From the NCBI GenBank assembly GCA_031082005.1, contig JAVHLR010000001.1, positions 1,121,251 to 1,185,250 on the forward strand: DNA of 64,000 nt. The letters are read 5' to 3'. This stretch comes from Patescibacteria group bacterium (lineage in GTDB: Bacteria > Patescibacteriota > Patescibacteriia > 2-12-FULL-60-25). Positions 1-64,000 of this stretch are shown in pieces. The position numbers and the translations under genes are program-made. The notes under the pieces were generated by a model. The model was not told the origin of the DNA, ran no database searches, and was given only the letters and a program-made list of their open reading frames with translations. Numbering within the stretch: the stretch's first letter is position 1; each line of letters starts with the position of its first letter.

Positions 1-88
1 TATCAGGCAAGAGGATTCCCGCCTTGCTCATTTCTTCTTTCGCGGCCGGTTTTACGATGACCCGGTCGCCTAAGGGACGTAGCTGCAT
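1..88 (-). CDS. groES: Co-chaperonin GroES (N-terminal part, cut by window edge)
   Basis: Minus strand reads [29 protein letters not shown], the typical GroES N-terminus; CIRCE just upstream. Confidence 0.93.
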
Positions 89-143
89 AGAAATAATAAA
101 TTATGATTTATTTGTTAGATTTATTATGTTTTTTGATGCCCAT

Positions 144-170
144 TTAGCATTCTACATATGAGAGTGCTAA
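144..170. promoter_or_regulatory. CIRCE operator (HrcA binding site)
   Basis: TTAGCATTC-N9-GAGTGCTAA; one mismatch to TTAGCACTC-N9-GAGTGCTAA; upstream of groES. Confidence 0.92.
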
Positions 171-277
171 ATGAGTTTGGCCTTAAATATGCAATCGTTG
201 GCGAAACGTGTCAAGACTCTACCAATTTCTATGCAATTTTAAAACAGGCTTCCGTCAAACCTCTATATCAGCATTTT

Positions 278-1624
278 CTAAGCCGATTTTTTTCCCGCAC
301 AAAGAAACACCCCCAACGCCATCAATGACAAACCTGACCAATACGAAATGCCATAATGATCAAACCACAAAACAACGACCAAGCAAGCCAAAAAGGGCAA
401 ATCAGCCAATTCTATTTTTCGATAAAACAACAGAACCGACAATCCTGCAATGAGCAGACTCCCCACGATGCCGAAATCCACCAGCAACAACAGGAATGCA
501 TTGTGGGGTGATTCAATGGGCTCACGCAATCGAAGCTCGGTGTATTTTTTGCCTTGTCCTGCAGCTAGCACTATTGCGACATCGATCTGTTCCGCATTCG
601 CACCCGAACCGAACAGCAGATGGCGCTTCAAGACAGAAAAACCTTGTTCCAAGCTCTCCCCTCTTTGCGACAAGCTTTTTTCCTCCAAACGGCCTTGTTC
701 TTGCGTTCGAGATAAAATCGCTTCGCGTTGAGAAAAACTTACGACGCCAGCGACCAGCACCGCCAGACACAAGGCCAGCATGCCGAATTGGAACGCCGTC
801 GCATCAAATTTTCGTCGTGCGAAAAAAACACCCGCCATCAATCCAGTCCCGATTGCCGCAGACAAATAAGCCGCACGACTGAAGGTAAGGACCAAAACAC
901 CTGCGATCAAGGCAGATGAAACTGCCCAAAATAAAGCCGCTTTTTTTCCGGCTGAAATGAAGGCTGAATACGCTGCGGCCAAAATCCCGAACGCCAACCA
1001 GCCCCCCCATATATTCGGATGCGGCATGCTCCCATAAATCCTCAACAACCGAAATTCTCCGAACTCGACCACGGATACCCCCAACTCACGCGGATCATGC
1101 AACGCGATGCCGAGCCACTTGGAACCAACGACTTTCTGCATCAAAAACTGGACGTACGATAACCCCACGACAGGCAACAAAGATATGACGAACCAACCCA
1201 AAACCTTCTCGCCCACCACCCTAACCCCCCAGAGCGTGAAGAAAAACCCCGACAAGATGATTGCCTCGAACCACCATTGCGTCGCGGCAATGGCCTTGAG
1301 ACGCACAGCACCATCATCCGCACCAGACGCAACGCCAAAAACGTTCACCACGAAAAGTAACACCAGCACGGCCATAAGCGCCCGCTTCTTCCTCCTGCTT
1401 ACCTTTCTTTCATGAAACCGCCGACCCAAAAATATCGCAGCTATCATCGGCAACCAGGCGAGATAAAAACTCCACCTCCCCTGCTCCCATGGCCACCCCG
1501 CCAAACCCTGTTCATGAAACCATCGCGTCTGCCAGGGCAAAACCAAAAAAGCAAACCGCCACGCCAATTCGAACCAAGTCCTTCTTTCGCGCAGTTTAGA
1601 CAGACTTACCTGCACGAAATTCAT
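278..1624 (-). CDS. O-antigen ligase/polymerase-like multi-pass membrane protein
   Basis: Many TM segments; large central loop with PHNIWGG and SPHNAFLLLLVDFGIVG typical of the Wzy/O-antigen ligase family. Confidence 0.8.
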   Translation of the reverse strand: MNFVQVSLSKLRERRTWFELAWRFAFLVLPWQTRWFHEQGLAGWPWEQGRWSFYLAWLPMIAAIFLGRRFHERKVSRRKKRALMAVLVLLFVVNVFGVASGADDGAVRLKAIAATQWWFEAIILSGFFFTLWGVRVVGEKVLGWFVISLLPVVGLSYVQFLMQKVVGSKWLGIALHDPRELGVSVVEFGEFRLLRIYGSMPHPNIWGGWLAFGILAAAYSAFISAGKKAALFWAVSSALIAGVLVLTFSRAAYLSAAIGTGLMAGVFFARRKFDATAFQFGMLALCLAVLVAGVVSFSQREAILSRTQEQGRLEEKSLSQRGESLEQGFSVLKRHLLFGSGANAEQIDVAIVLAAGQGKKYTELRLREPIESPHNAFLLLLVDFGIVGSLLIAGLSVLLFYRKIELADLPFLACLVVVLWFDHYGISYWSGLSLMALGVFLCAGKKSA

Positions 1625-2532
1625 GGTGCTACCCCGTATTTGCGGCATAACGATTCATATTCAACGCGATATTTCTCACGCCTATCCGTAACATGCATTT
1701 TCAAGACATCCTCACCGACCATGACGCGTGTATCGCGATTCATCAGCTCCTTGAGTCTCGACGGAAACCATCTTATCTGGAACCTTCGCGCCACGCTTTC
1801 GGCGAATGTCGGCAAGGGCAGACGCACGGCAGGAGACAGGACGAAATCCGAAGGCGCAATCCATCGCTTTACCGCAGCGTGGCGCGCTAACAAAATCCTG
1901 TTGGCCGCCCATAAATGCTCGCCTATGCCGTCATCGAACAAAGGCAGCAGAGACATGAACCAGTATCTGAAGTACGGATCGTCTCCAGGCAGCATGTGAG
2001 ACGACAGATCTAACGACCTATCCGTGATGAAATACGACAGGCACACGGTATCGCGAGTATGCTCATCGCTTGGCAACATGCCGAGCAACTTGAAAACCCC
2101 GCCCAAAAAAAGCCGCGTCGACCACAACGAACCGTGGCGGACGACAACGAAAAAATCCAAGTCGCCTTCATCTCGCGCATCTCCCAAGGCCGTGGTGTTC
2201 GCTAAAGCCACGAATCTCACCGCGCGCCAACGGGAAAGCCAAGCCGCTACCCTTCTTGCTTGTCGTCTTTTTCTGGGCTGGAATCGTTCACACTCTCTAG
2301 CCGCCTCCGCCGTGGCGACAAAAAACTCCGCCAAGCCGATCCGACCGTCGCGTTCGACGGCGATCCCTTCCGTCGACAAGCCATCCACTGCGGCCGAGAT
2401 ATCACTTTCGCGATATTCTGCACCCAAGCTGTCCAAGGTAGACAGAAGTTCGACCCGTGTCGGCAAATGCCGCCAGACCGCATGGAAACATAATGTGCGT
2501 ATGACGGCGTTCCTGACCTCGTCAATATTCAT
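1621..2532 (-). CDS. Nucleotidyltransferase-like protein
   Basis: ALANTTALGDARDEGDLDFFVV resembles the nucleotidyltransferase-fold GxS/DxD region; overlaps the start of the ligase gene by 4 nt. Confidence 0.55.
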   Translation of the reverse strand: MNIDEVRNAVIRTLCFHAVWRHLPTRVELLSTLDSLGAEYRESDISAAVDGLSTEGIAVERDGRIGLAEFFVATAEAARECERFQPRKRRQARRVAAWLSRWRAVRFVALANTTALGDARDEGDLDFFVVVRHGSLWSTRLFLGGVFKLLGMLPSDEHTRDTVCLSYFITDRSLDLSSHMLPGDDPYFRYWFMSLLPLFDDGIGEHLWAANRILLARHAAVKRWIAPSDFVLSPAVRLPLPTFAESVARRFQIRWFPSRLKELMNRDTRVMVGEDVLKMHVTDRREKYRVEYESLCRKYGVAP

Positions 2533-2840
2533 GTGCGATATGAAGTGACGATCGGACGCGTGCCGCTCAACAAGGCGAACCACTTTCGGACTTTCGCTGC
2601 ACCCTGCTCCGCAAAATCATCAGCCACCACGATCTCATCTTCACCCATGGAAATGACCTGCACCCAAGCGATGATCAGCTCATCATCCAACAAGCCCGGT
2701 ACCGGACCCCTGACTTTCACGTGCAATGCATTGAGTTTTCCGGTTTCGGCATCAAAGTCCATGCTTTTCAGTCGTCCCAATAACAAACCAGCCTTCGTCC
2801 TGACCGGAACCCCGATCATATCTCGCGTATTTACGACCAT
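2529..2840 (-). CDS. PRC-barrel domain protein
   Basis: DMIGVPVRTKAGLLLGRLKSMDFDAETGKLNALHVKVRG matches the PRC-barrel pattern; internal start chosen. Confidence 0.6.
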   Translation of the reverse strand: MVVNTRDMIGVPVRTKAGLLLGRLKSMDFDAETGKLNALHVKVRGPVPGLLDDELIIAWVQVISMGEDEIVVADDFAEQGAAKVRKWFALLSGTRPIVTSYRT

Positions 2841-2904
2841 ATACCCTAAGATTAGCGCGATAATGGACAATAGCAAAGGGCGGAATGAATCCGCCCCTTA
2901 TCCG

Positions 2905-3669
2905 CTATTTGCTTAATTGTGCCTCCATCTTTGGAGGCGTAGGTTTCTTGAGGAAAATCGCCTGCTGGATTACGGTCAACAAGCTCATCACTAGCCAGTA
3001 CAGGGTCAAACCGCCAGGCAAAGAGATGCCGATGATCACGGTCACTACCGGCATGATGTACATCATCTGTTTGTTCATCATGGCAGCCATGGATTCGTCC
3101 TTCGCACCCTCGGCCCCCTGCACCTCGACAGGCGGAGGCGTCGCCGGACTTGGCTTCTGGAATATCTGCTTGGATTGCCAGAACTGGATCAGACCAGACA
3201 GCACAGCCAAGACATAATTCGGACGACTCAAATCGACAAACCCCAGAAACATGTTATTGATCGTCCCAGGATTTTCGACGAAAGGATAAAGCAGATTCAG
3301 ACTATGTGAAGAAAGCCCGCTGCGCAACGCCTCGAACAGGCCGATGAAAATCGGCATCTGTATAAGCAACGGCAGACATGAAGACGCCGGGTTGACCTTC
3401 TCCCTTTTATAAAGATCCATCAGCTCCTTTGCCTGGGCTTCTTTATCGTCTTTCAGACGGCTCCGTATCTCGTCTATCTTGGGTTGCAGTTCCTGCAAGG
3501 CACGCTGCTGCTTGATCTGCTGCACCGTCAACGGATATAGGATCAACTTCACGATGATGGTCAGCGCGATGATGGCGAAACCGATGTCATTGCCCGGTAA
3601 GACATTGTACAGCCAGATCAACAGGTTCAGGATGGGCTGGAAAATCACTGTATTGAAGAGTGCGATCAT
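2905..3669 (-). CDS. yidC: Membrane protein insertase YidC/Oxa1
   Basis: NDIGFAIIALTIIVKLILYPLTVQQIKQQRALQELQPKIDEI... is a YidC signature. Confidence 0.93.
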   Translation of the reverse strand: MIALFNTVIFQPILNLLIWLYNVLPGNDIGFAIIALTIIVKLILYPLTVQQIKQQRALQELQPKIDEIRSRLKDDKEAQAKELMDLYKREKVNPASSCLPLLIQMPIFIGLFEALRSGLSSHSLNLLYPFVENPGTINNMFLGFVDLSRPNYVLAVLSGLIQFWQSKQIFQKPSPATPPPVEVQGAEGAKDESMAAMMNKQMMYIMPVVTVIIGISLPGGLTLYWLVMSLLTVIQQAIFLKKPTPPKMEAQLSK

Positions 3670-3745
3670 AATTGATTTTTATGGAAGGGTTCGTGTTCAT
3701 AGACCTGCCGACAGGCAGATGATAGCACGCAATCCGTCCGAAGAT

Positions 3746-5200
3746 TTATTCCTTGGACGACTCGGCACCCACAGTCAGCTCTTCGCCGTTGACTTGCGTC
3801 CCTTCAAGCGGTTCCTGGGCGGCTTCTGCTTTTTCATTCTTGCTTTCGGCCTCCTGCACGGTCTCTGGCGTTTCATCGACTGCGACAGGCTGTTCTTCCG
3901 GCGACTTCCCGGCCGTTTCGTCCGCTACGGCGGCTTTGGCTTCACCTGCGAATTCACCCACCTCGGAATCCGCGACTGTCTTGCCGCTTTCTTCCGCGAT
4001 ATTGATTTTCCAGTTGGTCAATTTAGCCGCCAGACGTACGTTCTGCCCGCCCTTACCGATAGCCAACGAAAGCTGATCCGAAGGGACGCGGACTATGGCC
4101 AGATGCTCACCGCGATTCAAATCTACCTTGATGGCTTTTGCCGGCTGTAAAGATGCTGCGATGTATTCTCCCTCATCTTCCGACCAAGGGATAACATCGA
4201 TCTTCTCTCCGCCTAATTCGCGGATGATGGTCTGCACGCGCGTCCCACGTTGGCCGATACATGAACCGATCGGATCGATCGCATCGTCGTGCGCAGTGAC
4301 TGCGACCTTAGTTCGCGAACCCGCCTCGCGGGCGATATTCTTGATTTCTACGGTGCCATTCGCGACTTCCGGGATCTCTTGGGCAAAGATGGCAGCCACC
4401 AAGCCAGGACTCGATCGCGACAAACGGATTTCCGGACCCCGCGGAGTCATAGCCACCTCACGCAAGAGAGCCTTAATGCGGTTGCCTGCGAAATAACGTT
4501 CGTTCTCTATCTGGTCTTCCGGCAAAAGTACACCCGTAGCGCGGCCAAGATCGATCAACACCAATCTGCCCTCGCGGCGCTGGATCGTGACGTTCATCAA
4601 CTCACCTTCGCGATCCTTGAAGTCGGAATAGATGACCGTGCGCTCCGCTTCACGCAGCTTCTGCATGATGACCTGCTTGGCGGTCTGGGCAGCCATTCGT
4701 CCGAACGCAGCCGGAACGGTCAATTCGACCCGGATCTCGTCGCCTTCCTGTGCGTCGGGCTTAAGGTCACGCGCATCAGAAAGCATGATCATCGTCTTCT
4801 GGTTGAACTTGAACTCATCTTCCACCTCACCTTCAGCCGTCACCGCAGCTCCTGTAGCCTTGCCTTCTCCTTCATCCGGTCTGGGGCGACGTATTTCCGC
4901 TTGCATGCCCGCTTTCACTTCCTGTTTCTTCAACGCAAACGCCTCTTCGAATCTCTCGAAATAATCATCCGGTAACTCCATGTCAGGCACAACCGTCTTC
5001 ACGTCAAAAACGCGGATGCCCATGGTACCGCCATCATAAGTCTCCGGGTCGAACTCTACCTTGATGTTCTGGTTTTTGTTGCCGAAGTCCTTACGGAAAG
5101 CAGCAGCCAACGCGGATTCTACGGTTTCGAGAACTGATTCGTACGTCAGGTTCTTCTCATCGCACACCTGACGGATAGCTTGGGAAATCGGTGAGGCCAT
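3746..5200 (-). CDS. nusA: Transcription termination/antitermination factor NusA
   Basis: S1/KH domain motifs GSCIGQRGTRVQTIIRELGGEKIDVIPWSED and SLAIGKGGQNVRLAAKLTNWKINI; acidic C-terminal extension. Confidence 0.97.
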   Translation of the reverse strand: MASPISQAIRQVCDEKNLTYESVLETVESALAAAFRKDFGNKNQNIKVEFDPETYDGGTMGIRVFDVKTVVPDMELPDDYFERFEEAFALKKQEVKAGMQAEIRRPRPDEGEGKATGAAVTAEGEVEDEFKFNQKTMIMLSDARDLKPDAQEGDEIRVELTVPAAFGRMAAQTAKQVIMQKLREAERTVIYSDFKDREGELMNVTIQRREGRLVLIDLGRATGVLLPEDQIENERYFAGNRIKALLREVAMTPRGPEIRLSRSSPGLVAAIFAQEIPEVANGTVEIKNIAREAGSRTKVAVTAHDDAIDPIGSCIGQRGTRVQTIIRELGGEKIDVIPWSEDEGEYIAASLQPAKAIKVDLNRGEHLAIVRVPSDQLSLAIGKGGQNVRLAAKLTNWKINIAEESGKTVADSEVGEFAGEAKAAVADETAGKSPEEQPVAVDETPETVQEAESKNEKAEAAQEPLEGTQVNGEELTVGAESSKE

Positions 5201-5339
5201 ATGTTTCTGGATTCGTTTTTCTGCAGTCGATAACCGGTGACTGGACGTAACCGGCTATCATCTGATAAGCGATTAAGTAATAAAGAAACTCGTTCATCAG
5301 AACGAGTATGCGTATACGATACGCTACTCCAGCGATACT

Positions 5340-5706
5340 GTCAAATCAACGACCGAGTCCCGCAGCAAAGGAACCCACCCTATACCTCCGAAAGCGAACC
5401 GGAATGCTTGGGCTCTTAACCGAGGACCTACCCGCCCCGCCGCTCGCGAGCAGCGGGGTAAAAGATAAACTAGACAAGCCCCGCTCAATCATCTTTCCTC
5501 TCACAGGACTGCAACTAATGGGTTCCTGAAGCGAGGACTGTTTGAGGCCGTCATAAAATAAACAACCGCCAAGTTCCGCAGCAAAGGAACTCACCATACA
5601 CCTTCCCTCCCCAAAGCGAACCGGAATGCTTGGGTTCTTAACCGAGGACCTGTTCGAGATAGACTTGACGAGCCCCGCAGGTAAGAACCCAAGCATTCCG
5701 GTTCGC
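5340..5706. repeat. Cluster of partly duplicated palindromic repeat elements
   Basis: CGCAGCAAAGGAAC(C/T)CACC...AAGCGAACCGGAATGCTTGGG(C/T)TCTTAACCGAGGACCT occurs twice (about 5360-5430 and 5577-5650), with a third, GAGGACTGTTTGAG-type element between (about 5520-5591). Confidence 0.85.
5616..5706. repeat. Palindromic element copy 1: 25-bp perfect inverted repeat around a conserved core
   Basis: GCGAACCGGAATGCTTGGGTTCTTA (5616-5640) and exact reverse complement at 5682-5706; core ACCGAGGACCTGTTCGAGATAGACTTGACGAGCCCCGCAGG. Confidence 0.95.
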
Positions 5707-5718
5707 GCCCCAATCTCC

Positions 5719-5747
5719 TTGACCAATCCCTAAATTCCTGATACATT
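5719..5747 (+). promoter_or_regulatory. Sigma-70 type promoter for the orphan 245-aa gene
   Basis: TTGACC-N17-TACATT. Confidence 0.6.
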
Positions 5748-5780
5748 CGCGCGGCCCCTTTTTCATCGGAGTAAGCGCGA

Positions 5781-6518
5781 ATGAACGTAAAAGTCCCCCC
5801 TTCTCACAAGCCGCGTGAACCGTTCCCGGTCGTCATGCGATCCACCGCCATCCGAAGGTTCTTCAACTCCGCGTTGGATGCGATTCGCCAAAGGCACGTC
5901 CTGCTTCTGGGAGTCAGGCAGGCCGACCGTCTGGAGCTCAAATCCTTCTTTCGCGCTTTGGCGCAAGAGACTTCCAAGCAAGCCCCCCAACGCATCTGCA
6001 ACGATGCCAATTTCGATCCAATCGTCTTGGACGAGGAAGATGATACGTGCTTCCTCTTTCTTCATGGAGAGGAAATGCGCGGCAGTCTGCAACACAACAT
6101 CTGCCTCAACTATCGCCACCTGCCGCTCGTCGCCGTAGCTATCGAGCCGCACGCCGAGGGACAAATGCCGTCGCGCTGGGACAGGCGCTTCATCCAAACC
6201 CTAAGTCCGATGCTCAACTGGCCAGCCTGGTCAGAACGAGACGAAGACAAGGCAGAAATCTGCGAGATCGTACGCTCACGCATCTTGCTTCCCAGCGGTC
6301 TTCCGACTCCGATCTTCGATCCGGACGCACTCCGCTTCCTGCTCGAAAAGGATTTCGACGGTCCTGTGGCCGTCCAAGATACGATTCGCCGCGCCATGCA
6401 GGCATATCGCCGCGACAGTTGCACCGGACCCCTCACGCTTGATGCTTTTCTGCCGAAGCGTTCGAGCCGACCCGGCAACCAACCCTCCATCTCTCCCTCA
6501 AGCCCGCCCATGGGCTGA
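5781..6518 (+). CDS. Orphan protein resembling a degenerate sigma-54 activator AAA+ domain
   Basis: HVLLLGVRQADRLELKSFFRALA at the Walker A position; MPSRWDRRFIQTLSPMLNWPAWSERDEDKAEI resembles the FREDLYYRLNVFPIxLPPLRERxEDI region; no GxxGxGK or GAFTGA seen. Confidence 0.6.
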   Translation: MNVKVPPSHKPREPFPVVMRSTAIRRFFNSALDAIRQRHVLLLGVRQADRLELKSFFRALAQETSKQAPQRICNDANFDPIVLDEEDDTCFLFLHGEEMRGSLQHNICLNYRHLPLVAVAIEPHAEGQMPSRWDRRFIQTLSPMLNWPAWSERDEDKAEICEIVRSRILLPSGLPTPIFDPDALRFLLEKDFDGPVAVQDTIRRAMQAYRRDSCTGPLTLDAFLPKRSSRPGNQPSISPSSPPMG

Positions 6519-6529
6519 CACACCACCTC

Positions 6530-6567
6530 GACCTCCGTGCTTCCAGCCGGAGGTCTTCGCTTTTTTT
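6530..6567 (+). terminator. Intrinsic terminator
   Basis: GACCTCC...GGAGGTC hairpin followed by TTTTTTT. Confidence 0.85.
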
Positions 6568-6638
6568 ACAGGAAAGAGGCGCGGTAACCGCGCCCCTACA
6601 CCTGACCCTAAATGCTATCTACTAGATGCCTGACACCC

Positions 6639-9600
6639 CTACGGCGCCACACCCAACTGCAACGCCCCCTTAAATACGACCCACGGTCTGTAGAACGAAC
6701 CACCGTTTTCAGGATCGCACATATTATTCTTATTTTGTGATTGGGCGACGTTCAAAGACAACGTCGGATCGGAATTCCAATATACTCCGCTCGCGTCATA
6801 ACATCCGCCATTGGGCAGCAGAATGTTATTTCTGGCGACGCCTCCGCCATCTTTGAAACCAGGGCCGAGCTTACCGCCGCCCAAATCTTGGACACGGCAT
6901 TCACCCGTACACCAACCCCAGTTATCTTTCACCAGGACGCGAGGCGTATAGCGGCAGGCGGCATTCGTATCGTCGAAGCATCCACCAGGTTCGGCAGTAT
7001 TCGGGACGCACGTATCACCCTTTGCGCATGACGTGGACGAGGAACATTCTCGCGTATTATCACGCGAACAATGTCCGGTGACGTTAGCGCACTTGTAATC
7101 CGCATCTATCTGTTGCGACTTGTCACAGGTATAGACATGCGTAAACTCGAAGTAGTTCTGTTCACAGGCCGCATCGCTGGAGCCGAACCCTACGCGGACA
7201 TTACACGTATCGTCGCCCACGGACCCCGCCCGACAATCCTGATCCGTATGGCACGATACTTCCGGCTTGCGGTTACAGCTTCCCGTGTCAGTACACCGAC
7301 CTGCGGCAGGCGGACAATCGTTATCCGAACTGCAAGTCAAACCGGGTACGAATTCGCACTCTTTACTCACGCCGCAGAACGGTTTCTTGTTCTTCATCCT
7401 GACGTCGTCCAGTTTCTGCTGCGTCCCGTCACCCCAATCGATCGTCATTTCCTTCAAGCCCATCTGGTTATCCGCCGCCCAAGCATAGAATCGCATGGTC
7501 ACGATGGCTTGTCCGCCCACGTAAGCGACCTTGCCCTCCGTCAGGCCTTCCAAGCTGAACGCGTCCACCGTGGAAATCGGACATTGGCCAGCTGATGCGC
7601 ATTGTCGGTTGGTATCAGGTGCAGCAAGGCGCGGCGGCTTCGGCGCATAATATGAGATGTAGGTGAAATCAGTGGCGTAGTCAGTTTTCGAAAAGCCATT
7701 CTGTTCTGCTATATACGTCGGCAAATGCAGACCGCCCGTCACGTCAGTCGGCGGCAGTCGTTTTTTCGCATCGAACGAGGCGATATAGCTTCCGCTGGTC
7801 GCGCTATCGCGTTGCGATACTCCGGTCAGACACTCCGGTCGCTTCGGATCAAGACCGCACAAGTCAACGCGCGGTCGATATCCAGCCTTATGTGTACAGG
7901 AGTTATTATCCCTATCCAAATCAGTCGTATTAGCATCACCGTCCGGATCTTCACAGTCGAATGATGTGCCGTATACCGTGCCTTTACTCGGTACGTTCCC
8001 GACCATAGTCACAGGCTGGCAATAGAATTGAGAATTCCACTGCTGATCATCGGTCGCCCAAGATGGCTTACAATCTTTTTCGTCCTGGCAGAAACTTCCT
8101 TCCTTCGCGCCAAGTTCGCAGATACCCGGACTCGAACTGGAACCACGCCAACGGGTCAAACCAGTACCTGTAATTTTGAAATACGGCACGTCAGGCGGAT
8201 AGGCCTGCGCAGTACAATCAGCTTCGCCTCCTGGAAAATTTCCCAGCGCGAATTCCTTACACCTTGTAGCATCAACCGCCAGCTTCTCGCAATGTCCAGG
8301 GATGAAGATATCCGCAGCCTCTGGGGTACCGCCCTGTTTATTCACGACTTTCAGATTATTCACAGTCTCTAGCGTGAAAGCACCCGGGAACCTGAACAAA
8401 TCCAAACCAGTACCCTGTGATCCATGGAGTAGATATCTCAAATTATTGAATTCCTTCCCTGCCAAATCCTTACTCGGCGATTGGCCGTCAGTTCCCTTCC
8501 ACAGCTCATAATCCTTACTCGGCGATTGGCCGTCAGTTCCCTTCCACAGCTCATATCCGCCGCTTGTCCAGTTATCCATCCAATACAGGTTACCCAAGTT
8601 ACCTAAGCCGGCCCAATCTGCAGTATTGTTCAATACTGCGCCGTTGAGCGGATAATTCGTATTGACCGTTCCTGGCGAACTTACTGTATTGCTATAGAAT
8701 ATCCCCACAAAAGCCGTACCCAAATCATCACTCGGTATCACCGCATGCCTCGTCGGATATGGCATCGGCTTATCAGGCATACCCGCTGGTTTGGACATAT
8801 CGTTGTACCACCAATTGGCCCAAGTGAATGAACAACCTGAACCCTCGTTACAGCGCACATGCTCATAACCTGGCGTAGAGCAGAAACCAGTCGAATAATT
8901 ACAACTGCCGAATACCTCCACCGGACAATCCGTCGATGGCTTACCTCCGCTCGGCTTACGGCACCACGACTGCTTGCCGTCCGGGAAATGTACGGCGTCA
9001 TCCGCGCACCAGAAAGCCCCGGCTTTTGCAGCGCTTGTCCTCACCAGATTTTTACAGTCTCCGTTCTGACCATCAGCCACGCAGTCAGCTTTGATAGCGG
9101 CGATCTCTGTCTGACAAGCAGTCAGATCCGCTCCAGATATGCCGGAGCATGGGTCTGCTTTAAGGGAATAGAGGCTTGAATTCGTCATCTGCTCCCAATA
9201 ATCGCTCATGCCACAAGACGTAAACTGCGGAGCCAGCTTACCGTTCACGTTCTTTACCGGTCCTCCGTGACACACATCATACTGACCGATATCGATTCCT
9301 CCGCCTGGACCGCAAGCCAAACCGGCATTCACTCCAGAAAGCGAATTACAGAAAGCCAAACTCGGATCTTTCAGATCAATCAAATCAGGATTACAGTCTC
9401 CCTGATATCCACAATACTTTGCCGAAGAAGTAGCGCCCTCGTCCCATACGGCATAACCGGAGCAAGTCTTATCCAACAAAGGATTACATGCGGTAGCCCC
9501 GCCGGAATCCGTGCCCGTGTAATACTTTGACAAATCCGGACAGCGTTCGCCCTGTCGAGGACCCGACATGCAAGTCCAGCTCGACTTGGTCACCGGCTGT

Positions 9601-12600
9601 TCATTCCATCGATATATCTTATAGATTTTCGCGAAGATATTGCTCAACCAACCCCAGTTACCTGTCGGGGCTTCACCTAAACGGAAATATTCCGCACCCG
9701 ATAACAAGAAAGTTGGCTTATTAGCTCCGGACTTGTACTGCGTCTTATCCAGCGCACCAGACATGATAAGGGGTTCCTCACCGATTTTCTTGGTGTGTTT
9801 CGCCGCACCGAACGGATTATTCGTCGTACCGACATTGAATCCTAGACTTGGTATGGCGTACGACCCCTGATCCCACACGCGATCCGTGTATGCCGCCGTA
9901 TCCCCCGCACTCTCCGAAGCTACGCTACCTACTTCCTTACAGATGTCTGCATGCCCGACATCCATATACATGTAGATATACCGCTCGTTCGTCAATCCAG
10001 GGAAACTCGCCGTGACCCACCAACCAACGAACTTGAACGGGCCAGCCAACTGGCTTCCTGAAGGATCAGATTGGTCTTCCGCGACGGCGTTATCTTCCGG
10101 CACCGTGTCTTCGAACATGGCACGTATGGCGAAATACGGCTTGCCGCCTTCGCTCTCGGCGTAGAACACATCCTCTCCCTTCAGCTCGCGCGGTCCGCCA
10201 ATCGATTCATTGAATCTGCGGAACTTGGATTGTCCATCAGCTCGGAATCCCATTTCCCAATACTTGTAATAGCAATAGTTGTCGCCTTCAGGGCCCGAAT
10301 GTGCTTTATCCTTACACGGTAATCGGATTAAACGCGTACCATCCTCGTTCGTGAGATAACCCGATCCTTGGGGAGTCAGTCTCTTGATCTCCGCCATTTC
10401 GCGTTTGACTATTTCGTTACCGGCCTTGTCCCATCCTGCCGTTCCGGCCTCTGTCGGGAATTGGTCGACCCACCAGCCGGATTGGCCGCAAGCCCACGTT
10501 CCACCCGCACCAGTCTTATACATCGGCTTGAAATCGAAATACGTGAAGTTAGTTTCAAGCGACGCCTTCTCTATCTCTTCGGCTGTCGGCGCGGTCTTGT
10601 TTATCAACCATTCGGTCCAAGCCTTATCATTGAACTCGACGAAATATTCAGCATAGTTCCTGTTCTTACCGCGACCCGTGGTTATCCAACGTCCGGCAAG
10701 AGTATCTTCAGCATATGCTTGCGCGCCAAAAGCATTACGCCCCTGCCCACAAGCCGCTCCGCTATCCGTACCGCGGACAGACAGACCGTCTATCGTCGAA
10801 CCCCAACCGCAGTTGTTCTCATACCAATTCTTATAATCGCCCGATCCGCCAATCCAACCATTCCAGGTCATGTTATAGGGCATCGGTACGGCCCAATCGG
10901 AAATCGCTCCGGGATCCTGGACAAAACACTCGTTATACCAGAAATAGCTCATCTTGCCCGGTGCCTTAGCGATCAAATAACCAGGCTTATCCAATGAGAC
11001 AGCCGGAGCCACAGGTGCGGATATCTTGATACCTCCACCAGCTGCTCCCGGGGAACCAGGAGAAAAATCCCACTCCGTCAATACATTCGGCATCTGCGCC
11101 TTCAACACCCTTGGCTCCTTGGCGCTGGACAAGCAATAATATTCCCCGGAATTCATCGGCGGCAGATAACCGGCCGTGGGCTGATAGTGATACACGTCTT
11201 GTTTGCCCTGCAATACCGGAGTCGGACTCCAGACCAAGCATGGATGAAGGTCCTGCGTATTTCCCAGCGTCCTCGAATAATCATATTGCAGACAATTTCC
11301 GAAGATACCACGTATCAACGAGCTTGATTGCAACTCGCTGCAGGCACCTCCCGATCCGCAATCGCGACCATCAAAATCGGCATTCCCGGCGGTCGTACTG
11401 GCACTTGAAGCTTGATTCTGCAAAGCCGCACCCGGAGTACAAGACTGCCCATTGCGCGCTCCCCCGATACACACGCCCGATGGCGATGTGCCGCTATACG
11501 GCGCGTAATATTTATACATTCCGCCGTAAGACAGACGACGATAACTGCAATCGCAATCTTCGCCATACTCGCACAAAGACACTCCATCGAAACCCGGCTG
11601 ATATTTGATCGGTTGCGGCGGGTCCTTCACGTAATCCCATTCGATCACGAACTTGTTCGGATACGGGGCAGCTGAATCCGGATATGCACGGCAAGTAGAA
11701 CCGGGGAAAGCTTGAGCCAACGTGGCGTTGTCTTTCACCTTTTCATCCTGCGTGAAGGCCACGGAAGCATTCTGTACGTTCCTCTCATTGATGCTGGCGA
11801 TGATCAGCTGGGAATAGGCTTTATCGATCGCTGTATAGCAGTAATCCGGCGTGCCCGCTGCTTTTTCGATATAATAACCGATTGCGCCAGTCTGTTTGAT
11901 TTTGCACAACTTCAAATAGTTGAATTTGAGATCCGAATACGTCTCGGCCTGGCTCCACGGTACTGCTGCGACTGCACGATATTCGTTAGTCAAACCAGGC
12001 TGCAGATCCCCCAACCTAGTTGACATCAACTCGTATGCCATCCTACGCGTCTGGATATCGGGTATCTGATAATGATTGGGCAGCGTATAACCCGAATAAT
12101 CCCAGTCCGTGAACGTTACTTCCCTATCGGCGTATGTATCATGGTCAAGAAAGCTACCCTGCCACAAAACAGCCTGTGTCGTCGTCGATTTACGATCGAT
12201 GTAATGATTACAGAATTGGCTTTCTGTCGTACCCGATAACTGATCGCAGAGCGACAAAGCCGTACATAAATCCACGTACTTACCTTGCGCCGGATCAAAT
12301 ACGGTCTCTTGCGTTGAGCACCCGAGCCAAGCCTGACAATCGCGATCCAACTTGACCTTCATCACGATATTCGAGTCGTTCAACGAGCACCGCCCCGTCG
12401 CGACAAAACCATAAGAGTGGTCGTCAGACGTATCGTTCGAACAATCGGCATCCGTCGAACATGAAGCGTTCTGCGTCTGGCTAAGCCAAGAAGATACGTA
12501 TGGGTCCGTCACGCAATCATAACCGCCGGGTGTGCCTCCAGGATTCCCAGCGCAATTGACGACTTTGATGTCAACGCATGACCCGGCGTTTTTGCAGAAC

Positions 12601-15600
12601 TCGCTATCCGGATCGCTGACGCAATTGACCGGGTTTGTCGCCACATCGCCTTCCGCGTGTGACTTGGCATAAGATGCCTTAGTGCTGAAATTCAGACGAC
12701 TGTCATTCATGTCACGGAACAACACGCATCCCGAAAGAGGATCTATCTTGCCGTTACAGGTCGATTTATCCAATAATTGATTATTGATGAAATAGTACGG
12801 TTTGCCTTGCAGATGAGACTGGTCGGAATGATCGTTAGTGTCACGGAATTCAGTACATTCTGATTGGTCGGCAGGACAAGCCGATGTCGTACCGCGGTAG
12901 TTCGGCGAGCCTGAAAACTCTCCGAGGAAAGTATGTCCTCCACCGAGCTTTTCGGGATAGCATGGTTGCGGCGGCGAAGAATCCTTCACGAACCAGCCTG
13001 AATATTCCCCCTTCGGATATGTCGGGTTGCTTGATGCTTCGAGCTCCACCTTGTCGTGCCATTCGCAGATATGTTCCAAGGGAGCACGGAAGTAAGACGT
13101 AACCGGGCCGCTCACGAACTTATCGCATAACAGCTCGCTCGGACGGCACAGCATCTGCGGTTCGTTGCCGCTATCTACATATTTAGTGATGTCGTCCTTC
13201 AGATACACGGTCTCTATCGTCGATGTCGGTATTCCCAAGTTATCGAATTTCTGTTTGCCGAAAGCGCGACATGACATCTGACTTTGGTCGCAACGGAACG
13301 CCGGATCATCGACGACATAGATGAATCTATCAGCCGACTTGTTCACCGTCACCGTACCTGCATACAGACTGTCCCAAGGCTTCGCGTCCTGCGGCACTGG
13401 CAGCCCTTCCAGGAAGTACTGCTGACCGTATGGATCGTCGCTATTTTGGGTATCCACGAAAGCCGTACAACCGATCAGATCATAACGGCACAATCGCGAG
13501 AACTGCCTGACTGTCACATAGCCGCCGTTCCTATCCTTATATTCACGGCAACCCAACATCGCCTGTGCCTGCGGTACGCCTTCAGGCGTCATGTCGCATT
13601 CCGTAGGTATGACCCATGAACCCTTGATGACATATGATACGTCCTGCAGCCTTTGGATACTGATTTCATCCAAGTAAGAGACGTTGGGCATACCAACCCA
13701 GCTCAATGTCACCTTACCCGCCTGCGTCGTCTTGAATGGTCCGATCTCAAATCGTTTCCAATCGCTGGATGCCTTGAACGCTCCCACGGTAGTCGGACCT
13801 AAATTGACGTTTACCGTCTTAGCCGTGGCGACCGTCGACTTATACCAGAAACTGACCGTGTACAAAGTCCCGGTAGCCGCATCGAAATCGACGTTGATCG
13901 TTGTCGCCTGGCTGGTGTTGCTGTTCTGGATCTGTAAAGAATAATCCCCCACCAACAAAGCTTCAGTCGAGACTTTCAACGTAACCGTCGATTGCGCGGT
14001 GTACACCGGAACATTCCCCGCCGCATCCTTGAATGCCTCGTAGAAGACATTCGCCGTATTGCGGCCACGTGATCCCAGATAAGCGCGACAACCGGCATTC
14101 GCCATAGCACACTCATTGCTCTCGCTGGCGAGAATGTGATAGACACAGTCATTGGTCGTCTGGCGGTAATCCCCGCCGGTCTTTATGCAATCGTCGGCGT
14201 TCTGGTTATTCTTGCGATAGTCCACACAAGACGCGCTGGAGACGATAGTCTGCGAAAAATACCGATAGTAAGCTTGGCCGTTCTCATCGTAAATCTGACG
14301 GCAATCCAAATCAGCGCCGTCTTTCCAGTTCTGTTCGTCGCAACCGCTTGGATCCTTAAGTACCCCATCAGGGCCGGCTTTACGCAGGATCTGCGGCCCT
14401 CCTGCCGTCTCTTTGATCAAGCTCCAGGTACGCAGCTGGTAGCCCGTCGCTTCAGAGCCCTCCCATGTGAAATACGTAGTGGATTTATCATTCGGTTTTT
14501 GGCAGGCGCGGGCGTATGTCAGATATATCGTCTCTTCACCGCCACCAGCCGCTGCCTCCAAGTTAGTGAAGGCCTCGCAACCGACCTGGTCGGCGCTACA
14601 CTGTTCGGCATTCTTCGGCACGAAATTTGCCGTCGTGTCATCGTTCGGATCGGTCAAAGGATCAGTCGCGGGATTCGCCGCACCGGTCTTCACCAAATCG
14701 AAAGCCGAGGGCATCTTCAAGTATTCGGCATAACCGACACAGCTATTAGGACAATAATCACCCGTCGACAGTATAGCCGGAATTTCAGTCGGATCAGCGC
14801 CCGATGCATCAGTATAGCCTTGGCACCCGGCGTCCAACTGTGAGCACATCCGCGCAAAATCGCTGCATTCTGTCCGGTCGCTCTTATCGTCGCCCGTGCA
14901 TTTGAATTCATCCGGCGGCAATTTCAGATATTGCGTCTTAAGATCGCCAGCCAGCATCTCGACGTATTCAGTCGATTTATCCCCTTCCTCAAGTTGTACG
15001 TCCTCGATAGCTGCGTTCACTCCGCCGACGAAAATCCTTCCGGCGGTCGCATCCGCATTCGACACGAACTCACATGTGAACCTTTGCCATTCTTCGGTCA
15101 ACTGACTGGTTCCCGCGCTGACCGTGTTGTTCGAATTGATGAATGACGGCAGGCTCACGGCCAGATTCGCGCTATTGGTGATACATGCTCCGCTCCTGAA
15201 ATACGTCTGGCCGACCACCGTACTCACGACCGTCGATTGTTGCAGCGACGGCGAAATGGTCTTCGACAAGACCAAGCTCACCGAAGCCTTATGGGTTCCC
15301 GAGGTGTTATTCGCCCGTGCATAGAAAGACAAGGCGTAATTCCTTAACGGCGCGACCAAAACCGCCTGATAAGGCCCAGCCTGATAATCTGGAGACGTCT
15401 TGATCTCTATACTGCGTGAACCGGAACGACTCGAATCTCCGGAATCAGCGACGAATACCGTCGGCACATAGGGAGATTTATCCTGAAATATCTTCCAGCC
15501 GTCAAGCTTGCCCGGAGCCGAAGCATCGTCGTATTCGAACGAACTGTTTTTCACCAAATTCAATGAAGGCTTACCTTGATTGACCTTAAGCACCTTAGTG

Positions 15601-17696
15601 CAACCGTCCCCCGACGCATCACACTTTTCGACAGTGGAATCGAAATAAACCCTTGATGTTTCCAGGAATATATTCTTGACGACCCCGTTGACCTTAGTGG
15701 TGAAGCCATGATCCACCCATTTACCGGTTGTTGTCGTACTTACATCATGTTTTGTCATGTAGTACATACAACCGATATTGTCCTGGTTACATGAGCCGTA
15801 ATCGATGGTATTGCGGATTAGCGAAAGGGCGTCGCCGCCATGCGGACCGCTATCGCGGGAAGTATAAGTACGGCAACTGACGTATTTTTCGTCACACTGG
15901 TCGCCACCAAAGCGCCAAACCGTCTTTTCCGCCATGCAGTATCCGTAAGCCCCGGTACAGTTTCCCTTATCATCGCGTTGCAGACATGAGACCAAATCAG
16001 TGCATTCCTGTAGACGTGCGTTCGTACTTGGAGCAATCAAGGACTCGCCAAAGCCGTTCAGTTGGCACTTAAAAGGAGGTGCTGTCAAAACCCATGTAGG
16101 ACTGATGAGATGACACCAAGGATGGGTCGCGTCAGCCAAACCCTCATCATTACAATCGCTGAAGCCTCTGACTACAGCCTCCAGAGTCACATATTTACCG
16201 TTGACTTTCTTGTTATACGGCGAATTTGCAGCCAACTCCCAGCCTATCGGGATAATGCGTGCAAAACGAAGTTTCGCCAGGTTTGAAGCACAATAAGCGC
16301 GCTGGAAACAACCAGGATCCTGGTTATCTTTGTTTTCCGTCACCGGAATGAGCTCCCAATCCTTGTGCAGTACTGCCTGGAGCCCCTCATCGTTCGCGAC
16401 AATCCCTGCCGCTTTCAACACCGTCAAGCCACCTGCCGTGCTCCCCTGCTGTAACGCATTAGCCAAACCTTCATCCAACGTACAGTTCCAATAACTACGT
16501 GAATCGGAACAGACCGACATCTCGGTCAAGAAATTTATTTCGTCCGAACCGCGCAGATTCGGCGTTATTATGTCAGTAAAAATCTTCTTCGGCCCGCTGC
16601 CCGTTCGTGGCTCGGCGCTCGTCTGTGCATACGGATTCGTCAAATCGACCTGATAGACGTTCGACTCCGCCTCGCTCGTATCAGTGAACCACCAGTTGAT
16701 GAGTTTATTCAAAGCACCTTCCGCCAAGGTCGTCAGGAACGTCATACCAGCGATCACCGGCAATTGTTTGACGCCGGCCCACATTGCGCTCATGGCCAAG
16801 GTGTTCATCTCGGAGAACGTGACCTCGTTCATCGATTTCACCGCGTTCGATTCCGCCAAAGTCTGTTCGATGATCAACGCCGGTGTCTTGATGCTGGTGC
16901 TCAAAGGACCGACGGTCGCCGTCTGCATGCCGCGGTTCTCTTGACGTTGCAGTTCGGCCGACTTCTTGGCCTCCTCACGCCCGATGACCGCCATGCTGTT
17001 GATGCGCAGCTGCAGCTCCATCGGATTGTTCGCCCCACGATCTATGCCGCTCAACAGATTACTCACGACTTCACGCGGTTGGAGCTGTTTGTAGACCGCA
17101 GAAAAATTCTGGTAGATTTTCTGATAAGTACAATCTGGCTCCGGCGGTTCGGGCAATCTCGCAAAAGGAATGCGCAATTTGAAATCCAGATTGATCGGTT
17201 GGCACAACCCCAAACCCCACTCCTTATCCACGCCATCGATGAAGCGATTAGTGAAATCCTGCGCCACATCACCCAAAAAGTCCTTGAATGATTGCCTGAA
17301 GAATGACGGCTTGCCGTGCATGCCTTCGAGCACCCACTCCGCCATGCTCTGCGACATGCGCATCACATACTTATTCAAAGTGTTCAACATGGCTCGCACC
17401 ACGATGAACTGCAACATGCCCTTACCTTCAGCGATACGCATCTTGAAGATATTGGCGTATTGACAGTCGTTTGAAGAGGCCATCCCTACTCCATAGGGTG
17501 CATTCAGCATCATCTGACAAGCCTGGATGTTCCAATGCGCCGCATATGCCGCCGGGAGATAAGCCGGGTCTTCTTCTACCGTGATGGCCTGCGCCGGTCG
17601 CGGCGACCAACCCACCGACAACACCAGCATCAACGCTCCGGCTACGCCCATCCCTGCCTTGGCGATATGACGGTAAAAATCCCTCGTGGCTTTCAT
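6639..17696 (-). CDS. Giant (3685 aa) secreted cysteine-rich protein
   Basis: Single uninterrupted ORF; signal-peptide-like N-terminus ending AQA; many Cys clusters (e.g. CSSDNDCPPAAGRCTDTGSC); two CBM-like stretches (SFEYDDASAPGKLDGWKIF..., FYEAFKDAAGNVPVY...); PKD-like MTIDWGDGT near the C-terminus. Confidence 0.9.
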   Translation of the reverse strand: MKATRDFYRHIAKAGMGVAGALMLVLSVGWSPRPAQAITVEEDPAYLPAAYAAHWNIQACQMMLNAPYGVGMASSNDCQYANIFKMRIAEGKGMLQFIVVRAMLNTLNKYVMRMSQSMAEWVLEGMHGKPSFFRQSFKDFLGDVAQDFTNRFIDGVDKEWGLGLCQPINLDFKLRIPFARLPEPPEPDCTYQKIYQNFSAVYKQLQPREVVSNLLSGIDRGANNPMELQLRINSMAVIGREEAKKSAELQRQENRGMQTATVGPLSTSIKTPALIIEQTLAESNAVKSMNEVTFSEMNTLAMSAMWAGVKQLPVIAGMTFLTTLAEGALNKLINWWFTDTSEAESNVYQVDLTNPYAQTSAEPRTGSGPKKIFTDIITPNLRGSDEINFLTEMSVCSDSRSYWNCTLDEGLANALQQGSTAGGLTVLKAAGIVANDEGLQAVLHKDWELIPVTENKDNQDPGCFQRAYCASNLAKLRFARIIPIGWELAANSPYNKKVNGKYVTLEAVVRGFSDCNDEGLADATHPWCHLISPTWVLTAPPFKCQLNGFGESLIAPSTNARLQECTDLVSCLQRDDKGNCTGAYGYCMAEKTVWRFGGDQCDEKYVSCRTYTSRDSGPHGGDALSLIRNTIDYGSCNQDNIGCMYYMTKHDVSTTTTGKWVDHGFTTKVNGVVKNIFLETSRVYFDSTVEKCDASGDGCTKVLKVNQGKPSLNLVKNSSFEYDDASAPGKLDGWKIFQDKSPYVPTVFVADSGDSSRSGSRSIEIKTSPDYQAGPYQAVLVAPLRNYALSFYARANNTSGTHKASVSLVLSKTISPSLQQSTVVSTVVGQTYFRSGACITNSANLAVSLPSFINSNNTVSAGTSQLTEEWQRFTCEFVSNADATAGRIFVGGVNAAIEDVQLEEGDKSTEYVEMLAGDLKTQYLKLPPDEFKCTGDDKSDRTECSDFARMCSQLDAGCQGYTDASGADPTEIPAILSTGDYCPNSCVGYAEYLKMPSAFDLVKTGAANPATDPLTDPNDDTTANFVPKNAEQCSADQVGCEAFTNLEAAAGGGEETIYLTYARACQKPNDKSTTYFTWEGSEATGYQLRTWSLIKETAGGPQILRKAGPDGVLKDPSGCDEQNWKDGADLDCRQIYDENGQAYYRYFSQTIVSSASCVDYRKNNQNADDCIKTGGDYRQTTNDCVYHILASESNECAMANAGCRAYLGSRGRNTANVFYEAFKDAAGNVPVYTAQSTVTLKVSTEALLVGDYSLQIQNSNTSQATTINVDFDAATGTLYTVSFWYKSTVATAKTVNVNLGPTTVGAFKASSDWKRFEIGPFKTTQAGKVTLSWVGMPNVSYLDEISIQRLQDVSYVIKGSWVIPTECDMTPEGVPQAQAMLGCREYKDRNGGYVTVRQFSRLCRYDLIGCTAFVDTQNSDDPYGQQYFLEGLPVPQDAKPWDSLYAGTVTVNKSADRFIYVVDDPAFRCDQSQMSCRAFGKQKFDNLGIPTSTIETVYLKDDITKYVDSGNEPQMLCRPSELLCDKFVSGPVTSYFRAPLEHICEWHDKVELEASSNPTYPKGEYSGWFVKDSSPPQPCYPEKLGGGHTFLGEFSGSPNYRGTTSACPADQSECTEFRDTNDHSDQSHLQGKPYYFINNQLLDKSTCNGKIDPLSGCVLFRDMNDSRLNFSTKASYAKSHAEGDVATNPVNCVSDPDSEFCKNAGSCVDIKVVNCAGNPGGTPGGYDCVTDPYVSSWLSQTQNASCSTDADCSNDTSDDHSYGFVATGRCSLNDSNIVMKVKLDRDCQAWLGCSTQETVFDPAQGKYVDLCTALSLCDQLSGTTESQFCNHYIDRKSTTTQAVLWQGSFLDHDTYADREVTFTDWDYSGYTLPNHYQIPDIQTRRMAYELMSTRLGDLQPGLTNEYRAVAAVPWSQAETYSDLKFNYLKLCKIKQTGAIGYYIEKAAGTPDYCYTAIDKAYSQLIIASINERNVQNASVAFTQDEKVKDNATLAQAFPGSTCRAYPDSAAPYPNKFVIEWDYVKDPPQPIKYQPGFDGVSLCEYGEDCDCSYRRLSYGGMYKYYAPYSGTSPSGVCIGGARNGQSCTPGAALQNQASSASTTAGNADFDGRDCGSGGACSELQSSSLIRGIFGNCLQYDYSRTLGNTQDLHPCLVWSPTPVLQGKQDVYHYQPTAGYLPPMNSGEYYCLSSAKEPRVLKAQMPNVLTEWDFSPGSPGAAGGGIKISAPVAPAVSLDKPGYLIAKAPGKMSYFWYNECFVQDPGAISDWAVPMPYNMTWNGWIGGSGDYKNWYENNCGWGSTIDGLSVRGTDSGAACGQGRNAFGAQAYAEDTLAGRWITTGRGKNRNYAEYFVEFNDKAWTEWLINKTAPTAEEIEKASLETNFTYFDFKPMYKTGAGGTWACGQSGWWVDQFPTEAGTAGWDKAGNEIVKREMAEIKRLTPQGSGYLTNEDGTRLIRLPCKDKAHSGPEGDNYCYYKYWEMGFRADGQSKFRRFNESIGGPRELKGEDVFYAESEGGKPYFAIRAMFEDTVPEDNAVAEDQSDPSGSQLAGPFKFVGWWVTASFPGLTNERYIYMYMDVGHADICKEVGSVASESAGDTAAYTDRVWDQGSYAIPSLGFNVGTTNNPFGAAKHTKKIGEEPLIMSGALDKTQYKSGANKPTFLLSGAEYFRLGEAPTGNWGWLSNIFAKIYKIYRWNEQPVTKSSWTCMSGPRQGERCPDLSKYYTGTDSGGATACNPLLDKTCSGYAVWDEGATSSAKYCGYQGDCNPDLIDLKDPSLAFCNSLSGVNAGLACGPGGGIDIGQYDVCHGGPVKNVNGKLAPQFTSCGMSDYWEQMTNSSLYSLKADPCSGISGADLTACQTEIAAIKADCVADGQNGDCKNLVRTSAAKAGAFWCADDAVHFPDGKQSWCRKPSGGKPSTDCPVEVFGSCNYSTGFCSTPGYEHVRCNEGSGCSFTWANWWYNDMSKPAGMPDKPMPYPTRHAVIPSDDLGTAFVGIFYSNTVSSPGTVNTNYPLNGAVLNNTADWAGLGNLGNLYWMDNWTSGGYELWKGTDGQSPSKDYELWKGTDGQSPSKDLAGKEFNNLRYLLHGSQGTGLDLFRFPGAFTLETVNNLKVVNKQGGTPEAADIFIPGHCEKLAVDATRCKEFALGNFPGGEADCTAQAYPPDVPYFKITGTGLTRWRGSSSSPGICELGAKEGSFCQDEKDCKPSWATDDQQWNSQFYCQPVTMVGNVPSKGTVYGTSFDCEDPDGDANTTDLDRDNNSCTHKAGYRPRVDLCGLDPKRPECLTGVSQRDSATSGSYIASFDAKKRLPPTDVTGGLHLPTYIAEQNGFSKTDYATDFTYISYYAPKPPRLAAPDTNRQCASAGQCPISTVDAFSLEGLTEGKVAYVGGQAIVTMRFYAWAADNQMGLKEMTIDWGDGTQQKLDDVRMKNKKPFCGVSKECEFVPGLTCSSDNDCPPAAGRCTDTGSCNRKPEVSCHTDQDCRAGSVGDDTCNVRVGFGSSDAACEQNYFEFTHVYTCDKSQQIDADYKCANVTGHCSRDNTRECSSSTSCAKGDTCVPNTAEPGGCFDDTNAACRYTPRVLVKDNWGWCTGECRVQDLGGGKLGPGFKDGGGVARNNILLPNGGCYDASGVYWNSDPTLSLNVAQSQNKNNMCDPENGGSFYRPWVVFKGALQLGVAP
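8466..8555. repeat. 45-bp exact tandem duplication inside the giant gene
   Basis: ATCCTTACTCGGCGATTGGCCGTCAGTTCCCTTCCACAGCTCATA twice in tandem, encoding YELWKGTDGQSPSKD x2. Confidence 0.97.
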
Positions 17697-17699
17697 AAT

Positions 17700-18398
17700 T
17701 TATTGGTTGTTTGTTTGTGTCGCCGCATTCGTAGCGTCTGCTTGCTGCTGTTTTAATTCAGCGATAGCGGCATCGTAATATTGCAGCAATTGCTCATCCG
17801 TCAGGGAGTCCAATTCTTCATCCGTAATCTGTCCCTTGAGGATCTGGCGGATCATCACCGGATTGCGCGGTAAAGTCGAAGCTTCATCCGTGCTGTCGTC
17901 AGTCATGGTTGAACCGCTGGTCGCGAGCTGTGCCAAAAATTCAAGATCCTGGTTGTCGTTAGTCGCAGACTTGTCTGGCGACATGACGCTGAACGTATCG
18001 CTGGCATAATTCAACGCCGAAAAATCCAGATTCCCCGCTTGTCCGCAGACCAGGTTCTTCCCGCTGATGACACGCACGTTGTCCGGTAACCCGTCGCCGC
18101 AAGAATCGCGCGAATTGGGGTTCGTGTTATACACGTTCTCTTCATCCCAGTCGGATAGCCCGTCGCCATCAGTATCCAAGCGCTTCTGTTTGGCGATTTC
18201 TTCAGCCTGAGTCAGGCCGATGATTTTCTTGGCCTCATAAATCTCTTGCGTGTCGATCAAAAAAGGCGCCCTGATGGAATAACTGATGCGATACAACGAA
18301 AGACCGAAAGTCAACGCTCCGGCAAATGAAAAAATCACCAACAAGATCTGCTGCCCTTTGGCTAAGGATTGCCAACGCAGAACGATAGAATTCCACAT
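17700..18398 (-). CDS. Membrane-anchored protein with thrombospondin type-3/EF-like Ca-binding repeat
   Basis: N-terminal TM segment; DTDGDGLSDWDEENVYNTNPNSRDSCGDGLPDN; ends 3 nt before the giant ORF starts. Confidence 0.75.
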   Translation of the reverse strand: MWNSIVLRWQSLAKGQQILLVIFSFAGALTFGLSLYRISYSIRAPFLIDTQEIYEAKKIIGLTQAEEIAKQKRLDTDGDGLSDWDEENVYNTNPNSRDSCGDGLPDNVRVISGKNLVCGQAGNLDFSALNYASDTFSVMSPDKSATNDNQDLEFLAQLATSGSTMTDDSTDEASTLPRNPVMIRQILKGQITDEELDSLTDEQLLQYYDAAIAELKQQQADATNAATQTNNQ

Positions 18399-18549
18399 CG
18401 TGTTTATGCGCTAAGTATAGCACAATGACAATAAAAAAAGGACTTACATGTTCGGCAGATACCCACATCTTTCGCCAAACGCGCAAGCCTTCTTACTTAC
18501 CTCCCTCCCCCTGAATTCTGAAAGCTGAATTCTGAATGCCCTAACGCCC

Positions 18550-18918
18550 TCATTCCTCCCAATCTATCTTGACTTTCTTGCCTTTTTCCCTGATCGGGAT
18601 GCGCACTTCCAAGACACCGTTCTTCAAAGAGGCACTCGTCAAATCCGTCGCCACTTCGTAGGGCAAAACTAAGCTACGGCTGAATGCACCCCAAAAACAC
18701 TCGCGATAATACCAATCTTCTTCAGACACTTCTTTCGCTGATTCACGCTTGCCGCGGATAGTCAAAAGATCCCCGTGGATATTTATGTCCAAATCCTCTG
18801 GCTTGACTCCGGCTACGGTAGATCTGACGACCAACTCATCGCCATCACGAAAGACATCCACCGAAAGCTGCCCTTCACTCGAACCCGCTTGCCATTCAGG
18901 CACTGCATAATCCTGCAT
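18550..18918 (-). CDS. Small heat shock protein, Hsp20/alpha-crystallin family
   Basis: RSTVAGVKPEDLDINIHGDLLTIRGKRE... and C-terminal ASLKNGVLEVRIPI. Confidence 0.92.
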   Translation of the reverse strand: MQDYAVPEWQAGSSEGQLSVDVFRDGDELVVRSTVAGVKPEDLDINIHGDLLTIRGKRESAKEVSEEDWYYRECFWGAFSRSLVLPYEVATDLTSASLKNGVLEVRIPIREKGKKVKIDWEE

Positions 18919-19016
18919 ATGGCGACATGATAGCAAATCGGCCGTTCTCACGAAAGAGAAACATCACCCATTATCCTTCCACGGGTCAACTAGGGGATGA
19001 CAAAAAGATAGTGCAG

Positions 19017-20858
19017 CTATCCTCCTGTCGTACTTGTCGCCGTCTCTGTCCCTAACTTCTCGACACCGATCAGACAAACCGCTTGCCAAGGTCGATAGTG
19101 GCTACGGAACACCTGTGTGAGCACCTGACCATCAGGCATCTTCACCGTATATGTAAAATCCGCATCCGCGCCCCAATGCGCAATCTCTGAACACTTCTTC
19201 TTACCCGGCGCCAAATCAAGCGTTTCGACCAACTTCGTCGGGGGTGGCGCGGTGATATTGTAGATATGCGGGTCAGTCCGCTGGGCAATCCGACCATCCC
19301 GCGTACCCCAAAACTCGAAAATTAAGATGTCGCCTTTGACATACGCATTGATCAGAATCTTATTGCCCGTATCATTCTTGAATTTCAAATCAGGGTGCGG
19401 TCCATAGATCGTCGCGTCGGTTCCAGCCGGTTCATAATAGCGCACGCGATATGAGTGGTTCTGTCGTTCCACTATCGGCAAGCCGGAATCCATAGCTCCA
19501 CGGAAAGCCGTCGTACCGATCTGGCACAATCCACCACCGTACTCTGGCAGCGTCTTATCGCCCTTGATAACCATCTCTGGATACCAGCCATTCGGCCCGT
19601 CGATTTCCCCCATCGTATCGACCAACGAAAATACCTGATCAGGTTCGACAATCGTACCGTTAAGCAACTGGACGCCCCGCGCAATGTTCTTGCGACGATT
19701 GACCGGCGAACCGGAAAAATCCGAAGTACCGACACCGATAAGTTCCCTTATCCCGATTTTCTCCGGATCCTCTCCGACTAAAGTCGCCGGTATCTTTTCT
19801 GTCGTCAAAGCGAAGGTCGATGTCGGAGGCCAATCAGCCAGAACTTGGCGCAATAACTCATCGGTCTTTATCCTGATGCCTTCCGTCCCCGCAACGAAAG
19901 ACTCTATCTTTCCGTCCTTCACGACCAAGCTACCGTTCTTGCCCTCCACCTCAACCGCTTTCGCGATGGCACGGACACCCTCGCTGAATTTCAAAGCATC
20001 CAAAGTCAGACCAAACTCCCCCGACGTACTGGTCACCGTGACCCATGAGGCTAAAGTCGAGGTAGGCACTTCGAATCTAGATTTTCCGTAAGTGAAGACC
20101 AAGTTCGGACGATACAGCATCTCGGTCGCTTTGGGCTCCAAGCCTTCCAGGTCAGAATATTTTATCGTGGGCTCGATACTGCGCTCGCTCAACTCGATAG
20201 GCTTGAAGGACAGCTCGGCAGCTTGGGCATTCAACTCTTTTATGGCTGCATCAGAGACCAGGACGCTTCCGGTTTTTTCCGCTTCGATCTTGGTCACGAC
20301 TTTTCCATCCTCAAAACTTACGGCCAGCATCGCATCCTGCACCGGATCCAGGTCCTTGGCCACGGCAGCATCCAAAGCCAAAGCAATTCCCGCCTCATCG
20401 ATATTCACTTGAGCCGTAAAATTCTTAGGTACCACCCGGACACGCACCTGCTCGCTGATATCCTGCCGCCAACCGCTATCACGGCCATACATGAACGCAT
20501 CTTCGACAGCTTGTTCCGTTCCGAATCTGATTAGATCTCGCGCAGCATCAGGGTCAGTCGCGACCGTCATCGCATCTAACGATAGATCCCGACCGCGGAA
20601 TCTGAACCGCAGACCGCCACGCAATGCGCCATCGATGGAATCCTGCACGGCCTGTCGCGCCTCGCTTTTCGTCAGACCATCGACACGTACGCCGAAAACC
20701 CGTACGCCGGGGAACAGCCTATCCTCATACAGACGCCCATAAGCCACCAGCGACCCGACCACCATCAAAACAGCCAACGCCGTTACGGCGACGGTCACAT
20801 TAGCCCAAGTCAACAAAAGTTTAAGCGACTGGATTTTCAATTTATTGTTTTCGGTCAT
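19017..20858 (-). CDS. VanW-family protein with putative peptidoglycan-binding domains
   Basis: N-terminal TM; VNRRKNIARGVQLLNGTIVEPDQVFSLVDTMGEIDGPNGWYPEMVIKGDKTLPEYGGGLCQIGTTAFRGAMDSGLPIVERQNHSYRVRYYEPAGTDATI is VanW-like. Confidence 0.9.
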   Translation of the reverse strand: MTENNKLKIQSLKLLLTWANVTVAVTALAVLMVVGSLVAYGRLYEDRLFPGVRVFGVRVDGLTKSEARQAVQDSIDGALRGGLRFRFRGRDLSLDAMTVATDPDAARDLIRFGTEQAVEDAFMYGRDSGWRQDISEQVRVRVVPKNFTAQVNIDEAGIALALDAAVAKDLDPVQDAMLAVSFEDGKVVTKIEAEKTGSVLVSDAAIKELNAQAAELSFKPIELSERSIEPTIKYSDLEGLEPKATEMLYRPNLVFTYGKSRFEVPTSTLASWVTVTSTSGEFGLTLDALKFSEGVRAIAKAVEVEGKNGSLVVKDGKIESFVAGTEGIRIKTDELLRQVLADWPPTSTFALTTEKIPATLVGEDPEKIGIRELIGVGTSDFSGSPVNRRKNIARGVQLLNGTIVEPDQVFSLVDTMGEIDGPNGWYPEMVIKGDKTLPEYGGGLCQIGTTAFRGAMDSGLPIVERQNHSYRVRYYEPAGTDATIYGPHPDLKFKNDTGNKILINAYVKGDILIFEFWGTRDGRIAQRTDPHIYNITAPPPTKLVETLDLAPGKKKCSEIAHWGADADFTYTVKMPDGQVLTQVFRSHYRPWQAVCLIGVEKLGTETATSTTGG

Positions 20859-20868
20859 AACGCATATT

Positions 20869-21090
20869 CTACCCTTTCAACAGCTCATTGAGGAGATGCC
20901 TCGCCAACTCCTGCCTGCCGGCATCTTCGCCTCCCAATGCAACGACAATCACCGCGACGTCCTGCCCTTCATTGGCCCGTCCTTCGAGCGAACCAGTCTT
21001 GATATTCAAAGACTGTCCGTCTTCAGTCTGGACAATGGCGCTGTCGCCGCTTAAAGAAATGATTTTACCTTTCAACATAGGATGAGTCAT
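20869..21090 (-). CDS. Small conserved-looking hypothetical protein (about 73 aa)
   Basis: MTHPMLKGKIISLSGDSAIVQTEDGQSLNIKTGSLEG, beta-barrel-like composition; internal start chosen (21078 also possible). Confidence 0.55.
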   Translation of the reverse strand: MTHPMLKGKIISLSGDSAIVQTEDGQSLNIKTGSLEGRANEGQDVAVIVVALGGEDAGRQELARHLLNELLKG

Positions 21091-21134
21091 CCTATATTTA
21101 AACGGAAATATTGTAAACACATGACAACCCACGA

Positions 21135-21317
21135 AAAAGCCCTTTTTAGGGGGTAAAAAAAATACATATAACAAAACAAGATCCCGGGTAATCCGCACCC
21201 AAGAAATTTATTTATAGGAGAGAACAAGTCCGAAGACCGGTTGCATCCTACAAAATAAATTCCATGCTTGTCGTGGACGCGGATTACCTGGAATCTCGTA
21301 TTTTCTTGAAAAGTGAA
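21135..21317 (-). ncRNA. Candidate rod-shaped structured RNA
   Basis: Minus-strand TTGACA (21352-21347), TAAAAA about 17 nt on; GGTAATCCGC (21187-21196) pairs with GCGGATTACC (21279-21288); inner AATTTATTT/AAATAAATT and AGGA/TCCT pairs; U-rich end. Confidence 0.5.
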
Positions 21318-21505
21318 TGTAGCTTTTTATCACGTCTAGCCCATCCTGTCAAGGGCTGCGGCTGTTTAGAGACGAAAAAACGGTCTTTTCGATAGGCCGC
21401 TTCAAAGATCTGTTAAGATTAAACCAAAATAGCTTTAACCTGTCAAGCCTTCAAAAATTCATCTAAATTTAAGCTAATTTTGACCTCAACCCACCGTTTT
21501 AAAGG

Positions 21506-23752
21506 TTATTTTGCATTTTTTGTCGCCTCTCGACCTTCCAAATTGACCGATAACAACTGCGAAACCCCATCATCCCCCATCGTAACACCATACAGCACAT
21601 CAGCTTTATCCATGGTTGCACGATTATGGGTCACCACGATGAATTGCGTATTACCCGACAATGAGTCGACGATCTCCGCGAATTTCCTCGAATTCGACTC
21701 ATCCAAAGCGGCGTCCACCTCATCCAGCACCACAAAAGGCGAAGGATTGATCGCCATTATCGCACAAATCAAAGCAATCGAGGTTAAAGCGCGCTCCCCG
21801 CCCGAAAGCAACGCAATAGCCTTCAATCTCTTGCCCGGTGGCGTGGCGTGGATTTCTATCCCCGATGTTTCACGCTTCGCATCAGCCCGTTCCTGCTCTG
21901 CGACCTCTCCGTCTTCACCCGACCCTTCGCCTTCGGCAACATCCTCCGGCTCGACTTTTATCAATTCTGCATCCCCGCCATTGAAGAGCTTCTTGAAATA
22001 CACCCCGAACTCGTGGTTCAGCTGACGAAAAGCCACATCGCCTTTTTCCTTAATCGTCTTATCCAGCTCTTCCAGCACGGTCTGCAAAGACTTCATCGCT
22101 TCACGCAAATCGATCGATTGTGTGCTTAACGTATCGAAGCGCAGTTTAGTCGTCTCATATTCTTTGATGGTTTCCGGGTCTATCCCACCGATGAATTCGA
22201 GCTGCGAACGCAAGCGCTGGATACGCGACCGCATGACTTCAAGTTCGCCATCGTTCTTACGGGCATTGATAGTGTCTGCCAGTCTCTCCACATCCCCTTC
22301 CAAACCAGGCGCCTGCTGACGCAGTTCAGCGAGATATGCGTCCCGCCGCGTCTCATGCCGCGCCAAAGCCACGTTCGCCGCAGACAGCTTCTGCTCTTCG
22401 CGCTGCACGTCATGCCGCTTGGCCGTCAAGGCGCGCTGTAGCTCGAAGAGATGCGACCGCGCTTTATCTTCTTTGGCGTTCAGTTCCTGAAGCTGTCTCT
22501 CGGCCGCCAAAATCTTTTCCGAAACTGCAGACACGTCCTTCAATAGACTCGTCATCTCCTTCTCCAGCTCCGGATCCTGTGGCGTTTCCTTCACTTCCGG
22601 TGCAGGCTGCTGGAGTTGGGAAAGCAAAGACTCGTGCGCTGATTTCAGTTCCGCCGCCAACTTCTTAAGTAGCGCCATGTCAGGCGTTTCTTTCCCCAAT
22701 TCTTTCAGCAACTCGTCATGGCTGACGTTCAGCTTCTCTATCCTGTCGATGATTTTGGAAAGCGGCAACGGCGACCAAGGCTTAGCCGACTGGACTTTCG
22801 CGACTTCACGTCGTGACTCCAGACGGATCTGACGTTCACGCAATTTCGCGCGCTCTTCTTTTAAGGCGTCGATGCCCTGTCTGACTTCCCGTAATTCGCT
22901 CGAAACAGGCGTAGCCTTCTCCAGCGCAGCCAATTCCTGTTCGATCTTCTCTGCCTCCGCATTACGCTCCCCGAAAATCCTCTTGGCTTCCGCGGCTTCC
23001 GCCTGCCCGTTCTTCAGGCGTTCTCTGATTTCAGCCCAGGCACCGCCAAAGTACTCCTTCTCCAGTCCGCGCAGCTCCTCCTCTATCGCCTCACGCTGTT
23101 TCAATCTTTTGACCTGCCGCTCCAAAGATGACAAGCGCGGTTCGATTTCACGCAGCAACAATTCGGCTTGGCGCAGGTTCTCATGCGTCGCATCGAGCTT
23201 CAGGACCGCTGACTGGCGCTTCAGCTGGAACGGCTTCAACCCAGACGCTTCATCAAAGAATTCCTTGCGTTCGCCCGGACTGGCGGATAACACCGCGTCC
23301 ACCATACCTTGTCCGATGACGCTATATGTCCGCTGTCCGACTCCGCATTGCGCCAACAGCATGACCACGTCAGACATGCGGACTGCCTTCTTATTTATCT
23401 CGTATTCCGACTGGCCGTCCCGATATAGACGACGTGTAATGACGATTTCCGGCAGATCTATCTCGTCATTTCCGTCATTCACCATGGTCAGACTGACCTC
23501 CGCGAAACCAGCCCGTGGTTTCTTGGCCGAACCGGAAAAAATCACATCCTCTGATTTCTTGCTGCGCAACAAACGCATGCTCTGCTCACCCATCACCCAA
23601 CGCAATGAATCGGCGATGTTCGACTTGCCTGAACCGTTCGGACCGACCACCCCAGTCACGCCACGCCGCCCTTGCTCTTCACTCAAAAATTCCAATGCAG
23701 TCTTCTGGGCGAATGTCTTGAAGCCTTGCAGTTCGAGCCTTTTTAGATACAT
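21506..23752 (-). CDS. smc: SMC-like ATPase, unusually short (748 aa)
   Basis: Walker A GPNGSGKSNI, signature LLSGGERALTSIALICAI, Walker B PFVVLDEVDAALDESN; hinge domain not apparent. Confidence 0.9.
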   Translation of the reverse strand: MYLKRLELQGFKTFAQKTALEFLSEEQGRRGVTGVVGPNGSGKSNIADSLRWVMGEQSMRLLRSKKSEDVIFSGSAKKPRAGFAEVSLTMVNDGNDEIDLPEIVITRRLYRDGQSEYEINKKAVRMSDVVMLLAQCGVGQRTYSVIGQGMVDAVLSASPGERKEFFDEASGLKPFQLKRQSAVLKLDATHENLRQAELLLREIEPRLSSLERQVKRLKQREAIEEELRGLEKEYFGGAWAEIRERLKNGQAEAAEAKRIFGERNAEAEKIEQELAALEKATPVSSELREVRQGIDALKEERAKLRERQIRLESRREVAKVQSAKPWSPLPLSKIIDRIEKLNVSHDELLKELGKETPDMALLKKLAAELKSAHESLLSQLQQPAPEVKETPQDPELEKEMTSLLKDVSAVSEKILAAERQLQELNAKEDKARSHLFELQRALTAKRHDVQREEQKLSAANVALARHETRRDAYLAELRQQAPGLEGDVERLADTINARKNDGELEVMRSRIQRLRSQLEFIGGIDPETIKEYETTKLRFDTLSTQSIDLREAMKSLQTVLEELDKTIKEKGDVAFRQLNHEFGVYFKKLFNGGDAELIKVEPEDVAEGEGSGEDGEVAEQERADAKRETSGIEIHATPPGKRLKAIALLSGGERALTSIALICAIMAINPSPFVVLDEVDAALDESNSRKFAEIVDSLSGNTQFIVVTHNRATMDKADVLYGVTMGDDGVSQLLSVNLEGREATKNAK

Positions 23753-23839
23753 ACGATGTTGGATAGGTTACTAAAAATACACTCTTTCGGGAAGAGGCGC
23801 GACTATTCTTTCTGCTTCTTCAACTGATGCAGTTTAAAC

Positions 23840-23915
23840 GATGACTCGATTTCTTGACCGAGGACCTGTTCGAGATAGATTGAAACGAGCCCCGCAGGTA
23901 AAAAATCGAGTCATC
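23840..23915. repeat. Palindromic element copy 2, same core with different arms
   Basis: GATGACTCGATTTCTT / AAAAAATCGAGTCATC arms (1 mismatch) around ACCGAGGACCTGTTCGAGATAGATTGAAACGAGCCCCGCAGGT. Confidence 0.93.
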
Positions 23916-23933
23916 CTCGGGCACCCTACCCTA

Positions 23934-23962
23934 TTGACATTCCCCCCTTATTCTGATTACAT
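23934..23962 (+). promoter_or_regulatory. Promoter for the orphan vWA gene
   Basis: TTGACA-N17-TACATG. Confidence 0.5.
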
Positions 23963-24010
23963 GACTGATTCCTGAACCGCCCCCTGGCGGGGGCAAGGAG
24001 CTGTTTCAAA

Positions 24011-24682
24011 ATGGATAGCGAACAAGCGTTCATCGCAGTGCCGCCGGACTTTCTCGCCCGCAAGCGGCTGGTCGTCTGCGGCCTGCTCATCGATAGATCA
24101 GGCTCGATGTTCAAGTTCGCCGACGCTCCTCGGACGGCGATCAACGAACATCTCGCATCGATCAAAACGAGCGAACGCGCAGCGGACACGATGGTGTTCG
24201 TGGCTACGTTCGCCGATGACGTGACCTTCGATGTGCCGCCGCAACCCCTATCCGGAATCTCGGGTCTCGGGCATTATGCCACGCACGGCAACACGCTCCT
24301 CTATGGCAGCGTCCTGATGATCCTGGAAGGGATGCTGGAGCTCAAAGCACAAGCGGAAACGCTTGGCATCGAAGTCACGCTCAAGCTCGACGTGCTCACT
24401 GACGGCGTAGATGAGCCGCCGGACAGTCAGAAGCACATCGACTTCAAGACGCCGCTTCAACGCCTCACCTCCCATGCGCTGGAGGCAGGCGCCGAACTAA
24501 ACCTCTTCGGCATCGGATTTGCCTGCCAGGCCATCGCGGTCGACATCGGATTCCCGCCGCAGAACGCCATCCAAGTGCCGGCAACCGAAGCCGGCATCAA
24601 CCAGACCATGCGCGGCGTCACCGCACGCACGCATATCACGATGATGTGCGGCAAAATGCCGCCCCCCAGCTCCTCGCGTTGA
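24011..24682 (+). CDS. von Willebrand factor A-like protein
   Basis: GLLIDRSGSMFKFADAPRTAINEHL is a MIDAS DxSxS motif; SD AAGGAG 11 nt upstream. Confidence 0.82.
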   Translation: MDSEQAFIAVPPDFLARKRLVVCGLLIDRSGSMFKFADAPRTAINEHLASIKTSERAADTMVFVATFADDVTFDVPPQPLSGISGLGHYATHGNTLLYGSVLMILEGMLELKAQAETLGIEVTLKLDVLTDGVDEPPDSQKHIDFKTPLQRLTSHALEAGAELNLFGIGFACQAIAVDIGFPPQNAIQVPATEAGINQTMRGVTARTHITMMCGKMPPPSSSR

Positions 24683-24692
24683 GCCCTCTCAA

Positions 24693-24721
24693 GAGCCCGG
24701 TGGTCACTCGACCCCGGGCTC
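24693..24721 (+). terminator. Possible terminator hairpin after the vWA gene
   Basis: GAGCCCGG...CCGGGCTC stem; weak U-tract. Confidence 0.4.
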
Positions 24722-24796
24722 TCGCTATTCATCAGACCCGAACCGAACATAGACATATCTCTTACTTATTGCTAACTTCTGACTATCGAACATCTT

Positions 24797-25180
24797 ATGC
24801 CCCGACGACTTGAACAAAGCATGGAGCACCTCCGCGAAGCCATCGCCGAGATCTTGCGCGAAAGCGTGGAATTCCCGCCCGGCATTTTCGTTACCGTCAT
24901 TGAGGCCAAGATCACCCGCGACTCGCTCCACGCCAAAGCCGTGTTGTCCGTCATGCCGGCCGGATGCGAAAAAGAAGTGGTTGAGACGCTGAAAGACTAC
25001 CAGCGCGAAATCAAAGACGGACTGGCGCACAAGCTCCGCATGCGCCGCGTACCGACCATGTTCTGGGATTTCGACACCACCGAAGCCGAAGCTTCCGTAA
25101 TCGAAAATACCATCAACGAGTTGGAAAGACGCGGCGATCTCGGCCCGCCCATCGAGAAACCCTCCGGCTTGACCGAATAG
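24797..25180 (+). CDS. rbfA: Ribosome-binding factor A
   Basis: RRLEQSMEHLREAIAEILRE...ITRDSLHAKAVLSV...LRMRRVPTMFWDFD; upstream of DHH gene as often seen. Confidence 0.8.
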   Translation: MPRRLEQSMEHLREAIAEILRESVEFPPGIFVTVIEAKITRDSLHAKAVLSVMPAGCEKEVVETLKDYQREIKDGLAHKLRMRRVPTMFWDFDTTEAEASVIENTINELERRGDLGPPIEKPSGLTE

Positions 25181-25209
25181 CCTAATTGCCATAAGCTGAT
25201 CCATCACGC

Positions 25210-26175
25210 ATGGAATCAGTCGACTACATTTTTGGCCGTACCCACGAAGCGATTAAACGAGCGGATCGCGTTCTTCTGGTTGCCCACAAACGCCCTGACG
25301 GCGACACCCTCGGAGCCAGTTCCAGCGTATTTAGATGGCTCAAACGAGAGGATAAAGACGTCACGCTCTTCTGTCAGGATCTCCCTTCAAAGCAACACCG
25401 TTACCTCGAACACCACGGCGACTACACCGATGACCCGAGCGTTTTCGAAAAAAACTACGATCTAGTCATCATCTTTGATTCAGGCGATCTGCGCTATGCC
25501 GGTATCCACGAGCATATGAACCGGCTATCGGCAGGTTTCCGGATAATCAACATCGACCACCATATAACCAACGAACGCTACGGCCATCTGAACATCGTGT
25601 TGCCCCAAGCGACCTCGACTTCAGAGATAATGTATCGCTTCTTCGAAGCCAACGGCATAAACATCGATGCAGCCATGGCGACGGCGCTCCTGACTGGCGT
25701 CTTTTTCGACACCTCTAACCTGACGAATACCGCCACCACTCCGGAAAGCATCGCAGTCTGCAGCAAGCTTATGGATGCCGGGGCGCGCTACCAAGAGATA
25801 ATCCGCCACACCATTCACGATAAATCCATCGACCTGCTCCAAGTATGGGGGACCTTCCTCTCTCGTCTGCGCTTCAATGGAACATACGGCGTCGTATCTA
25901 CTTACGTACTGAATTCTGATTTCGTCGGCGTTCCGGCGGAGGCTGTTGATGGTGCCGCTAATTTTCTGAACGCCGTAGTCGGCGATGGCGACACTGTCCT
26001 GATCCTCAAGGAAACTCCAAACGGCATGATCAAGGGATCATTCCGCAGCATCGGACGCGACGTCTCCAAGGTCGCCAAGCTGATGGGTGGAGGAGGCCAC
26101 AAAAAAGCAGCCGGTTTCGTCGTCACTGGTCGGATCGAAGTGACGCCGGAAGGACCGGTCATCATCAGGGCTTGA
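25210..26175 (+). CDS. DHH-family phosphoesterase (NrnA-like)
   Basis: LLVAHKRPDGDTLGASSS, NIDHHITN, GGGGHKKAAGFVV motifs. Confidence 0.93.
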   Translation: MESVDYIFGRTHEAIKRADRVLLVAHKRPDGDTLGASSSVFRWLKREDKDVTLFCQDLPSKQHRYLEHHGDYTDDPSVFEKNYDLVIIFDSGDLRYAGIHEHMNRLSAGFRIINIDHHITNERYGHLNIVLPQATSTSEIMYRFFEANGINIDAAMATALLTGVFFDTSNLTNTATTPESIAVCSKLMDAGARYQEIIRHTIHDKSIDLLQVWGTFLSRLRFNGTYGVVSTYVLNSDFVGVPAEAVDGAANFLNAVVGDGDTVLILKETPNGMIKGSFRSIGRDVSKVAKLMGGGGHKKAAGFVVTGRIEVTPEGPVIIRA

Positions 26176-26234
26176 ACGATTATCTTGCCCCGCCATTTAC
26201 CATCCAAAAACCGGGGTGTTATCATTGCTCCACT

Positions 26235-26627
26235 ATGCCAAAAGAATCAATGCCACCCTTCGCCGCGCCAGAGACTCCCAAGCGACCCTCAAAGCTTGGC
26301 AAATTAGCCAAGGCAGCCGCCCTAGCGGGTGCTCTCGCCTTGCCCGCTCAAGAAGCCGCCTGCGCCCCGGTTCAGCTCACCCCGTTAGCCGAAGATGCCG
26401 GAAAAACCCAAGCCGAAGTCAGGGAACGCCGTGCCGCGTGCGATCGCGGCATCCAAGAAGCGCGTGCCATCAAAAACAGCTCCAGACCGGTTGCCGCCGG
26501 CCTCGCCGACCAAGCAGAATTCAAATTCAGTTCCTGTTATGTCTCGTCAGGCATGGGCGTATGGGACGAAAAAGGTTTCCAAGAAGCTCAAGCTCTCCTC
26601 AAGCAAGCCAAAGAAACCAAAAACTGA
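26235..26627 (+). CDS. Small secreted hypothetical protein (about 130 aa)
   Basis: Signal-like AAALAGALALPAQEAACA; follows the DHH gene on the same strand. Confidence 0.5.
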   Translation: MPKESMPPFAAPETPKRPSKLGKLAKAAALAGALALPAQEAACAPVQLTPLAEDAGKTQAEVRERRAACDRGIQEARAIKNSSRPVAAGLADQAEFKFSSCYVSSGMGVWDEKGFQEAQALLKQAKETKN

Positions 26628-26698
26628 ACGGCAGGGATTATCATGCCCGCACGACCCGGCTGGAGACAGCCGGGCTTCGTTACCTGCAAAACTGACAT

Positions 26699-26725
26699 TT
26701 AGCACTCCCACCTTTTGACTGCTAA
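26699..26725. promoter_or_regulatory. CIRCE-like operator upstream of clpP
   Basis: TTAGCACTC-N9-GACTGCTAA; one mismatch to the consensus; about 60 nt before clpP. Confidence 0.75.
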
Positions 26726-26786
26726 ACAACCTTTATGCTACCGTAAAATCTACCAGACAATCAAAGACTAACAAAAAACTCAATCT

Positions 26787-27401
26787 ATGAATCCCTACGA
26801 AATAAAATCGCAAATCTCCAGTTCCTGGCTCGTACCGACCGTCATCGAAAAAACAGCCTACGGCGAACGCGCTTACGACATCTACTCACGCCTGCTCAAG
26901 GACCGCATCATCATGCTCGGTTCGGCCATTGATGATGCGGTCGCCAATACCATAATCGCCCAAATCCTTTTCCTCGAAAGCCAGGATAAGACCAAGGACA
27001 TCAAGCTTTACATCAACTCTCCGGGCGGCAGCGTCACATCCGGACTCGCCATCTACGACACCATACAGCATGTCTCATGCGACGTACAGACCATCTGCGT
27101 CGGTATGGCCGCTTCTATGGCAGCCGTGCTTTTGGCCGGAGGTACCGCGAAAAAGCGCTTTGCCCTGCCCAACTCCGAAATCATGATCCACCAACCGCTC
27201 GGCGGCGTCGAAGGTCAGGCGACCGACATAAAGATCCGCGCTGAACGCATCCTGAAAGTCAAAGATCAGCTGAATAAGATACTCGCCAAACACAGTGGAC
27301 AGATCTTCAAGAAGATAGAGACAGACACTGATCGCGATAACTTCATGGATCCGAAACAAGCCCTGGAATACGGTCTGATCGATAAGATCATCGGAAAATA
27401 A
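26787..27401 (+). CDS. clpP: ATP-dependent Clp protease proteolytic subunit
   Basis: [44 protein letters not shown]. Confidence 0.98.
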
Positions 27402-27424
27402 TCACGGTGAACAACGACCACGAC

Positions 27425-27457
27425 AAAAAATCCTCCCGTTCGCGGGAGGATTTTTTA
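27425..27457. terminator. Bidirectional intrinsic terminator between convergent genes
   Basis: AAAAAATCCTCCCGTTCGCGGGAGGATTTTTTA. Confidence 0.95.
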
Positions 27458-28975
27458 TTCTTTGTTCGCTACATACATCCTCGCGCTGTCATAATCCCCT
27501 GGTCCATAATCATCCGTATAGACCAAAGCGTCGCTGGCATCAAAGTCGAATGGTTGTGCCGTCGGGATATCGTATTTCTCCCTGATGCTGCGAGCCAAGG
27601 CCTCTGCATCGGGTTTATCTCCATGCCCCGCGAAAAGCATGACATTCGCGATTCTTCCCGTACCTTTTGTCACATTACCCATCGAAATCGGCACGACCCA
27701 ACCGAAAACGCTGCGCATGGTCGCCAGACTGCGTCGAGTAAAGACAGACTCACTCGCTTCAGGGTTAGTCGCCATGATTACGTTAGCCGTCAAAACTCCA
27801 TCGACCGATAACTTCTCATCCAAATCCATAAGCGCCTCACGTGTGATCAGATGCCACGGCACGCTCAAGTCGCCACCGTAAGCGTCGACCACAATCGTGT
27901 CATATTTTCCGTCGAGCCGTCTCACGACCGTACGGGCATCGCCAAAATGGATATTCAGCCCCGCCTCATCACCCGTCCCGAAAGTCTCCTTCGCCGCTTC
28001 GTACACCGCAGGATCTATCTCTATGACATCCGCTATCGCTCCCGGGTGACGTTCCAGGAATCCATGCGCGATATGCATACCCCCTCCTCCCACTAGCAAC
28101 AGACTTTTCGGATCAGACGTCAGCCCTTCTACCGCTTGAGCGGCTTTAGCATACGAAAAAACCGTATGTTCGGGATCTTCAAGCGTAGCGCCGGAATGAA
28201 AACCCTTATTGATGATGAGCATCTCGGAATCCTGCCCTTGCCAGGGCATCCGGATGACCGAGACGTGGGAATAAGCCGAAGGGAAAAACTTGCCCGGCGT
28301 CAGTTGCCCCTGCACGCTGTCCACCAGAGAACCGAGCATCACGATGGAAAAACAAGAACCTAGGATCGGATACATCTTCACCTTCTCGGTAAGCAACAAG
28401 GCATAGACTATCATCACCCCTGAAAGCATGACCAAGAGAGACTCGACGCCGAACCTAGGCAACAGCACATACCCCGTCAGGTATGTACCGACTAAACTGC
28501 CGATAGTGCCTAAAGCAGAAAGCAAACCCGCTTCGTGTCCGCTCTGCTCGACGTTCTTGACCATCATGCGCCACAAAACAGGTGGCACCGCGCCCAGCAA
28601 CAAAGAAGGCGGCGCGAACAAAATCAGTGAAGCCAGAGGTGTCGCGACCTGTTGAGATAGCACAGTGAAGGAAAGCAGGATTTCCCGCCCCAAAACCGAC
28701 ATCCCAAGCGACCAGATTCCAGCTCCGAACAAGGCCGCGGCTGCCCAACGGATATCTGGGCGCCTATCCACTACGACTCCGCCCAACCATGCTCCAAGGG
28801 CCAGTGCCGCCAAGATCACGCCGATGATATTCGTCCAGACCAGGACTGAAGAACCGAAATACGGGGCGGCCAATCGAGCCTCGAGAAGTTCCAGACTCAT
28901 CACGGCAAAGCCGCCTACAAAGGCGGCTCCGACCATAGTCCGGCGTGGAAGTCTTGCGTTCGCTTGCTCGGACAT
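27455..28975 (-). CDS. Fused membrane/spermidine synthase-like protein
   Basis: Multiple TM segments, then LLLVGGGGMHIAHGFLERHPGAIADVIEIDPAVYEAAKETFG and DTIVVDAYGGDLSVPWHLITREAL. Confidence 0.88.
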   Translation of the reverse strand: MSEQANARLPRRTMVGAAFVGGFAVMSLELLEARLAAPYFGSSVLVWTNIIGVILAALALGAWLGGVVVDRRPDIRWAAAALFGAGIWSLGMSVLGREILLSFTVLSQQVATPLASLILFAPPSLLLGAVPPVLWRMMVKNVEQSGHEAGLLSALGTIGSLVGTYLTGYVLLPRFGVESLLVMLSGVMIVYALLLTEKVKMYPILGSCFSIVMLGSLVDSVQGQLTPGKFFPSAYSHVSVIRMPWQGQDSEMLIINKGFHSGATLEDPEHTVFSYAKAAQAVEGLTSDPKSLLLVGGGGMHIAHGFLERHPGAIADVIEIDPAVYEAAKETFGTGDEAGLNIHFGDARTVVRRLDGKYDTIVVDAYGGDLSVPWHLITREALMDLDEKLSVDGVLTANVIMATNPEASESVFTRRSLATMRSVFGWVVPISMGNVTKGTGRIANVMLFAGHGDKPDAEALARSIREKYDIPTAQPFDFDASDALVYTDDYGPGDYDSARMYVANKE

Positions 28976-28986
28976 CTTATTTGTTC

Positions 28987-31476
28987 CTATTCTTCGACCT
29001 CTCCTCCAAGGATCGTCGCATTAGACAGCATGTCGCCTTCTTCCTTGAACCGCATGATACGCACTCCCTGGGTATCGCGTCCGAGGTTCGGTACGCTCTT
29101 GAACGGCAAACGGATGACGATGCCCTTCTTCGAGACGCAGAGCAGATCGCGCGTTTCATCTGTCGCGGTTACATATGCCGCGACTACTCCTCCGGTCTTG
29201 GCCGTGATCTTCATGGTACGGATTCCGGAGCCTCCGCGATTCTGGACTTTGTACTCCGTAAGGTTCGTACGCTTACCTAAGCCATTTTCGGCGATGGTGA
29301 AGATCTCCAGATGTCCTTTTTTCACCAAAGACGGCAGCACTACATCCATCCCGACCACGGCGTCGTTCTGTTTCTTGAGGTTTATGCCGCGTACGCCAGA
29401 AGCGGTGCGCCCCATGGGACGTACATCTGTCTCTTTGAACCTGATCGATTGCCCCTGTTGGGTGACAAGTACCACGTCGTCCGAACCCGATGAAGGCTTG
29501 ACCCAGCGCAGATCATCACCCTCGCGGAGGTTGATGGCGATGAGTCCAGAGCGTCTGACGTTATCGAACTCCCCGAGCGGTGTCTTTTTGATCGTACCCT
29601 TATCCGTGACCATGACGAGATGCTTAGCGCCCTCCATATCGCCCATCGGCAAGACGGTCGCCACCTTTTCGCCTGGACCCAGTTGCAGGAAGTTGACTAT
29701 AGCCTGTCCCTTGGACGTACGGCTGCCTTGCGGCACGTCGTACGCCTTCAGCCGGAATACGCGCCCTCGCGTAGTGAAGAACATCACGTCGGCATGGGTG
29801 TTGGTCGAGAAGACGTGCTCCACACGATCTTCTTCTTTGGTCGTGAGGCCGGTTACGCCCTTACCGCCGCGTCCCTGCGTACGGAAAGTGTCTGGCGGCA
29901 CGCGTTTGATGTAGCCGTCAGCCGTCATCATGACTACAGTGGATTCGTTCGGTATCAGATCCTCCACCGAGAATTCCCCCACCGGCGACTTGATCACCTG
30001 CGTGCGCCGCTCGTCGCCGTATTTCTCGGCCAGCTCCTCGACCTCCTGCTTGATGATGGCGAGCATCTTCTTGGCGGATTTCAGGATTGACTCAAGTTCA
30101 GCGATCAAATCCATCTTTTCCTTGTACTCCTGCTCAATCTTGAGACGTTCCAGGTTAGCCAATTGCTGCAATCTCATCTCGAGGATGGCGCCGGCCTGAA
30201 TCTCCGACAGCTTGAATTTCTTGATCAAGTTGACCTTCGCTTCATCCTTGTCTTTCGATTTCTTGATGGTGGCGATCACCTCGTCGATCTTGATCAAAGC
30301 GATACGCAGACCCTCAAGGATATGCGCACGCTCCTTGGCGCGCGCCAAATCGTATTCCGTACGTCGTCTGACGACGTTTTGGCGATGCTTGAGGTATTCG
30401 TCAAGGATATTCTTGAGCGTCAGGACGCGTGGCAGAATCCCATCGACCAAAGCCAAGGTATTTACATGGAACGTCTCCTGCAGCTGCGACATCTTGAACA
30501 GCTGGTTCAGGACTTTGCGCGGATAGGCGTCCTTCTTGAGCTCGATCACGATGCGTATGCCGTCCTTGTTCGACTCGTCACGCAAATCCTTGATGCCTTC
30601 GATCTTCTTCTCTTGCACCAAATCTGCGATGCGCTCTATCAGGGTGGCTTTATTCACCTGATACGGTATCTCGCTCACCAGGATCTTGAACTGACCCGCC
30701 TTATCCTCAACGATCTCGGTCCTGGCGCGCATCACGATGCCGCCTTTACCCGTGGCATATGCCTGTTTGATTTCGTTGATGTCGTAGATGATGCCTCCAG
30801 TCGGGAAATCCGGTCCGGTTATATGCTCCATCAGACCTTCTACCGTGATATCAGGATCTTCGATCAAAGCCCCGATAGCCCCGCAAATCTCCTTCAAGTT
30901 GTGCGGCGGGATGTTCGTCGCCATGCCTACGGCGATGCCGAGCGTACCGTTCAACAACAAGTTAGGCAGCTTAGCCGGCAAGACCGAGGGCTCACGTTTT
31001 GATCCATCATAATTGGGACGGAAATCGACAGTATCCTTCTCGATATCGAACAACAACTCTTCCGCGATCATCCCCAACTTTGACTCCGTATAACGATAGG
31101 CAGCCGGACTATCTCCATCGATCGAACCGAAGTTGCCTTGGCCGCGGATAAGCGGATAGCGCATGGAAAAATCCTGCGCCATGCGTACCAACGAATCATA
31201 GACCGCAAGGTCGCCGTGCGGATGATAGTTTCCCAGCACGTCTCCGACCACGGTGGCGCACTTCTTGAACTTAGCGGTGGAACGCAGACCGTTCTGCCAC
31301 ATCGAATACAGGATGCGCCTGTGCACCGGCTTCAGGCCATCCCGGACATCCGGCAATGCGCGATCCACGATCACGCTCATGGCATAGTCCAAAAAGGAGG
31401 TGCGCATCTCCTGGACGATATCCTGCTCATTGACCGTACCTATGTACTGCAAAGGTGATTGTTTATTCTCTTCCAT
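28987..31476 (-). CDS. gyrA: DNA gyrase subunit A
   Basis: [30 protein letters not shown]..., [26 protein letters not shown], GyrA-box-like QGRGGKG. Confidence 0.98.
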
Positions 31477-31488
31477 ACCAGTCTATAT

Positions 31489-32106
31489 CTATTGTTTATT
31501 CGTGTTGTTGTTTTCGCCGTTTGCCTGCTGCGTGGCATCCGATCCTATCGGCTTATTGAAGATATCCCTCTTCGTCCCGTCCTGCGTTCCCGAAACTGCA
31601 TTCTCCTGCATCAATTGCTGCAAGGTATCGACGACCGGTGTCCCGGTGCTTGATGCTACGCCTGAATCAGCCGTCGCATCTTTGATTTTCCAAGTCTCGC
31701 TCAATACCTCTTGGGCTTCTTTCATCTGGCTCGTGACATTCTTCAGAGAAGAACCCAGATCAGAGACTGCGGGACGTAACTCATTCTTGTAGGTTTTTGC
31801 GATCTCCGGCTTCACTGCCCACCACCAACCGAAAAGAACCATAAGCGCCGTCGCCGTTACCCCAGCCCACATGCTGACTATCTGCACCGGGTCATGGGTT
31901 TCACGCATCGCGGCATGCGCCAAGATTATCCTGCGCTTCTCATCGCTGCTCAAACCCTTTCCGGAAACGAACACATCCGGCGCAACAGGCTGCTCGGCTA
32001 CGCGTTTCACCGTCCGTTTCTGGACAGGCTTCGTCGATGCCCTCTTAGGCGGCGCACGACGCGTTTTCTTTTCTTTTGGATCAAGGGTTTTCATACATTT
32101 GGACAA
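31489..32106 (-). CDS. Hypothetical single-pass membrane protein
   Basis: Basic N-terminus and one TM (VTATALMVLFGWWWAV); follows the same strand as gyrA. Confidence 0.55.
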   Translation of the reverse strand: MSKCMKTLDPKEKKTRRAPPKRASTKPVQKRTVKRVAEQPVAPDVFVSGKGLSSDEKRRIILAHAAMRETHDPVQIVSMWAGVTATALMVLFGWWWAVKPEIAKTYKNELRPAVSDLGSSLKNVTSQMKEAQEVLSETWKIKDATADSGVASSTGTPVVDTLQQLMQENAVSGTQDGTKRDIFNKPIGSDATQQANGENNNTNKQ

Positions 32107-32130
32107 ATGAACGAATATCGATAAAAAGGA

Positions 32131-32778
32131 CTAGGCGCGTTCCAAGACAGTGATCACCATATCCTCACTCGGCAGATCTTTCTTCGTGATCTTAAGCTTA
32201 TTCGCATCCTGCCGTTGGCACACGCCGAGTGATTTGCAGAAATCATTTACGCTCCCCAGTTTAGTTTTGATGCCCGGCAGATCATAGTGCATCGGCACCA
32301 CGATACGCGGTTCGACGATCGAGATTATTTCGCTCGCCAGCTTGGAATCCATCACCTCTCCTCCGCCCACCGGCAAAAACAAAATTTGGATATCTCCGAG
32401 CTCCTCTACCTCCGAATCCGTCAGTTTCCTTCGGTGTTGCCCCAAGAAAGCCATCGCGATATCTTCCGCGACAATCCGATAAATGACGGAACGATGCTTG
32501 TCTTCCGGTTCGCAAGACGGATCCTGGATGCCTTGGACGAACACGTTCTTCACCTCATATTCACCCGGATTCGAGATGATGAACGGTGACCCCTGCACGC
32601 CCTCCAAATTGAAACGCGACTTGTCCTGATGCGACAGCAGAAGGATGTCCGGTTCGACCGTCCGTGGCAAGCGCAAACTAGCCTCATTCTGGAAAGGATC
32701 CGTCAGTACAGTCGCCTCCTTATCGGCAATTTTTGCCTCTATCCTGATGGTCGAATATCCATGCCAATAAATCTGCAT
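32131..32778 (-). CDS. MBL-fold (UlaG-like) metal-dependent hydrolase
   Basis: YWHGYSTIRIEAK..., LLSHQDKSRFN, VVPMHYDLPG; 'LLSHQDKSR' departs from the usual HxHxDH. Confidence 0.75.
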   Translation of the reverse strand: MQIYWHGYSTIRIEAKIADKEATVLTDPFQNEASLRLPRTVEPDILLLSHQDKSRFNLEGVQGSPFIISNPGEYEVKNVFVQGIQDPSCEPEDKHRSVIYRIVAEDIAMAFLGQHRRKLTDSEVEELGDIQILFLPVGGGEVMDSKLASEIISIVEPRIVVPMHYDLPGIKTKLGSVNDFCKSLGVCQRQDANKLKITKKDLPSEDMVITVLERA

Positions 32779-32855
32779 AATTTACTATAGAAATACAGGT
32801 ATTTTTACCCCAAAATACTATCATGCTGGATATGTAAAAACAAGGGTTTTGTACC

Positions 32856-33776
32856 CTAACAAGCTGCTCGTCTATATTCCTCGGCTGCCGTCTCTGCCGC
32901 GACCGGATTCACCACTATTCCCCCGTCCAGTTCGAACCCACCCCAGCGATTCATCCGCGGCGTGAAATTGATCTCAAAAAGCTCATCTTCCTCGCCGACT
33001 ACGTCATGAAAAAAAATATTGTACGCGCATTTGAGCTGCTTCATGAGCGGCAAAAGCGCATATATCGCCTGTGCTAATGATTTACGCTCTGCCGGGTCGG
33101 TCTCGGTGATATTGTCGATCTGGCGTTTCAGGATTATCCGTGCCCCATAAGCAAAACGAGATGCCGGATCAGCATAAGCGACGACATGTTTATCCGAAAA
33201 TATGGTCAAAGCGGGCTTCGCTTCCTTCAACGCCGATTGGGTCATGTTTTGGCCGCTCTGTCTTGCCGAAGTTTGGCGCTTACGGATGATCTGCTTCACC
33301 CTGCTCGGCACGAAATTCAATGCGAAAATCTGCGAATGCGCGTGCGGCTGCGACGCCCCTGCCTCCAGCCCATCGTTCTTGAAGATTAAGATATATTTCA
33401 CGCCTTTCCGTCGCCGCATCTCAAGCGCCCGAGACGCATAAGCCTCCAGCAACGTCTCCAACGCGTTCAGATCACAAGAAGAAAAAGGCTTACACCCTTC
33501 GCCTTCGACCAAAATCTCTTGGAAGCCGGAAAACTCACCGCTCGTCGGGAATACCGGATACTTATTCTCTATCGCCCATACACGGCCCTTGCCCTTACCG
33601 AATTGCGCCAAAATGTTCTCCTTCTTCAGATTTTTGGGCGAAAATGGGTCGACAACCTTCTTCTTCAAGCCATTCGGACGTTTATGCCGATATGGAGCCA
33701 AAATTATGCACTCACCCGTGATATCGTCACAGATGTATTTCAGTGCGGGTTTGATCTGCTTTTTTTTCTGCGGCAT
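32856..33776 (-). CDS. Galactose-1-phosphate uridylyltransferase-like (HIT superfamily) protein
   Basis: IFKNDGLEAGASQPHAHSQIFALNFVP; HPHAHSQ-type active site variant. Confidence 0.8.
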   Translation of the reverse strand: MPQKKKQIKPALKYICDDITGECIILAPYRHKRPNGLKKKVVDPFSPKNLKKENILAQFGKGKGRVWAIENKYPVFPTSGEFSGFQEILVEGEGCKPFSSCDLNALETLLEAYASRALEMRRRKGVKYILIFKNDGLEAGASQPHAHSQIFALNFVPSRVKQIIRKRQTSARQSGQNMTQSALKEAKPALTIFSDKHVVAYADPASRFAYGARIILKRQIDNITETDPAERKSLAQAIYALLPLMKQLKCAYNIFFHDVVGEEDELFEINFTPRMNRWGGFELDGGIVVNPVAAETAAEEYRRAAC

Positions 33777-33779
33777 ATG

Positions 33780-33989
33780 TCACTCGGTCAACTTTTGGCT
33801 CGGTCGTTGCGTCTGTCCAGCCGAGGTGGTCTGCTCTGGTGCACGAAGACCGGCCGTGCCCCCGACACCTTCAACGATTATTTTCCCGCTCTGGCCGCTC
33901 ACCACAACACCGCTATCTTCCTGCGCAGCGACACACCCTGCTCCCAGCAAAACGAGCGCAAACAAAAGGAATGTAATTTTGTTCATCAT
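33780..33989 (-). CDS. Small lipoprotein
   Basis: MMNKITFLLFALVLLGAGCVAAQE lipobox. Confidence 0.6.
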   Translation of the reverse strand: MMNKITFLLFALVLLGAGCVAAQEDSGVVVSGQSGKIIVEGVGGTAGLRAPEQTTSAGQTQRPSQKLTE

Positions 33990-33999
33990 GCCTCAAAAA

Positions 34000-34506
34000 T
34001 TAAACACCTGGCGTACAGGCCTTAGTATGCTTGAAAAGCGAACCTCCGACAATCGCCATAGCGAGGGCGTCTGCTGCGTCATCCGGCTTTGGTATCTCCT
34101 GCAATAACAACACCCTCTGCACCATCTGTTGGATTTGTTTCTTGTCAGCGCCGCCCCAACCGGTGAGCCCCAATTTGACCTGCGCAGGCGTCACATCCAC
34201 AATCGGCACTCCCGCATCAGCCGCAGCCAAAACCATGACTCCACGCGCCATCCCCACTTTTATCGCTGTCTTGGCGTTATTTTGAAAAAATAGCTGTTCT
34301 ATCGCCACGCATGACGGTCTGTGCTCAAGGATTATCCCACGCAGCCCATCGCGTAATTGCTGCAACCTTAACGTAAACTCATCTTTCGCGCTTGTCTGGA
34401 TACAACCATGACCTAGATAAAGCATCTTGGATCCTGCGTGATCGACGATACCGAAACCCATCCGGTCAAAACCTGGGTCAATACCGAGTACACGAAGGTT
34501 ATTCAT
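34000..34506 (-). CDS. ruvC: Holliday junction endodeoxyribonuclease RuvC
   Basis: RVLGIDPGFDRMGFGIV, AIEQLFFQNNAKTAIKVGMARGVM, PKPDDAADALAMAI. Confidence 0.97.
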   Translation of the reverse strand: MNNLRVLGIDPGFDRMGFGIVDHAGSKMLYLGHGCIQTSAKDEFTLRLQQLRDGLRGIILEHRPSCVAIEQLFFQNNAKTAIKVGMARGVMVLAAADAGVPIVDVTPAQVKLGLTGWGGADKKQIQQMVQRVLLLQEIPKPDDAADALAMAIVGGSLFKHTKACTPGV

Positions 34507-34512
34507 CCGCAG

Positions 34513-35238
34513 TTATGCCAAATTAGAATACACCTGACTCACATCATCCAATTCATCCAGACTATCGATCAAATCCGAGACCTTTAGCCCTGTCTCTTCA
34601 TCCGTCTCAACCAGATTCTTGGGCAACCATTCGAATTCTACCGAATCCGCCGTCAGCCCCAACGCATGCACAGCGTCCGCGACTTTAGCCAGATCAACCG
34701 GTGCGCATTTGATCTCAGTGCCTTCATCATATTCAGAGATATCTTCCGCCCCCGCATCGATCAAAGCCAATTCAACTTCATCGCGCCTGTCTGCGGGTAA
34801 TCCCCCAGGCACCCTGACGACGCCCTTCCTATCGAACAAATAAGTCACCGATCCCTGCGCCGCCAAAGTCGCCTCTCCTTTGGATAGAAGATGCTTAACG
34901 TCATTCGCCGAACGATTACGATTGTCGGTCAAACATTCGATTATCAGTGCCGTACCGCCGGGAGCGTACGCCTCATAAGTCAACGACTCGATGATCGCTG
35001 CGTCCGTCCCCTTGCCCGTACCGCGTTGCACAGCACGTTCCACTGCATCCTTGGGCATAGATGCTTTACGTGCCCGATCCATTGCGACACGCAACCTCAC
35101 GTTCATATTCGGGTCGCCACCTTTTTCACGCGCCGCCACCGTGATTTCCCGCGCTAACTTGGTGAATGAAGCGGAACGCTTGGCATCTACCGCGCCCTTG
35201 AATTGTTTGACTTTGGACCATTTGGAATGTCGTGACAT
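34513..35238 (-). CDS. yebC: YebC/PmpR family regulatory protein
   Basis: MSRHSKWSKVKQFKGAVDAKRSASFTKLAREITVAAREKGGDPNMNVRLR. Confidence 0.95.
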   Translation of the reverse strand: MSRHSKWSKVKQFKGAVDAKRSASFTKLAREITVAAREKGGDPNMNVRLRVAMDRARKASMPKDAVERAVQRGTGKGTDAAIIESLTYEAYAPGGTALIIECLTDNRNRSANDVKHLLSKGEATLAAQGSVTYLFDRKGVVRVPGGLPADRRDEVELALIDAGAEDISEYDEGTEIKCAPVDLAKVADAVHALGLTADSVEFEWLPKNLVETDEETGLKVSDLIDSLDELDDVSQVYSNLA

Positions 35239-35279
35239 AGCCTCGTAATTTGACCCTACATTAGCCGAACCGTGAGATA

Positions 35280-35308
35280 TTGACAAAAAACCTGAATAAG
35301 GCTATTTT
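35280..35308 (+). promoter_or_regulatory. Promoter for the orphan Cys-rich gene
   Basis: TTGACA-N17-TATTTT. Confidence 0.7.
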
Positions 35309-35339
35309 CCTTTAGCTCTTTTACCTTGGAGGTCACCTG

Positions 35340-35651
35340 ATGCTGTGTATTTTTTGCGGCCGTCCCAACATCGATTCAGCAGCCCGCTTCTGCGATAGCT
35401 GCCTGCATCTGCTCGTCATCCAACGAGCCATCGAACGCGGCCGTTTCCATGGCGTGAAAATCATGCATCTGCTTCAGACGGCGAAACGCCTACCATGTCT
35501 TGCCTGCGCCCACAAACCTTGTACCTGCCTCTGCGTCGTCTGCCATCTGACCAGCGACAAGTGCACCTGTCGGGCTGAAGCGATTCTCGCATATTACGGC
35601 ATCCAGGGATATGAAGACGTAGCCCCACAAGCGGCTATTCCTGCCCCTTGA
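35340..35651 (+). CDS. Small zinc-ribbon-like Cys-rich protein (103 aa)
   Basis: Two Cys clusters: MLCIFCGRP...FCDSCLHLL and PCLACAHKPCTCLCVVCHLTSDKCTC; SD GGAGGTCACCTG-ATG. Confidence 0.75.
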   Translation: MLCIFCGRPNIDSAARFCDSCLHLLVIQRAIERGRFHGVKIMHLLQTAKRLPCLACAHKPCTCLCVVCHLTSDKCTCRAEAILAYYGIQGYEDVAPQAAIPAP

Positions 35652-35804
35652 TGAACCCTGTACGGGTCATCGAATGAGGTTAACCCTTTAAGACCTTAGT
35701 CCTGATAGTTCTTCCGTCGCGTTGCATCGGGACATGAAGGCCGAGGCTGGCGATCCTCGCAAACACTCTCTCATGATCTTCACCTCTCAAGGAGGTGAAG
35801 CCAG

Positions 35805-35840
35805 CTCCCCCGTCGTGCCAGCGGCAGGGGAGTTTTTTTA
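35805..35840 (+). terminator. Intrinsic terminator
   Basis: CTCCCC...GGGGAG followed by TTTTTTT. Confidence 0.88.
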
Positions 35841-35846
35841 ATTCAC

Positions 35847-35883
35847 AAAAGCAAAAAGAGGCTCAACACCTCTTTTTGCTTTT
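35847..35883 (-). terminator. Intrinsic terminator of rpoBC
   Basis: AAAAGCAAAAAGAGG-N7-CCTCTTTTTGCTTTT. Confidence 0.9.
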
Positions 35884-35899
35884 CTACAGATTGTTTCTT

Positions 35900-38800
35900 T
35901 TATGCCACAGCTTCTTCAGCAGCGGTATCACCTTCAGGCTCACGCCCTTCGATAAGTTCCCCATCTTCGCCGTACGCTTGGAAACCGGTACCTGCCGGAA
36001 TCAAACGGCCGATGATGACATTCTCCTTCAAGCCTTCCAAGTGGTCGATCTTTCCGGTCACGGCCGCGTTGATCAAAACGCGTGCCGTCTCCTGGAAAGA
36101 GGCCGCTGAAAGGAAAGACTCGGTGGAAAGGGAAACCTTGGTCACACCCAGGAACAAATCCTCGAGTTCGGCTAGCTTAGTGCCGTTGACTTCGGCTGAT
36201 TTGTTCTCTGCTTCGGCGCGCGTGCGTTCCACGACCTCGCCCGGCAAAAGGTCCGTATCACCGGAATCGCGAACATAAACACGCGAGAACATCTGACGGA
36301 TCATGACCTCGATGTGTTTGGCGTTGATCTTCTGGCCCTGCGAGGCATAGATCGCAAGCACCTCGCGCAGCATGTAAAGCATGACTGCATCACGGCCCTT
36401 GAGGCGGAAGAGTTGGAGCAAGTCCATATGCCCTTCCGTCAGCTGATCTCCTGCCGTCACTTCCTGGCCATCCTTCACCAACACCTGATATCCCATCGGT
36501 ACCTGGTATTCGATCACCGCAGGGCTTTCGTAGATTACGATTACGCGATCTTCGGTCACTTTTGCCGTACCGTCATTCTCCGCCAATACTTCCTTGCTGT
36601 TCTTGCCCGTCGTCACGATGACATCTCCCGCCTTTATCTTGGCGCCGTCCTTAGCTTTAGCTTTGTCGTTCGCGCCCAAGACATGCACCTCTTCCTGCAC
36701 GGCGGTGTGCTCGATACTGATGACTTTGCCTCCAGCAGCCACGTCCACCACCTTCTCGCCGCTAGGCGTCTCGATGATACGACGTTCGCCCTGCGACACC
36801 TTGGCCTTGCCGGCGACTTCCGCGATGACCGCACGATACTTCGGCGGACGCGCTTCGAACAGTTCCTCAACACGCGGCAGACCTTGCGTGATGTCAGCAC
36901 CTGCGACGCCTCCCATGTGGAAGGTACGCATGGTCAGCTGCGTGCCAGGTTCACCGATCGACTGCGCGGCGATGATGCCTACCGCCGTTCCCTTCTGGAC
37001 CATACGGCTATATGCCAGGTCAAAGCCATAGCACTGCTGGCACAGACCGCGACGCATCTTACAGGTCAGCACCGAACGTACGTGCGCCTCCTGCAACGGC
37101 TCCTTGAACAGCTTGATCTTCTTGATGTCGTCTTCGGTCGCCACGGCGCCCTTCTTGACCACGACCTTCTTGGTCTCCGGATCCTTGATGTCCTTCATGA
37201 CGATGCGACCCAACAAGCGAGTCAGCAACGGTTCACCGATCTGCTCGCACTCCTGGTGTGTGATGATCACGCCATCCGTGTCGCCGCAATCGTCATCGGT
37301 GATGACCACATCCTGCGCCACATCCACCAGACGGCGTGTCAGGTAACCGGCGTTAGCCGTCTTCAAAGCCGTATCAGTCAGACCTTTACGCGTACCGTGT
37401 GAAGAGATGAAATATTCCAGCACACCCAAGCCCTCGCGGAAGGATGACTTGATCGGCAGCTCGATGATCTCGCCGCGCGGGTTAGCCACCGGGCCTTTCA
37501 TGCCGATGACCTGTGACAGCTGTCCGACGGAACCGCGGGCTCCGGATTGGATCATGGCTGCGACCGAGCTTTGTGCCACCAAAGATTCGCTGCACATCTT
37601 CTGGATTCGGTCACGCACGTCCGTCCAGACTTTGACGATCAACGCGTAGCGTTCCTTCTTGGTCAACAGACCTTCCTTGTACTGCTCTTCGATCTGCGCG
37701 ACCTTCTCGTCACCTTCGTCGATCAACGCCTGCTTGCCTTTGACTTCAGGCAACTCGCCGATTCCGTAGGAGAAACCGGATTTGCTTACATAGTAGAAAC
37801 CCATGTCCTTGACCTTATCGAGGAAGACGGCGGCCGGTTCGAAACCCTGCCGTTCCATGATGACACGGGTGATCTCCGCCAACTGCTTGACCCCCATAGC
37901 CTCATTACGGTAACCGATTTCCGTGGGGAACAGCCTGTTCACGATGATGCGTCCCACGTTAGTCTCGAAAATCGGACCACCCAGCGTCAGACGCGTCTTT
38001 ATCTTTTCGCGGATATTCAGCTTACCCAACTTATATACATACACCGCCTCTTCCGGTGAGGAAAAAGCCCTGACCTTCTCGTTCTTGGGTTCGACTAAGG
38101 TCGTCATGTAGAAAATACCCCAAGCGATGTCTTTATCCGGTTTCATAACCGGCTGTCCGGTGGCAGGTTTAAGCAAGTTGCGCGTCGAAAGCATCAGGTT
38201 GCGCGCTTCTTCCCTGGCCTCTTCGGTCAGCGGTACGTGCACGGCCATTTGGTCGCCGTCGAAGTCGGCGTTGAACGCCGGACACACCATCGGATGGATC
38301 TGGATCGCCTTGCCTTCGATGAGCTTCGGATAGAAACCCTGGATGCCCAAACGGTGCAAAGTCGGAGCACGGTTCAAGAGCACCACCGAATTGGTCGCGA
38401 TGTTCTCCAAGATGTCCCACACCTCCGGATTATCAGCCTCGATGAAACGGTTAGCCGAACGGATATTATGCACGATCTCGCGCTTGATGAGTTCCGCGAT
38501 GATGAACGGTTTGAAGAGTTCCAAAGCCATGATCTTCGGCAGACCGCACTGATCCAAACGGAGGTTCGGACCGATGACGATGACCGAACGCCCGGAATAG
38601 TCCACGCGTTTGCCCAGCAAGTTCTGACGGAAACGTCCTTGTTTACCCTTCAGGCCGTCAGCCAAAGATTTCAGCTGGCGTTTCTTACCTGTCGCGGCCA
38701 AGACCGTCTTGGAGTGACGTGCGCTGTTGTCTATCAATGAATCGACCGCTTCCTGCAACATGCGTTTTTCGTTGCGCGTGATGACCTCCGGCGCGTTCAG

Positions 38801-39865
38801 CTCCAACAGACGCTTGAGGCGGTTGTTGCGGTTGATCACGCGGCGATACAGGTCGTTCAGGTCGGAAGTCGCGAAACGTCCGCCGTCGAGCGCCACCATC
38901 GGACGCATGTCCGGCGGAGTTATCGGCACGACTTTCAAGATCGCCCAATGCGGTTCGATCTTCTGCAATTGGAATGACTTCAGAAGCTTCAGGCGGCGCA
39001 TGATGCGGTCGCGTTTGACTTCAGAGGCGCCTTCGATATCTTGCTGCAAAGCCTCGATCGTAGCGGCCACGTCGATCTTCGTCAGCAGTTCATTGACTGC
39101 CTCGGCACCGATCTTGGCTTCGAATACATGGCCGAACTTGAGCGACATCTCGTGATATTCGTTCTCGCTCAACACCTTCAAGGGCTTGAGGTCCTTGAGT
39201 TCTTTTTCGACACCGGAAAAATCGCCGTCCAACTCCTTGAGCTTCCGCTCCTTGTTGCCGTGCGCCTTATCCAGCTCATCCGTGACCTTGGCCGGTTCGA
39301 GCTTCTTGGCGTCAGCATTCTCGTTGATGCGCTTGACCTCGCGTTCGTATTCCGACTCGATGGATTTGCGTTTGCCCTTGTACTCCGTGCGGATCTGCTC
39401 GATGGTCTGCGTCTTCAGCTCCTCGTTCACGTCGGTCACGATGAACGCCGCGAAGTAGATGATTTTCTCCAGCGCCTGCACCGACATGTCCAGCACCGTA
39501 CCGATCTTGGACGGCACGCTGCGCAAGAACCAGATGTGCGAAACGGGAGCGGCCAATTCGATATGTCCCATGCGCTCGCGGCGCACCAAGGAATGCGTGA
39601 CTTCCACGCCGCACTTGTCGCAGATTATCCCTTTATAACGGATCTTCTTATATTTTCCGCAATAGCATTCCCAGTCCTTCGATGGTCCAAAAATCTCTTC
39701 GGCGAACAAGCCGGATTTTTCCGGTTTCTGGGTGCGGTAGTTGATGGTCTCGGGCTTGGATACTTCGCCATACGACCAACTGCGGATGGTTTCCGGCGAC
39801 GCCAGCTTGAGGCGGATCGCATCGAAGTCCGTGGTTTTGATGTTTTCTGATTGGAAGAAAGACAT
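35900..39865 (-). CDS. rpoC: RNA polymerase subunit beta'
   Basis: NADFDGDQMAVHVPL; zinc motif CYCGKYKKIRYKGIICDKCGVEV. Confidence 0.99.
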   Translation of the reverse strand: MSFFQSENIKTTDFDAIRLKLASPETIRSWSYGEVSKPETINYRTQKPEKSGLFAEEIFGPSKDWECYCGKYKKIRYKGIICDKCGVEVTHSLVRRERMGHIELAAPVSHIWFLRSVPSKIGTVLDMSVQALEKIIYFAAFIVTDVNEELKTQTIEQIRTEYKGKRKSIESEYEREVKRINENADAKKLEPAKVTDELDKAHGNKERKLKELDGDFSGVEKELKDLKPLKVLSENEYHEMSLKFGHVFEAKIGAEAVNELLTKIDVAATIEALQQDIEGASEVKRDRIMRRLKLLKSFQLQKIEPHWAILKVVPITPPDMRPMVALDGGRFATSDLNDLYRRVINRNNRLKRLLELNAPEVITRNEKRMLQEAVDSLIDNSARHSKTVLAATGKKRQLKSLADGLKGKQGRFRQNLLGKRVDYSGRSVIVIGPNLRLDQCGLPKIMALELFKPFIIAELIKREIVHNIRSANRFIEADNPEVWDILENIATNSVVLLNRAPTLHRLGIQGFYPKLIEGKAIQIHPMVCPAFNADFDGDQMAVHVPLTEEAREEARNLMLSTRNLLKPATGQPVMKPDKDIAWGIFYMTTLVEPKNEKVRAFSSPEEAVYVYKLGKLNIREKIKTRLTLGGPIFETNVGRIIVNRLFPTEIGYRNEAMGVKQLAEITRVIMERQGFEPAAVFLDKVKDMGFYYVSKSGFSYGIGELPEVKGKQALIDEGDEKVAQIEEQYKEGLLTKKERYALIVKVWTDVRDRIQKMCSESLVAQSSVAAMIQSGARGSVGQLSQVIGMKGPVANPRGEIIELPIKSSFREGLGVLEYFISSHGTRKGLTDTALKTANAGYLTRRLVDVAQDVVITDDDCGDTDGVIITHQECEQIGEPLLTRLLGRIVMKDIKDPETKKVVVKKGAVATEDDIKKIKLFKEPLQEAHVRSVLTCKMRRGLCQQCYGFDLAYSRMVQKGTAVGIIAAQSIGEPGTQLTMRTFHMGGVAGADITQGLPRVEELFEARPPKYRAVIAEVAGKAKVSQGERRIIETPSGEKVVDVAAGGKVISIEHTAVQEEVHVLGANDKAKAKDGAKIKAGDVIVTTGKNSKEVLAENDGTAKVTEDRVIVIYESPAVIEYQVPMGYQVLVKDGQEVTAGDQLTEGHMDLLQLFRLKGRDAVMLYMLREVLAIYASQGQKINAKHIEVMIRQMFSRVYVRDSGDTDLLPGEVVERTRAEAENKSAEVNGTKLAELEDLFLGVTKVSLSTESFLSAASFQETARVLINAAVTGKIDHLEGLKENVIIGRLIPAGTGFQAYGEDGELIEGREPEGDTAAEEAVA

Positions 39866-39877
39866 ATATATTGGTCG

Positions 39878-42800
39878 TTATTCTTTCGCGAATGAACCCC
39901 AGTCCGCTTCAGCGGCTGACTGGCTTGGCTCCGGAGCCGGACGGAATTCGGATGCACGAGGCGTATTCTCCTCGAGCCTCTGTCCGCCCTTCATGAGTTC
40001 GACGTCGAGACACAGACCCTTCAGCTCACGTACCAAGACGTTGAACGATTCAGGTACGTTGACTTTACGGATCGGCTCTCCCTTGATGATCGCCTCGTAA
40101 GCTTTTGAGCGTCCCGGCACGTCGTCGGACTTGATGGTCAGCACCTCCTGCAGGGTATGTGCTGCGCCATAGGCCTCGAGGGCCCACACTTCCATTTCTC
40201 CGAAACGCTGTCCTCCGGACTGCGCCTTGCCGCCCAACGGTTGCTGGGTGATGAGCGAGTACGGTCCGATGGAGCGCTGGTGAATCTTATCTTCCACCAT
40301 GTGGTTCAGCTTAAGCATGTAGATGTAGCCCACGGTCGGATCGTTCTCATATCGTTCACCGGTACGTCCGTCATACAACGGAATCTTACCGTCCTCCGGG
40401 AAGCCGGCCTTCTTTAGTTCCTCACGCAATAGTTCTTCCGGTACTCCATCGAACACAGGGGTCGCAGCGCGATAACCTAATGCGTTTGCCGCCAATCCCA
40501 AATGCGTCTCGAGAATCTGTCCCAAGTTCATACGGGAAACGACACCAAGAGGAGAAAGGATGACGTCCACTGGGGTTCCATCAGCCAAGAACGGCATGTC
40601 AGCTACCGGCACCACCTTGGAGATGACACCCTTGTTGCCGTGACGGCCAGCCAGCTTGTCGCCGACCTGGACTTTACGCAGGTCAGCCACGGAAATTACG
40701 ATCTGCTTGATCACGCCAGGCTGCAATTTATCCCCTTCTTCGCGCGAGAAGACGGTCACGCCCACGACCTTGCCGTGTTCGCCGTGCTCCAGGTACAAAG
40801 ACGTGTCGCGCACATCGCGAGCTTTCTCGCCAAAGATGGCACGCAAGAGTTTTTCTTCCGCCGAAAGGTCAGTCTCGCCTTTTGGCGTGATTTTTCCGAC
40901 CAAGATATCACCGGATTTGACCTCGGCACCGACGCGAACTACGCCGTTCTCATCCAGGTTCTTCAGCTTCTCTTCCGAGACGTTCGGGATATCGGATGTC
41001 ACGACCTCGGCACCCAACTTGGTGTCGCGGACATCGATGGCATGATGCTCGATATGGATGGACGTGAAACGGTCATGATGCACCAATCTTTCCGACAAGA
41101 TGATGGCGTCCTCATAGTTATAACCGTCCCATGACAAGAACGTGCACAACAGGTTCTGGCCCAAAGCCATTTCGCCGCGATCGCAGGAAGGGCCATCCGC
41201 CAGCACTTCACCGGCATAGACCTTCTGCCCCTTATCGACGCGCGGACGCTGATTGATGCACGTTGAAGCGTTGGAGCGTTGGAACTTGGTCAATTCATAG
41301 CGGTGGACTTCACCGTCCTCCGCTTTCAATTCTATGTAGTTCGCGGAAACCGAAGTGATCTCGCCGTCATCCGGCGCCATGATCACATGTCCGGAGTCGA
41401 TGGCTGCACGGCGTTCCACGCCAGTACCCACGATCGGCGCATCCGGCTTGATGCAGGGCACAGCCTGACGTTGCATGTTCGTTCCCATCAAAGCGCGCTG
41501 ACCGTCATCGTGTTCGACGAACGGGATAAGCGAGGTCGCGATAGACAAAATCTGTTTGGACGACACGTCGACATAATCGATTTCGTGCGCGTCCACGATC
41601 ATAGGTTCGCCGTTCTTACGGGCAGAGATGCGCTCTTCGGAGAAACGGCCGTCGCGCCCGATCGGCGTAGTGGCCGGAGCGGATGTTCCGCGCTCTTCGG
41701 CGAATGCGTTCAGATATACGATCTCACCCGTGACACGCGGGACGATGGGCAATTTGTCGATCGGCAATTTCATCAGCTTCTTGGCCAGCTTCTCATCCAC
41801 CTCATCGCCGCCTTTGGCCACGGTGTCACCCGTCCCTTCACGGACGTCGACACGCAGAGTCTCACCTACAGCGTCCTTGCCGTCGTTCTTCGCCCAATTC
41901 TTCACCTTGCGGTAAGGCGTTTCGATGAAACCATAATCATTGATGCGACCGTAACACGCCAGATGGCCAACCAGACCGATGTTCGGACCTTCGGATGAGG
42001 CGATGGGACAGATACGTCCATAGTGCGTACGATGCACGTCGCGGACGTCGAAGCCTGCACGCTCACGCGACAGACCGCCAGGACCCATGGCCGACAGACG
42101 ACGGCGATGTTCCAGCTCGGAGAGTGGATTCGTCTGATCCATGAACTGCGAAAGCTGCGAACTCATGAAGAATTCGCGCACCGCACCGATGACCGGGCGC
42201 GCGTTGATGAGCTTAGCCGGGGAAATCAAAGTGATGTCCTGCGTGGACATGCGGTCTTTGACGATGCGCTCCATGCGGGCCAAACCGATACGGAAACGAC
42301 CCTTCACCAATTCACCGATGGCACGGACGCGACGATTACCCAAATGGTCCACATCGTCCGGTTCTTCCTGCATGTTGTTGAGGCGGATGATTTCCTTCAG
42401 GATCAAGACCAAATCTTCCTTGGTCAAGATACGGTTCTCTTCCTTGGCCACATCCTCAACCACAACCGGCAAACCGAAACGCTGATTGAATTTGTAACGG
42501 CCGACAGCGCCCAAATCGTAGCGCTCGAACTTGAAGAACATGGCGTGGATCAACGACTTCGCGTTATCAGCCGTCGCCATATCGCCCGGACGGATACGCT
42601 TATAGACCTCGATATGTCCCTCGTCTTCGTTGCTCGCAGCGTCCTTGCCGATCGTCGCCTCGATATAATGGTTGAGCGGATGGATGTCGGCATCTTTGAA
42701 CAACTCCAATATCTCTTCGTTGGTGCTGTAACCGAAAGCACGCAAAAGCGATGTAGCCGCCACTTTGCGTTTGCGATCGATCTTCACCCAAATGACGTTG

Positions 42801-43336
42801 TTCTGGTCAGTCTCGAATTCGAGCCAAGCACCACGATCCGGGATGACTTTGGCTCCATAGTAACGGCGGTTGCGGTAAAGCTCGGCGGTGAAGAACGCAC
42901 CAGCCGAACGCACCAACTGCGAAACCACGCAACGCTCGATGCCGTTGACGATGAAAGTACCGCGGTCAGTCATGACCGGGATGTCGCCCAGATATACTTC
43001 CTGCTCTTTCGATTCGCCCGAGCGCTTGTTCACGAGCCGCGTCTTGACGCGCAACGGAGCATCGAAGGTGATGTTCTTGGCGCGCGACGTCTTTTCGTCG
43101 AACTTCGGTTCGTCCAAAAAGTAATCCACGAACGAAAGTTCCAGGTCGCGACCGATAAAATCCTTGATCGGCGAGATCTCTTTGAGCAGATCGCGGATTC
43201 CTGTCTCTAAGAACCAACGATAGCTCTGCTTTTGGATCTCGATGAGATCCGGCAAGGCCATAGCGTCTCGTGACGCCGTAAAGTATCGACGTTCAAGCTC
43301 CTTGGGGGCTTGGCGCCGGAAGACTGAATTTGGCAT
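39878..43336 (-). CDS. rpoB: RNA polymerase subunit beta
   Basis: SSQLSQFMDQTNPLSELEHRRRLSAMGPGGLSRERAGFDVRDVH. Confidence 0.99.
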   Translation of the reverse strand: MPNSVFRRQAPKELERRYFTASRDAMALPDLIEIQKQSYRWFLETGIRDLLKEISPIKDFIGRDLELSFVDYFLDEPKFDEKTSRAKNITFDAPLRVKTRLVNKRSGESKEQEVYLGDIPVMTDRGTFIVNGIERCVVSQLVRSAGAFFTAELYRNRRYYGAKVIPDRGAWLEFETDQNNVIWVKIDRKRKVAATSLLRAFGYSTNEEILELFKDADIHPLNHYIEATIGKDAASNEDEGHIEVYKRIRPGDMATADNAKSLIHAMFFKFERYDLGAVGRYKFNQRFGLPVVVEDVAKEENRILTKEDLVLILKEIIRLNNMQEEPDDVDHLGNRRVRAIGELVKGRFRIGLARMERIVKDRMSTQDITLISPAKLINARPVIGAVREFFMSSQLSQFMDQTNPLSELEHRRRLSAMGPGGLSRERAGFDVRDVHRTHYGRICPIASSEGPNIGLVGHLACYGRINDYGFIETPYRKVKNWAKNDGKDAVGETLRVDVREGTGDTVAKGGDEVDEKLAKKLMKLPIDKLPIVPRVTGEIVYLNAFAEERGTSAPATTPIGRDGRFSEERISARKNGEPMIVDAHEIDYVDVSSKQILSIATSLIPFVEHDDGQRALMGTNMQRQAVPCIKPDAPIVGTGVERRAAIDSGHVIMAPDDGEITSVSANYIELKAEDGEVHRYELTKFQRSNASTCINQRPRVDKGQKVYAGEVLADGPSCDRGEMALGQNLLCTFLSWDGYNYEDAIILSERLVHHDRFTSIHIEHHAIDVRDTKLGAEVVTSDIPNVSEEKLKNLDENGVVRVGAEVKSGDILVGKITPKGETDLSAEEKLLRAIFGEKARDVRDTSLYLEHGEHGKVVGVTVFSREEGDKLQPGVIKQIVISVADLRKVQVGDKLAGRHGNKGVISKVVPVADMPFLADGTPVDVILSPLGVVSRMNLGQILETHLGLAANALGYRAATPVFDGVPEELLREELKKAGFPEDGKIPLYDGRTGERYENDPTVGYIYMLKLNHMVEDKIHQRSIGPYSLITQQPLGGKAQSGGQRFGEMEVWALEAYGAAHTLQEVLTIKSDDVPGRSKAYEAIIKGEPIRKVNVPESFNVLVRELKGLCLDVELMKGGQRLEENTPRASEFRPAPEPSQSAAEADWGSFAKE

Positions 43337-43631
43337 GCAAATATTTTGCTACAGACGTATACAACCATCCCGTTCGGGCCGTGATCCGTTTGGGACCGTG
43401 CCGTCGGTGTGGATCAGGCGCCTACAAGATAAGCTGTACGCTGTTAGTTAATAATTTGGGGAAAAGTGCGATATCGACGCAGCCACAGACGCAAAAATTA
43501 CGGATGTCAAATCCGTTACATTCTTACGTTATTTTAGCGACGTAACCATTCAAGATTGAAGTGGGTTACGACCGGTCAGGTGAGAATTCTGCAGTTTTAC
43601 TCTCATCTGGCAAGCCGCATCTCGTGCGCGG

Positions 43632-43660
43632 ATTATGTCAAATAATCAAAGGTTAGTCAA
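43632..43660 (-). promoter_or_regulatory. Promoter for rpoBC with about 290-nt leader
   Basis: Minus strand TTGACT-N17-CATAAT; leader hairpin CGTAACC...GGTTACG at about 43541-43573. Confidence 0.7.
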
Positions 43661-43787
43661 GAGGGAAATCGGCTAGCTTATTATTCAATGTACAATTTAA
43701 TGTCATAATTAACATAAAAATTTGATTCTAAACAATATTTATCTAAAATAAGCCAAATATTTGATTACCATTCTGTTGCCATACCTC

Positions 43788-43816
43788 TTGACAAAATCGT
43801 CAAAAGGTGTTATAGT
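43788..43816 (+). promoter_or_regulatory. Near-consensus sigma-70 promoter, divergent from rpoB
   Basis: TTGACA-N17-TATAGT. Confidence 0.88.
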
Positions 43817-43943
43817 GTTTCGTTAACTAATGGAACGCTCTGTCGGTTAACATGCAAATTTAAAAGCGAACCAGTCTCGAAAGGAGAGCGAGGCCAATCG
43901 CCAATCAGACCCAAGCTTAACGGCTTTTGTTTGATGCCCTTCG

Positions 43944-43968
43944 AGACGCCCATATGCGTCTATTTTTT
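43944..43968 (+). terminator. Intrinsic terminator/attenuator in leader RNA
   Basis: AGACGC-CCATAT-GCGTCT-A-TTTTTT. Confidence 0.8.
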
Positions 43969-44183
43969 GTCGCCCATGACGACGCGGAGGAGAGAGATCT
44001 TACGGCAGTACCTCACGGTGTCTGCCGTAGAGGGTCAGAGAACCCAGACCAGCCGGTTGCGGCGCAAGCCGATTTACTGGCGACTCTGGCAGTAACTGAC
44101 TAAGGATGTGAAAGGCTTCTCGCCTCTTCACATCCCCTTCGTGTCGTCCTGGGTGAAACTAGCACCCTAACAAATCAAATTTC

Positions 44184-44244
44184 GTCGTTCCGAGCGCAAT
44201 CGAGGAATCTTTACACAAAGATCTTTCGACAAGCTCAAGATGAC
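44184..44244. repeat. Dispersed GTC(A/G)TTCCGAGCGCA..TCGAGGAATCTTT...CTCAAGATGAC hairpin, copy 1
   Basis: Near-identical to copy at 45003. Confidence 0.9.
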
Positions 44245-44676
44245 AGACAAAAAACACATTTTCTCCATACAGACGTGGAGGAGGAAAAACCCATCTTAAG
44301 TCCGAACCCGGATCCTGAGATGGTCGGAACAGATCAGATACCGCCGGCTTAGGCTGACGAACTCTGAACACACGTTCCGCGGATGTGTCGCCGACTTTAT
44401 GTCAACGACTATCCCCTCTACATCTGTCGGGAGAAATTCTGACAAAATTTTTGGCAGCGCCCTCTAGATAAGGGACTCAAACCGAGGGTGCCCTACCCAT
44501 GGGCCAAAACTCCCTAAACAGGAGAAACAGTGGGACCGCCCCAACCCACCGCTGCCGAGACTCCTCCTCGCTGGAACGATTCTGTTCCAGCGCTGGCTCA
44601 AGAACACGAAAATTTCGCTGATTTGAGCCAGCCGTAGTCGATCCTGAACCGATTACCTTCGCAAGGAGAACGGAAG

Positions 44677-44910
44677 ATGACGTACGACTCGCAGACTGAA
44701 AACGTTCGCGTCACGCACTACGACCCCGACGCGCCCTGGCCGACCCGCAAGCCGCATGCAGTGACGAACGCGATGGTTGTCAATGCTGTCGAGACGCGCG
44801 GTTCCGAGATCCTTTCGTACCGACGTGACACGCGCCGCTCCCCTTCCTGCGGCATCCTCGCGTCGTCCAGCGTCTCGCATCGCTCGCACCGCCGCAGCAA
44901 GAGCCACTAG
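44677..44910 (+). CDS. Small basic orphan protein (77 aa)
   Basis: ATG preceded by GCAAGGAGAACGGAAG; Arg/His/Ser-rich C-terminus. Confidence 0.5.
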   Translation: MTYDSQTENVRVTHYDPDAPWPTRKPHAVTNAMVVNAVETRGSEILSYRRDTRRSPSCGILASSSVSHRSHRRSKSH

Positions 44911-45002
44911 CACCTTCCCACCTAAAACCCCTTTGCCGAACCCCTAATTCGGCAATCCCCCCGAGTTTGTGACGCCAGTCGCAGATTCAGGCAGGAACGT
45001 TC

Positions 45003-45063
45003 GTCATTCCGAGCGCAGTCGAGGAATCTTTATATAAAGATCCTTCGACAAGCTCAGGATGAC
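45003..45063. repeat. Dispersed GTCATTCCGAG hairpin, copy 2
   Basis: GTCATTCCGAGCGCAGTCGAGGAATCTTTATATAAAGATCCTTCGACAAGCTCAGGATGAC. Confidence 0.92.
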
Positions 45064-45300
45064 AAAGGGAGTAATCCCTAGGCCGTGACTGTCATGTAGC
45101 CTTCGCTCAGGACGACAAAAATCATTCTCACGATAGACGTGGAGGAGAGAACACGGAGAGGAAAATTATGTGAACCGGCTCTTCGAGTTTAACTCGATGA
45201 CGCTGGTTCTCCATGAAAGTACTGATCCATCGGACAAGACGCGCTTCGGCGTAGTCGAGTCCCCTCTGCGTCCATCAGGAGAATATCGAGCGATTATTCT

Positions 45301-45364
45301 GTCATTTCGAGCAAAGTCGAGAAATCTTCCAGCTGGAAGATCCCTCCACGTTGGTCGAGATGAC
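45301..45364. repeat. Dispersed GTCATTTCGAG hairpin, copy 3, followed by a T-tract
   Basis: GTCATTTCGAGCAAAGTCGAGAAATCTTCC...GGTCGAGATGAC then ATTTTTTT. Confidence 0.88.
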
Positions 45365-45517
45365 ATTTTTTTATTCCATCACCGACGATCTTGTTAATAC
45401 CCCGCCTGTCTTAAACACCTCAAAAAGCGTTGAATTCAGACAGAAATCAATAATAAACGCTTAATTTAAATAAAAACTGTCTTTCTTATCTTTTGCTTTC
45501 ATTTTGTTCAATTGCCC

Positions 45518-45546
45518 TTGACATTTGCTGCAATTTCTGCTAGATT
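45518..45546 (+). promoter_or_regulatory. Sigma-70 promoter
   Basis: TTGACA-N17-TAGATT. Confidence 0.8.
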
Positions 45547-45603
45547 ATCGTATTGTTCTTAAACATCCACGTATTCATTCGGAAAGACATGGAGGTTTGA
45601 ATC

Positions 45604-46002
45604 ATGGCCAACACGACTTCTCCGGCTTTCGCTGGACAGGTCCGGGCCTCTCTCCTCATTCGCGTCAGGCCTTTGTGCCAAAACGTGAATATAAACCAAT
45701 TCGGCCTGCAAAGGTTATTGCCGATGCGGGCCGCCTCCAGCTCTTTCCGAATGACTTACGGAGGCGTTCCTTCCATGAAAAAAGTTGCGTCATCGTCTGT
45801 CGCTGTCTGCCTCTTCCTTATCATCGCCTATCTCTGGCTTGACGTGGACGTGTCATCGCTCCTCGTCACGCTAGTCGTCTTGGGTCTTGCGACCCTGCTT
45901 GTCTTGAAATCAGGCGGCCACGAACCCACCCATCTCGGCACGTTGCAGAATGGGATGGAGGAGTGGCGAAAAATCCGGGAATGGGAAAAATCCCGGAGAT
46001 AA
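45604..46002 (+). CDS. Orphan small membrane protein (132 aa)
   Basis: Two predicted TM segments (VAVCLFLIIAYLWL, SLLVTLVVLGLATLLVL); GGAGG upstream; start uncertain (an internal ATG at about 45776 is possible). Confidence 0.55.
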   Translation: MANTTSPAFAGQVRASLLIRVRPLCQNVNINQFGLQRLLPMRAASSSFRMTYGGVPSMKKVASSSVAVCLFLIIAYLWLDVDVSSLLVTLVVLGLATLLVLKSGGHEPTHLGTLQNGMEEWRKIREWEKSRR

Positions 46003-46014
46003 AGGAGAGTTGAA

Positions 46015-46236
46015 GTGGCAGTTGAAACAGAGAGCAGATTCGATTCATTGTATCCAGGCGTAGATCCGGAAGAATATCCGGGTCAGGACCCCATCGACTG
46101 GAGTTCGGAAGCCGAGACTGATCGTTTCCTTGCCTGCGAAGACGAGCTTGAATTCCTTCGGACTTCCGCAGCATCGTTCGCCTCGCACGACGAAGTAGCG
46201 CTACTCATCTTCCTCGCCCCCGAGGAACCGAACTAA
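46015..46236 (+). CDS. Orphan acidic small protein (73 aa, GTG start)
   Basis: AAAGGAGAGTTGAA-GTG; 12 nt after the 132-aa gene. Confidence 0.55.
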   Translation: MAVETESRFDSLYPGVDPEEYPGQDPIDWSSEAETDRFLACEDELEFLRTSAASFASHDEVALLIFLAPEEPN

Positions 46237-46646
46237 CGCAACGGAGCCAACGCTCCACCCACCTCTTGGGCGAACCACACTGCGTTCGCTCTCCCACAAG
46301 AGTATCGAAACCGATTCGATCCTGCTGCGGGAGATGACATAACTCATCACCCACCTTCCCACAACCTGTAAGGGTCTTGCACCGCCCAGCGCGGTCGGAT
46401 AACCCTTAAGTCACCCCTGTGGGGAAACAACGAGCCAAAGGATCCGTATCCTGAAGGCTCGAACAACCTCGAACAGGCCTGATGCGAAATGCTTCGGCAC
46501 GACGCATCGGACCTATGCACCTCGACAACTGAACAACTATCTTCCGTGTAACCGCACTGGCGGCAATGCACGGAACTCAAACGGTTAAGAGACAAACTGA
46601 ACGCAGGAACAATGGCGGGTAATCCCCGTCCACCAAGGAGTTCATC

Positions 46647-48017
46647 ATGAGCCGAAAGACCAAGGAAGAGAAGTTGGCCGAGAACAAGCGTCTTTACCAA
46701 GCCCTCGAGCAGCAGACCTGCCCCGCTGACAACGGGGTGCGGCAGGTATTCACCACGGGTCTGAGCAATCTGATCCCTGGAATCACCCCTCCGCCCGGAA
46801 TGCGGCTGGTTGTCAGCAACATCCCGAGGGTCAGCAACGGATTCCCTGTCTTGGTTTCCAACCGCGAGCTGTGCGTCATGCAGCTCAACCAGGACCCCGA
46901 GCTCATCGCTCCGGAACAGCTTGCGGCACTCGACGCAGCTACCCGACAGAGGTTCGAACACTACCAAGAGCTACCGCTCATGGAGTACGAACGTTACCTC
47001 GACCTCGAGTACGGAAGGTTCGATCAAGTCGCCCCGGAAGACGCCCTGAAGTTGCCCGCCATTCGTGGTAGCGGCGGACAGATCAAGGACGCACTGAAGG
47101 ACGGCGTGATGGACGTCGTGGTGATCAAACCCGACACCCATCAGTTGATTGAACGCACCGACAGGGACGGCAAGAAGTACCAGGTGAGTGTGCCCATCAA
47201 GCGCGGACAGTCGTACAGAATCAACTTGTACGATCTCAGCCGAGCTATGAGTCGCCCCGTGGGCGAAACCTTCAAGATCTTCGGTCGCAAGGGTGGACCC
47301 ATGAAGTTCGTCCGGCTGGCCGGCCACGTCGAAAACGACAGCCGAGGGCAAAGAACCGTCGCGACCCACGTGATCGTTGGCTGCATGCCGAGCAGAGATG
47401 CACGACGTGCGAACACTGATCGTCCGATCTCTGTCGGCGCAGCAGGACGCGACGGACGCGGCATCATCTTCATTATCGAGCTGCCTCTGGTGAAGGTCGC
47501 CATCTGGACCTACCAGACCCTCATCCTTCCCGGATTCGACTACAGCAAGCCGGAACCGGAGATCGAGGGGCTGAGCCTCATGGTCAGCTGGCTCTCGCTT
47601 TGCCCCAGCCCCAAGGAAAGCGTAGCTTTCATGGATAAGCTCCTTGAGGGAACCGCCGAGGCCATCACCTCCGACAAGGACAACGAGGGAATCGAGAAGA
47701 TCAATCTCGACGACCTGCTCGCGGGTACGACCAACGAAACTTCAACCTCATCCGCCGACGCCGTCGCAGTCAACGGCGACGCAACGGATGCTTCGGAAGA
47801 CGCGACGACCCAATCCGCACAAGCGGAGGAAGGCGCAGGCGATGCAACCGAAGAAGGCTCCGAGGATGACGCCCCCAAGGCGATCGCCTCGGACGACGAC
47901 ACCCCCGACAGCAACCCCGCCACCGAAACCGCTGCCGAAGCCACCGCGGCTGACGCAGCTCCTGCCACCGATACTCACGTCGAAATCAAGCCGGCGACCG
48001 CCGACTTGCTCGACTGA
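46647..48017 (+). CDS. Orphan 456-aa protein with long acidic Ala/Asp/Thr-rich C-terminal tail
   Basis: AAGGAG SD before ATG; compositionally normal first about 330 aa, then low-complexity acidic tail. Confidence 0.78.
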   Translation: MSRKTKEEKLAENKRLYQALEQQTCPADNGVRQVFTTGLSNLIPGITPPPGMRLVVSNIPRVSNGFPVLVSNRELCVMQLNQDPELIAPEQLAALDAATRQRFEHYQELPLMEYERYLDLEYGRFDQVAPEDALKLPAIRGSGGQIKDALKDGVMDVVVIKPDTHQLIERTDRDGKKYQVSVPIKRGQSYRINLYDLSRAMSRPVGETFKIFGRKGGPMKFVRLAGHVENDSRGQRTVATHVIVGCMPSRDARRANTDRPISVGAAGRDGRGIIFIIELPLVKVAIWTYQTLILPGFDYSKPEPEIEGLSLMVSWLSLCPSPKESVAFMDKLLEGTAEAITSDKDNEGIEKINLDDLLAGTTNETSTSSADAVAVNGDATDASEDATTQSAQAEEGAGDATEEGSEDDAPKAIASDDDTPDSNPATETAAEATAADAAPATDTHVEIKPATADLLD

Positions 48018-48067
48018 CCCCCACGTCTCTCAACCGTTCCGCAAAGCTCAATCTCTCGGCTTTGCGG

Positions 48068-48140
48068 GATCCCTTAAATCTTCCATAGGTGCATACCTTG
48101 CCAAAAGGGCAACATCATGCTATGAAGGACTTAAGGGATC
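48068..48140 (+). other. Long inverted repeat (hairpin) between the 456-aa and 204-aa genes
   Basis: GATCCCTTAAATCTTCCATAG / CTATGAAGGACTTAAGGGATC with inner TTGCC-AAAA-GGGCAA; followed by TTTT. Confidence 0.85.
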
Positions 48141-48168
48141 TTTTCATTTCCAACGTCCTGGAGCAGTC

Positions 48169-48783
48169 ATGAAAAGCGGAAGTGCCAGTCGGAAATCACG
48201 TACCAGCCAATCAGACGGCGTCCTCATCGACGCCTCTGAACGCTTCCTGCGCAAAAGCAGGCCGCCCGCTTCGTCATTCGACGAGGCTGATGAGGAAAAC
48301 GGCATCGCTCTGCCCCAAGCAGAGCGCATCTCAAGCCCGGCTGTCCGCGGCAATTCCAACTTGCGTCCGCTCATCAAGACGATAGAGCTGCACCCCACCG
48401 TGGTGTTCATCCTGTATCGTCCGCGCGACATCCTGTCGCCAACGTCGTGGCACGATTTCCGCGCCTGGGCTCACTTCATGCTCGCCTTCATGCTCGCCTT
48501 CATCTTGCGTCGCCCGGAGATGCGGCATGACCGCGAAATCATCACGCTTATTCCGGCGCCGTTCTACAAGCATGACGACGAGGCGTACTTGCGCCCGTAC
48601 TTCCTGCGCGGCTGGTCGCCGCTCTTCAAACGGATTGATGATTCCGGACTTCCCGCAGGCTTCGCCCGCAGCGCCACCACCGAAGACACTCTGCGCAAAG
48701 CGCACGCCTCTTGCGACGACATGCGGATTTCCGTCGACAAGCTACTGCGCTTCGTCGAAGCCTCCGACCCGCTCCAGTACTAG
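48169..48783 (+). CDS. Orphan hypothetical protein (about 204 aa)
   Basis: ATG after TGGAGCAGTC; hydrophobic AHFMLAFMLAFILRR; the longer ORF from 47644 overlaps the 456-aa gene. Confidence 0.6.
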   Translation: MKSGSASRKSRTSQSDGVLIDASERFLRKSRPPASSFDEADEENGIALPQAERISSPAVRGNSNLRPLIKTIELHPTVVFILYRPRDILSPTSWHDFRAWAHFMLAFMLAFILRRPEMRHDREIITLIPAPFYKHDDEAYLRPYFLRGWSPLFKRIDDSGLPAGFARSATTEDTLRKAHASCDDMRISVDKLLRFVEASDPLQY

Positions 48784-48875
48784 GACGACTCATCCGACCG
48801 GGCTCCCCTTCCCGGTCGGACACCCTCTCCGTTTCACCGCACAGCGGCTAATCGAAGAAGGATGAAAAAATTTTC

Positions 48876-48904
48876 TTGACAAAGCATGTTGCGCCACCTA
48901 CCGT
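48876..48904 (+). promoter_or_regulatory. Promoter of rod-shaped ncRNA
   Basis: TTGACA-N17-TACCGT (weaker -10). Confidence 0.6.
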
Positions 48905-48910
48905 ATGCGG

Positions 48911-49105
48911 ATTCCCGGCCCGGGAGCTGCGAAGTGTTGCACGTCGCTAATGGTAATATCCGTGGTTTCCCTCTTCAATGAGGGATTCTCTCTCCTCACA
49001 TGGGTACGGCCATTTACTTGGCGTGGCAGCTCTTTGCAGCTTCCGGTCCGGGAATAAGTCACCCTGATGATTCATCGCAAGATAAATCCATTAGGGTGAT
49101 TTTTT
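48911..49105 (+). ncRNA. Candidate 6S-like regulatory RNA
   Basis: ATTCCCGGCCCGGGAGCTGC (48911-48930) pairs with GCAGCTTCCGGTCCGGGAAT (49036-49055); CCCTC-TTCAAT-GAGGG apical hairpin; terminator TCACCCT...AGGGTGA-TTTTTT. Confidence 0.6.
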
Positions 49106-49124
49106 AATTAATTTTTCCTTCCGC

Positions 49125-49219
49125 GTACAGCAAGGGTTGATTTTTCATGCAGTGAGGACTGTTTGAGCGAGCGAAGCGAGCGAGTTCCGGAACAAATGAA
49201 AAAACAACCCTTGCTGTAC
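49125..49219. repeat. Palindromic element copy 3, subfamily with GAGGACTGTTTGAG core
   Basis: GTACAGCAAGGGTTGATTTTTCAT / ATGAAAAAACAACCCTTGCTGTAC arms (1 mismatch) around GCAGTGAGGACTGTTTGAGCGAGCGAAGCGAGCGAGTTCCGGAACAA. Confidence 0.93.
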
Positions 49220-49229
49220 CCCCCCCTCT

Positions 49230-49961
49230 CTACTCACTCTCCGTCGAAGTGACCACTTCCGCATCTTCCGTCGATGTCGCTTGCACCTCTTTTCGGGTAA
49301 ATAAAATATGGCGCTCTATCACCACAGGCGGGCTGTATCTTCGTTGAGCCTGCACCTTGATGGTCGAGACTCCTTCTGGGATATCTAAAAGCATCTTGAA
49401 CACGCCATCGTCACCCACCACAGCCTGGCGTCCATTGACTTCGACTTTCGCCGTCACATCAGCCTCGCCCTCAACTTGAACTTCAGCCACGTCGACCCGC
49501 AATCCTTCGACTGGATTCAGCAAAGCCAAATCAGGCGGAGCTGTCATCTGCTTGACTTGCCATACCACATAGCTGGCCAAGATGCCGACGATCGCCAAAG
49601 TCAAAGCCACGACAAGAATTTTAGACGTGACCCAAAAATCCGTCTTTCTGGTGCATGGATTCAAATTGAACGACCCTTCTTCTTTTACGCCTTGTGCCTT
49701 AAGCAGTCGATCGTATTTCTCCAACAGGAAAAACTCACTCGCCTCCAAGGCAGAAGCCAATAGCTTGACGTGCCGCTTCGCATAATACGGATCCTTGAAA
49801 TCCTTGAGGCGCTCTTCCTCCAAAGACTGGATGATCGCCGGATGGATACCGCAAATCTTAGCCAATGTCTGCCGCGTATAGCCGCGCAATTCCCTCAACT
49901 CTTTAAGGTCTTCGCCGAAACCACGGTTGCCGTTCAAGACCCGCTTACGTAAAAACGGCAT
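49230..49961 (-). CDS. RodZ-like helix-turn-helix membrane protein
   Basis: FGEDLKELRELRGYTRQTLAKICGIHPAIIQSLEEERL HTH; TM VALTLAIVGILASYVVW; beta-rich C-terminus. Confidence 0.75.
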   Translation of the reverse strand: MPFLRKRVLNGNRGFGEDLKELRELRGYTRQTLAKICGIHPAIIQSLEEERLKDFKDPYYAKRHVKLLASALEASEFFLLEKYDRLLKAQGVKEEGSFNLNPCTRKTDFWVTSKILVVALTLAIVGILASYVVWQVKQMTAPPDLALLNPVEGLRVDVAEVQVEGEADVTAKVEVNGRQAVVGDDGVFKMLLDIPEGVSTIKVQAQRRYSPPVVIERHILFTRKEVQATSTEDAEVVTSTESE

Positions 49962-49965
49962 AATT

Positions 49966-52194
49966 TTATTCTTCCTCTATATCAGGGATCTCACGGTTTA
50001 CCTGCTCCAAAGCCGGGTGGCTCGGAAGCTCTTGTTGGTTCGTGAAATCCGCCTTCAGGATATCGCGAGGCTTGGCTCCATCGGATGGACCGATGAATCC
50101 CTCTTCTTCCAGTAAATCTAAAATCCTGGCTGCTCTGGCATAGCCCACTTTCAACCTGCGCTGCAGCAACGAAGCCGAAGCTTTACCGGCGCGTAAGATT
50201 TCTTCCTTGGCTTCTGCCAATAGGGCATCGCCGTCCGCTCCGCTGCTGTTTATGTCGCCACCGTTGAAGACAGCATTCCCACGATACGATTCGACGACCG
50301 AAGGATCATATTCCGCTGGATCGTATTTTGATTTCAGATACTCGACCACGCGCTTGATCTCGTCATCCGCCACGAACGCTCCCTGGATACGTCGCGGGCT
50401 CGCCATTTCAGCCGTCTGATACAGCATGTCTCCACGGCCGATGAGTTTTTCCGCCCCCATCTGATCCAAAATCGTACGCGAATCAGTCGATGATGCGACA
50501 GCGAACGCGATACGAGCTGGAATATTTGCCTTAATCAAACCCGTCAGGACATCCACCGAAGGACGCTGCGTAGCCAACACCAAATGGATACCGACGGCGC
50601 GCGCCATCTGGGCTAGACGCACGATCGGACCCTCGACTTCTTGCATCGCAGTCACCATCAGATCAGCCAGCTCATCGACGATGACCACCAGAAACGGCAG
50701 CTTCTCTTCGGCTGCCGCATTGTAGGAATATATGTCGCGCGAACCGAACTTCGAAAGGATATCGAAGCGCCTATCCATCTCGCGCAACGCCCATTTCAGT
50801 GCGTTCACCGTCTTCTCTACGTCTGTGATGACCGGTGTGACCAGGTGCGGTATGCCGTTATAGACCTGCAGCTCGACGCGCTTTGGATCGACCATTATCA
50901 GCTTCAACTCATCCGGTCCATTAGCATAAAGCAACGACATGATGAGCGTATTCAGACAGACCGACTTGCCCGATCCGGTTGCGCCAGCGACCAAAAGATG
51001 CGGCATGCGTCCAAGGTTAGTTACCCACGGCTTACCCGAAACATCGCGCCCCAACACGAAATGGATATTATCCCGACGCTCGCGCCACTCTTTGGACTCG
51101 AACATCTCGCGTAAACCGACAGTAGCGACGCTCTGGTTAGGCACCTCCAAACCGACCAAAGATTTACCGGGGATCGGCGCCTCGATACGGATCGGGTGCG
51201 CCGCCAAAGCCAAAGCTAGGTCATTATGCAAAGCCGTGATCCTCGACAGCTTCACTCCCTCCGAAGGCTTCAGCGTAAATTGCGTCACCGTCGGACCCAC
51301 CGAGACTTCAGCCATCTCGACGGGAATACCGAACGTCTCAAGCGTCCTCTGTATGACGTACTGATTGCGCTGGATATCTCCCGAAGTCGGCTTCTGATCA
51401 CGTCGTATCAAGAGCTCCAAGGGTATCTCCACTTTCGGCTGCCTTCGCTTAGGCTTCGCCGGCTTGGCGTCGACTTCATCCTCATCCTCGTCCGCGTCAT
51501 CATCCTCTTCATCTTGTGCCGTCGGTTGGCTTACCTTTGCCGCAGGCACCACGGGCTGCACCTTTTCAGGTGCGGCATATTGTTGGCGGATGCGTTCTTC
51601 CGCTTGGATGCTTTTTCGACTCACCAGCCATTTGAACGGAGCCAACACGGCCAGGACTAGTCGTTTCAGATATCCCAAAAGCAACGCTAGAATGGCGACC
51701 GCCCGCTTGAGCGAGGTGTTGAAAATCAACAATAATGAAATCACGAAAATCGCTAAAAACAATGTCGTCGCGCCAAAACGCCCAAGTAAACCCACGAACG
51801 GCTCTGACAATAAGCTGCCCAATCTGCCTCCCCAGCTGCCAATTTTTTCCGGAACCATCTGACCATCAACCGCATTCACCGTATGGATGAACGGATTAAA
51901 AGCCAGAAAAAACACGACAAATCCGATATAATTCGTACCCCTTAATGGAAAACGATCAGGCGTCAAACGGTTGATGCCAATGGCGAAAAAAAAGAACGGC
52001 AGCACTATCCGATCCCAACCGAAAATCTGCATCAATGCACCATCAAGACTCTTGCCCAGACTCCCAGCCAAATCGAACATGGACAAAAAAATGAGTGCAC
52101 CGATCGCAAATACAGCTACCGTCAAAATACCATGCGCGGTCTCTGGATCGAGCGACAAGTCAGGGAATTTGAAACCTTTACGTCTTCGTGACAT
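49966..52194 (-). CDS. ftsK: DNA translocase FtsK/SpoIIIE
   Basis: LVAGATGSGKSVCLNTLIMSLL, IMVDPKRVELQVYNGIPHL, C-terminal gamma domain. Confidence 0.97.
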   Translation of the reverse strand: MSRRRKGFKFPDLSLDPETAHGILTVAVFAIGALIFLSMFDLAGSLGKSLDGALMQIFGWDRIVLPFFFFAIGINRLTPDRFPLRGTNYIGFVVFFLAFNPFIHTVNAVDGQMVPEKIGSWGGRLGSLLSEPFVGLLGRFGATTLFLAIFVISLLLIFNTSLKRAVAILALLLGYLKRLVLAVLAPFKWLVSRKSIQAEERIRQQYAAPEKVQPVVPAAKVSQPTAQDEEDDDADEDEDEVDAKPAKPKRRQPKVEIPLELLIRRDQKPTSGDIQRNQYVIQRTLETFGIPVEMAEVSVGPTVTQFTLKPSEGVKLSRITALHNDLALALAAHPIRIEAPIPGKSLVGLEVPNQSVATVGLREMFESKEWRERRDNIHFVLGRDVSGKPWVTNLGRMPHLLVAGATGSGKSVCLNTLIMSLLYANGPDELKLIMVDPKRVELQVYNGIPHLVTPVITDVEKTVNALKWALREMDRRFDILSKFGSRDIYSYNAAAEEKLPFLVVIVDELADLMVTAMQEVEGPIVRLAQMARAVGIHLVLATQRPSVDVLTGLIKANIPARIAFAVASSTDSRTILDQMGAEKLIGRGDMLYQTAEMASPRRIQGAFVADDEIKRVVEYLKSKYDPAEYDPSVVESYRGNAVFNGGDINSSGADGDALLAEAKEEILRAGKASASLLQRRLKVGYARAARILDLLEEEGFIGPSDGAKPRDILKADFTNQQELPSHPALEQVNREIPDIEEE

Positions 52195-52263
52195 GAAATC
52201 AATGATATCCTAGCTGAAAATCCGACGAAAGTCACGCCTGACTCGTCGCTCAAAATCGCTCCG

Positions 52264-53355
52264 TTATTCAACAATCTCCGCAGGAGGGAGCTCATCATCC
52301 AAGTCTCCTGCTGGCGGTTGTTTAGTCAAAGCGTTGTCGCTATCTTCACGACGACGCCACTCTTCTATCACTAAATCACGGATTTCTTTATGGAATTGAG
52401 GGCGCTCGCGCAATCCCATTTTGGCGTTCTCGCGACCTAAACCGATCTTTTCATCCTTATACATGTATGAATTTCCCGACTTTTTGATTACACCGTACTC
52501 TACGCCGAGATCCAACAGGTCGCCGACCAACGAGATACCCTCGTTATACATGATATCGAACTCGCATGTCCGGAAAGGCGCCGCGACTTTGTTCTTCACT
52601 ACCTTGACCTTCACGCGGTTGCCCAAAATCTTCTCTCCCATCTTGATTTGCGCCGATCGACGCACTTCGACACGGACGGAAGAATAGAACTTCAAGGCCA
52701 CACCGCCTGTCGTCGTCTCCGGGTTACCGAATACCACGCCGATCTTCTGACGGATCTGATTGATGAAAACCAACGAAGTCTTAGTCTTGGAGATGACGCC
52801 GGTCAATTTACGCAACGCTTGGCTCATGAGGCGCGCCTGCAGACCCATATGCGATTCACCCATTTCGCCCTCGATTTCGGCCTTTGGCGTAAGTGCGGCC
52901 ACGGAATCGACCACGATGACGTCCACCGCATTCGATCTGACCAAGGTCTCGACTATATCCAACGCCTGCTCACCGGTATCAGGTTGGGAAATCAAGAGCT
53001 CGTCTACATTCACGCCTATCTTTCGCGCATAATCCGGATCCAAGGCATGCTCCGCATCGACGAAAGCAGCGATACCTCCCAACTTCTGGACTTCGGCGAT
53101 GATATGTTGCGCCAATGTAGTCTTACCTGATGATTCAGGACCATAAATCTCTGCTATACGACCACGCGGTACACCCAACACGCCCAAAGCCAAATCCAAT
53201 GACAAACACCCGGTTGGTATCGCATCCACCGCCATTTTCTTAGCTTCACCTAAGCGCATGATGCTCCCCTCTCCAAAACGCTCCTTTATCTGGTCTATAG
53301 CCTCTTGTGCCGCCAAGCGGCGCTCATCCCTTTCATCAACGACTTTTTTCGCCAT
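52264..53355 (-). CDS. recA: Recombinase RecA
   Basis: [40 protein letters not shown]. Confidence 0.99.
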
Positions 53356-53379
53356 ATATTTTTGTATATAAATTTTCTT

Positions 53380-53404
53380 GTTCTAGTTTTGTTCTATTTT
53401 GAAC
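53380..53404. promoter_or_regulatory. GTTC-N7-GTTC-N6-GAAC box in the recA upstream region
   Basis: GTTC TAGTTTT GTTC TATTTT GAAC about 25 nt upstream of the recA start. Confidence 0.45.
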
Positions 53405-53486
53405 CATTAAACCTTACCACGCAAGTACCCATTTGTGGATAAGGGAATGACGCCTCGTTTTATCGAGACGTCAAGAGGAAGCATGT

Positions 53487-55691
53487 TCACGGAATCTGGT
53501 CGATGTGACCGTTATTGTATGGCTCGCCTTGAGTGTTATTCGGCACGAGCGTGACGCTCAACTCCCCCGCCGAACCATATACTCTAGCTGTCCCGATGGT
53601 CGAACCGCAGCCTCCTTGCTGGCCACAAGATTCGTCACCCCAATAACTTCCGTCTGGCAGGTTCACCTGAAACTCCAGCGGTCCGGTACCGGATGGCACC
53701 GAGAAAATACAGTCGAGCATGCCGTCACCCGACTCGTCATCCGAACAATCAGTCACTTCACCCCACGTACGAGGTTCGACATTCGGCGGCTGCCACCAAG
53801 CCATGAGCTTGATTTCACCCGACATGAGCGGACCGACATAGACGAACCTAACTTGGCCCAAAGAGAGCGTCTGTAGACCGGCATCAGCCAGCGGCTGACA
53901 CTCCTGATCCCCTGTGCAGGTTTCATCTGCGCAATCGATCGATCCGTCGCAATCGTCATCGATCGTATTACTGCAATCTTCGGAATAGCTATGGCACTCT
54001 CCCCAGCTGCAGGACGGAGCCGTACACATCAGATATCCGGCGCTGTTGCAGGAAGTCACGCACGCGCCGCCGATCGCCCCGAGGCGACACATGAATACCT
54101 CGTCGATCTGGCCGTTGCCGTCGTCATCCGAACCGTTACAGGTTTCACTTGTCGAAGACGCTTCAGCCGATGCACCGGCGTCTTGACCGCCGGATGATTC
54201 TTCGGCATCAGCGCCGTAATCCTCCGGATCATCACCGCCACCGCATGTCCCGTCCGAAGGACAAGGCGCAGGCAAGGCACAGTTGAAGATGGAATCGTAG
54301 TCCACGATGTTGGACTCGCGTACTCCGGCCACGACGTCGATGACATCATACGGCACGGACATGATTCGATCCCACGAATATCCGAGTTTCTCATAAATCT
54401 CGCCCGTGCCGATGGGCCGCCGCGTCTGCCACGGCGTGACGATCGAGACCTCACTCTCTTCGTCTGCTTTGATGAGCGTACCCGGACGCAACTGACGGAA
54501 TCCACGCGGCGTATAGCCGACTTCGCGCGACTGGATCTTGGAGGAATCGGTCGTCAACGCTTGGAAGTTGTAGCCCCAGGAATACAGCGCTTCCTGGCGA
54601 ATCACATCGTAGCGCTCCTGCCGGTCGTCGTACGCCATGACGACCGTATGCGTACCAGGTCTCTGGTAGAACGTGACTTTTCCGAGCGACTTGATCTCCG
54701 CCCCGCGCGCGTAGCACTCAAGCTCGTCCTGCGATGCGCGAGCGGCAAGCGAAACATCATAGCGATCTGACGCCAAGACGGTGTTCGGCACCCTAGAGAT
54801 CTCCGTCTCTCCGGTCACCAACCAAAAGGCCCCCTGCTCGTCCTCGAGCATCGACCCTGGCGGGTGATGACGCACTCCGACATCCGGCGTAAGTGCGGGG
54901 TCGCCGTACTTCTTGACCGTATCGATCGGGTCGAACCATTGCGGATGGACGAGTTTCCCCGTCTGCGGGTCCTTGCTGAATTCGCTCCGCGCGGCGTAAC
55001 CGCGGACCCAGTTGCCCACACCGGAACGCGTGTAGGCGGTCGCCGTGAATGCACCCTTGCGGTTGCCCCAGTGGATATGGTGCCAGTCCGTAGTCTTTCC
55101 CGAACCGTACCAATAGTGGCCGATGTGCCCCAAGTACTGCCCACGTCTCACGATCGTGCTGCGTGTCGGGTTACCCGTACGCGCCGCTGGATCGTAGACA
55201 ACCGTCGACTCGCACTGGACGTGTCCGAGCAATGTGGTGAAAGGGCTTCCGTCAGGAAGCTCGTGCTCGAGCACGATTACGCAACCGTAGTAGTCGCTGT
55301 TGCCGCTGCTCGTCGATCCATAGCCCCTAAAGGTCAGGTCAGTCGTTATACGGACAATGCCGTCGGCTGGCGCCACGACCTCCTTGCCATACGACGTACG
55401 TCCGACGAGCGAATCGTGCGCCAGATGATAGCCGTACGCGAGGCACTGCCCGTCCTTGTCGCGGCTCATGCAGATGAGGTCGTTCATGCTGCCGAAACCA
55501 AACCCGAAATCCGATGCGTTGAAATCCTGGATCGGGTACTGGTACGTGCTCGCATACGGCACGCCCGTCTGCTGATCGATCTGCAGAGGTTCTTGTGCCT
55601 CCTCCGACCGACCATCGTCCGGATTGTACTGCGAGCCGCAATTGATGGCTGTGAGCAAACCGAAGACTGCGAATAGGCTTCTCTTTGGCAT
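53487..55691 (-). CDS. Lipoprotein with M23-like peptidase domain and MopE-like metal-binding repeats
   Basis: Lipobox LTAINC; HLAHDSLVGRTSYGKEVVAPADGIV and HHIHWG; CNGSDDDGNGQID, DCSNTIDDDCDGSID. Confidence 0.82.
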   Translation of the reverse strand: MPKRSLFAVFGLLTAINCGSQYNPDDGRSEEAQEPLQIDQQTGVPYASTYQYPIQDFNASDFGFGFGSMNDLICMSRDKDGQCLAYGYHLAHDSLVGRTSYGKEVVAPADGIVRITTDLTFRGYGSTSSGNSDYYGCVIVLEHELPDGSPFTTLLGHVQCESTVVYDPAARTGNPTRSTIVRRGQYLGHIGHYWYGSGKTTDWHHIHWGNRKGAFTATAYTRSGVGNWVRGYAARSEFSKDPQTGKLVHPQWFDPIDTVKKYGDPALTPDVGVRHHPPGSMLEDEQGAFWLVTGETEISRVPNTVLASDRYDVSLAARASQDELECYARGAEIKSLGKVTFYQRPGTHTVVMAYDDRQERYDVIRQEALYSWGYNFQALTTDSSKIQSREVGYTPRGFRQLRPGTLIKADEESEVSIVTPWQTRRPIGTGEIYEKLGYSWDRIMSVPYDVIDVVAGVRESNIVDYDSIFNCALPAPCPSDGTCGGGDDPEDYGADAEESSGGQDAGASAEASSTSETCNGSDDDGNGQIDEVFMCRLGAIGGACVTSCNSAGYLMCTAPSCSWGECHSYSEDCSNTIDDDCDGSIDCADETCTGDQECQPLADAGLQTLSLGQVRFVYVGPLMSGEIKLMAWWQPPNVEPRTWGEVTDCSDDESGDGMLDCIFSVPSGTGPLEFQVNLPDGSYWGDESCGQQGGCGSTIGTARVYGSAGELSVTLVPNNTQGEPYNNGHIDQIP

Positions 55692-55782
55692 GACACTGAC
55701 TCCTGTTGTGCCCCTGTGGCTTGTCTAAAGGACGTATTTCCCGGATTCCGCCCGCTATGCATCCCGAGCGGAAGAAGGAACG

Positions 55783-56403
55783 TTAGGGCACATTGACTGA
55801 CGATATATAAATTTGCACTTCAGGATGTAGTTCATCTGGCCAAAAAGCCGCATTAGCATCCTGGAGTATCAGAACCGTTGAAGTCCCTGCGATCAATAAA
55901 GCATTACCGCCTTCCAGACCGCCCATAGGCACCAGGTACGCTTCTCGATCTCCGACTTTGACCTGTTTGTTTTCTGGCTTGGCCAGTGCCTGTCTCATCA
56001 TCTTTCCATCGACAATCCTTGATTCCTCGATTATAAGACCAATCTTCTCGTCCTCTATCAGCCGGACCACTGATTCACGCGTGGGCGCCGTACCAGAGAA
56101 GTAAGACATGCTCAGCATCATCTGATCCTGCTGGCGCACAAAAGACCAATTCGGCCCCAAGCTCTGCAACGGCTCACCGTCTTGAAAATGGGCGGACGTA
56201 GGCGCCGGCAATCCTTCGGGGACTTCATTGCTCACATCCGCAGAAGAACTGGCAGCCGATTCCGTGGAATCCGGCACAGCAAAATCGGATTCCGAGAACT
56301 TAGCGGAAAGCGAGATATTCCGCATCAACACGGCTGCGGCCAAAATAACCACACCTGCACCCAAAAGTGACAATTGGACGGTAGAAACTTTGATTTTTTT
56401 CAT
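55783..56403 (-). CDS. Hypothetical membrane-anchored protein (206 aa)
   Basis: N-terminal TM LSLLGAGVVILAAAVLM; Ser/Ala linker. Confidence 0.6.
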   Translation of the reverse strand: MKKIKVSTVQLSLLGAGVVILAAAVLMRNISLSAKFSESDFAVPDSTESAASSSADVSNEVPEGLPAPTSAHFQDGEPLQSLGPNWSFVRQQDQMMLSMSYFSGTAPTRESVVRLIEDEKIGLIIEESRIVDGKMMRQALAKPENKQVKVGDREAYLVPMGGLEGGNALLIAGTSTVLILQDANAAFWPDELHPEVQIYISSVNVP

Positions 56404-56423
56404 AGAAATATCATTTTACCTGT

Positions 56424-56758
56424 TTAGGACAACATCGCGAAGAGGCCCGGGACATACCCGCAGTCCGGTCGGCCAGCCTTTTGGGCCAACCTCGTTGCTG
56501 CTGCCTGCGTGCGACCGGGCTTCTATGATCCCCGTCATGGGGAGTTCTGCTTGGTCGCTCGGGGGATATCTGTCCGGCATACACTTCCCTTGGAGCTGAC
56601 ATCATTCCGACGCAGTTGCCGTACCGCATCCGGGGCACAGAACAGGGCCGCTTTATCTCCCTGCCCACGCCTTTCCTTACGAACTCCTCGAGCCTCTTCG
56701 TATGTTATTGGTGCAGGATCATGTGATCCATGATTCCAGCTTAAGCCCCATTGCATGG
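56424..56758. ncRNA. Unassigned multi-hairpin structured RNA candidate (strand unclear)
   Basis: GC-rich intergenic stretch with consecutive stems: CCGGGAC/GTCCGG, GGTCGGCC/GGCCAACC, GCGACC/GGTCGC around TCCCCGTCATGGGGA, GACGCAGT/ACCGCATC, CAGGG/CCCTG, GGATCA/TGATCC. Confidence 0.4.
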
Positions 56759-56840
56759 AGGGTCAAAGATTCTGTTTGTCAGCGCTGACAAACAATTCGC
56801 ACCTTCTTTTTCCCCGCGACAAACAATCGAATCATCCGCC

Positions 56841-56865
56841 AAAAAGCTGTCAGCGCGTCCTGACA
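56841..56865 (-). terminator. comEC intrinsic terminator
   Basis: Minus strand TGTCAG-GACGCG-CTGACA-GC-TTTTT just after the stop codon. Confidence 0.8.
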
Positions 56866-56867
56866 AT

Positions 56868-58361
56868 CTATTTTTCACCGACAGCTTTTTCCACAAGGCT
56901 CAACGCAGAATCAGACTGCTTGGACAGTAGCCGCGCCATTTGGAGAAGGCAGAGATACGTCGCCGCCATCAGATAAAAATCCAAATTTTCGACTTTAAGA
57001 TCCAGCCAAGGCAACAATCGGCTATAATCCGAAATTTTTATGATGAACCCCGCCATACCCTGCGCTGGCGCGACGATAAACGCATATCCCGGGAGGCTCC
57101 CATACGATGCCGCGATAGCTCCGAACAGCATCAACCAAGGCACAAACGGCAAGACAATCGCGTTCGTGATTATTCCCAACAACGTCATCCGACCGAAAGC
57201 CCAAGCCAGGTACGGCAGAGTCATGATCGTCGCACCCAAAGTGACCGCCACGCTTTCGCGCAAACCCAATACTTCCGGTATCCAGTGCAAGCGCTTTTCC
57301 AAAAGAGGCGACCAAACCATCAAACCCAAAGTCGCCAAGAACGATAAGGCGAACCCCGCGTCAAAACACAGCAACCACGGATTGAGCAGATTGAGTGCGC
57401 AAGCAGCGACCAACAATATTCTCCAGACAGAAGGCAGCCGTCCACACGCTCGTGCCGATATCACCAACCAACCCATCAAGGCAGCACGTAAGACAGAAGC
57501 CGAAAAACCCACGAACACCACAAAAGCTGCTATGCCCACAGTCACGAACCAAAACGCTCGTCGACGATCCACTCCGAGCGATAATACGACTGCCATGATT
57601 ACGCTGACCACGATAGTGACATTGGAACCGGAGACGGCGATGATATGCATCAAGCCAGCGCTGCGAAAATTCTCCAACCGTTCCGCCGAAAACGACTGTT
57701 CGCCATACAGCACGCCAGCGGTCAGTGCAGCCTCATCTCGTCCCATGGTCGAGTTTATCCGTGCAGTCAGCATCTGACGCCAGACGCCGAACATCATCTG
57801 GATATATCGCCGCTTGTCCGTACCTATGCGCTGTAAATCCCAAACATCAGAGCATTGGGCAAACACGCCCTTCCGCGCTTCGTAAACGCGTTGATCGATG
57901 TTCGACGGAAAAGTAGCCACGGGACGTAATCTACAGCCGAACTCCAACATCTCTCCGACCCGAAATCCCGCCCTGCCTTTCAGATGCAGCCTGGAACCTT
58001 GTCCCCGCACATCTCTTTCGGCAACCCGCCGTACATCCACGATCAGATCCCCTTGATTGACCGCCACTACCGTCCCTGTAACCGCAACCTCTTGTCCCAT
58101 CCAATACACCAATCCGTGCTTGTCGTCAGGCAAACTCACATCAAAACGCCAAAACCCGATAAAAAATGCCGATACAAACAAAAACACCAACCGAATCTTT
58201 CCTCGGCTCAAAGCCGCCATCAGTATGACCGTCAACGCGACAAAAACCGACCAAGCGAACTTTTCAAACGCAAATCCGGAGTGCACAGCCACGCCAAGCA
58301 AGAACGAACTCAACAATAGGCCGCTTAAACGATTGCGCTCAAAAAAATGTGATAGCCCCAT
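56868..58361 (-). CDS. comEC: ComEC/Rec2-type DNA uptake channel protein
   Basis: GLMHIIAVSGSNVTIVVSVIM competence motif; multi-pass membrane protein. Confidence 0.9.
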   Translation of the reverse strand: MGLSHFFERNRLSGLLLSSFLLGVAVHSGFAFEKFAWSVFVALTVILMAALSRGKIRLVFLFVSAFFIGFWRFDVSLPDDKHGLVYWMGQEVAVTGTVVAVNQGDLIVDVRRVAERDVRGQGSRLHLKGRAGFRVGEMLEFGCRLRPVATFPSNIDQRVYEARKGVFAQCSDVWDLQRIGTDKRRYIQMMFGVWRQMLTARINSTMGRDEAALTAGVLYGEQSFSAERLENFRSAGLMHIIAVSGSNVTIVVSVIMAVVLSLGVDRRRAFWFVTVGIAAFVVFVGFSASVLRAALMGWLVISARACGRLPSVWRILLVAACALNLLNPWLLCFDAGFALSFLATLGLMVWSPLLEKRLHWIPEVLGLRESVAVTLGATIMTLPYLAWAFGRMTLLGIITNAIVLPFVPWLMLFGAIAASYGSLPGYAFIVAPAQGMAGFIIKISDYSRLLPWLDLKVENLDFYLMAATYLCLLQMARLLSKQSDSALSLVEKAVGEK

Positions 58362-58408
58362 ATTCCAGAGCTACCACATCTACGTTTTTTATTTAACTCC
58401 CCAGCCAA

Positions 58409-59695
58409 TCATCCTCTCCCGATCCTCAAATACCTGAATCCACAACCTTCAGCCGCCGCTTGGTCAAGCAGATTACGCGCATCCATGATCAGATTGCCCG
58501 CCATGGATTGCTTAAGTCTCTCCAAATCCAAAGTCCTGAATTCTTCCCATTCCGTAGCGATCACGATTGCAAGCGCTCCTTCTGCCGCCTCGAATATCGA
58601 CGCAGCGTGCGGTACATCAAACCCATGAGACGATAACACCACTCTCGCTTCCGGATCATAGACCGTGACATCAGCACCCCGTTCCACGCAATGACGGATG
58701 ATGTCTATCGCCGGAGATTCACGCGTATCGTCCGTATTACCCTTGAACGCAACACCGAATATGCCTATTTTCTTGCCTCGTAAATCTCCCAGTTCCGTCT
58801 CCAGACGCGAGACTACCCGCGACCGAGCCAATTTATTCATCGCCAAGGCAGCGTTGACTACCGGCATAGGATGCCCTTTTTCTTCACCCAGCTTCAAAAA
58901 GGCTTTGACATCTTTGGGGAAGCAACTTCCGCCCCAACCGGGGCCTGCCTTCAAAAACTCTTTCCCGATCCGAGGGTCGCTCCCCATCCCGGTCGCCACA
59001 GCATCCACATCCGCTCCAACAGCCTCACACAGATGCGCGACTTCGTTGATGAAACTGATTTTAGTGGCCAAAAATGCGTTCGAGGCGTATTTGGTCAGCT
59101 CTGCGCTGCGTTCGTCCATCACGATCTTCGGACAATCGATGTGTGCGTACAGCCTCCGCATCACATCCGCTGCCCGCTCCGAACCCGTGCCGATGACTAT
59201 CCTCGCGGGCTTCAAAAAATCGAACACCGCGTGACCCTCGCGCAAAAATTCAGGGTTGGATACCACGTCAAAATCCGTATCCGTGACTTGACGCATCAAC
59301 TCCGCGACGCGTTCTGATGTACCGACCGGGACCGTGCTTTTGTCGGCTATCACTGCATATCCGGATAGGTGTTCTCCGATCATCCTGGCGGCTGCATCTA
59401 CATAGCTCATGTCCACGGAGCCATCAGGCGCCGAAGGCGTACCGACCGCGATGGAAATCACTTCAGCCCCCGGAACCCCGACAGAAAAAGAAGTCGTGAA
59501 CTTCAACCTTCCGGCTTGGTAATTGCGTTTCACCAGCTCCTCAAGACCAGGCTCGTAAATCGGCATCACGCCGTTCTCAAGCTTGGAGATCTTCTCGGCA
59601 TCCGTATCGATACACACTACTTCGTGCCCCAAGTCGGCCAGGCAAGCGCCTGACACTAACCCGACATATCCCGTTCCGATGATTGCGACTTTCAT
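58409..59695 (-). CDS. UDP-glucose 6-dehydrogenase
   Basis: MKVAIIGTGYVGLVSGACLADLGHEVVCIDTD, GPGWGGSCFPKDVKAF. Confidence 0.97.
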   Translation of the reverse strand: MKVAIIGTGYVGLVSGACLADLGHEVVCIDTDAEKISKLENGVMPIYEPGLEELVKRNYQAGRLKFTTSFSVGVPGAEVISIAVGTPSAPDGSVDMSYVDAAARMIGEHLSGYAVIADKSTVPVGTSERVAELMRQVTDTDFDVVSNPEFLREGHAVFDFLKPARIVIGTGSERAADVMRRLYAHIDCPKIVMDERSAELTKYASNAFLATKISFINEVAHLCEAVGADVDAVATGMGSDPRIGKEFLKAGPGWGGSCFPKDVKAFLKLGEEKGHPMPVVNAALAMNKLARSRVVSRLETELGDLRGKKIGIFGVAFKGNTDDTRESPAIDIIRHCVERGADVTVYDPEARVVLSSHGFDVPHAASIFEAAEGALAIVIATEWEEFRTLDLERLKQSMAGNLIMDARNLLDQAAAEGCGFRYLRIGRG

Positions 59696-59698
59696 AGT

Positions 59699-60115
59699 TC
59701 AACGTTGGTTCTTTCTGCTGATTTTCACGGCCGCCAAAAAAAATTCGCGCATGACTTCCGGGGTAAAATGACGCGTCCTGGGCGGAATGCCGGAAGCGAT
59801 GGACTCTTCCACTTCAGCCAGCTCCTGCATGTATGCAGGCACTTCATTTTTCTTCAGCTTTGGGAACTTTTCTTTTATAAATCCTGCGTTCGAGATGCGA
59901 TACGCCTTCTTTTCGAACGGAGCTTCGCACGTCCGCATATCTTGACACAGGCTACGTAGCTCGCTCAATTCCGCTTCAGCCCAAACGACTTCACCCGGTC
60001 CTTCATCCTCTTCATCCTCGATCCCGCTGGCAAAGCCGATATTAATCTCCTCCGGCACGACATCGACCGCTTTCTTCTTTCCTGCTTTTGGCATTTCACC
60101 AGACATTCCGAACAT
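59699..60115 (-). CDS. Hypothetical protein (138 aa)
   Basis: Compact ORF between ugd-like gene and leuS on the same strand. Confidence 0.5.
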   Translation of the reverse strand: MFGMSGEMPKAGKKKAVDVVPEEINIGFASGIEDEEDEGPGEVVWAEAELSELRSLCQDMRTCEAPFEKKAYRISNAGFIKEKFPKLKKNEVPAYMQELAEVEESIASGIPPRTRHFTPEVMREFFLAAVKISRKNQR

Positions 60116-60120
60116 ATTTT

Positions 60121-62709
60121 TTAGACCGAGATGCTCACCAACCTACCTTTTACATATACAATCTTCTGCGGCTCCTTGCCCACAAGGAAAGCCTGCACCT
60201 TTTCAGAAGCCAAGGCGATAGCTTTCGCCTCCTCTTCCGAGATATCCGCCGACACTTCCATCTTATCGCGCACCTTTCCGTTCACCTGCACCACCATCTC
60301 GAACGTCGCAGACATGCATTTGGCTGGATCGTATTGCGGCCACGGTTCTCGATGGATCGAAGTCGTGTGACCCAATTTATGCCACAGCTCATCAGACAGA
60401 TGCGGAGCGAAGGGCGCGAAAATTTTCAAGAACCCTTCAGACATTTCTTTTGGCATAAAATCCGCCGTTGTTCCGAACTTCTCGAATGCCTTATTGGACA
60501 AAATCATCAACGCGGAAACAGCTGTATTGAATTTCATCCCTTCGATGTCGTTTGAGACCTTCTTTACCGTTTGGTTATACAAGACCACCAAGTCTTCATC
60601 TGTCTTTTCCGGGGAGATGAAATAGTTTTTCTCAATAGCTGAATCATACGAAACAAAAATCTTCTCCAAAAACCGCTTCACTCCCTCAATCCCATGCGTA
60701 TCCCAAGGCGCATCCTGGTCGAAAGGCCCAATGAACATCTGATAGACGCGGAACACGTCCGCGCCGTATTCTTTGACCACGTCATCCGGATTCACGACAT
60801 TACCTTTAGATTTGGACATTTTAATGCCGCCTTCACCCAAAATTAGCGCATGCGAGCGACGTTTAGCATATGGTTCTGAACTGCATTCGTGAGGTACAAG
60901 ACCCAAATCCCACATGAACTTATACCAAAAGCGTGAATACAAAAGATGCAGAGTAGTATGCTCCATACCTCCGTTATACAGATCCACGGGCATCCAGAAT
61001 TTCAATTTCTCCGGATCCGCGAAAGCCTTATCGTTATGCGGATCGCAATAGCGCATGAAATACCACGATGAGCCCGCCCAGTTCGGCATCGTATCCGTCT
61101 CGCGTTCCGCCGAGCCGCCGCACTGCGGACAGGTCGTCTCGACCCAATCGCGAATCGCAGCCAACGGAGATTCTCCGGTATCCGACGGTTCATATTTTTC
61201 CACGTCCGGCAAAGTCACAGGCAGTTGGTCTTCTGGAATCGGCACCCAGCCGCACTTCTGGCACTTCACCAACGGGATCGGTTCGCCCCAATAACGCTGA
61301 CGCGAAAACACCCAATCCCGCAATTTGTAGGTTATAGCTCCGCGTCCACAACCGTTCTGCGCCAACCACTCGATCATCTTAGCCTTCGCCTCATCTGTCG
61401 CTAAACCGTTCAAGATCCCCGAATTGAAAGCTACCCCTAGACTCGTAAAAGGCAAACCACGTGTCTCATCTCCTTCTGCCGCCGCGACTACCTGGACGAT
61501 AGGCAAACCGAACTTCTGCGCGAACTCGAAATCGCGTTCATCGTGCGCCGGTACGGCCATGATCGCCCCTGTCCCATATCCGGCCAAGACATAATCCGCG
61601 ATCCATACCGGGATCTTCTCGTTATTCGCCGGATTGATCGCCATCAAGCCCTTCAGGGCGACACCTGTCTTCTCTTTATTCTCCTGACGCTGCAGTTCGC
61701 TCATCCCTCTGGCTTGGGTCTTATACGTCTCGACCTCTGTCACGTTCTCGATCAAACCGCCCTCAATCCATCGCGCCACCATCTCGTGTTCCGGCGCCAA
61801 CACCATGTATGTCGCTCCGAACAATGTATCAGGGCGAGTAGTAAAGACCGCTAGCTTGTCAGGCAACAGACCTGAACCTGCCGTTACGTCAAAATCCACA
61901 TACGCCCCCTCGCTCCGACCGATCCAATTGATCTGCTGGGCTTTTATCTTTTCCAGGTAATCCACTCCAACCAAATCGTCCAGCAGACGTTGCGCATAGG
62001 CGGTGATGCGTATCATCCACTGCTCCTTAGTCCGCTGTTCCACGGTCGTGCCGCATCTTTCGCACACTCCGCCGATCGCCTCTTCATTCGCTAACCCTAT
62101 TTTGCAGCTCGGACACCAGTTGATTTTCGTCGCAGTCTTGAAAGCCATGCGCTTTTCATCGCGAAATCGTTTCGTAGCCTCTTCTCCCTGCTCCGCGACA
62201 GACTGTGGGATAGCCAACAGGTCTATCGGCTTCGCACGGCCCTCCACGGCATCAAAATATGAACCGTAAAATTTGAGGAACATCCACTGTGTCCACTTAT
62301 AATATTCCGGATCAGTCGTATTTATCTCGCGCGACCAATCAAAACCGATACCGAGAGACTTTATTTGACGCGTAAAGTTCGCCACGTTCTTGGCCGTCGC
62401 ATCAGCCGGTCTAATCTTGTGTTTGATCGCAAAATTCTCGGTCGGCAAACCAAAAGCATCCCAACCGATCGGGTACAGCACATCCTTTCCCTCCATCCGC
62501 TTCTTCCGCGTCATCAGATCAATAGCGATATATGAGCGAGGATGCCCTACATGCAATCCTTCGCCAGACGGATACGGGAACTCGATCAGGCCATAAAACT
62601 TTTTCGATTTTTCCGCCGCAGGCAAATCTTCCGCCCGATACGTCCCCTCTTTGTCCCAATGCTCCTGCCACTTTTTCTCTATCTCTTGGAATGGATATAT
62701 TGATGCCAT
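60121..62709 (-). CDS. leuS: Leucyl-tRNA synthetase
   Basis: FPYPSGEGLHVGHPRSYIAIDL and KMSKSKGNVVNPDDVV; internal start MASIYPFQEIEKKW chosen. Confidence 0.97.
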   Translation of the reverse strand: MASIYPFQEIEKKWQEHWDKEGTYRAEDLPAAEKSKKFYGLIEFPYPSGEGLHVGHPRSYIAIDLMTRKKRMEGKDVLYPIGWDAFGLPTENFAIKHKIRPADATAKNVANFTRQIKSLGIGFDWSREINTTDPEYYKWTQWMFLKFYGSYFDAVEGRAKPIDLLAIPQSVAEQGEEATKRFRDEKRMAFKTATKINWCPSCKIGLANEEAIGGVCERCGTTVEQRTKEQWMIRITAYAQRLLDDLVGVDYLEKIKAQQINWIGRSEGAYVDFDVTAGSGLLPDKLAVFTTRPDTLFGATYMVLAPEHEMVARWIEGGLIENVTEVETYKTQARGMSELQRQENKEKTGVALKGLMAINPANNEKIPVWIADYVLAGYGTGAIMAVPAHDERDFEFAQKFGLPIVQVVAAAEGDETRGLPFTSLGVAFNSGILNGLATDEAKAKMIEWLAQNGCGRGAITYKLRDWVFSRQRYWGEPIPLVKCQKCGWVPIPEDQLPVTLPDVEKYEPSDTGESPLAAIRDWVETTCPQCGGSAERETDTMPNWAGSSWYFMRYCDPHNDKAFADPEKLKFWMPVDLYNGGMEHTTLHLLYSRFWYKFMWDLGLVPHECSSEPYAKRRSHALILGEGGIKMSKSKGNVVNPDDVVKEYGADVFRVYQMFIGPFDQDAPWDTHGIEGVKRFLEKIFVSYDSAIEKNYFISPEKTDEDLVVLYNQTVKKVSNDIEGMKFNTAVSALMILSNKAFEKFGTTADFMPKEMSEGFLKIFAPFAPHLSDELWHKLGHTTSIHREPWPQYDPAKCMSATFEMVVQVNGKVRDKMEVSADISEEEAKAIALASEKVQAFLVGKEPQKIVYVKGRLVSISV

Positions 62710-62867
62710 AGCGCTAACTACGCTATCAATTCGGGGGGAAATATTCAAATCGAAAAACCGCACTCCAATGTATCCCAATGCTCGAAGCTCGAACTGCGGT
62801 CAAAATAGTATTCAACCCAGCCGCTACTGCTGACTGGAGACAACCGCTTCGCGGTATTAACGAACAA

Positions 62868-62911
62868 GACCGTGCATATCAACTCCAGAGATGGAGACGA
62901 GATGCACGGTC
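62868..62911. other. Intergenic hairpin
   Basis: GACCGTGCAT...CTCC...GGAG...ATGCACGGTC. Confidence 0.7.
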
Positions 62912-62984
62912 ATGCCCTTACTGCGATAAGGGTTAATGAAAAGGGTTAAGTAAGAAGGAACGAGAAGTTGAGTGACAAGGACTG

Positions 62985-63992
62985 TCACTCTGGGAGGACG
63001 AAGGAAGCAGACCCGTAGCCGGAGGTCGGAGCAGTCGGCGAGACGCTGTCGAACTTCGGTCTGTCGTCGTTCCAGTTGAAGCACGGGGCGCCATGGAAAT
63101 CCCCGCCAGCCCTCGGAGCCCGAGCCCGCTCTGTTCCGAGGCAGCCCATAGCGAGAGTCCCCTTAGCGATACGACCGGGATTGCCGACGATCAGGCACGC
63201 TGCCATGAAACACGGCATTCCGAACTCACGTGGGCGAGCGCCGATGTGGCCTCGGGCGGCACGGACGCTATATCCAGCGTAGAGTGCGCCGGACTGCACA
63301 GGGAGGACATGAAAATCGCCAGGCGTCCTAGCTGCGTCCTCCGCAAGGGCACAAGCCGTCGCATAGAAGAGCCGGTGACGCTCCGGTCCGACGCGTCCAT
63401 GGGTCCAGTCGTAAAAGTCGGGGACGACCTCCTTGAGTACTCCGAGGAGGTACAACATCGCTTTGTTGATGTCACCCCAACCTCTCTTGCCGGAGACAAG
63501 GCTCGCGAGTCGGTCGAGCTTGGGGAAGGTCAGGAGTCCCTCCATGCCCTCGGGCAAAAGGATGCGAGAATTGTTTCTCGGCGCGGCGCGATAGCCGCCC
63601 TCGTGTTCGGCCGAACGGTCGGCCACCAGGTAGCGATCGAGGAGCGACTCGACATGCGATGCATCGAGGCCTTTGAAGTGAGGCGTAAGGAGCAGCAACT
63701 GGGCGAGCACGCCGTTGCGCTTCCAGCCCGGCGGGTACTGCCAGTACGGCGCCTTGGCACGCTCGTCCCAAAAGTCACCGCGGTACTGCGATGGCGGCTG
63801 TATCGCGAGCTCAATGGCAGCTCTCTCGACCTCCTCGACACCACGTTGCTCACGTATGTACGCAATCAGGCGCTTGGCGTTTTCGCCCTTGCGCACCCAG
63901 GCTGCGTCCTCGTCGGTGCCACCCGCATGGGAAATGGCGGCATTCGTCGATCCCAACACATCACCGTCAATCTTCTTCCAAGGCTTGGCCAT
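62985..63992 (-). CDS. Orphan hypothetical protein (335 aa)
   Basis: Long ORF with signs of a soluble protein; no family recognised. Confidence 0.6.
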   Translation of the reverse strand: MAKPWKKIDGDVLGSTNAAISHAGGTDEDAAWVRKGENAKRLIAYIREQRGVEEVERAAIELAIQPPSQYRGDFWDERAKAPYWQYPPGWKRNGVLAQLLLLTPHFKGLDASHVESLLDRYLVADRSAEHEGGYRAAPRNNSRILLPEGMEGLLTFPKLDRLASLVSGKRGWGDINKAMLYLLGVLKEVVPDFYDWTHGRVGPERHRLFYATACALAEDAARTPGDFHVLPVQSGALYAGYSVRAARGHIGARPREFGMPCFMAACLIVGNPGRIAKGTLAMGCLGTERARAPRAGGDFHGAPCFNWNDDRPKFDSVSPTAPTSGYGSASFVLPE

Positions 63993-64000
63993 AATGGCTC

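Follow-up and report, generated by a model that had tools for sequence, protein, structure and literature searches.

The window, by which we mean the whole 64,000-nucleotide (nt) stretch of DNA that was analyzed, belongs to genome G000, a complete-looking 1.31-Mb genome of Candidatus Uhrbacteria (Patescibacteria). It contains hairpin elements built around two conserved cores. The first core reads GAGGAYSTGTTCGAG-(10 to 12 variable nt)-CGAGCCCCGCAG, while the second consists of GAGGACTGTTTGAG, a variable inner segment that is often a stem, and CGAGTTCCGCAG. Positions 6639 to 17696 are occupied by an open reading frame (ORF) of 3,685 amino acids, large for a 1.3-Mb genome, whose predicted product is probably a secreted or surface protein, judging from its N terminus. 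The elements and their parts are as follows.

5344 to 5387, + strand: remnant of a second-core element, of which the right half is left, with 82% similarity to 5560 to 5603
5394 to 5488, + strand: damaged tandem copy beside copy 1, carrying the copy 1 left arm (95% over 42 nt), its core interrupted by a GC-rich hairpin
5519 to 5593, + strand: second-core element with arms GGGTTCCT/AGGAACTC and core GAGGACTGTTTGAG...CAAGTTCCGCAG, adjoining copy 1
5600 to 5615, + strand: pyrimidine-rich tract ACCTTCCCTCCCCAAA on the left side of copy 1, a tract common to most copies
5616 to 5640, + strand: left arm of copy 1, 25 bp, fully complementary to 5682 to 5706
5641 to 5681, + strand: conserved core of copy 1, ACCGAGGACCTGTTCGAG-loop-CGAGCCCCGCAGG (covariance model match 5618 to 5706, 92.6 bits)
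5682 to 5706, + strand: right arm of copy 1, pairing with 5616 to 5640
5707 to 5720, + strand: C-rich tract GCCCCAATCTCCTT on the right side of copy 1, a tract common to most copies
23840 to 23917, + strand: copy 2, arms of about 20 bp around a core at 23857 to 23898, in which GAGG starts at 23860 (model match 23834 to 23923, 81.3 bits)
49125 to 49219, + strand: second-core copy, core GAGGACTGTTTGAG...CGAGTTCCG, with 24-bp arms that are 96% complementary (model match 49128 to 49218, 41.9 bits)

In copy 1, the core is enclosed by a perfect 25-bp inverted repeat (5616 to 5640 and 5682 to 5706). A 23-nt block of this copy was found again without any mismatch at 23857 to 23879, with ACGAGCCCCGCAGG at 23885 to 23898, and the 23-mer did not occur in shuffled sequences even when three mismatches were allowed. 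The arms of copy 2 (23840 to 23855 and 23900 to 23915) are complementary to each other and unrelated to those of copy 1. The sequence-only reading of this DNA had described just such a repeat around the core, the recurrence of the core at 23.9 kb and the self-complementary arms of other sequence there, and our coordinates agree with it on all three.

An initial search of G000 revealed more than 20 copies, the flanks of which were self-complementary and differed from copy to copy, with a few copies damaged on one side. Using a covariance model built from 21 copies, we found at least 29 copies in G000, at least 19 in its congener G003, at least 6 in G001 and at least 3 in G002 (E value below 1e-4), these counts being lower bounds because 150 candidates were scored per genome. 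The search of this genome and its relatives, proposed together with the original observation, thus produced many further copies with complementary arms, and such arms were lacking in damaged copies only. In intact copies, a core of 37 to 39 nt lies between arms of 26 to 29 bp that are unrelated among copies, and a bulged A is usually present between core and arm. The length of the arms is nearly constant, being 26 to 29 bp or close to it in 25 of the 28 intact copies of G000 and G003. The arms are preceded on the left by about 16 to 24 nt that are nearly free of G and, nearest the arm, 85 to 93% pyrimidine, and are followed on the right by 8 to 12 nt of which the first are about 70% C.

The arms pair without being conserved. 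Those of the 28 intact copies of the two genomes formed 697 Watson-Crick pairs, with only 13 G.T or A.C and 18 other mismatches, and when arms were swapped between copies, the mean alignment score was only 2.2. Across the 21 copies, 90.3% of arm cells were paired, versus 39 to 47% with the partner slid; 23 of the 25 arm pairs had changed on both sides, and the remaining two were invariant. Furthermore, G.T mismatches outnumbered A.C mismatches 81 to 29 over all groups, and hence the paired state itself seems to matter. It should be noted that this excess alone discriminates neither RNA nor DNA and would also fit an RNA structure, and that arm-to-arm templated correction could maintain pairing without selection. 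Within the portion of the genome that was sampled, the only other matches to the arms were tandem duplicates, and the idea that the arms are guides to, or copies of, other loci was dropped for this reason.

Copies are inherited vertically, with gain and loss between species. The flanks of copies were aligned with 600 kb of G003 and one G001 contig; the compared genomes are metagenome-assembled genomes or assemblies, and genes near the copies were called simply as the longest ORFs. For many copies, the intergenic site is the same in two species. Three orthologue pairs are unambiguous, and in these no position of the two core strands had changed (0/81) versus 14 of 125 arm positions (P = 0.001, several of our P values counting related copies as independent). 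Two paired double changes each were present at L027/L032 and at L028 and its G003 counterpart, in both of which the two arms are intact, making four among about 52 pairs examined by eye, while at L009 and at L003/L042 the arms are too diverged to separate descent from replacement. A copy had been gained or lost between congeners at about one-third of the compared sites, and tandem duplicates exist. At the L007 site, G003 lacks about 150 bp, the tract and the hairpin together; at the L008 site it carries another type of palindromic repeat instead and at the L019 site an element with a third core motif. The copy at L005 lies in frame within a 354-amino-acid ORF that reads, by eye, like prmC, and G003 has a different hairpin there. 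From the copy-less and the shared sites, it follows that copies are gained and lost and that the survivors keep both core and pairing.

These data bear on two proposals made from the sequence alone, that arms varying while pairing is kept reflect either a selected structure or a mobility mechanism that copies flanks. The covariation of the arms, checked by the pair counts above, the double changes in orthologues and the unchanged cores next to changing arms all support the former. The latter is not supported for existing copies, since the arms are passed on and evolve together at orthologous sites, are matched elsewhere in the sampled sequence by tandem duplicates only, and were not found singly and uncopied at any empty site compared with G003 or G001. 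Flank copying at the birth of copies is possible, and in this respect the near-identical 53-nt cores within unrelated perfect arms in genus g28 may be compared.

The orientation of the copies follows the chromosome and not the genes. Among the matches listed, 28 of 29 copies in G000 and all 19 in G003 (47 of 48 together) lie on one chromosomal strand, the C-rich lagging strand, and the lone exception in G000 corresponds to a degraded copy in G003 that is likewise reversed. With respect to neighboring genes in the two genomes, 5 copies were co-directional in sense, 16 co-directional in antisense, 8 between divergent and 2 between convergent genes, and 3 inside a gene in sense; the chromosomal strand was the same in co-directional sense, antisense and divergent contexts, so that direction is independent of genes. 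In G003, the GC skew amounts to about +0.11 between roughly 100 and 740 kb and falls to near zero between 760 and 1,450 kb; with dnaA at 1,497 kb, the skewed part corresponds to one replichore, and G000 exhibits the same half-and-half pattern. The model matched 36 times in 864 kb of skewed sequence (the window, L115 to L123 and 600 kb of G003, weak matches counted) versus 0 times in 368 kb of unskewed sequence (P of about 2e-7). In the whole-genome census, 44 of 48 copies among the matches listed were located in the skewed halves, and the few copies in unskewed halves were also on the shared strand. Restriction to the sole GC-skewed replichore links the element to the odd replication pattern of these genomes. 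As a side observation, the one-sided skew can be seen in G003:C1 (L244 to L273 and L284 to L301) and G000:C3 (L104 to L123); replication might proceed through the unskewed half from both sides.

At least 120 GTDB contigs, spread over many phyla, carry the second core, with variable stems. Its hosts among the matches listed include Beta- and Gammaproteobacteria, Lachnospiraceae, Coriobacteriia, Bacteroidales, Desulfobacterota, Myxococcota, Omnitrophota, Saccharibacteria and others. The second-core or both-type pattern was detected in 11 of 241 class genomes, a stricter second-core pattern in 2 of 288 genomes of a phylum sample, and the exact first-core pattern, which is patchy in its presence, in 2 of 38 relatives. 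Of 99 distinct inner segments that are at least 8 nt long, 47 are closed by a helix of 4 bp or more, versus 10.9 in shuffles. The outer arms are alike between copies in Gallionellaceae and genome G051, as in ordinary repeats, and unrelated between copies in Uhrbacteria and genus g28. In several Proteobacteria, the copies form outward-facing inverted pairs about 200 to 300 bp apart, reminiscent of REP doublets. Second-core copies in other genomes of the class lay on the locally C-rich strand in 20 of 23 cases. Among the matches listed for GTDB loci, the strand bias was weak (73:51) and, by eye, carried largely by Patescibacteria, and for this reason replication coupling may not be general.

We compared the element with known systems. 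It resembles REPs and REPINs in being a multicopy, intergenic, imperfect hairpin that sometimes occurs as inverted pairs and is linked to single-stranded lagging-strand DNA (PMC3733652, PMC6006769). However, the hallmarks of REPs in published surveys, namely GTAG, GTGG or CGTC tags and a Y1 transposase (PMC3733652, PMC6006769), did not accompany it. On the element strand, no GTAG or GTGG tag was present at the foot of any of 25 hairpins, and on the other strand 4 GTAG, 3 GTGG and no CGTC lay within 12 nt in the same number, which amounts to no consistent tag. Y1 transposase genes (PF01797) are absent from G000, genes or fragments occur in two congeners, and among class genomes Y1 presence showed no association with the core (10 of 13 versus 47 of 78; P = 0.36). 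Moreover, none of 20 fetched Y1 gene loci with flanks of about 1.5 kb contained the core. Within this sample, REP tags at the hairpin feet and mobilization by a Y1 transposase were both rejected on these grounds. In addition, arms here are much longer and differ in each intact copy, and the conserved sequence lies in the internal loop, whereas that of REPs and REPINs lies at the foot. The initial contrast with ordinary REP and MITE repeats is thus supported in part only, the lack of a consistent tag and of a Y1 gene in the genome having been added to it. On this comparison, we would class the element as one that works like a REP and not as a REP.

The ends of IS200/IS605 elements, on which the Y1 transposase TnpA acts, are likewise hairpins with recognized unpaired bases and prefer the lagging-strand template, where they act as single-stranded DNA (PMC6006769). 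Here, in contrast, neither a transposase nor a guide tetranucleotide was seen and the element is not an insertion-sequence end; an IS200/IS605 identity, which would place a TnpA gene between hairpin ends, was discarded in view of the Y1 results. Integron attC sites are recognized by structure over sequence, with stems free to vary, an extrahelical base and one active strand; their conserved boxes lie at the base, their tip is variable and they are found in cassette arrays. Unlike attC, our elements are dispersed, their conserved part is an internal loop with a variable stem on either side, and no RYYYAAC or GTTRRRY boxes were seen on reading the stem bases. The in-frame copy at L005 recalls the palindromic elements of Rickettsia, which lie inside genes, but most copies here are intergenic and the arms are not conserved. 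An intrinsic transcription terminator, with its short GC-rich stem, T run and gene-dependent orientation, was also rejected, because the flank is C-rich instead of T-rich and the orientation is gene independent. Beside the cores in 120 listed loci, no gene family recurred other than apparent frames that belong to the repeat, and no transposase was recognized by eye in the ORF translations between outward-facing pairs at two loci. Neither a plasmid blastn search with a betaproteobacterial copy nor a phage blastn search with copy 1 gave a match. Searches against Rfam, at the gathering threshold for the window and at loose E values for other loci, returned nothing relevant, and openly accessible main texts searched by motif sequence and topic contained no relevant paper. 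The element may be among the unnamed candidate motifs of a large RNA-motif survey (e.g., PMC8040213). No described repeat family was matched, and with one loop motif shared by copies that each have their own unrelated, self-matching arms and a common replication orientation, this hairpin repeat with a conserved loop, free arms and replication-related orientation is apparently an undescribed, widely distributed structured DNA repeat.

The explanation toward which we tentatively lean is a REP-like hairpin that acts as single-stranded DNA at the replication fork and is read via its conserved internal loop, with stems that are free while paired. One strand would fold so that a variable outer stem of 26 to 29 bp leads to an internal loop, asymmetric and conserved, and beyond it to a short inner loop or stem that varies. 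The internal loop would be formed by GAGGAYSTGTTCGAG facing CGAGCCCCGCAG, and by GAGGACTGTTTGAG facing CGAGTTCCGCAG in elements of the sister type. A putative protein supplied in trans would read this loop and measure the stem in the single-stranded DNA exposed at the fork, and consequently loop and stem length would be constrained and stem sequence free. A conserved loop, a near-fixed arm length and free paired stems are what would be expected if a protein, or the fold, did so, and an orientation that follows replication and not transcription points to single-stranded fork DNA as the relevant form. Drift of the stem sequence may proceed through compensatory changes or through templated correction of one arm by the other, and past spread may have occurred via such single-stranded intermediates. 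The copies could be either a past mobile element now under selection or a functional site throughout. Against this explanation we count the lack of an associated enzyme, the weak strand bias outside Patescibacteria and the G.T excess, which would fit RNA as well. If it is right, the element would represent a broadly distributed structured repeat missing from the RNA-family library, with the unusual rule that only the internal loop is conserved, the stems being free but paired and the orientation being set by replication instead of transcription. It would also offer a concrete motif for finding the binding protein, and the Uhrbacteria species would be a natural experiment on arms that drift yet stay complementary.

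The constrained core and the compensatory changes seen between orthologues, together with the restriction to one strand and replichore and the shared strand of the copies in the unskewed half, would also fit a site that never moved, a vertically inherited lagging-strand DNA site for fork loading, priming, pausing or chromosome orientation, in which core, pairing and strand are selected. We consider this somewhat unlikely, as copies were gained or lost at about one-third of the compared congener sites and tandem duplicates occur, the distribution is as patchy as the first-core pattern in 2 of 38 relatives suggests, and the sister core seems to be without strand bias in other phyla. A structured RNA from either strand, such as a hairpin in the 3'-untranslated region or a small RNA with a conserved internal loop, is an unlikely source of the pattern, since orientation tracks the chromosome across sense, antisense and divergent contexts and Rfam gave no match. 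Nevertheless, such RNAs typically combine variable stems with a conserved internal loop between them, the 81:29 excess of G.T over A.C would fit, and co-directional copies were antisense more often than sense (62:25), which would allow the reverse complement to be a 3' hairpin.

Readings that center on mobility fared worse. That the copies are true REPs, mobilized by a RAYT-type Y1 transposase later lost from G000, appears improbable: the intergenic hairpins, the inverted pairs in Proteobacteria, the lagging-strand bias and the Y1 genes or fragments in two congeners would suit it, but neither foot carries a consistent GTAG, GTGG or CGTC, G000 has no Y1 gene, the fetched Y1 loci lack the core and Y1 and core are not associated in the class. 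A mobile core that created its arms on inserting, by folding back and copying the flanking DNA, would account for the genus g28 cores in their unrelated arms and for the absence here of dispersed copies with shared arms. We regard it as highly improbable because the arms of orthologous loci are passed on and evolve together, because no empty site bears one uncopied arm and because arms are similar between copies in other lineages. Some insertion sequences insert into palindromes. That a small element similarly inserted at the tips of palindromes already present is nevertheless extremely improbable for these copies, and the idea was rejected, given that the arm length is too constant and that the 64 kb of the window contain few unrelated palindromes of similar length.

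Several further repeats were noticed in the course of these comparisons. The GC-rich hairpin insert CCGCCCCGCCGCTCGCGAGCAGCGGGGTRAAAGATA at about 5429 to 5466 also interrupts the core in the G003 counterpart of L028, as if a second small element targeted the core. The window also has palindromic repeats of a different type, TGTCATTTCGAG...GTCGAGATGACA, at 45300 to 45365 and 45018 to 45049, and repeats like these take the place of the hairpin in G003 at the L008 and L015 sites. The third core motif, in the G003 counterpart of L019, reads GCCGAGCAACGGAG ... GCGAGTAGCGGAGGC and lies inside self-complementary arms; GAG-NNN-CGCAGG motifs like it form an outer internal loop in betaproteobacterial copies.
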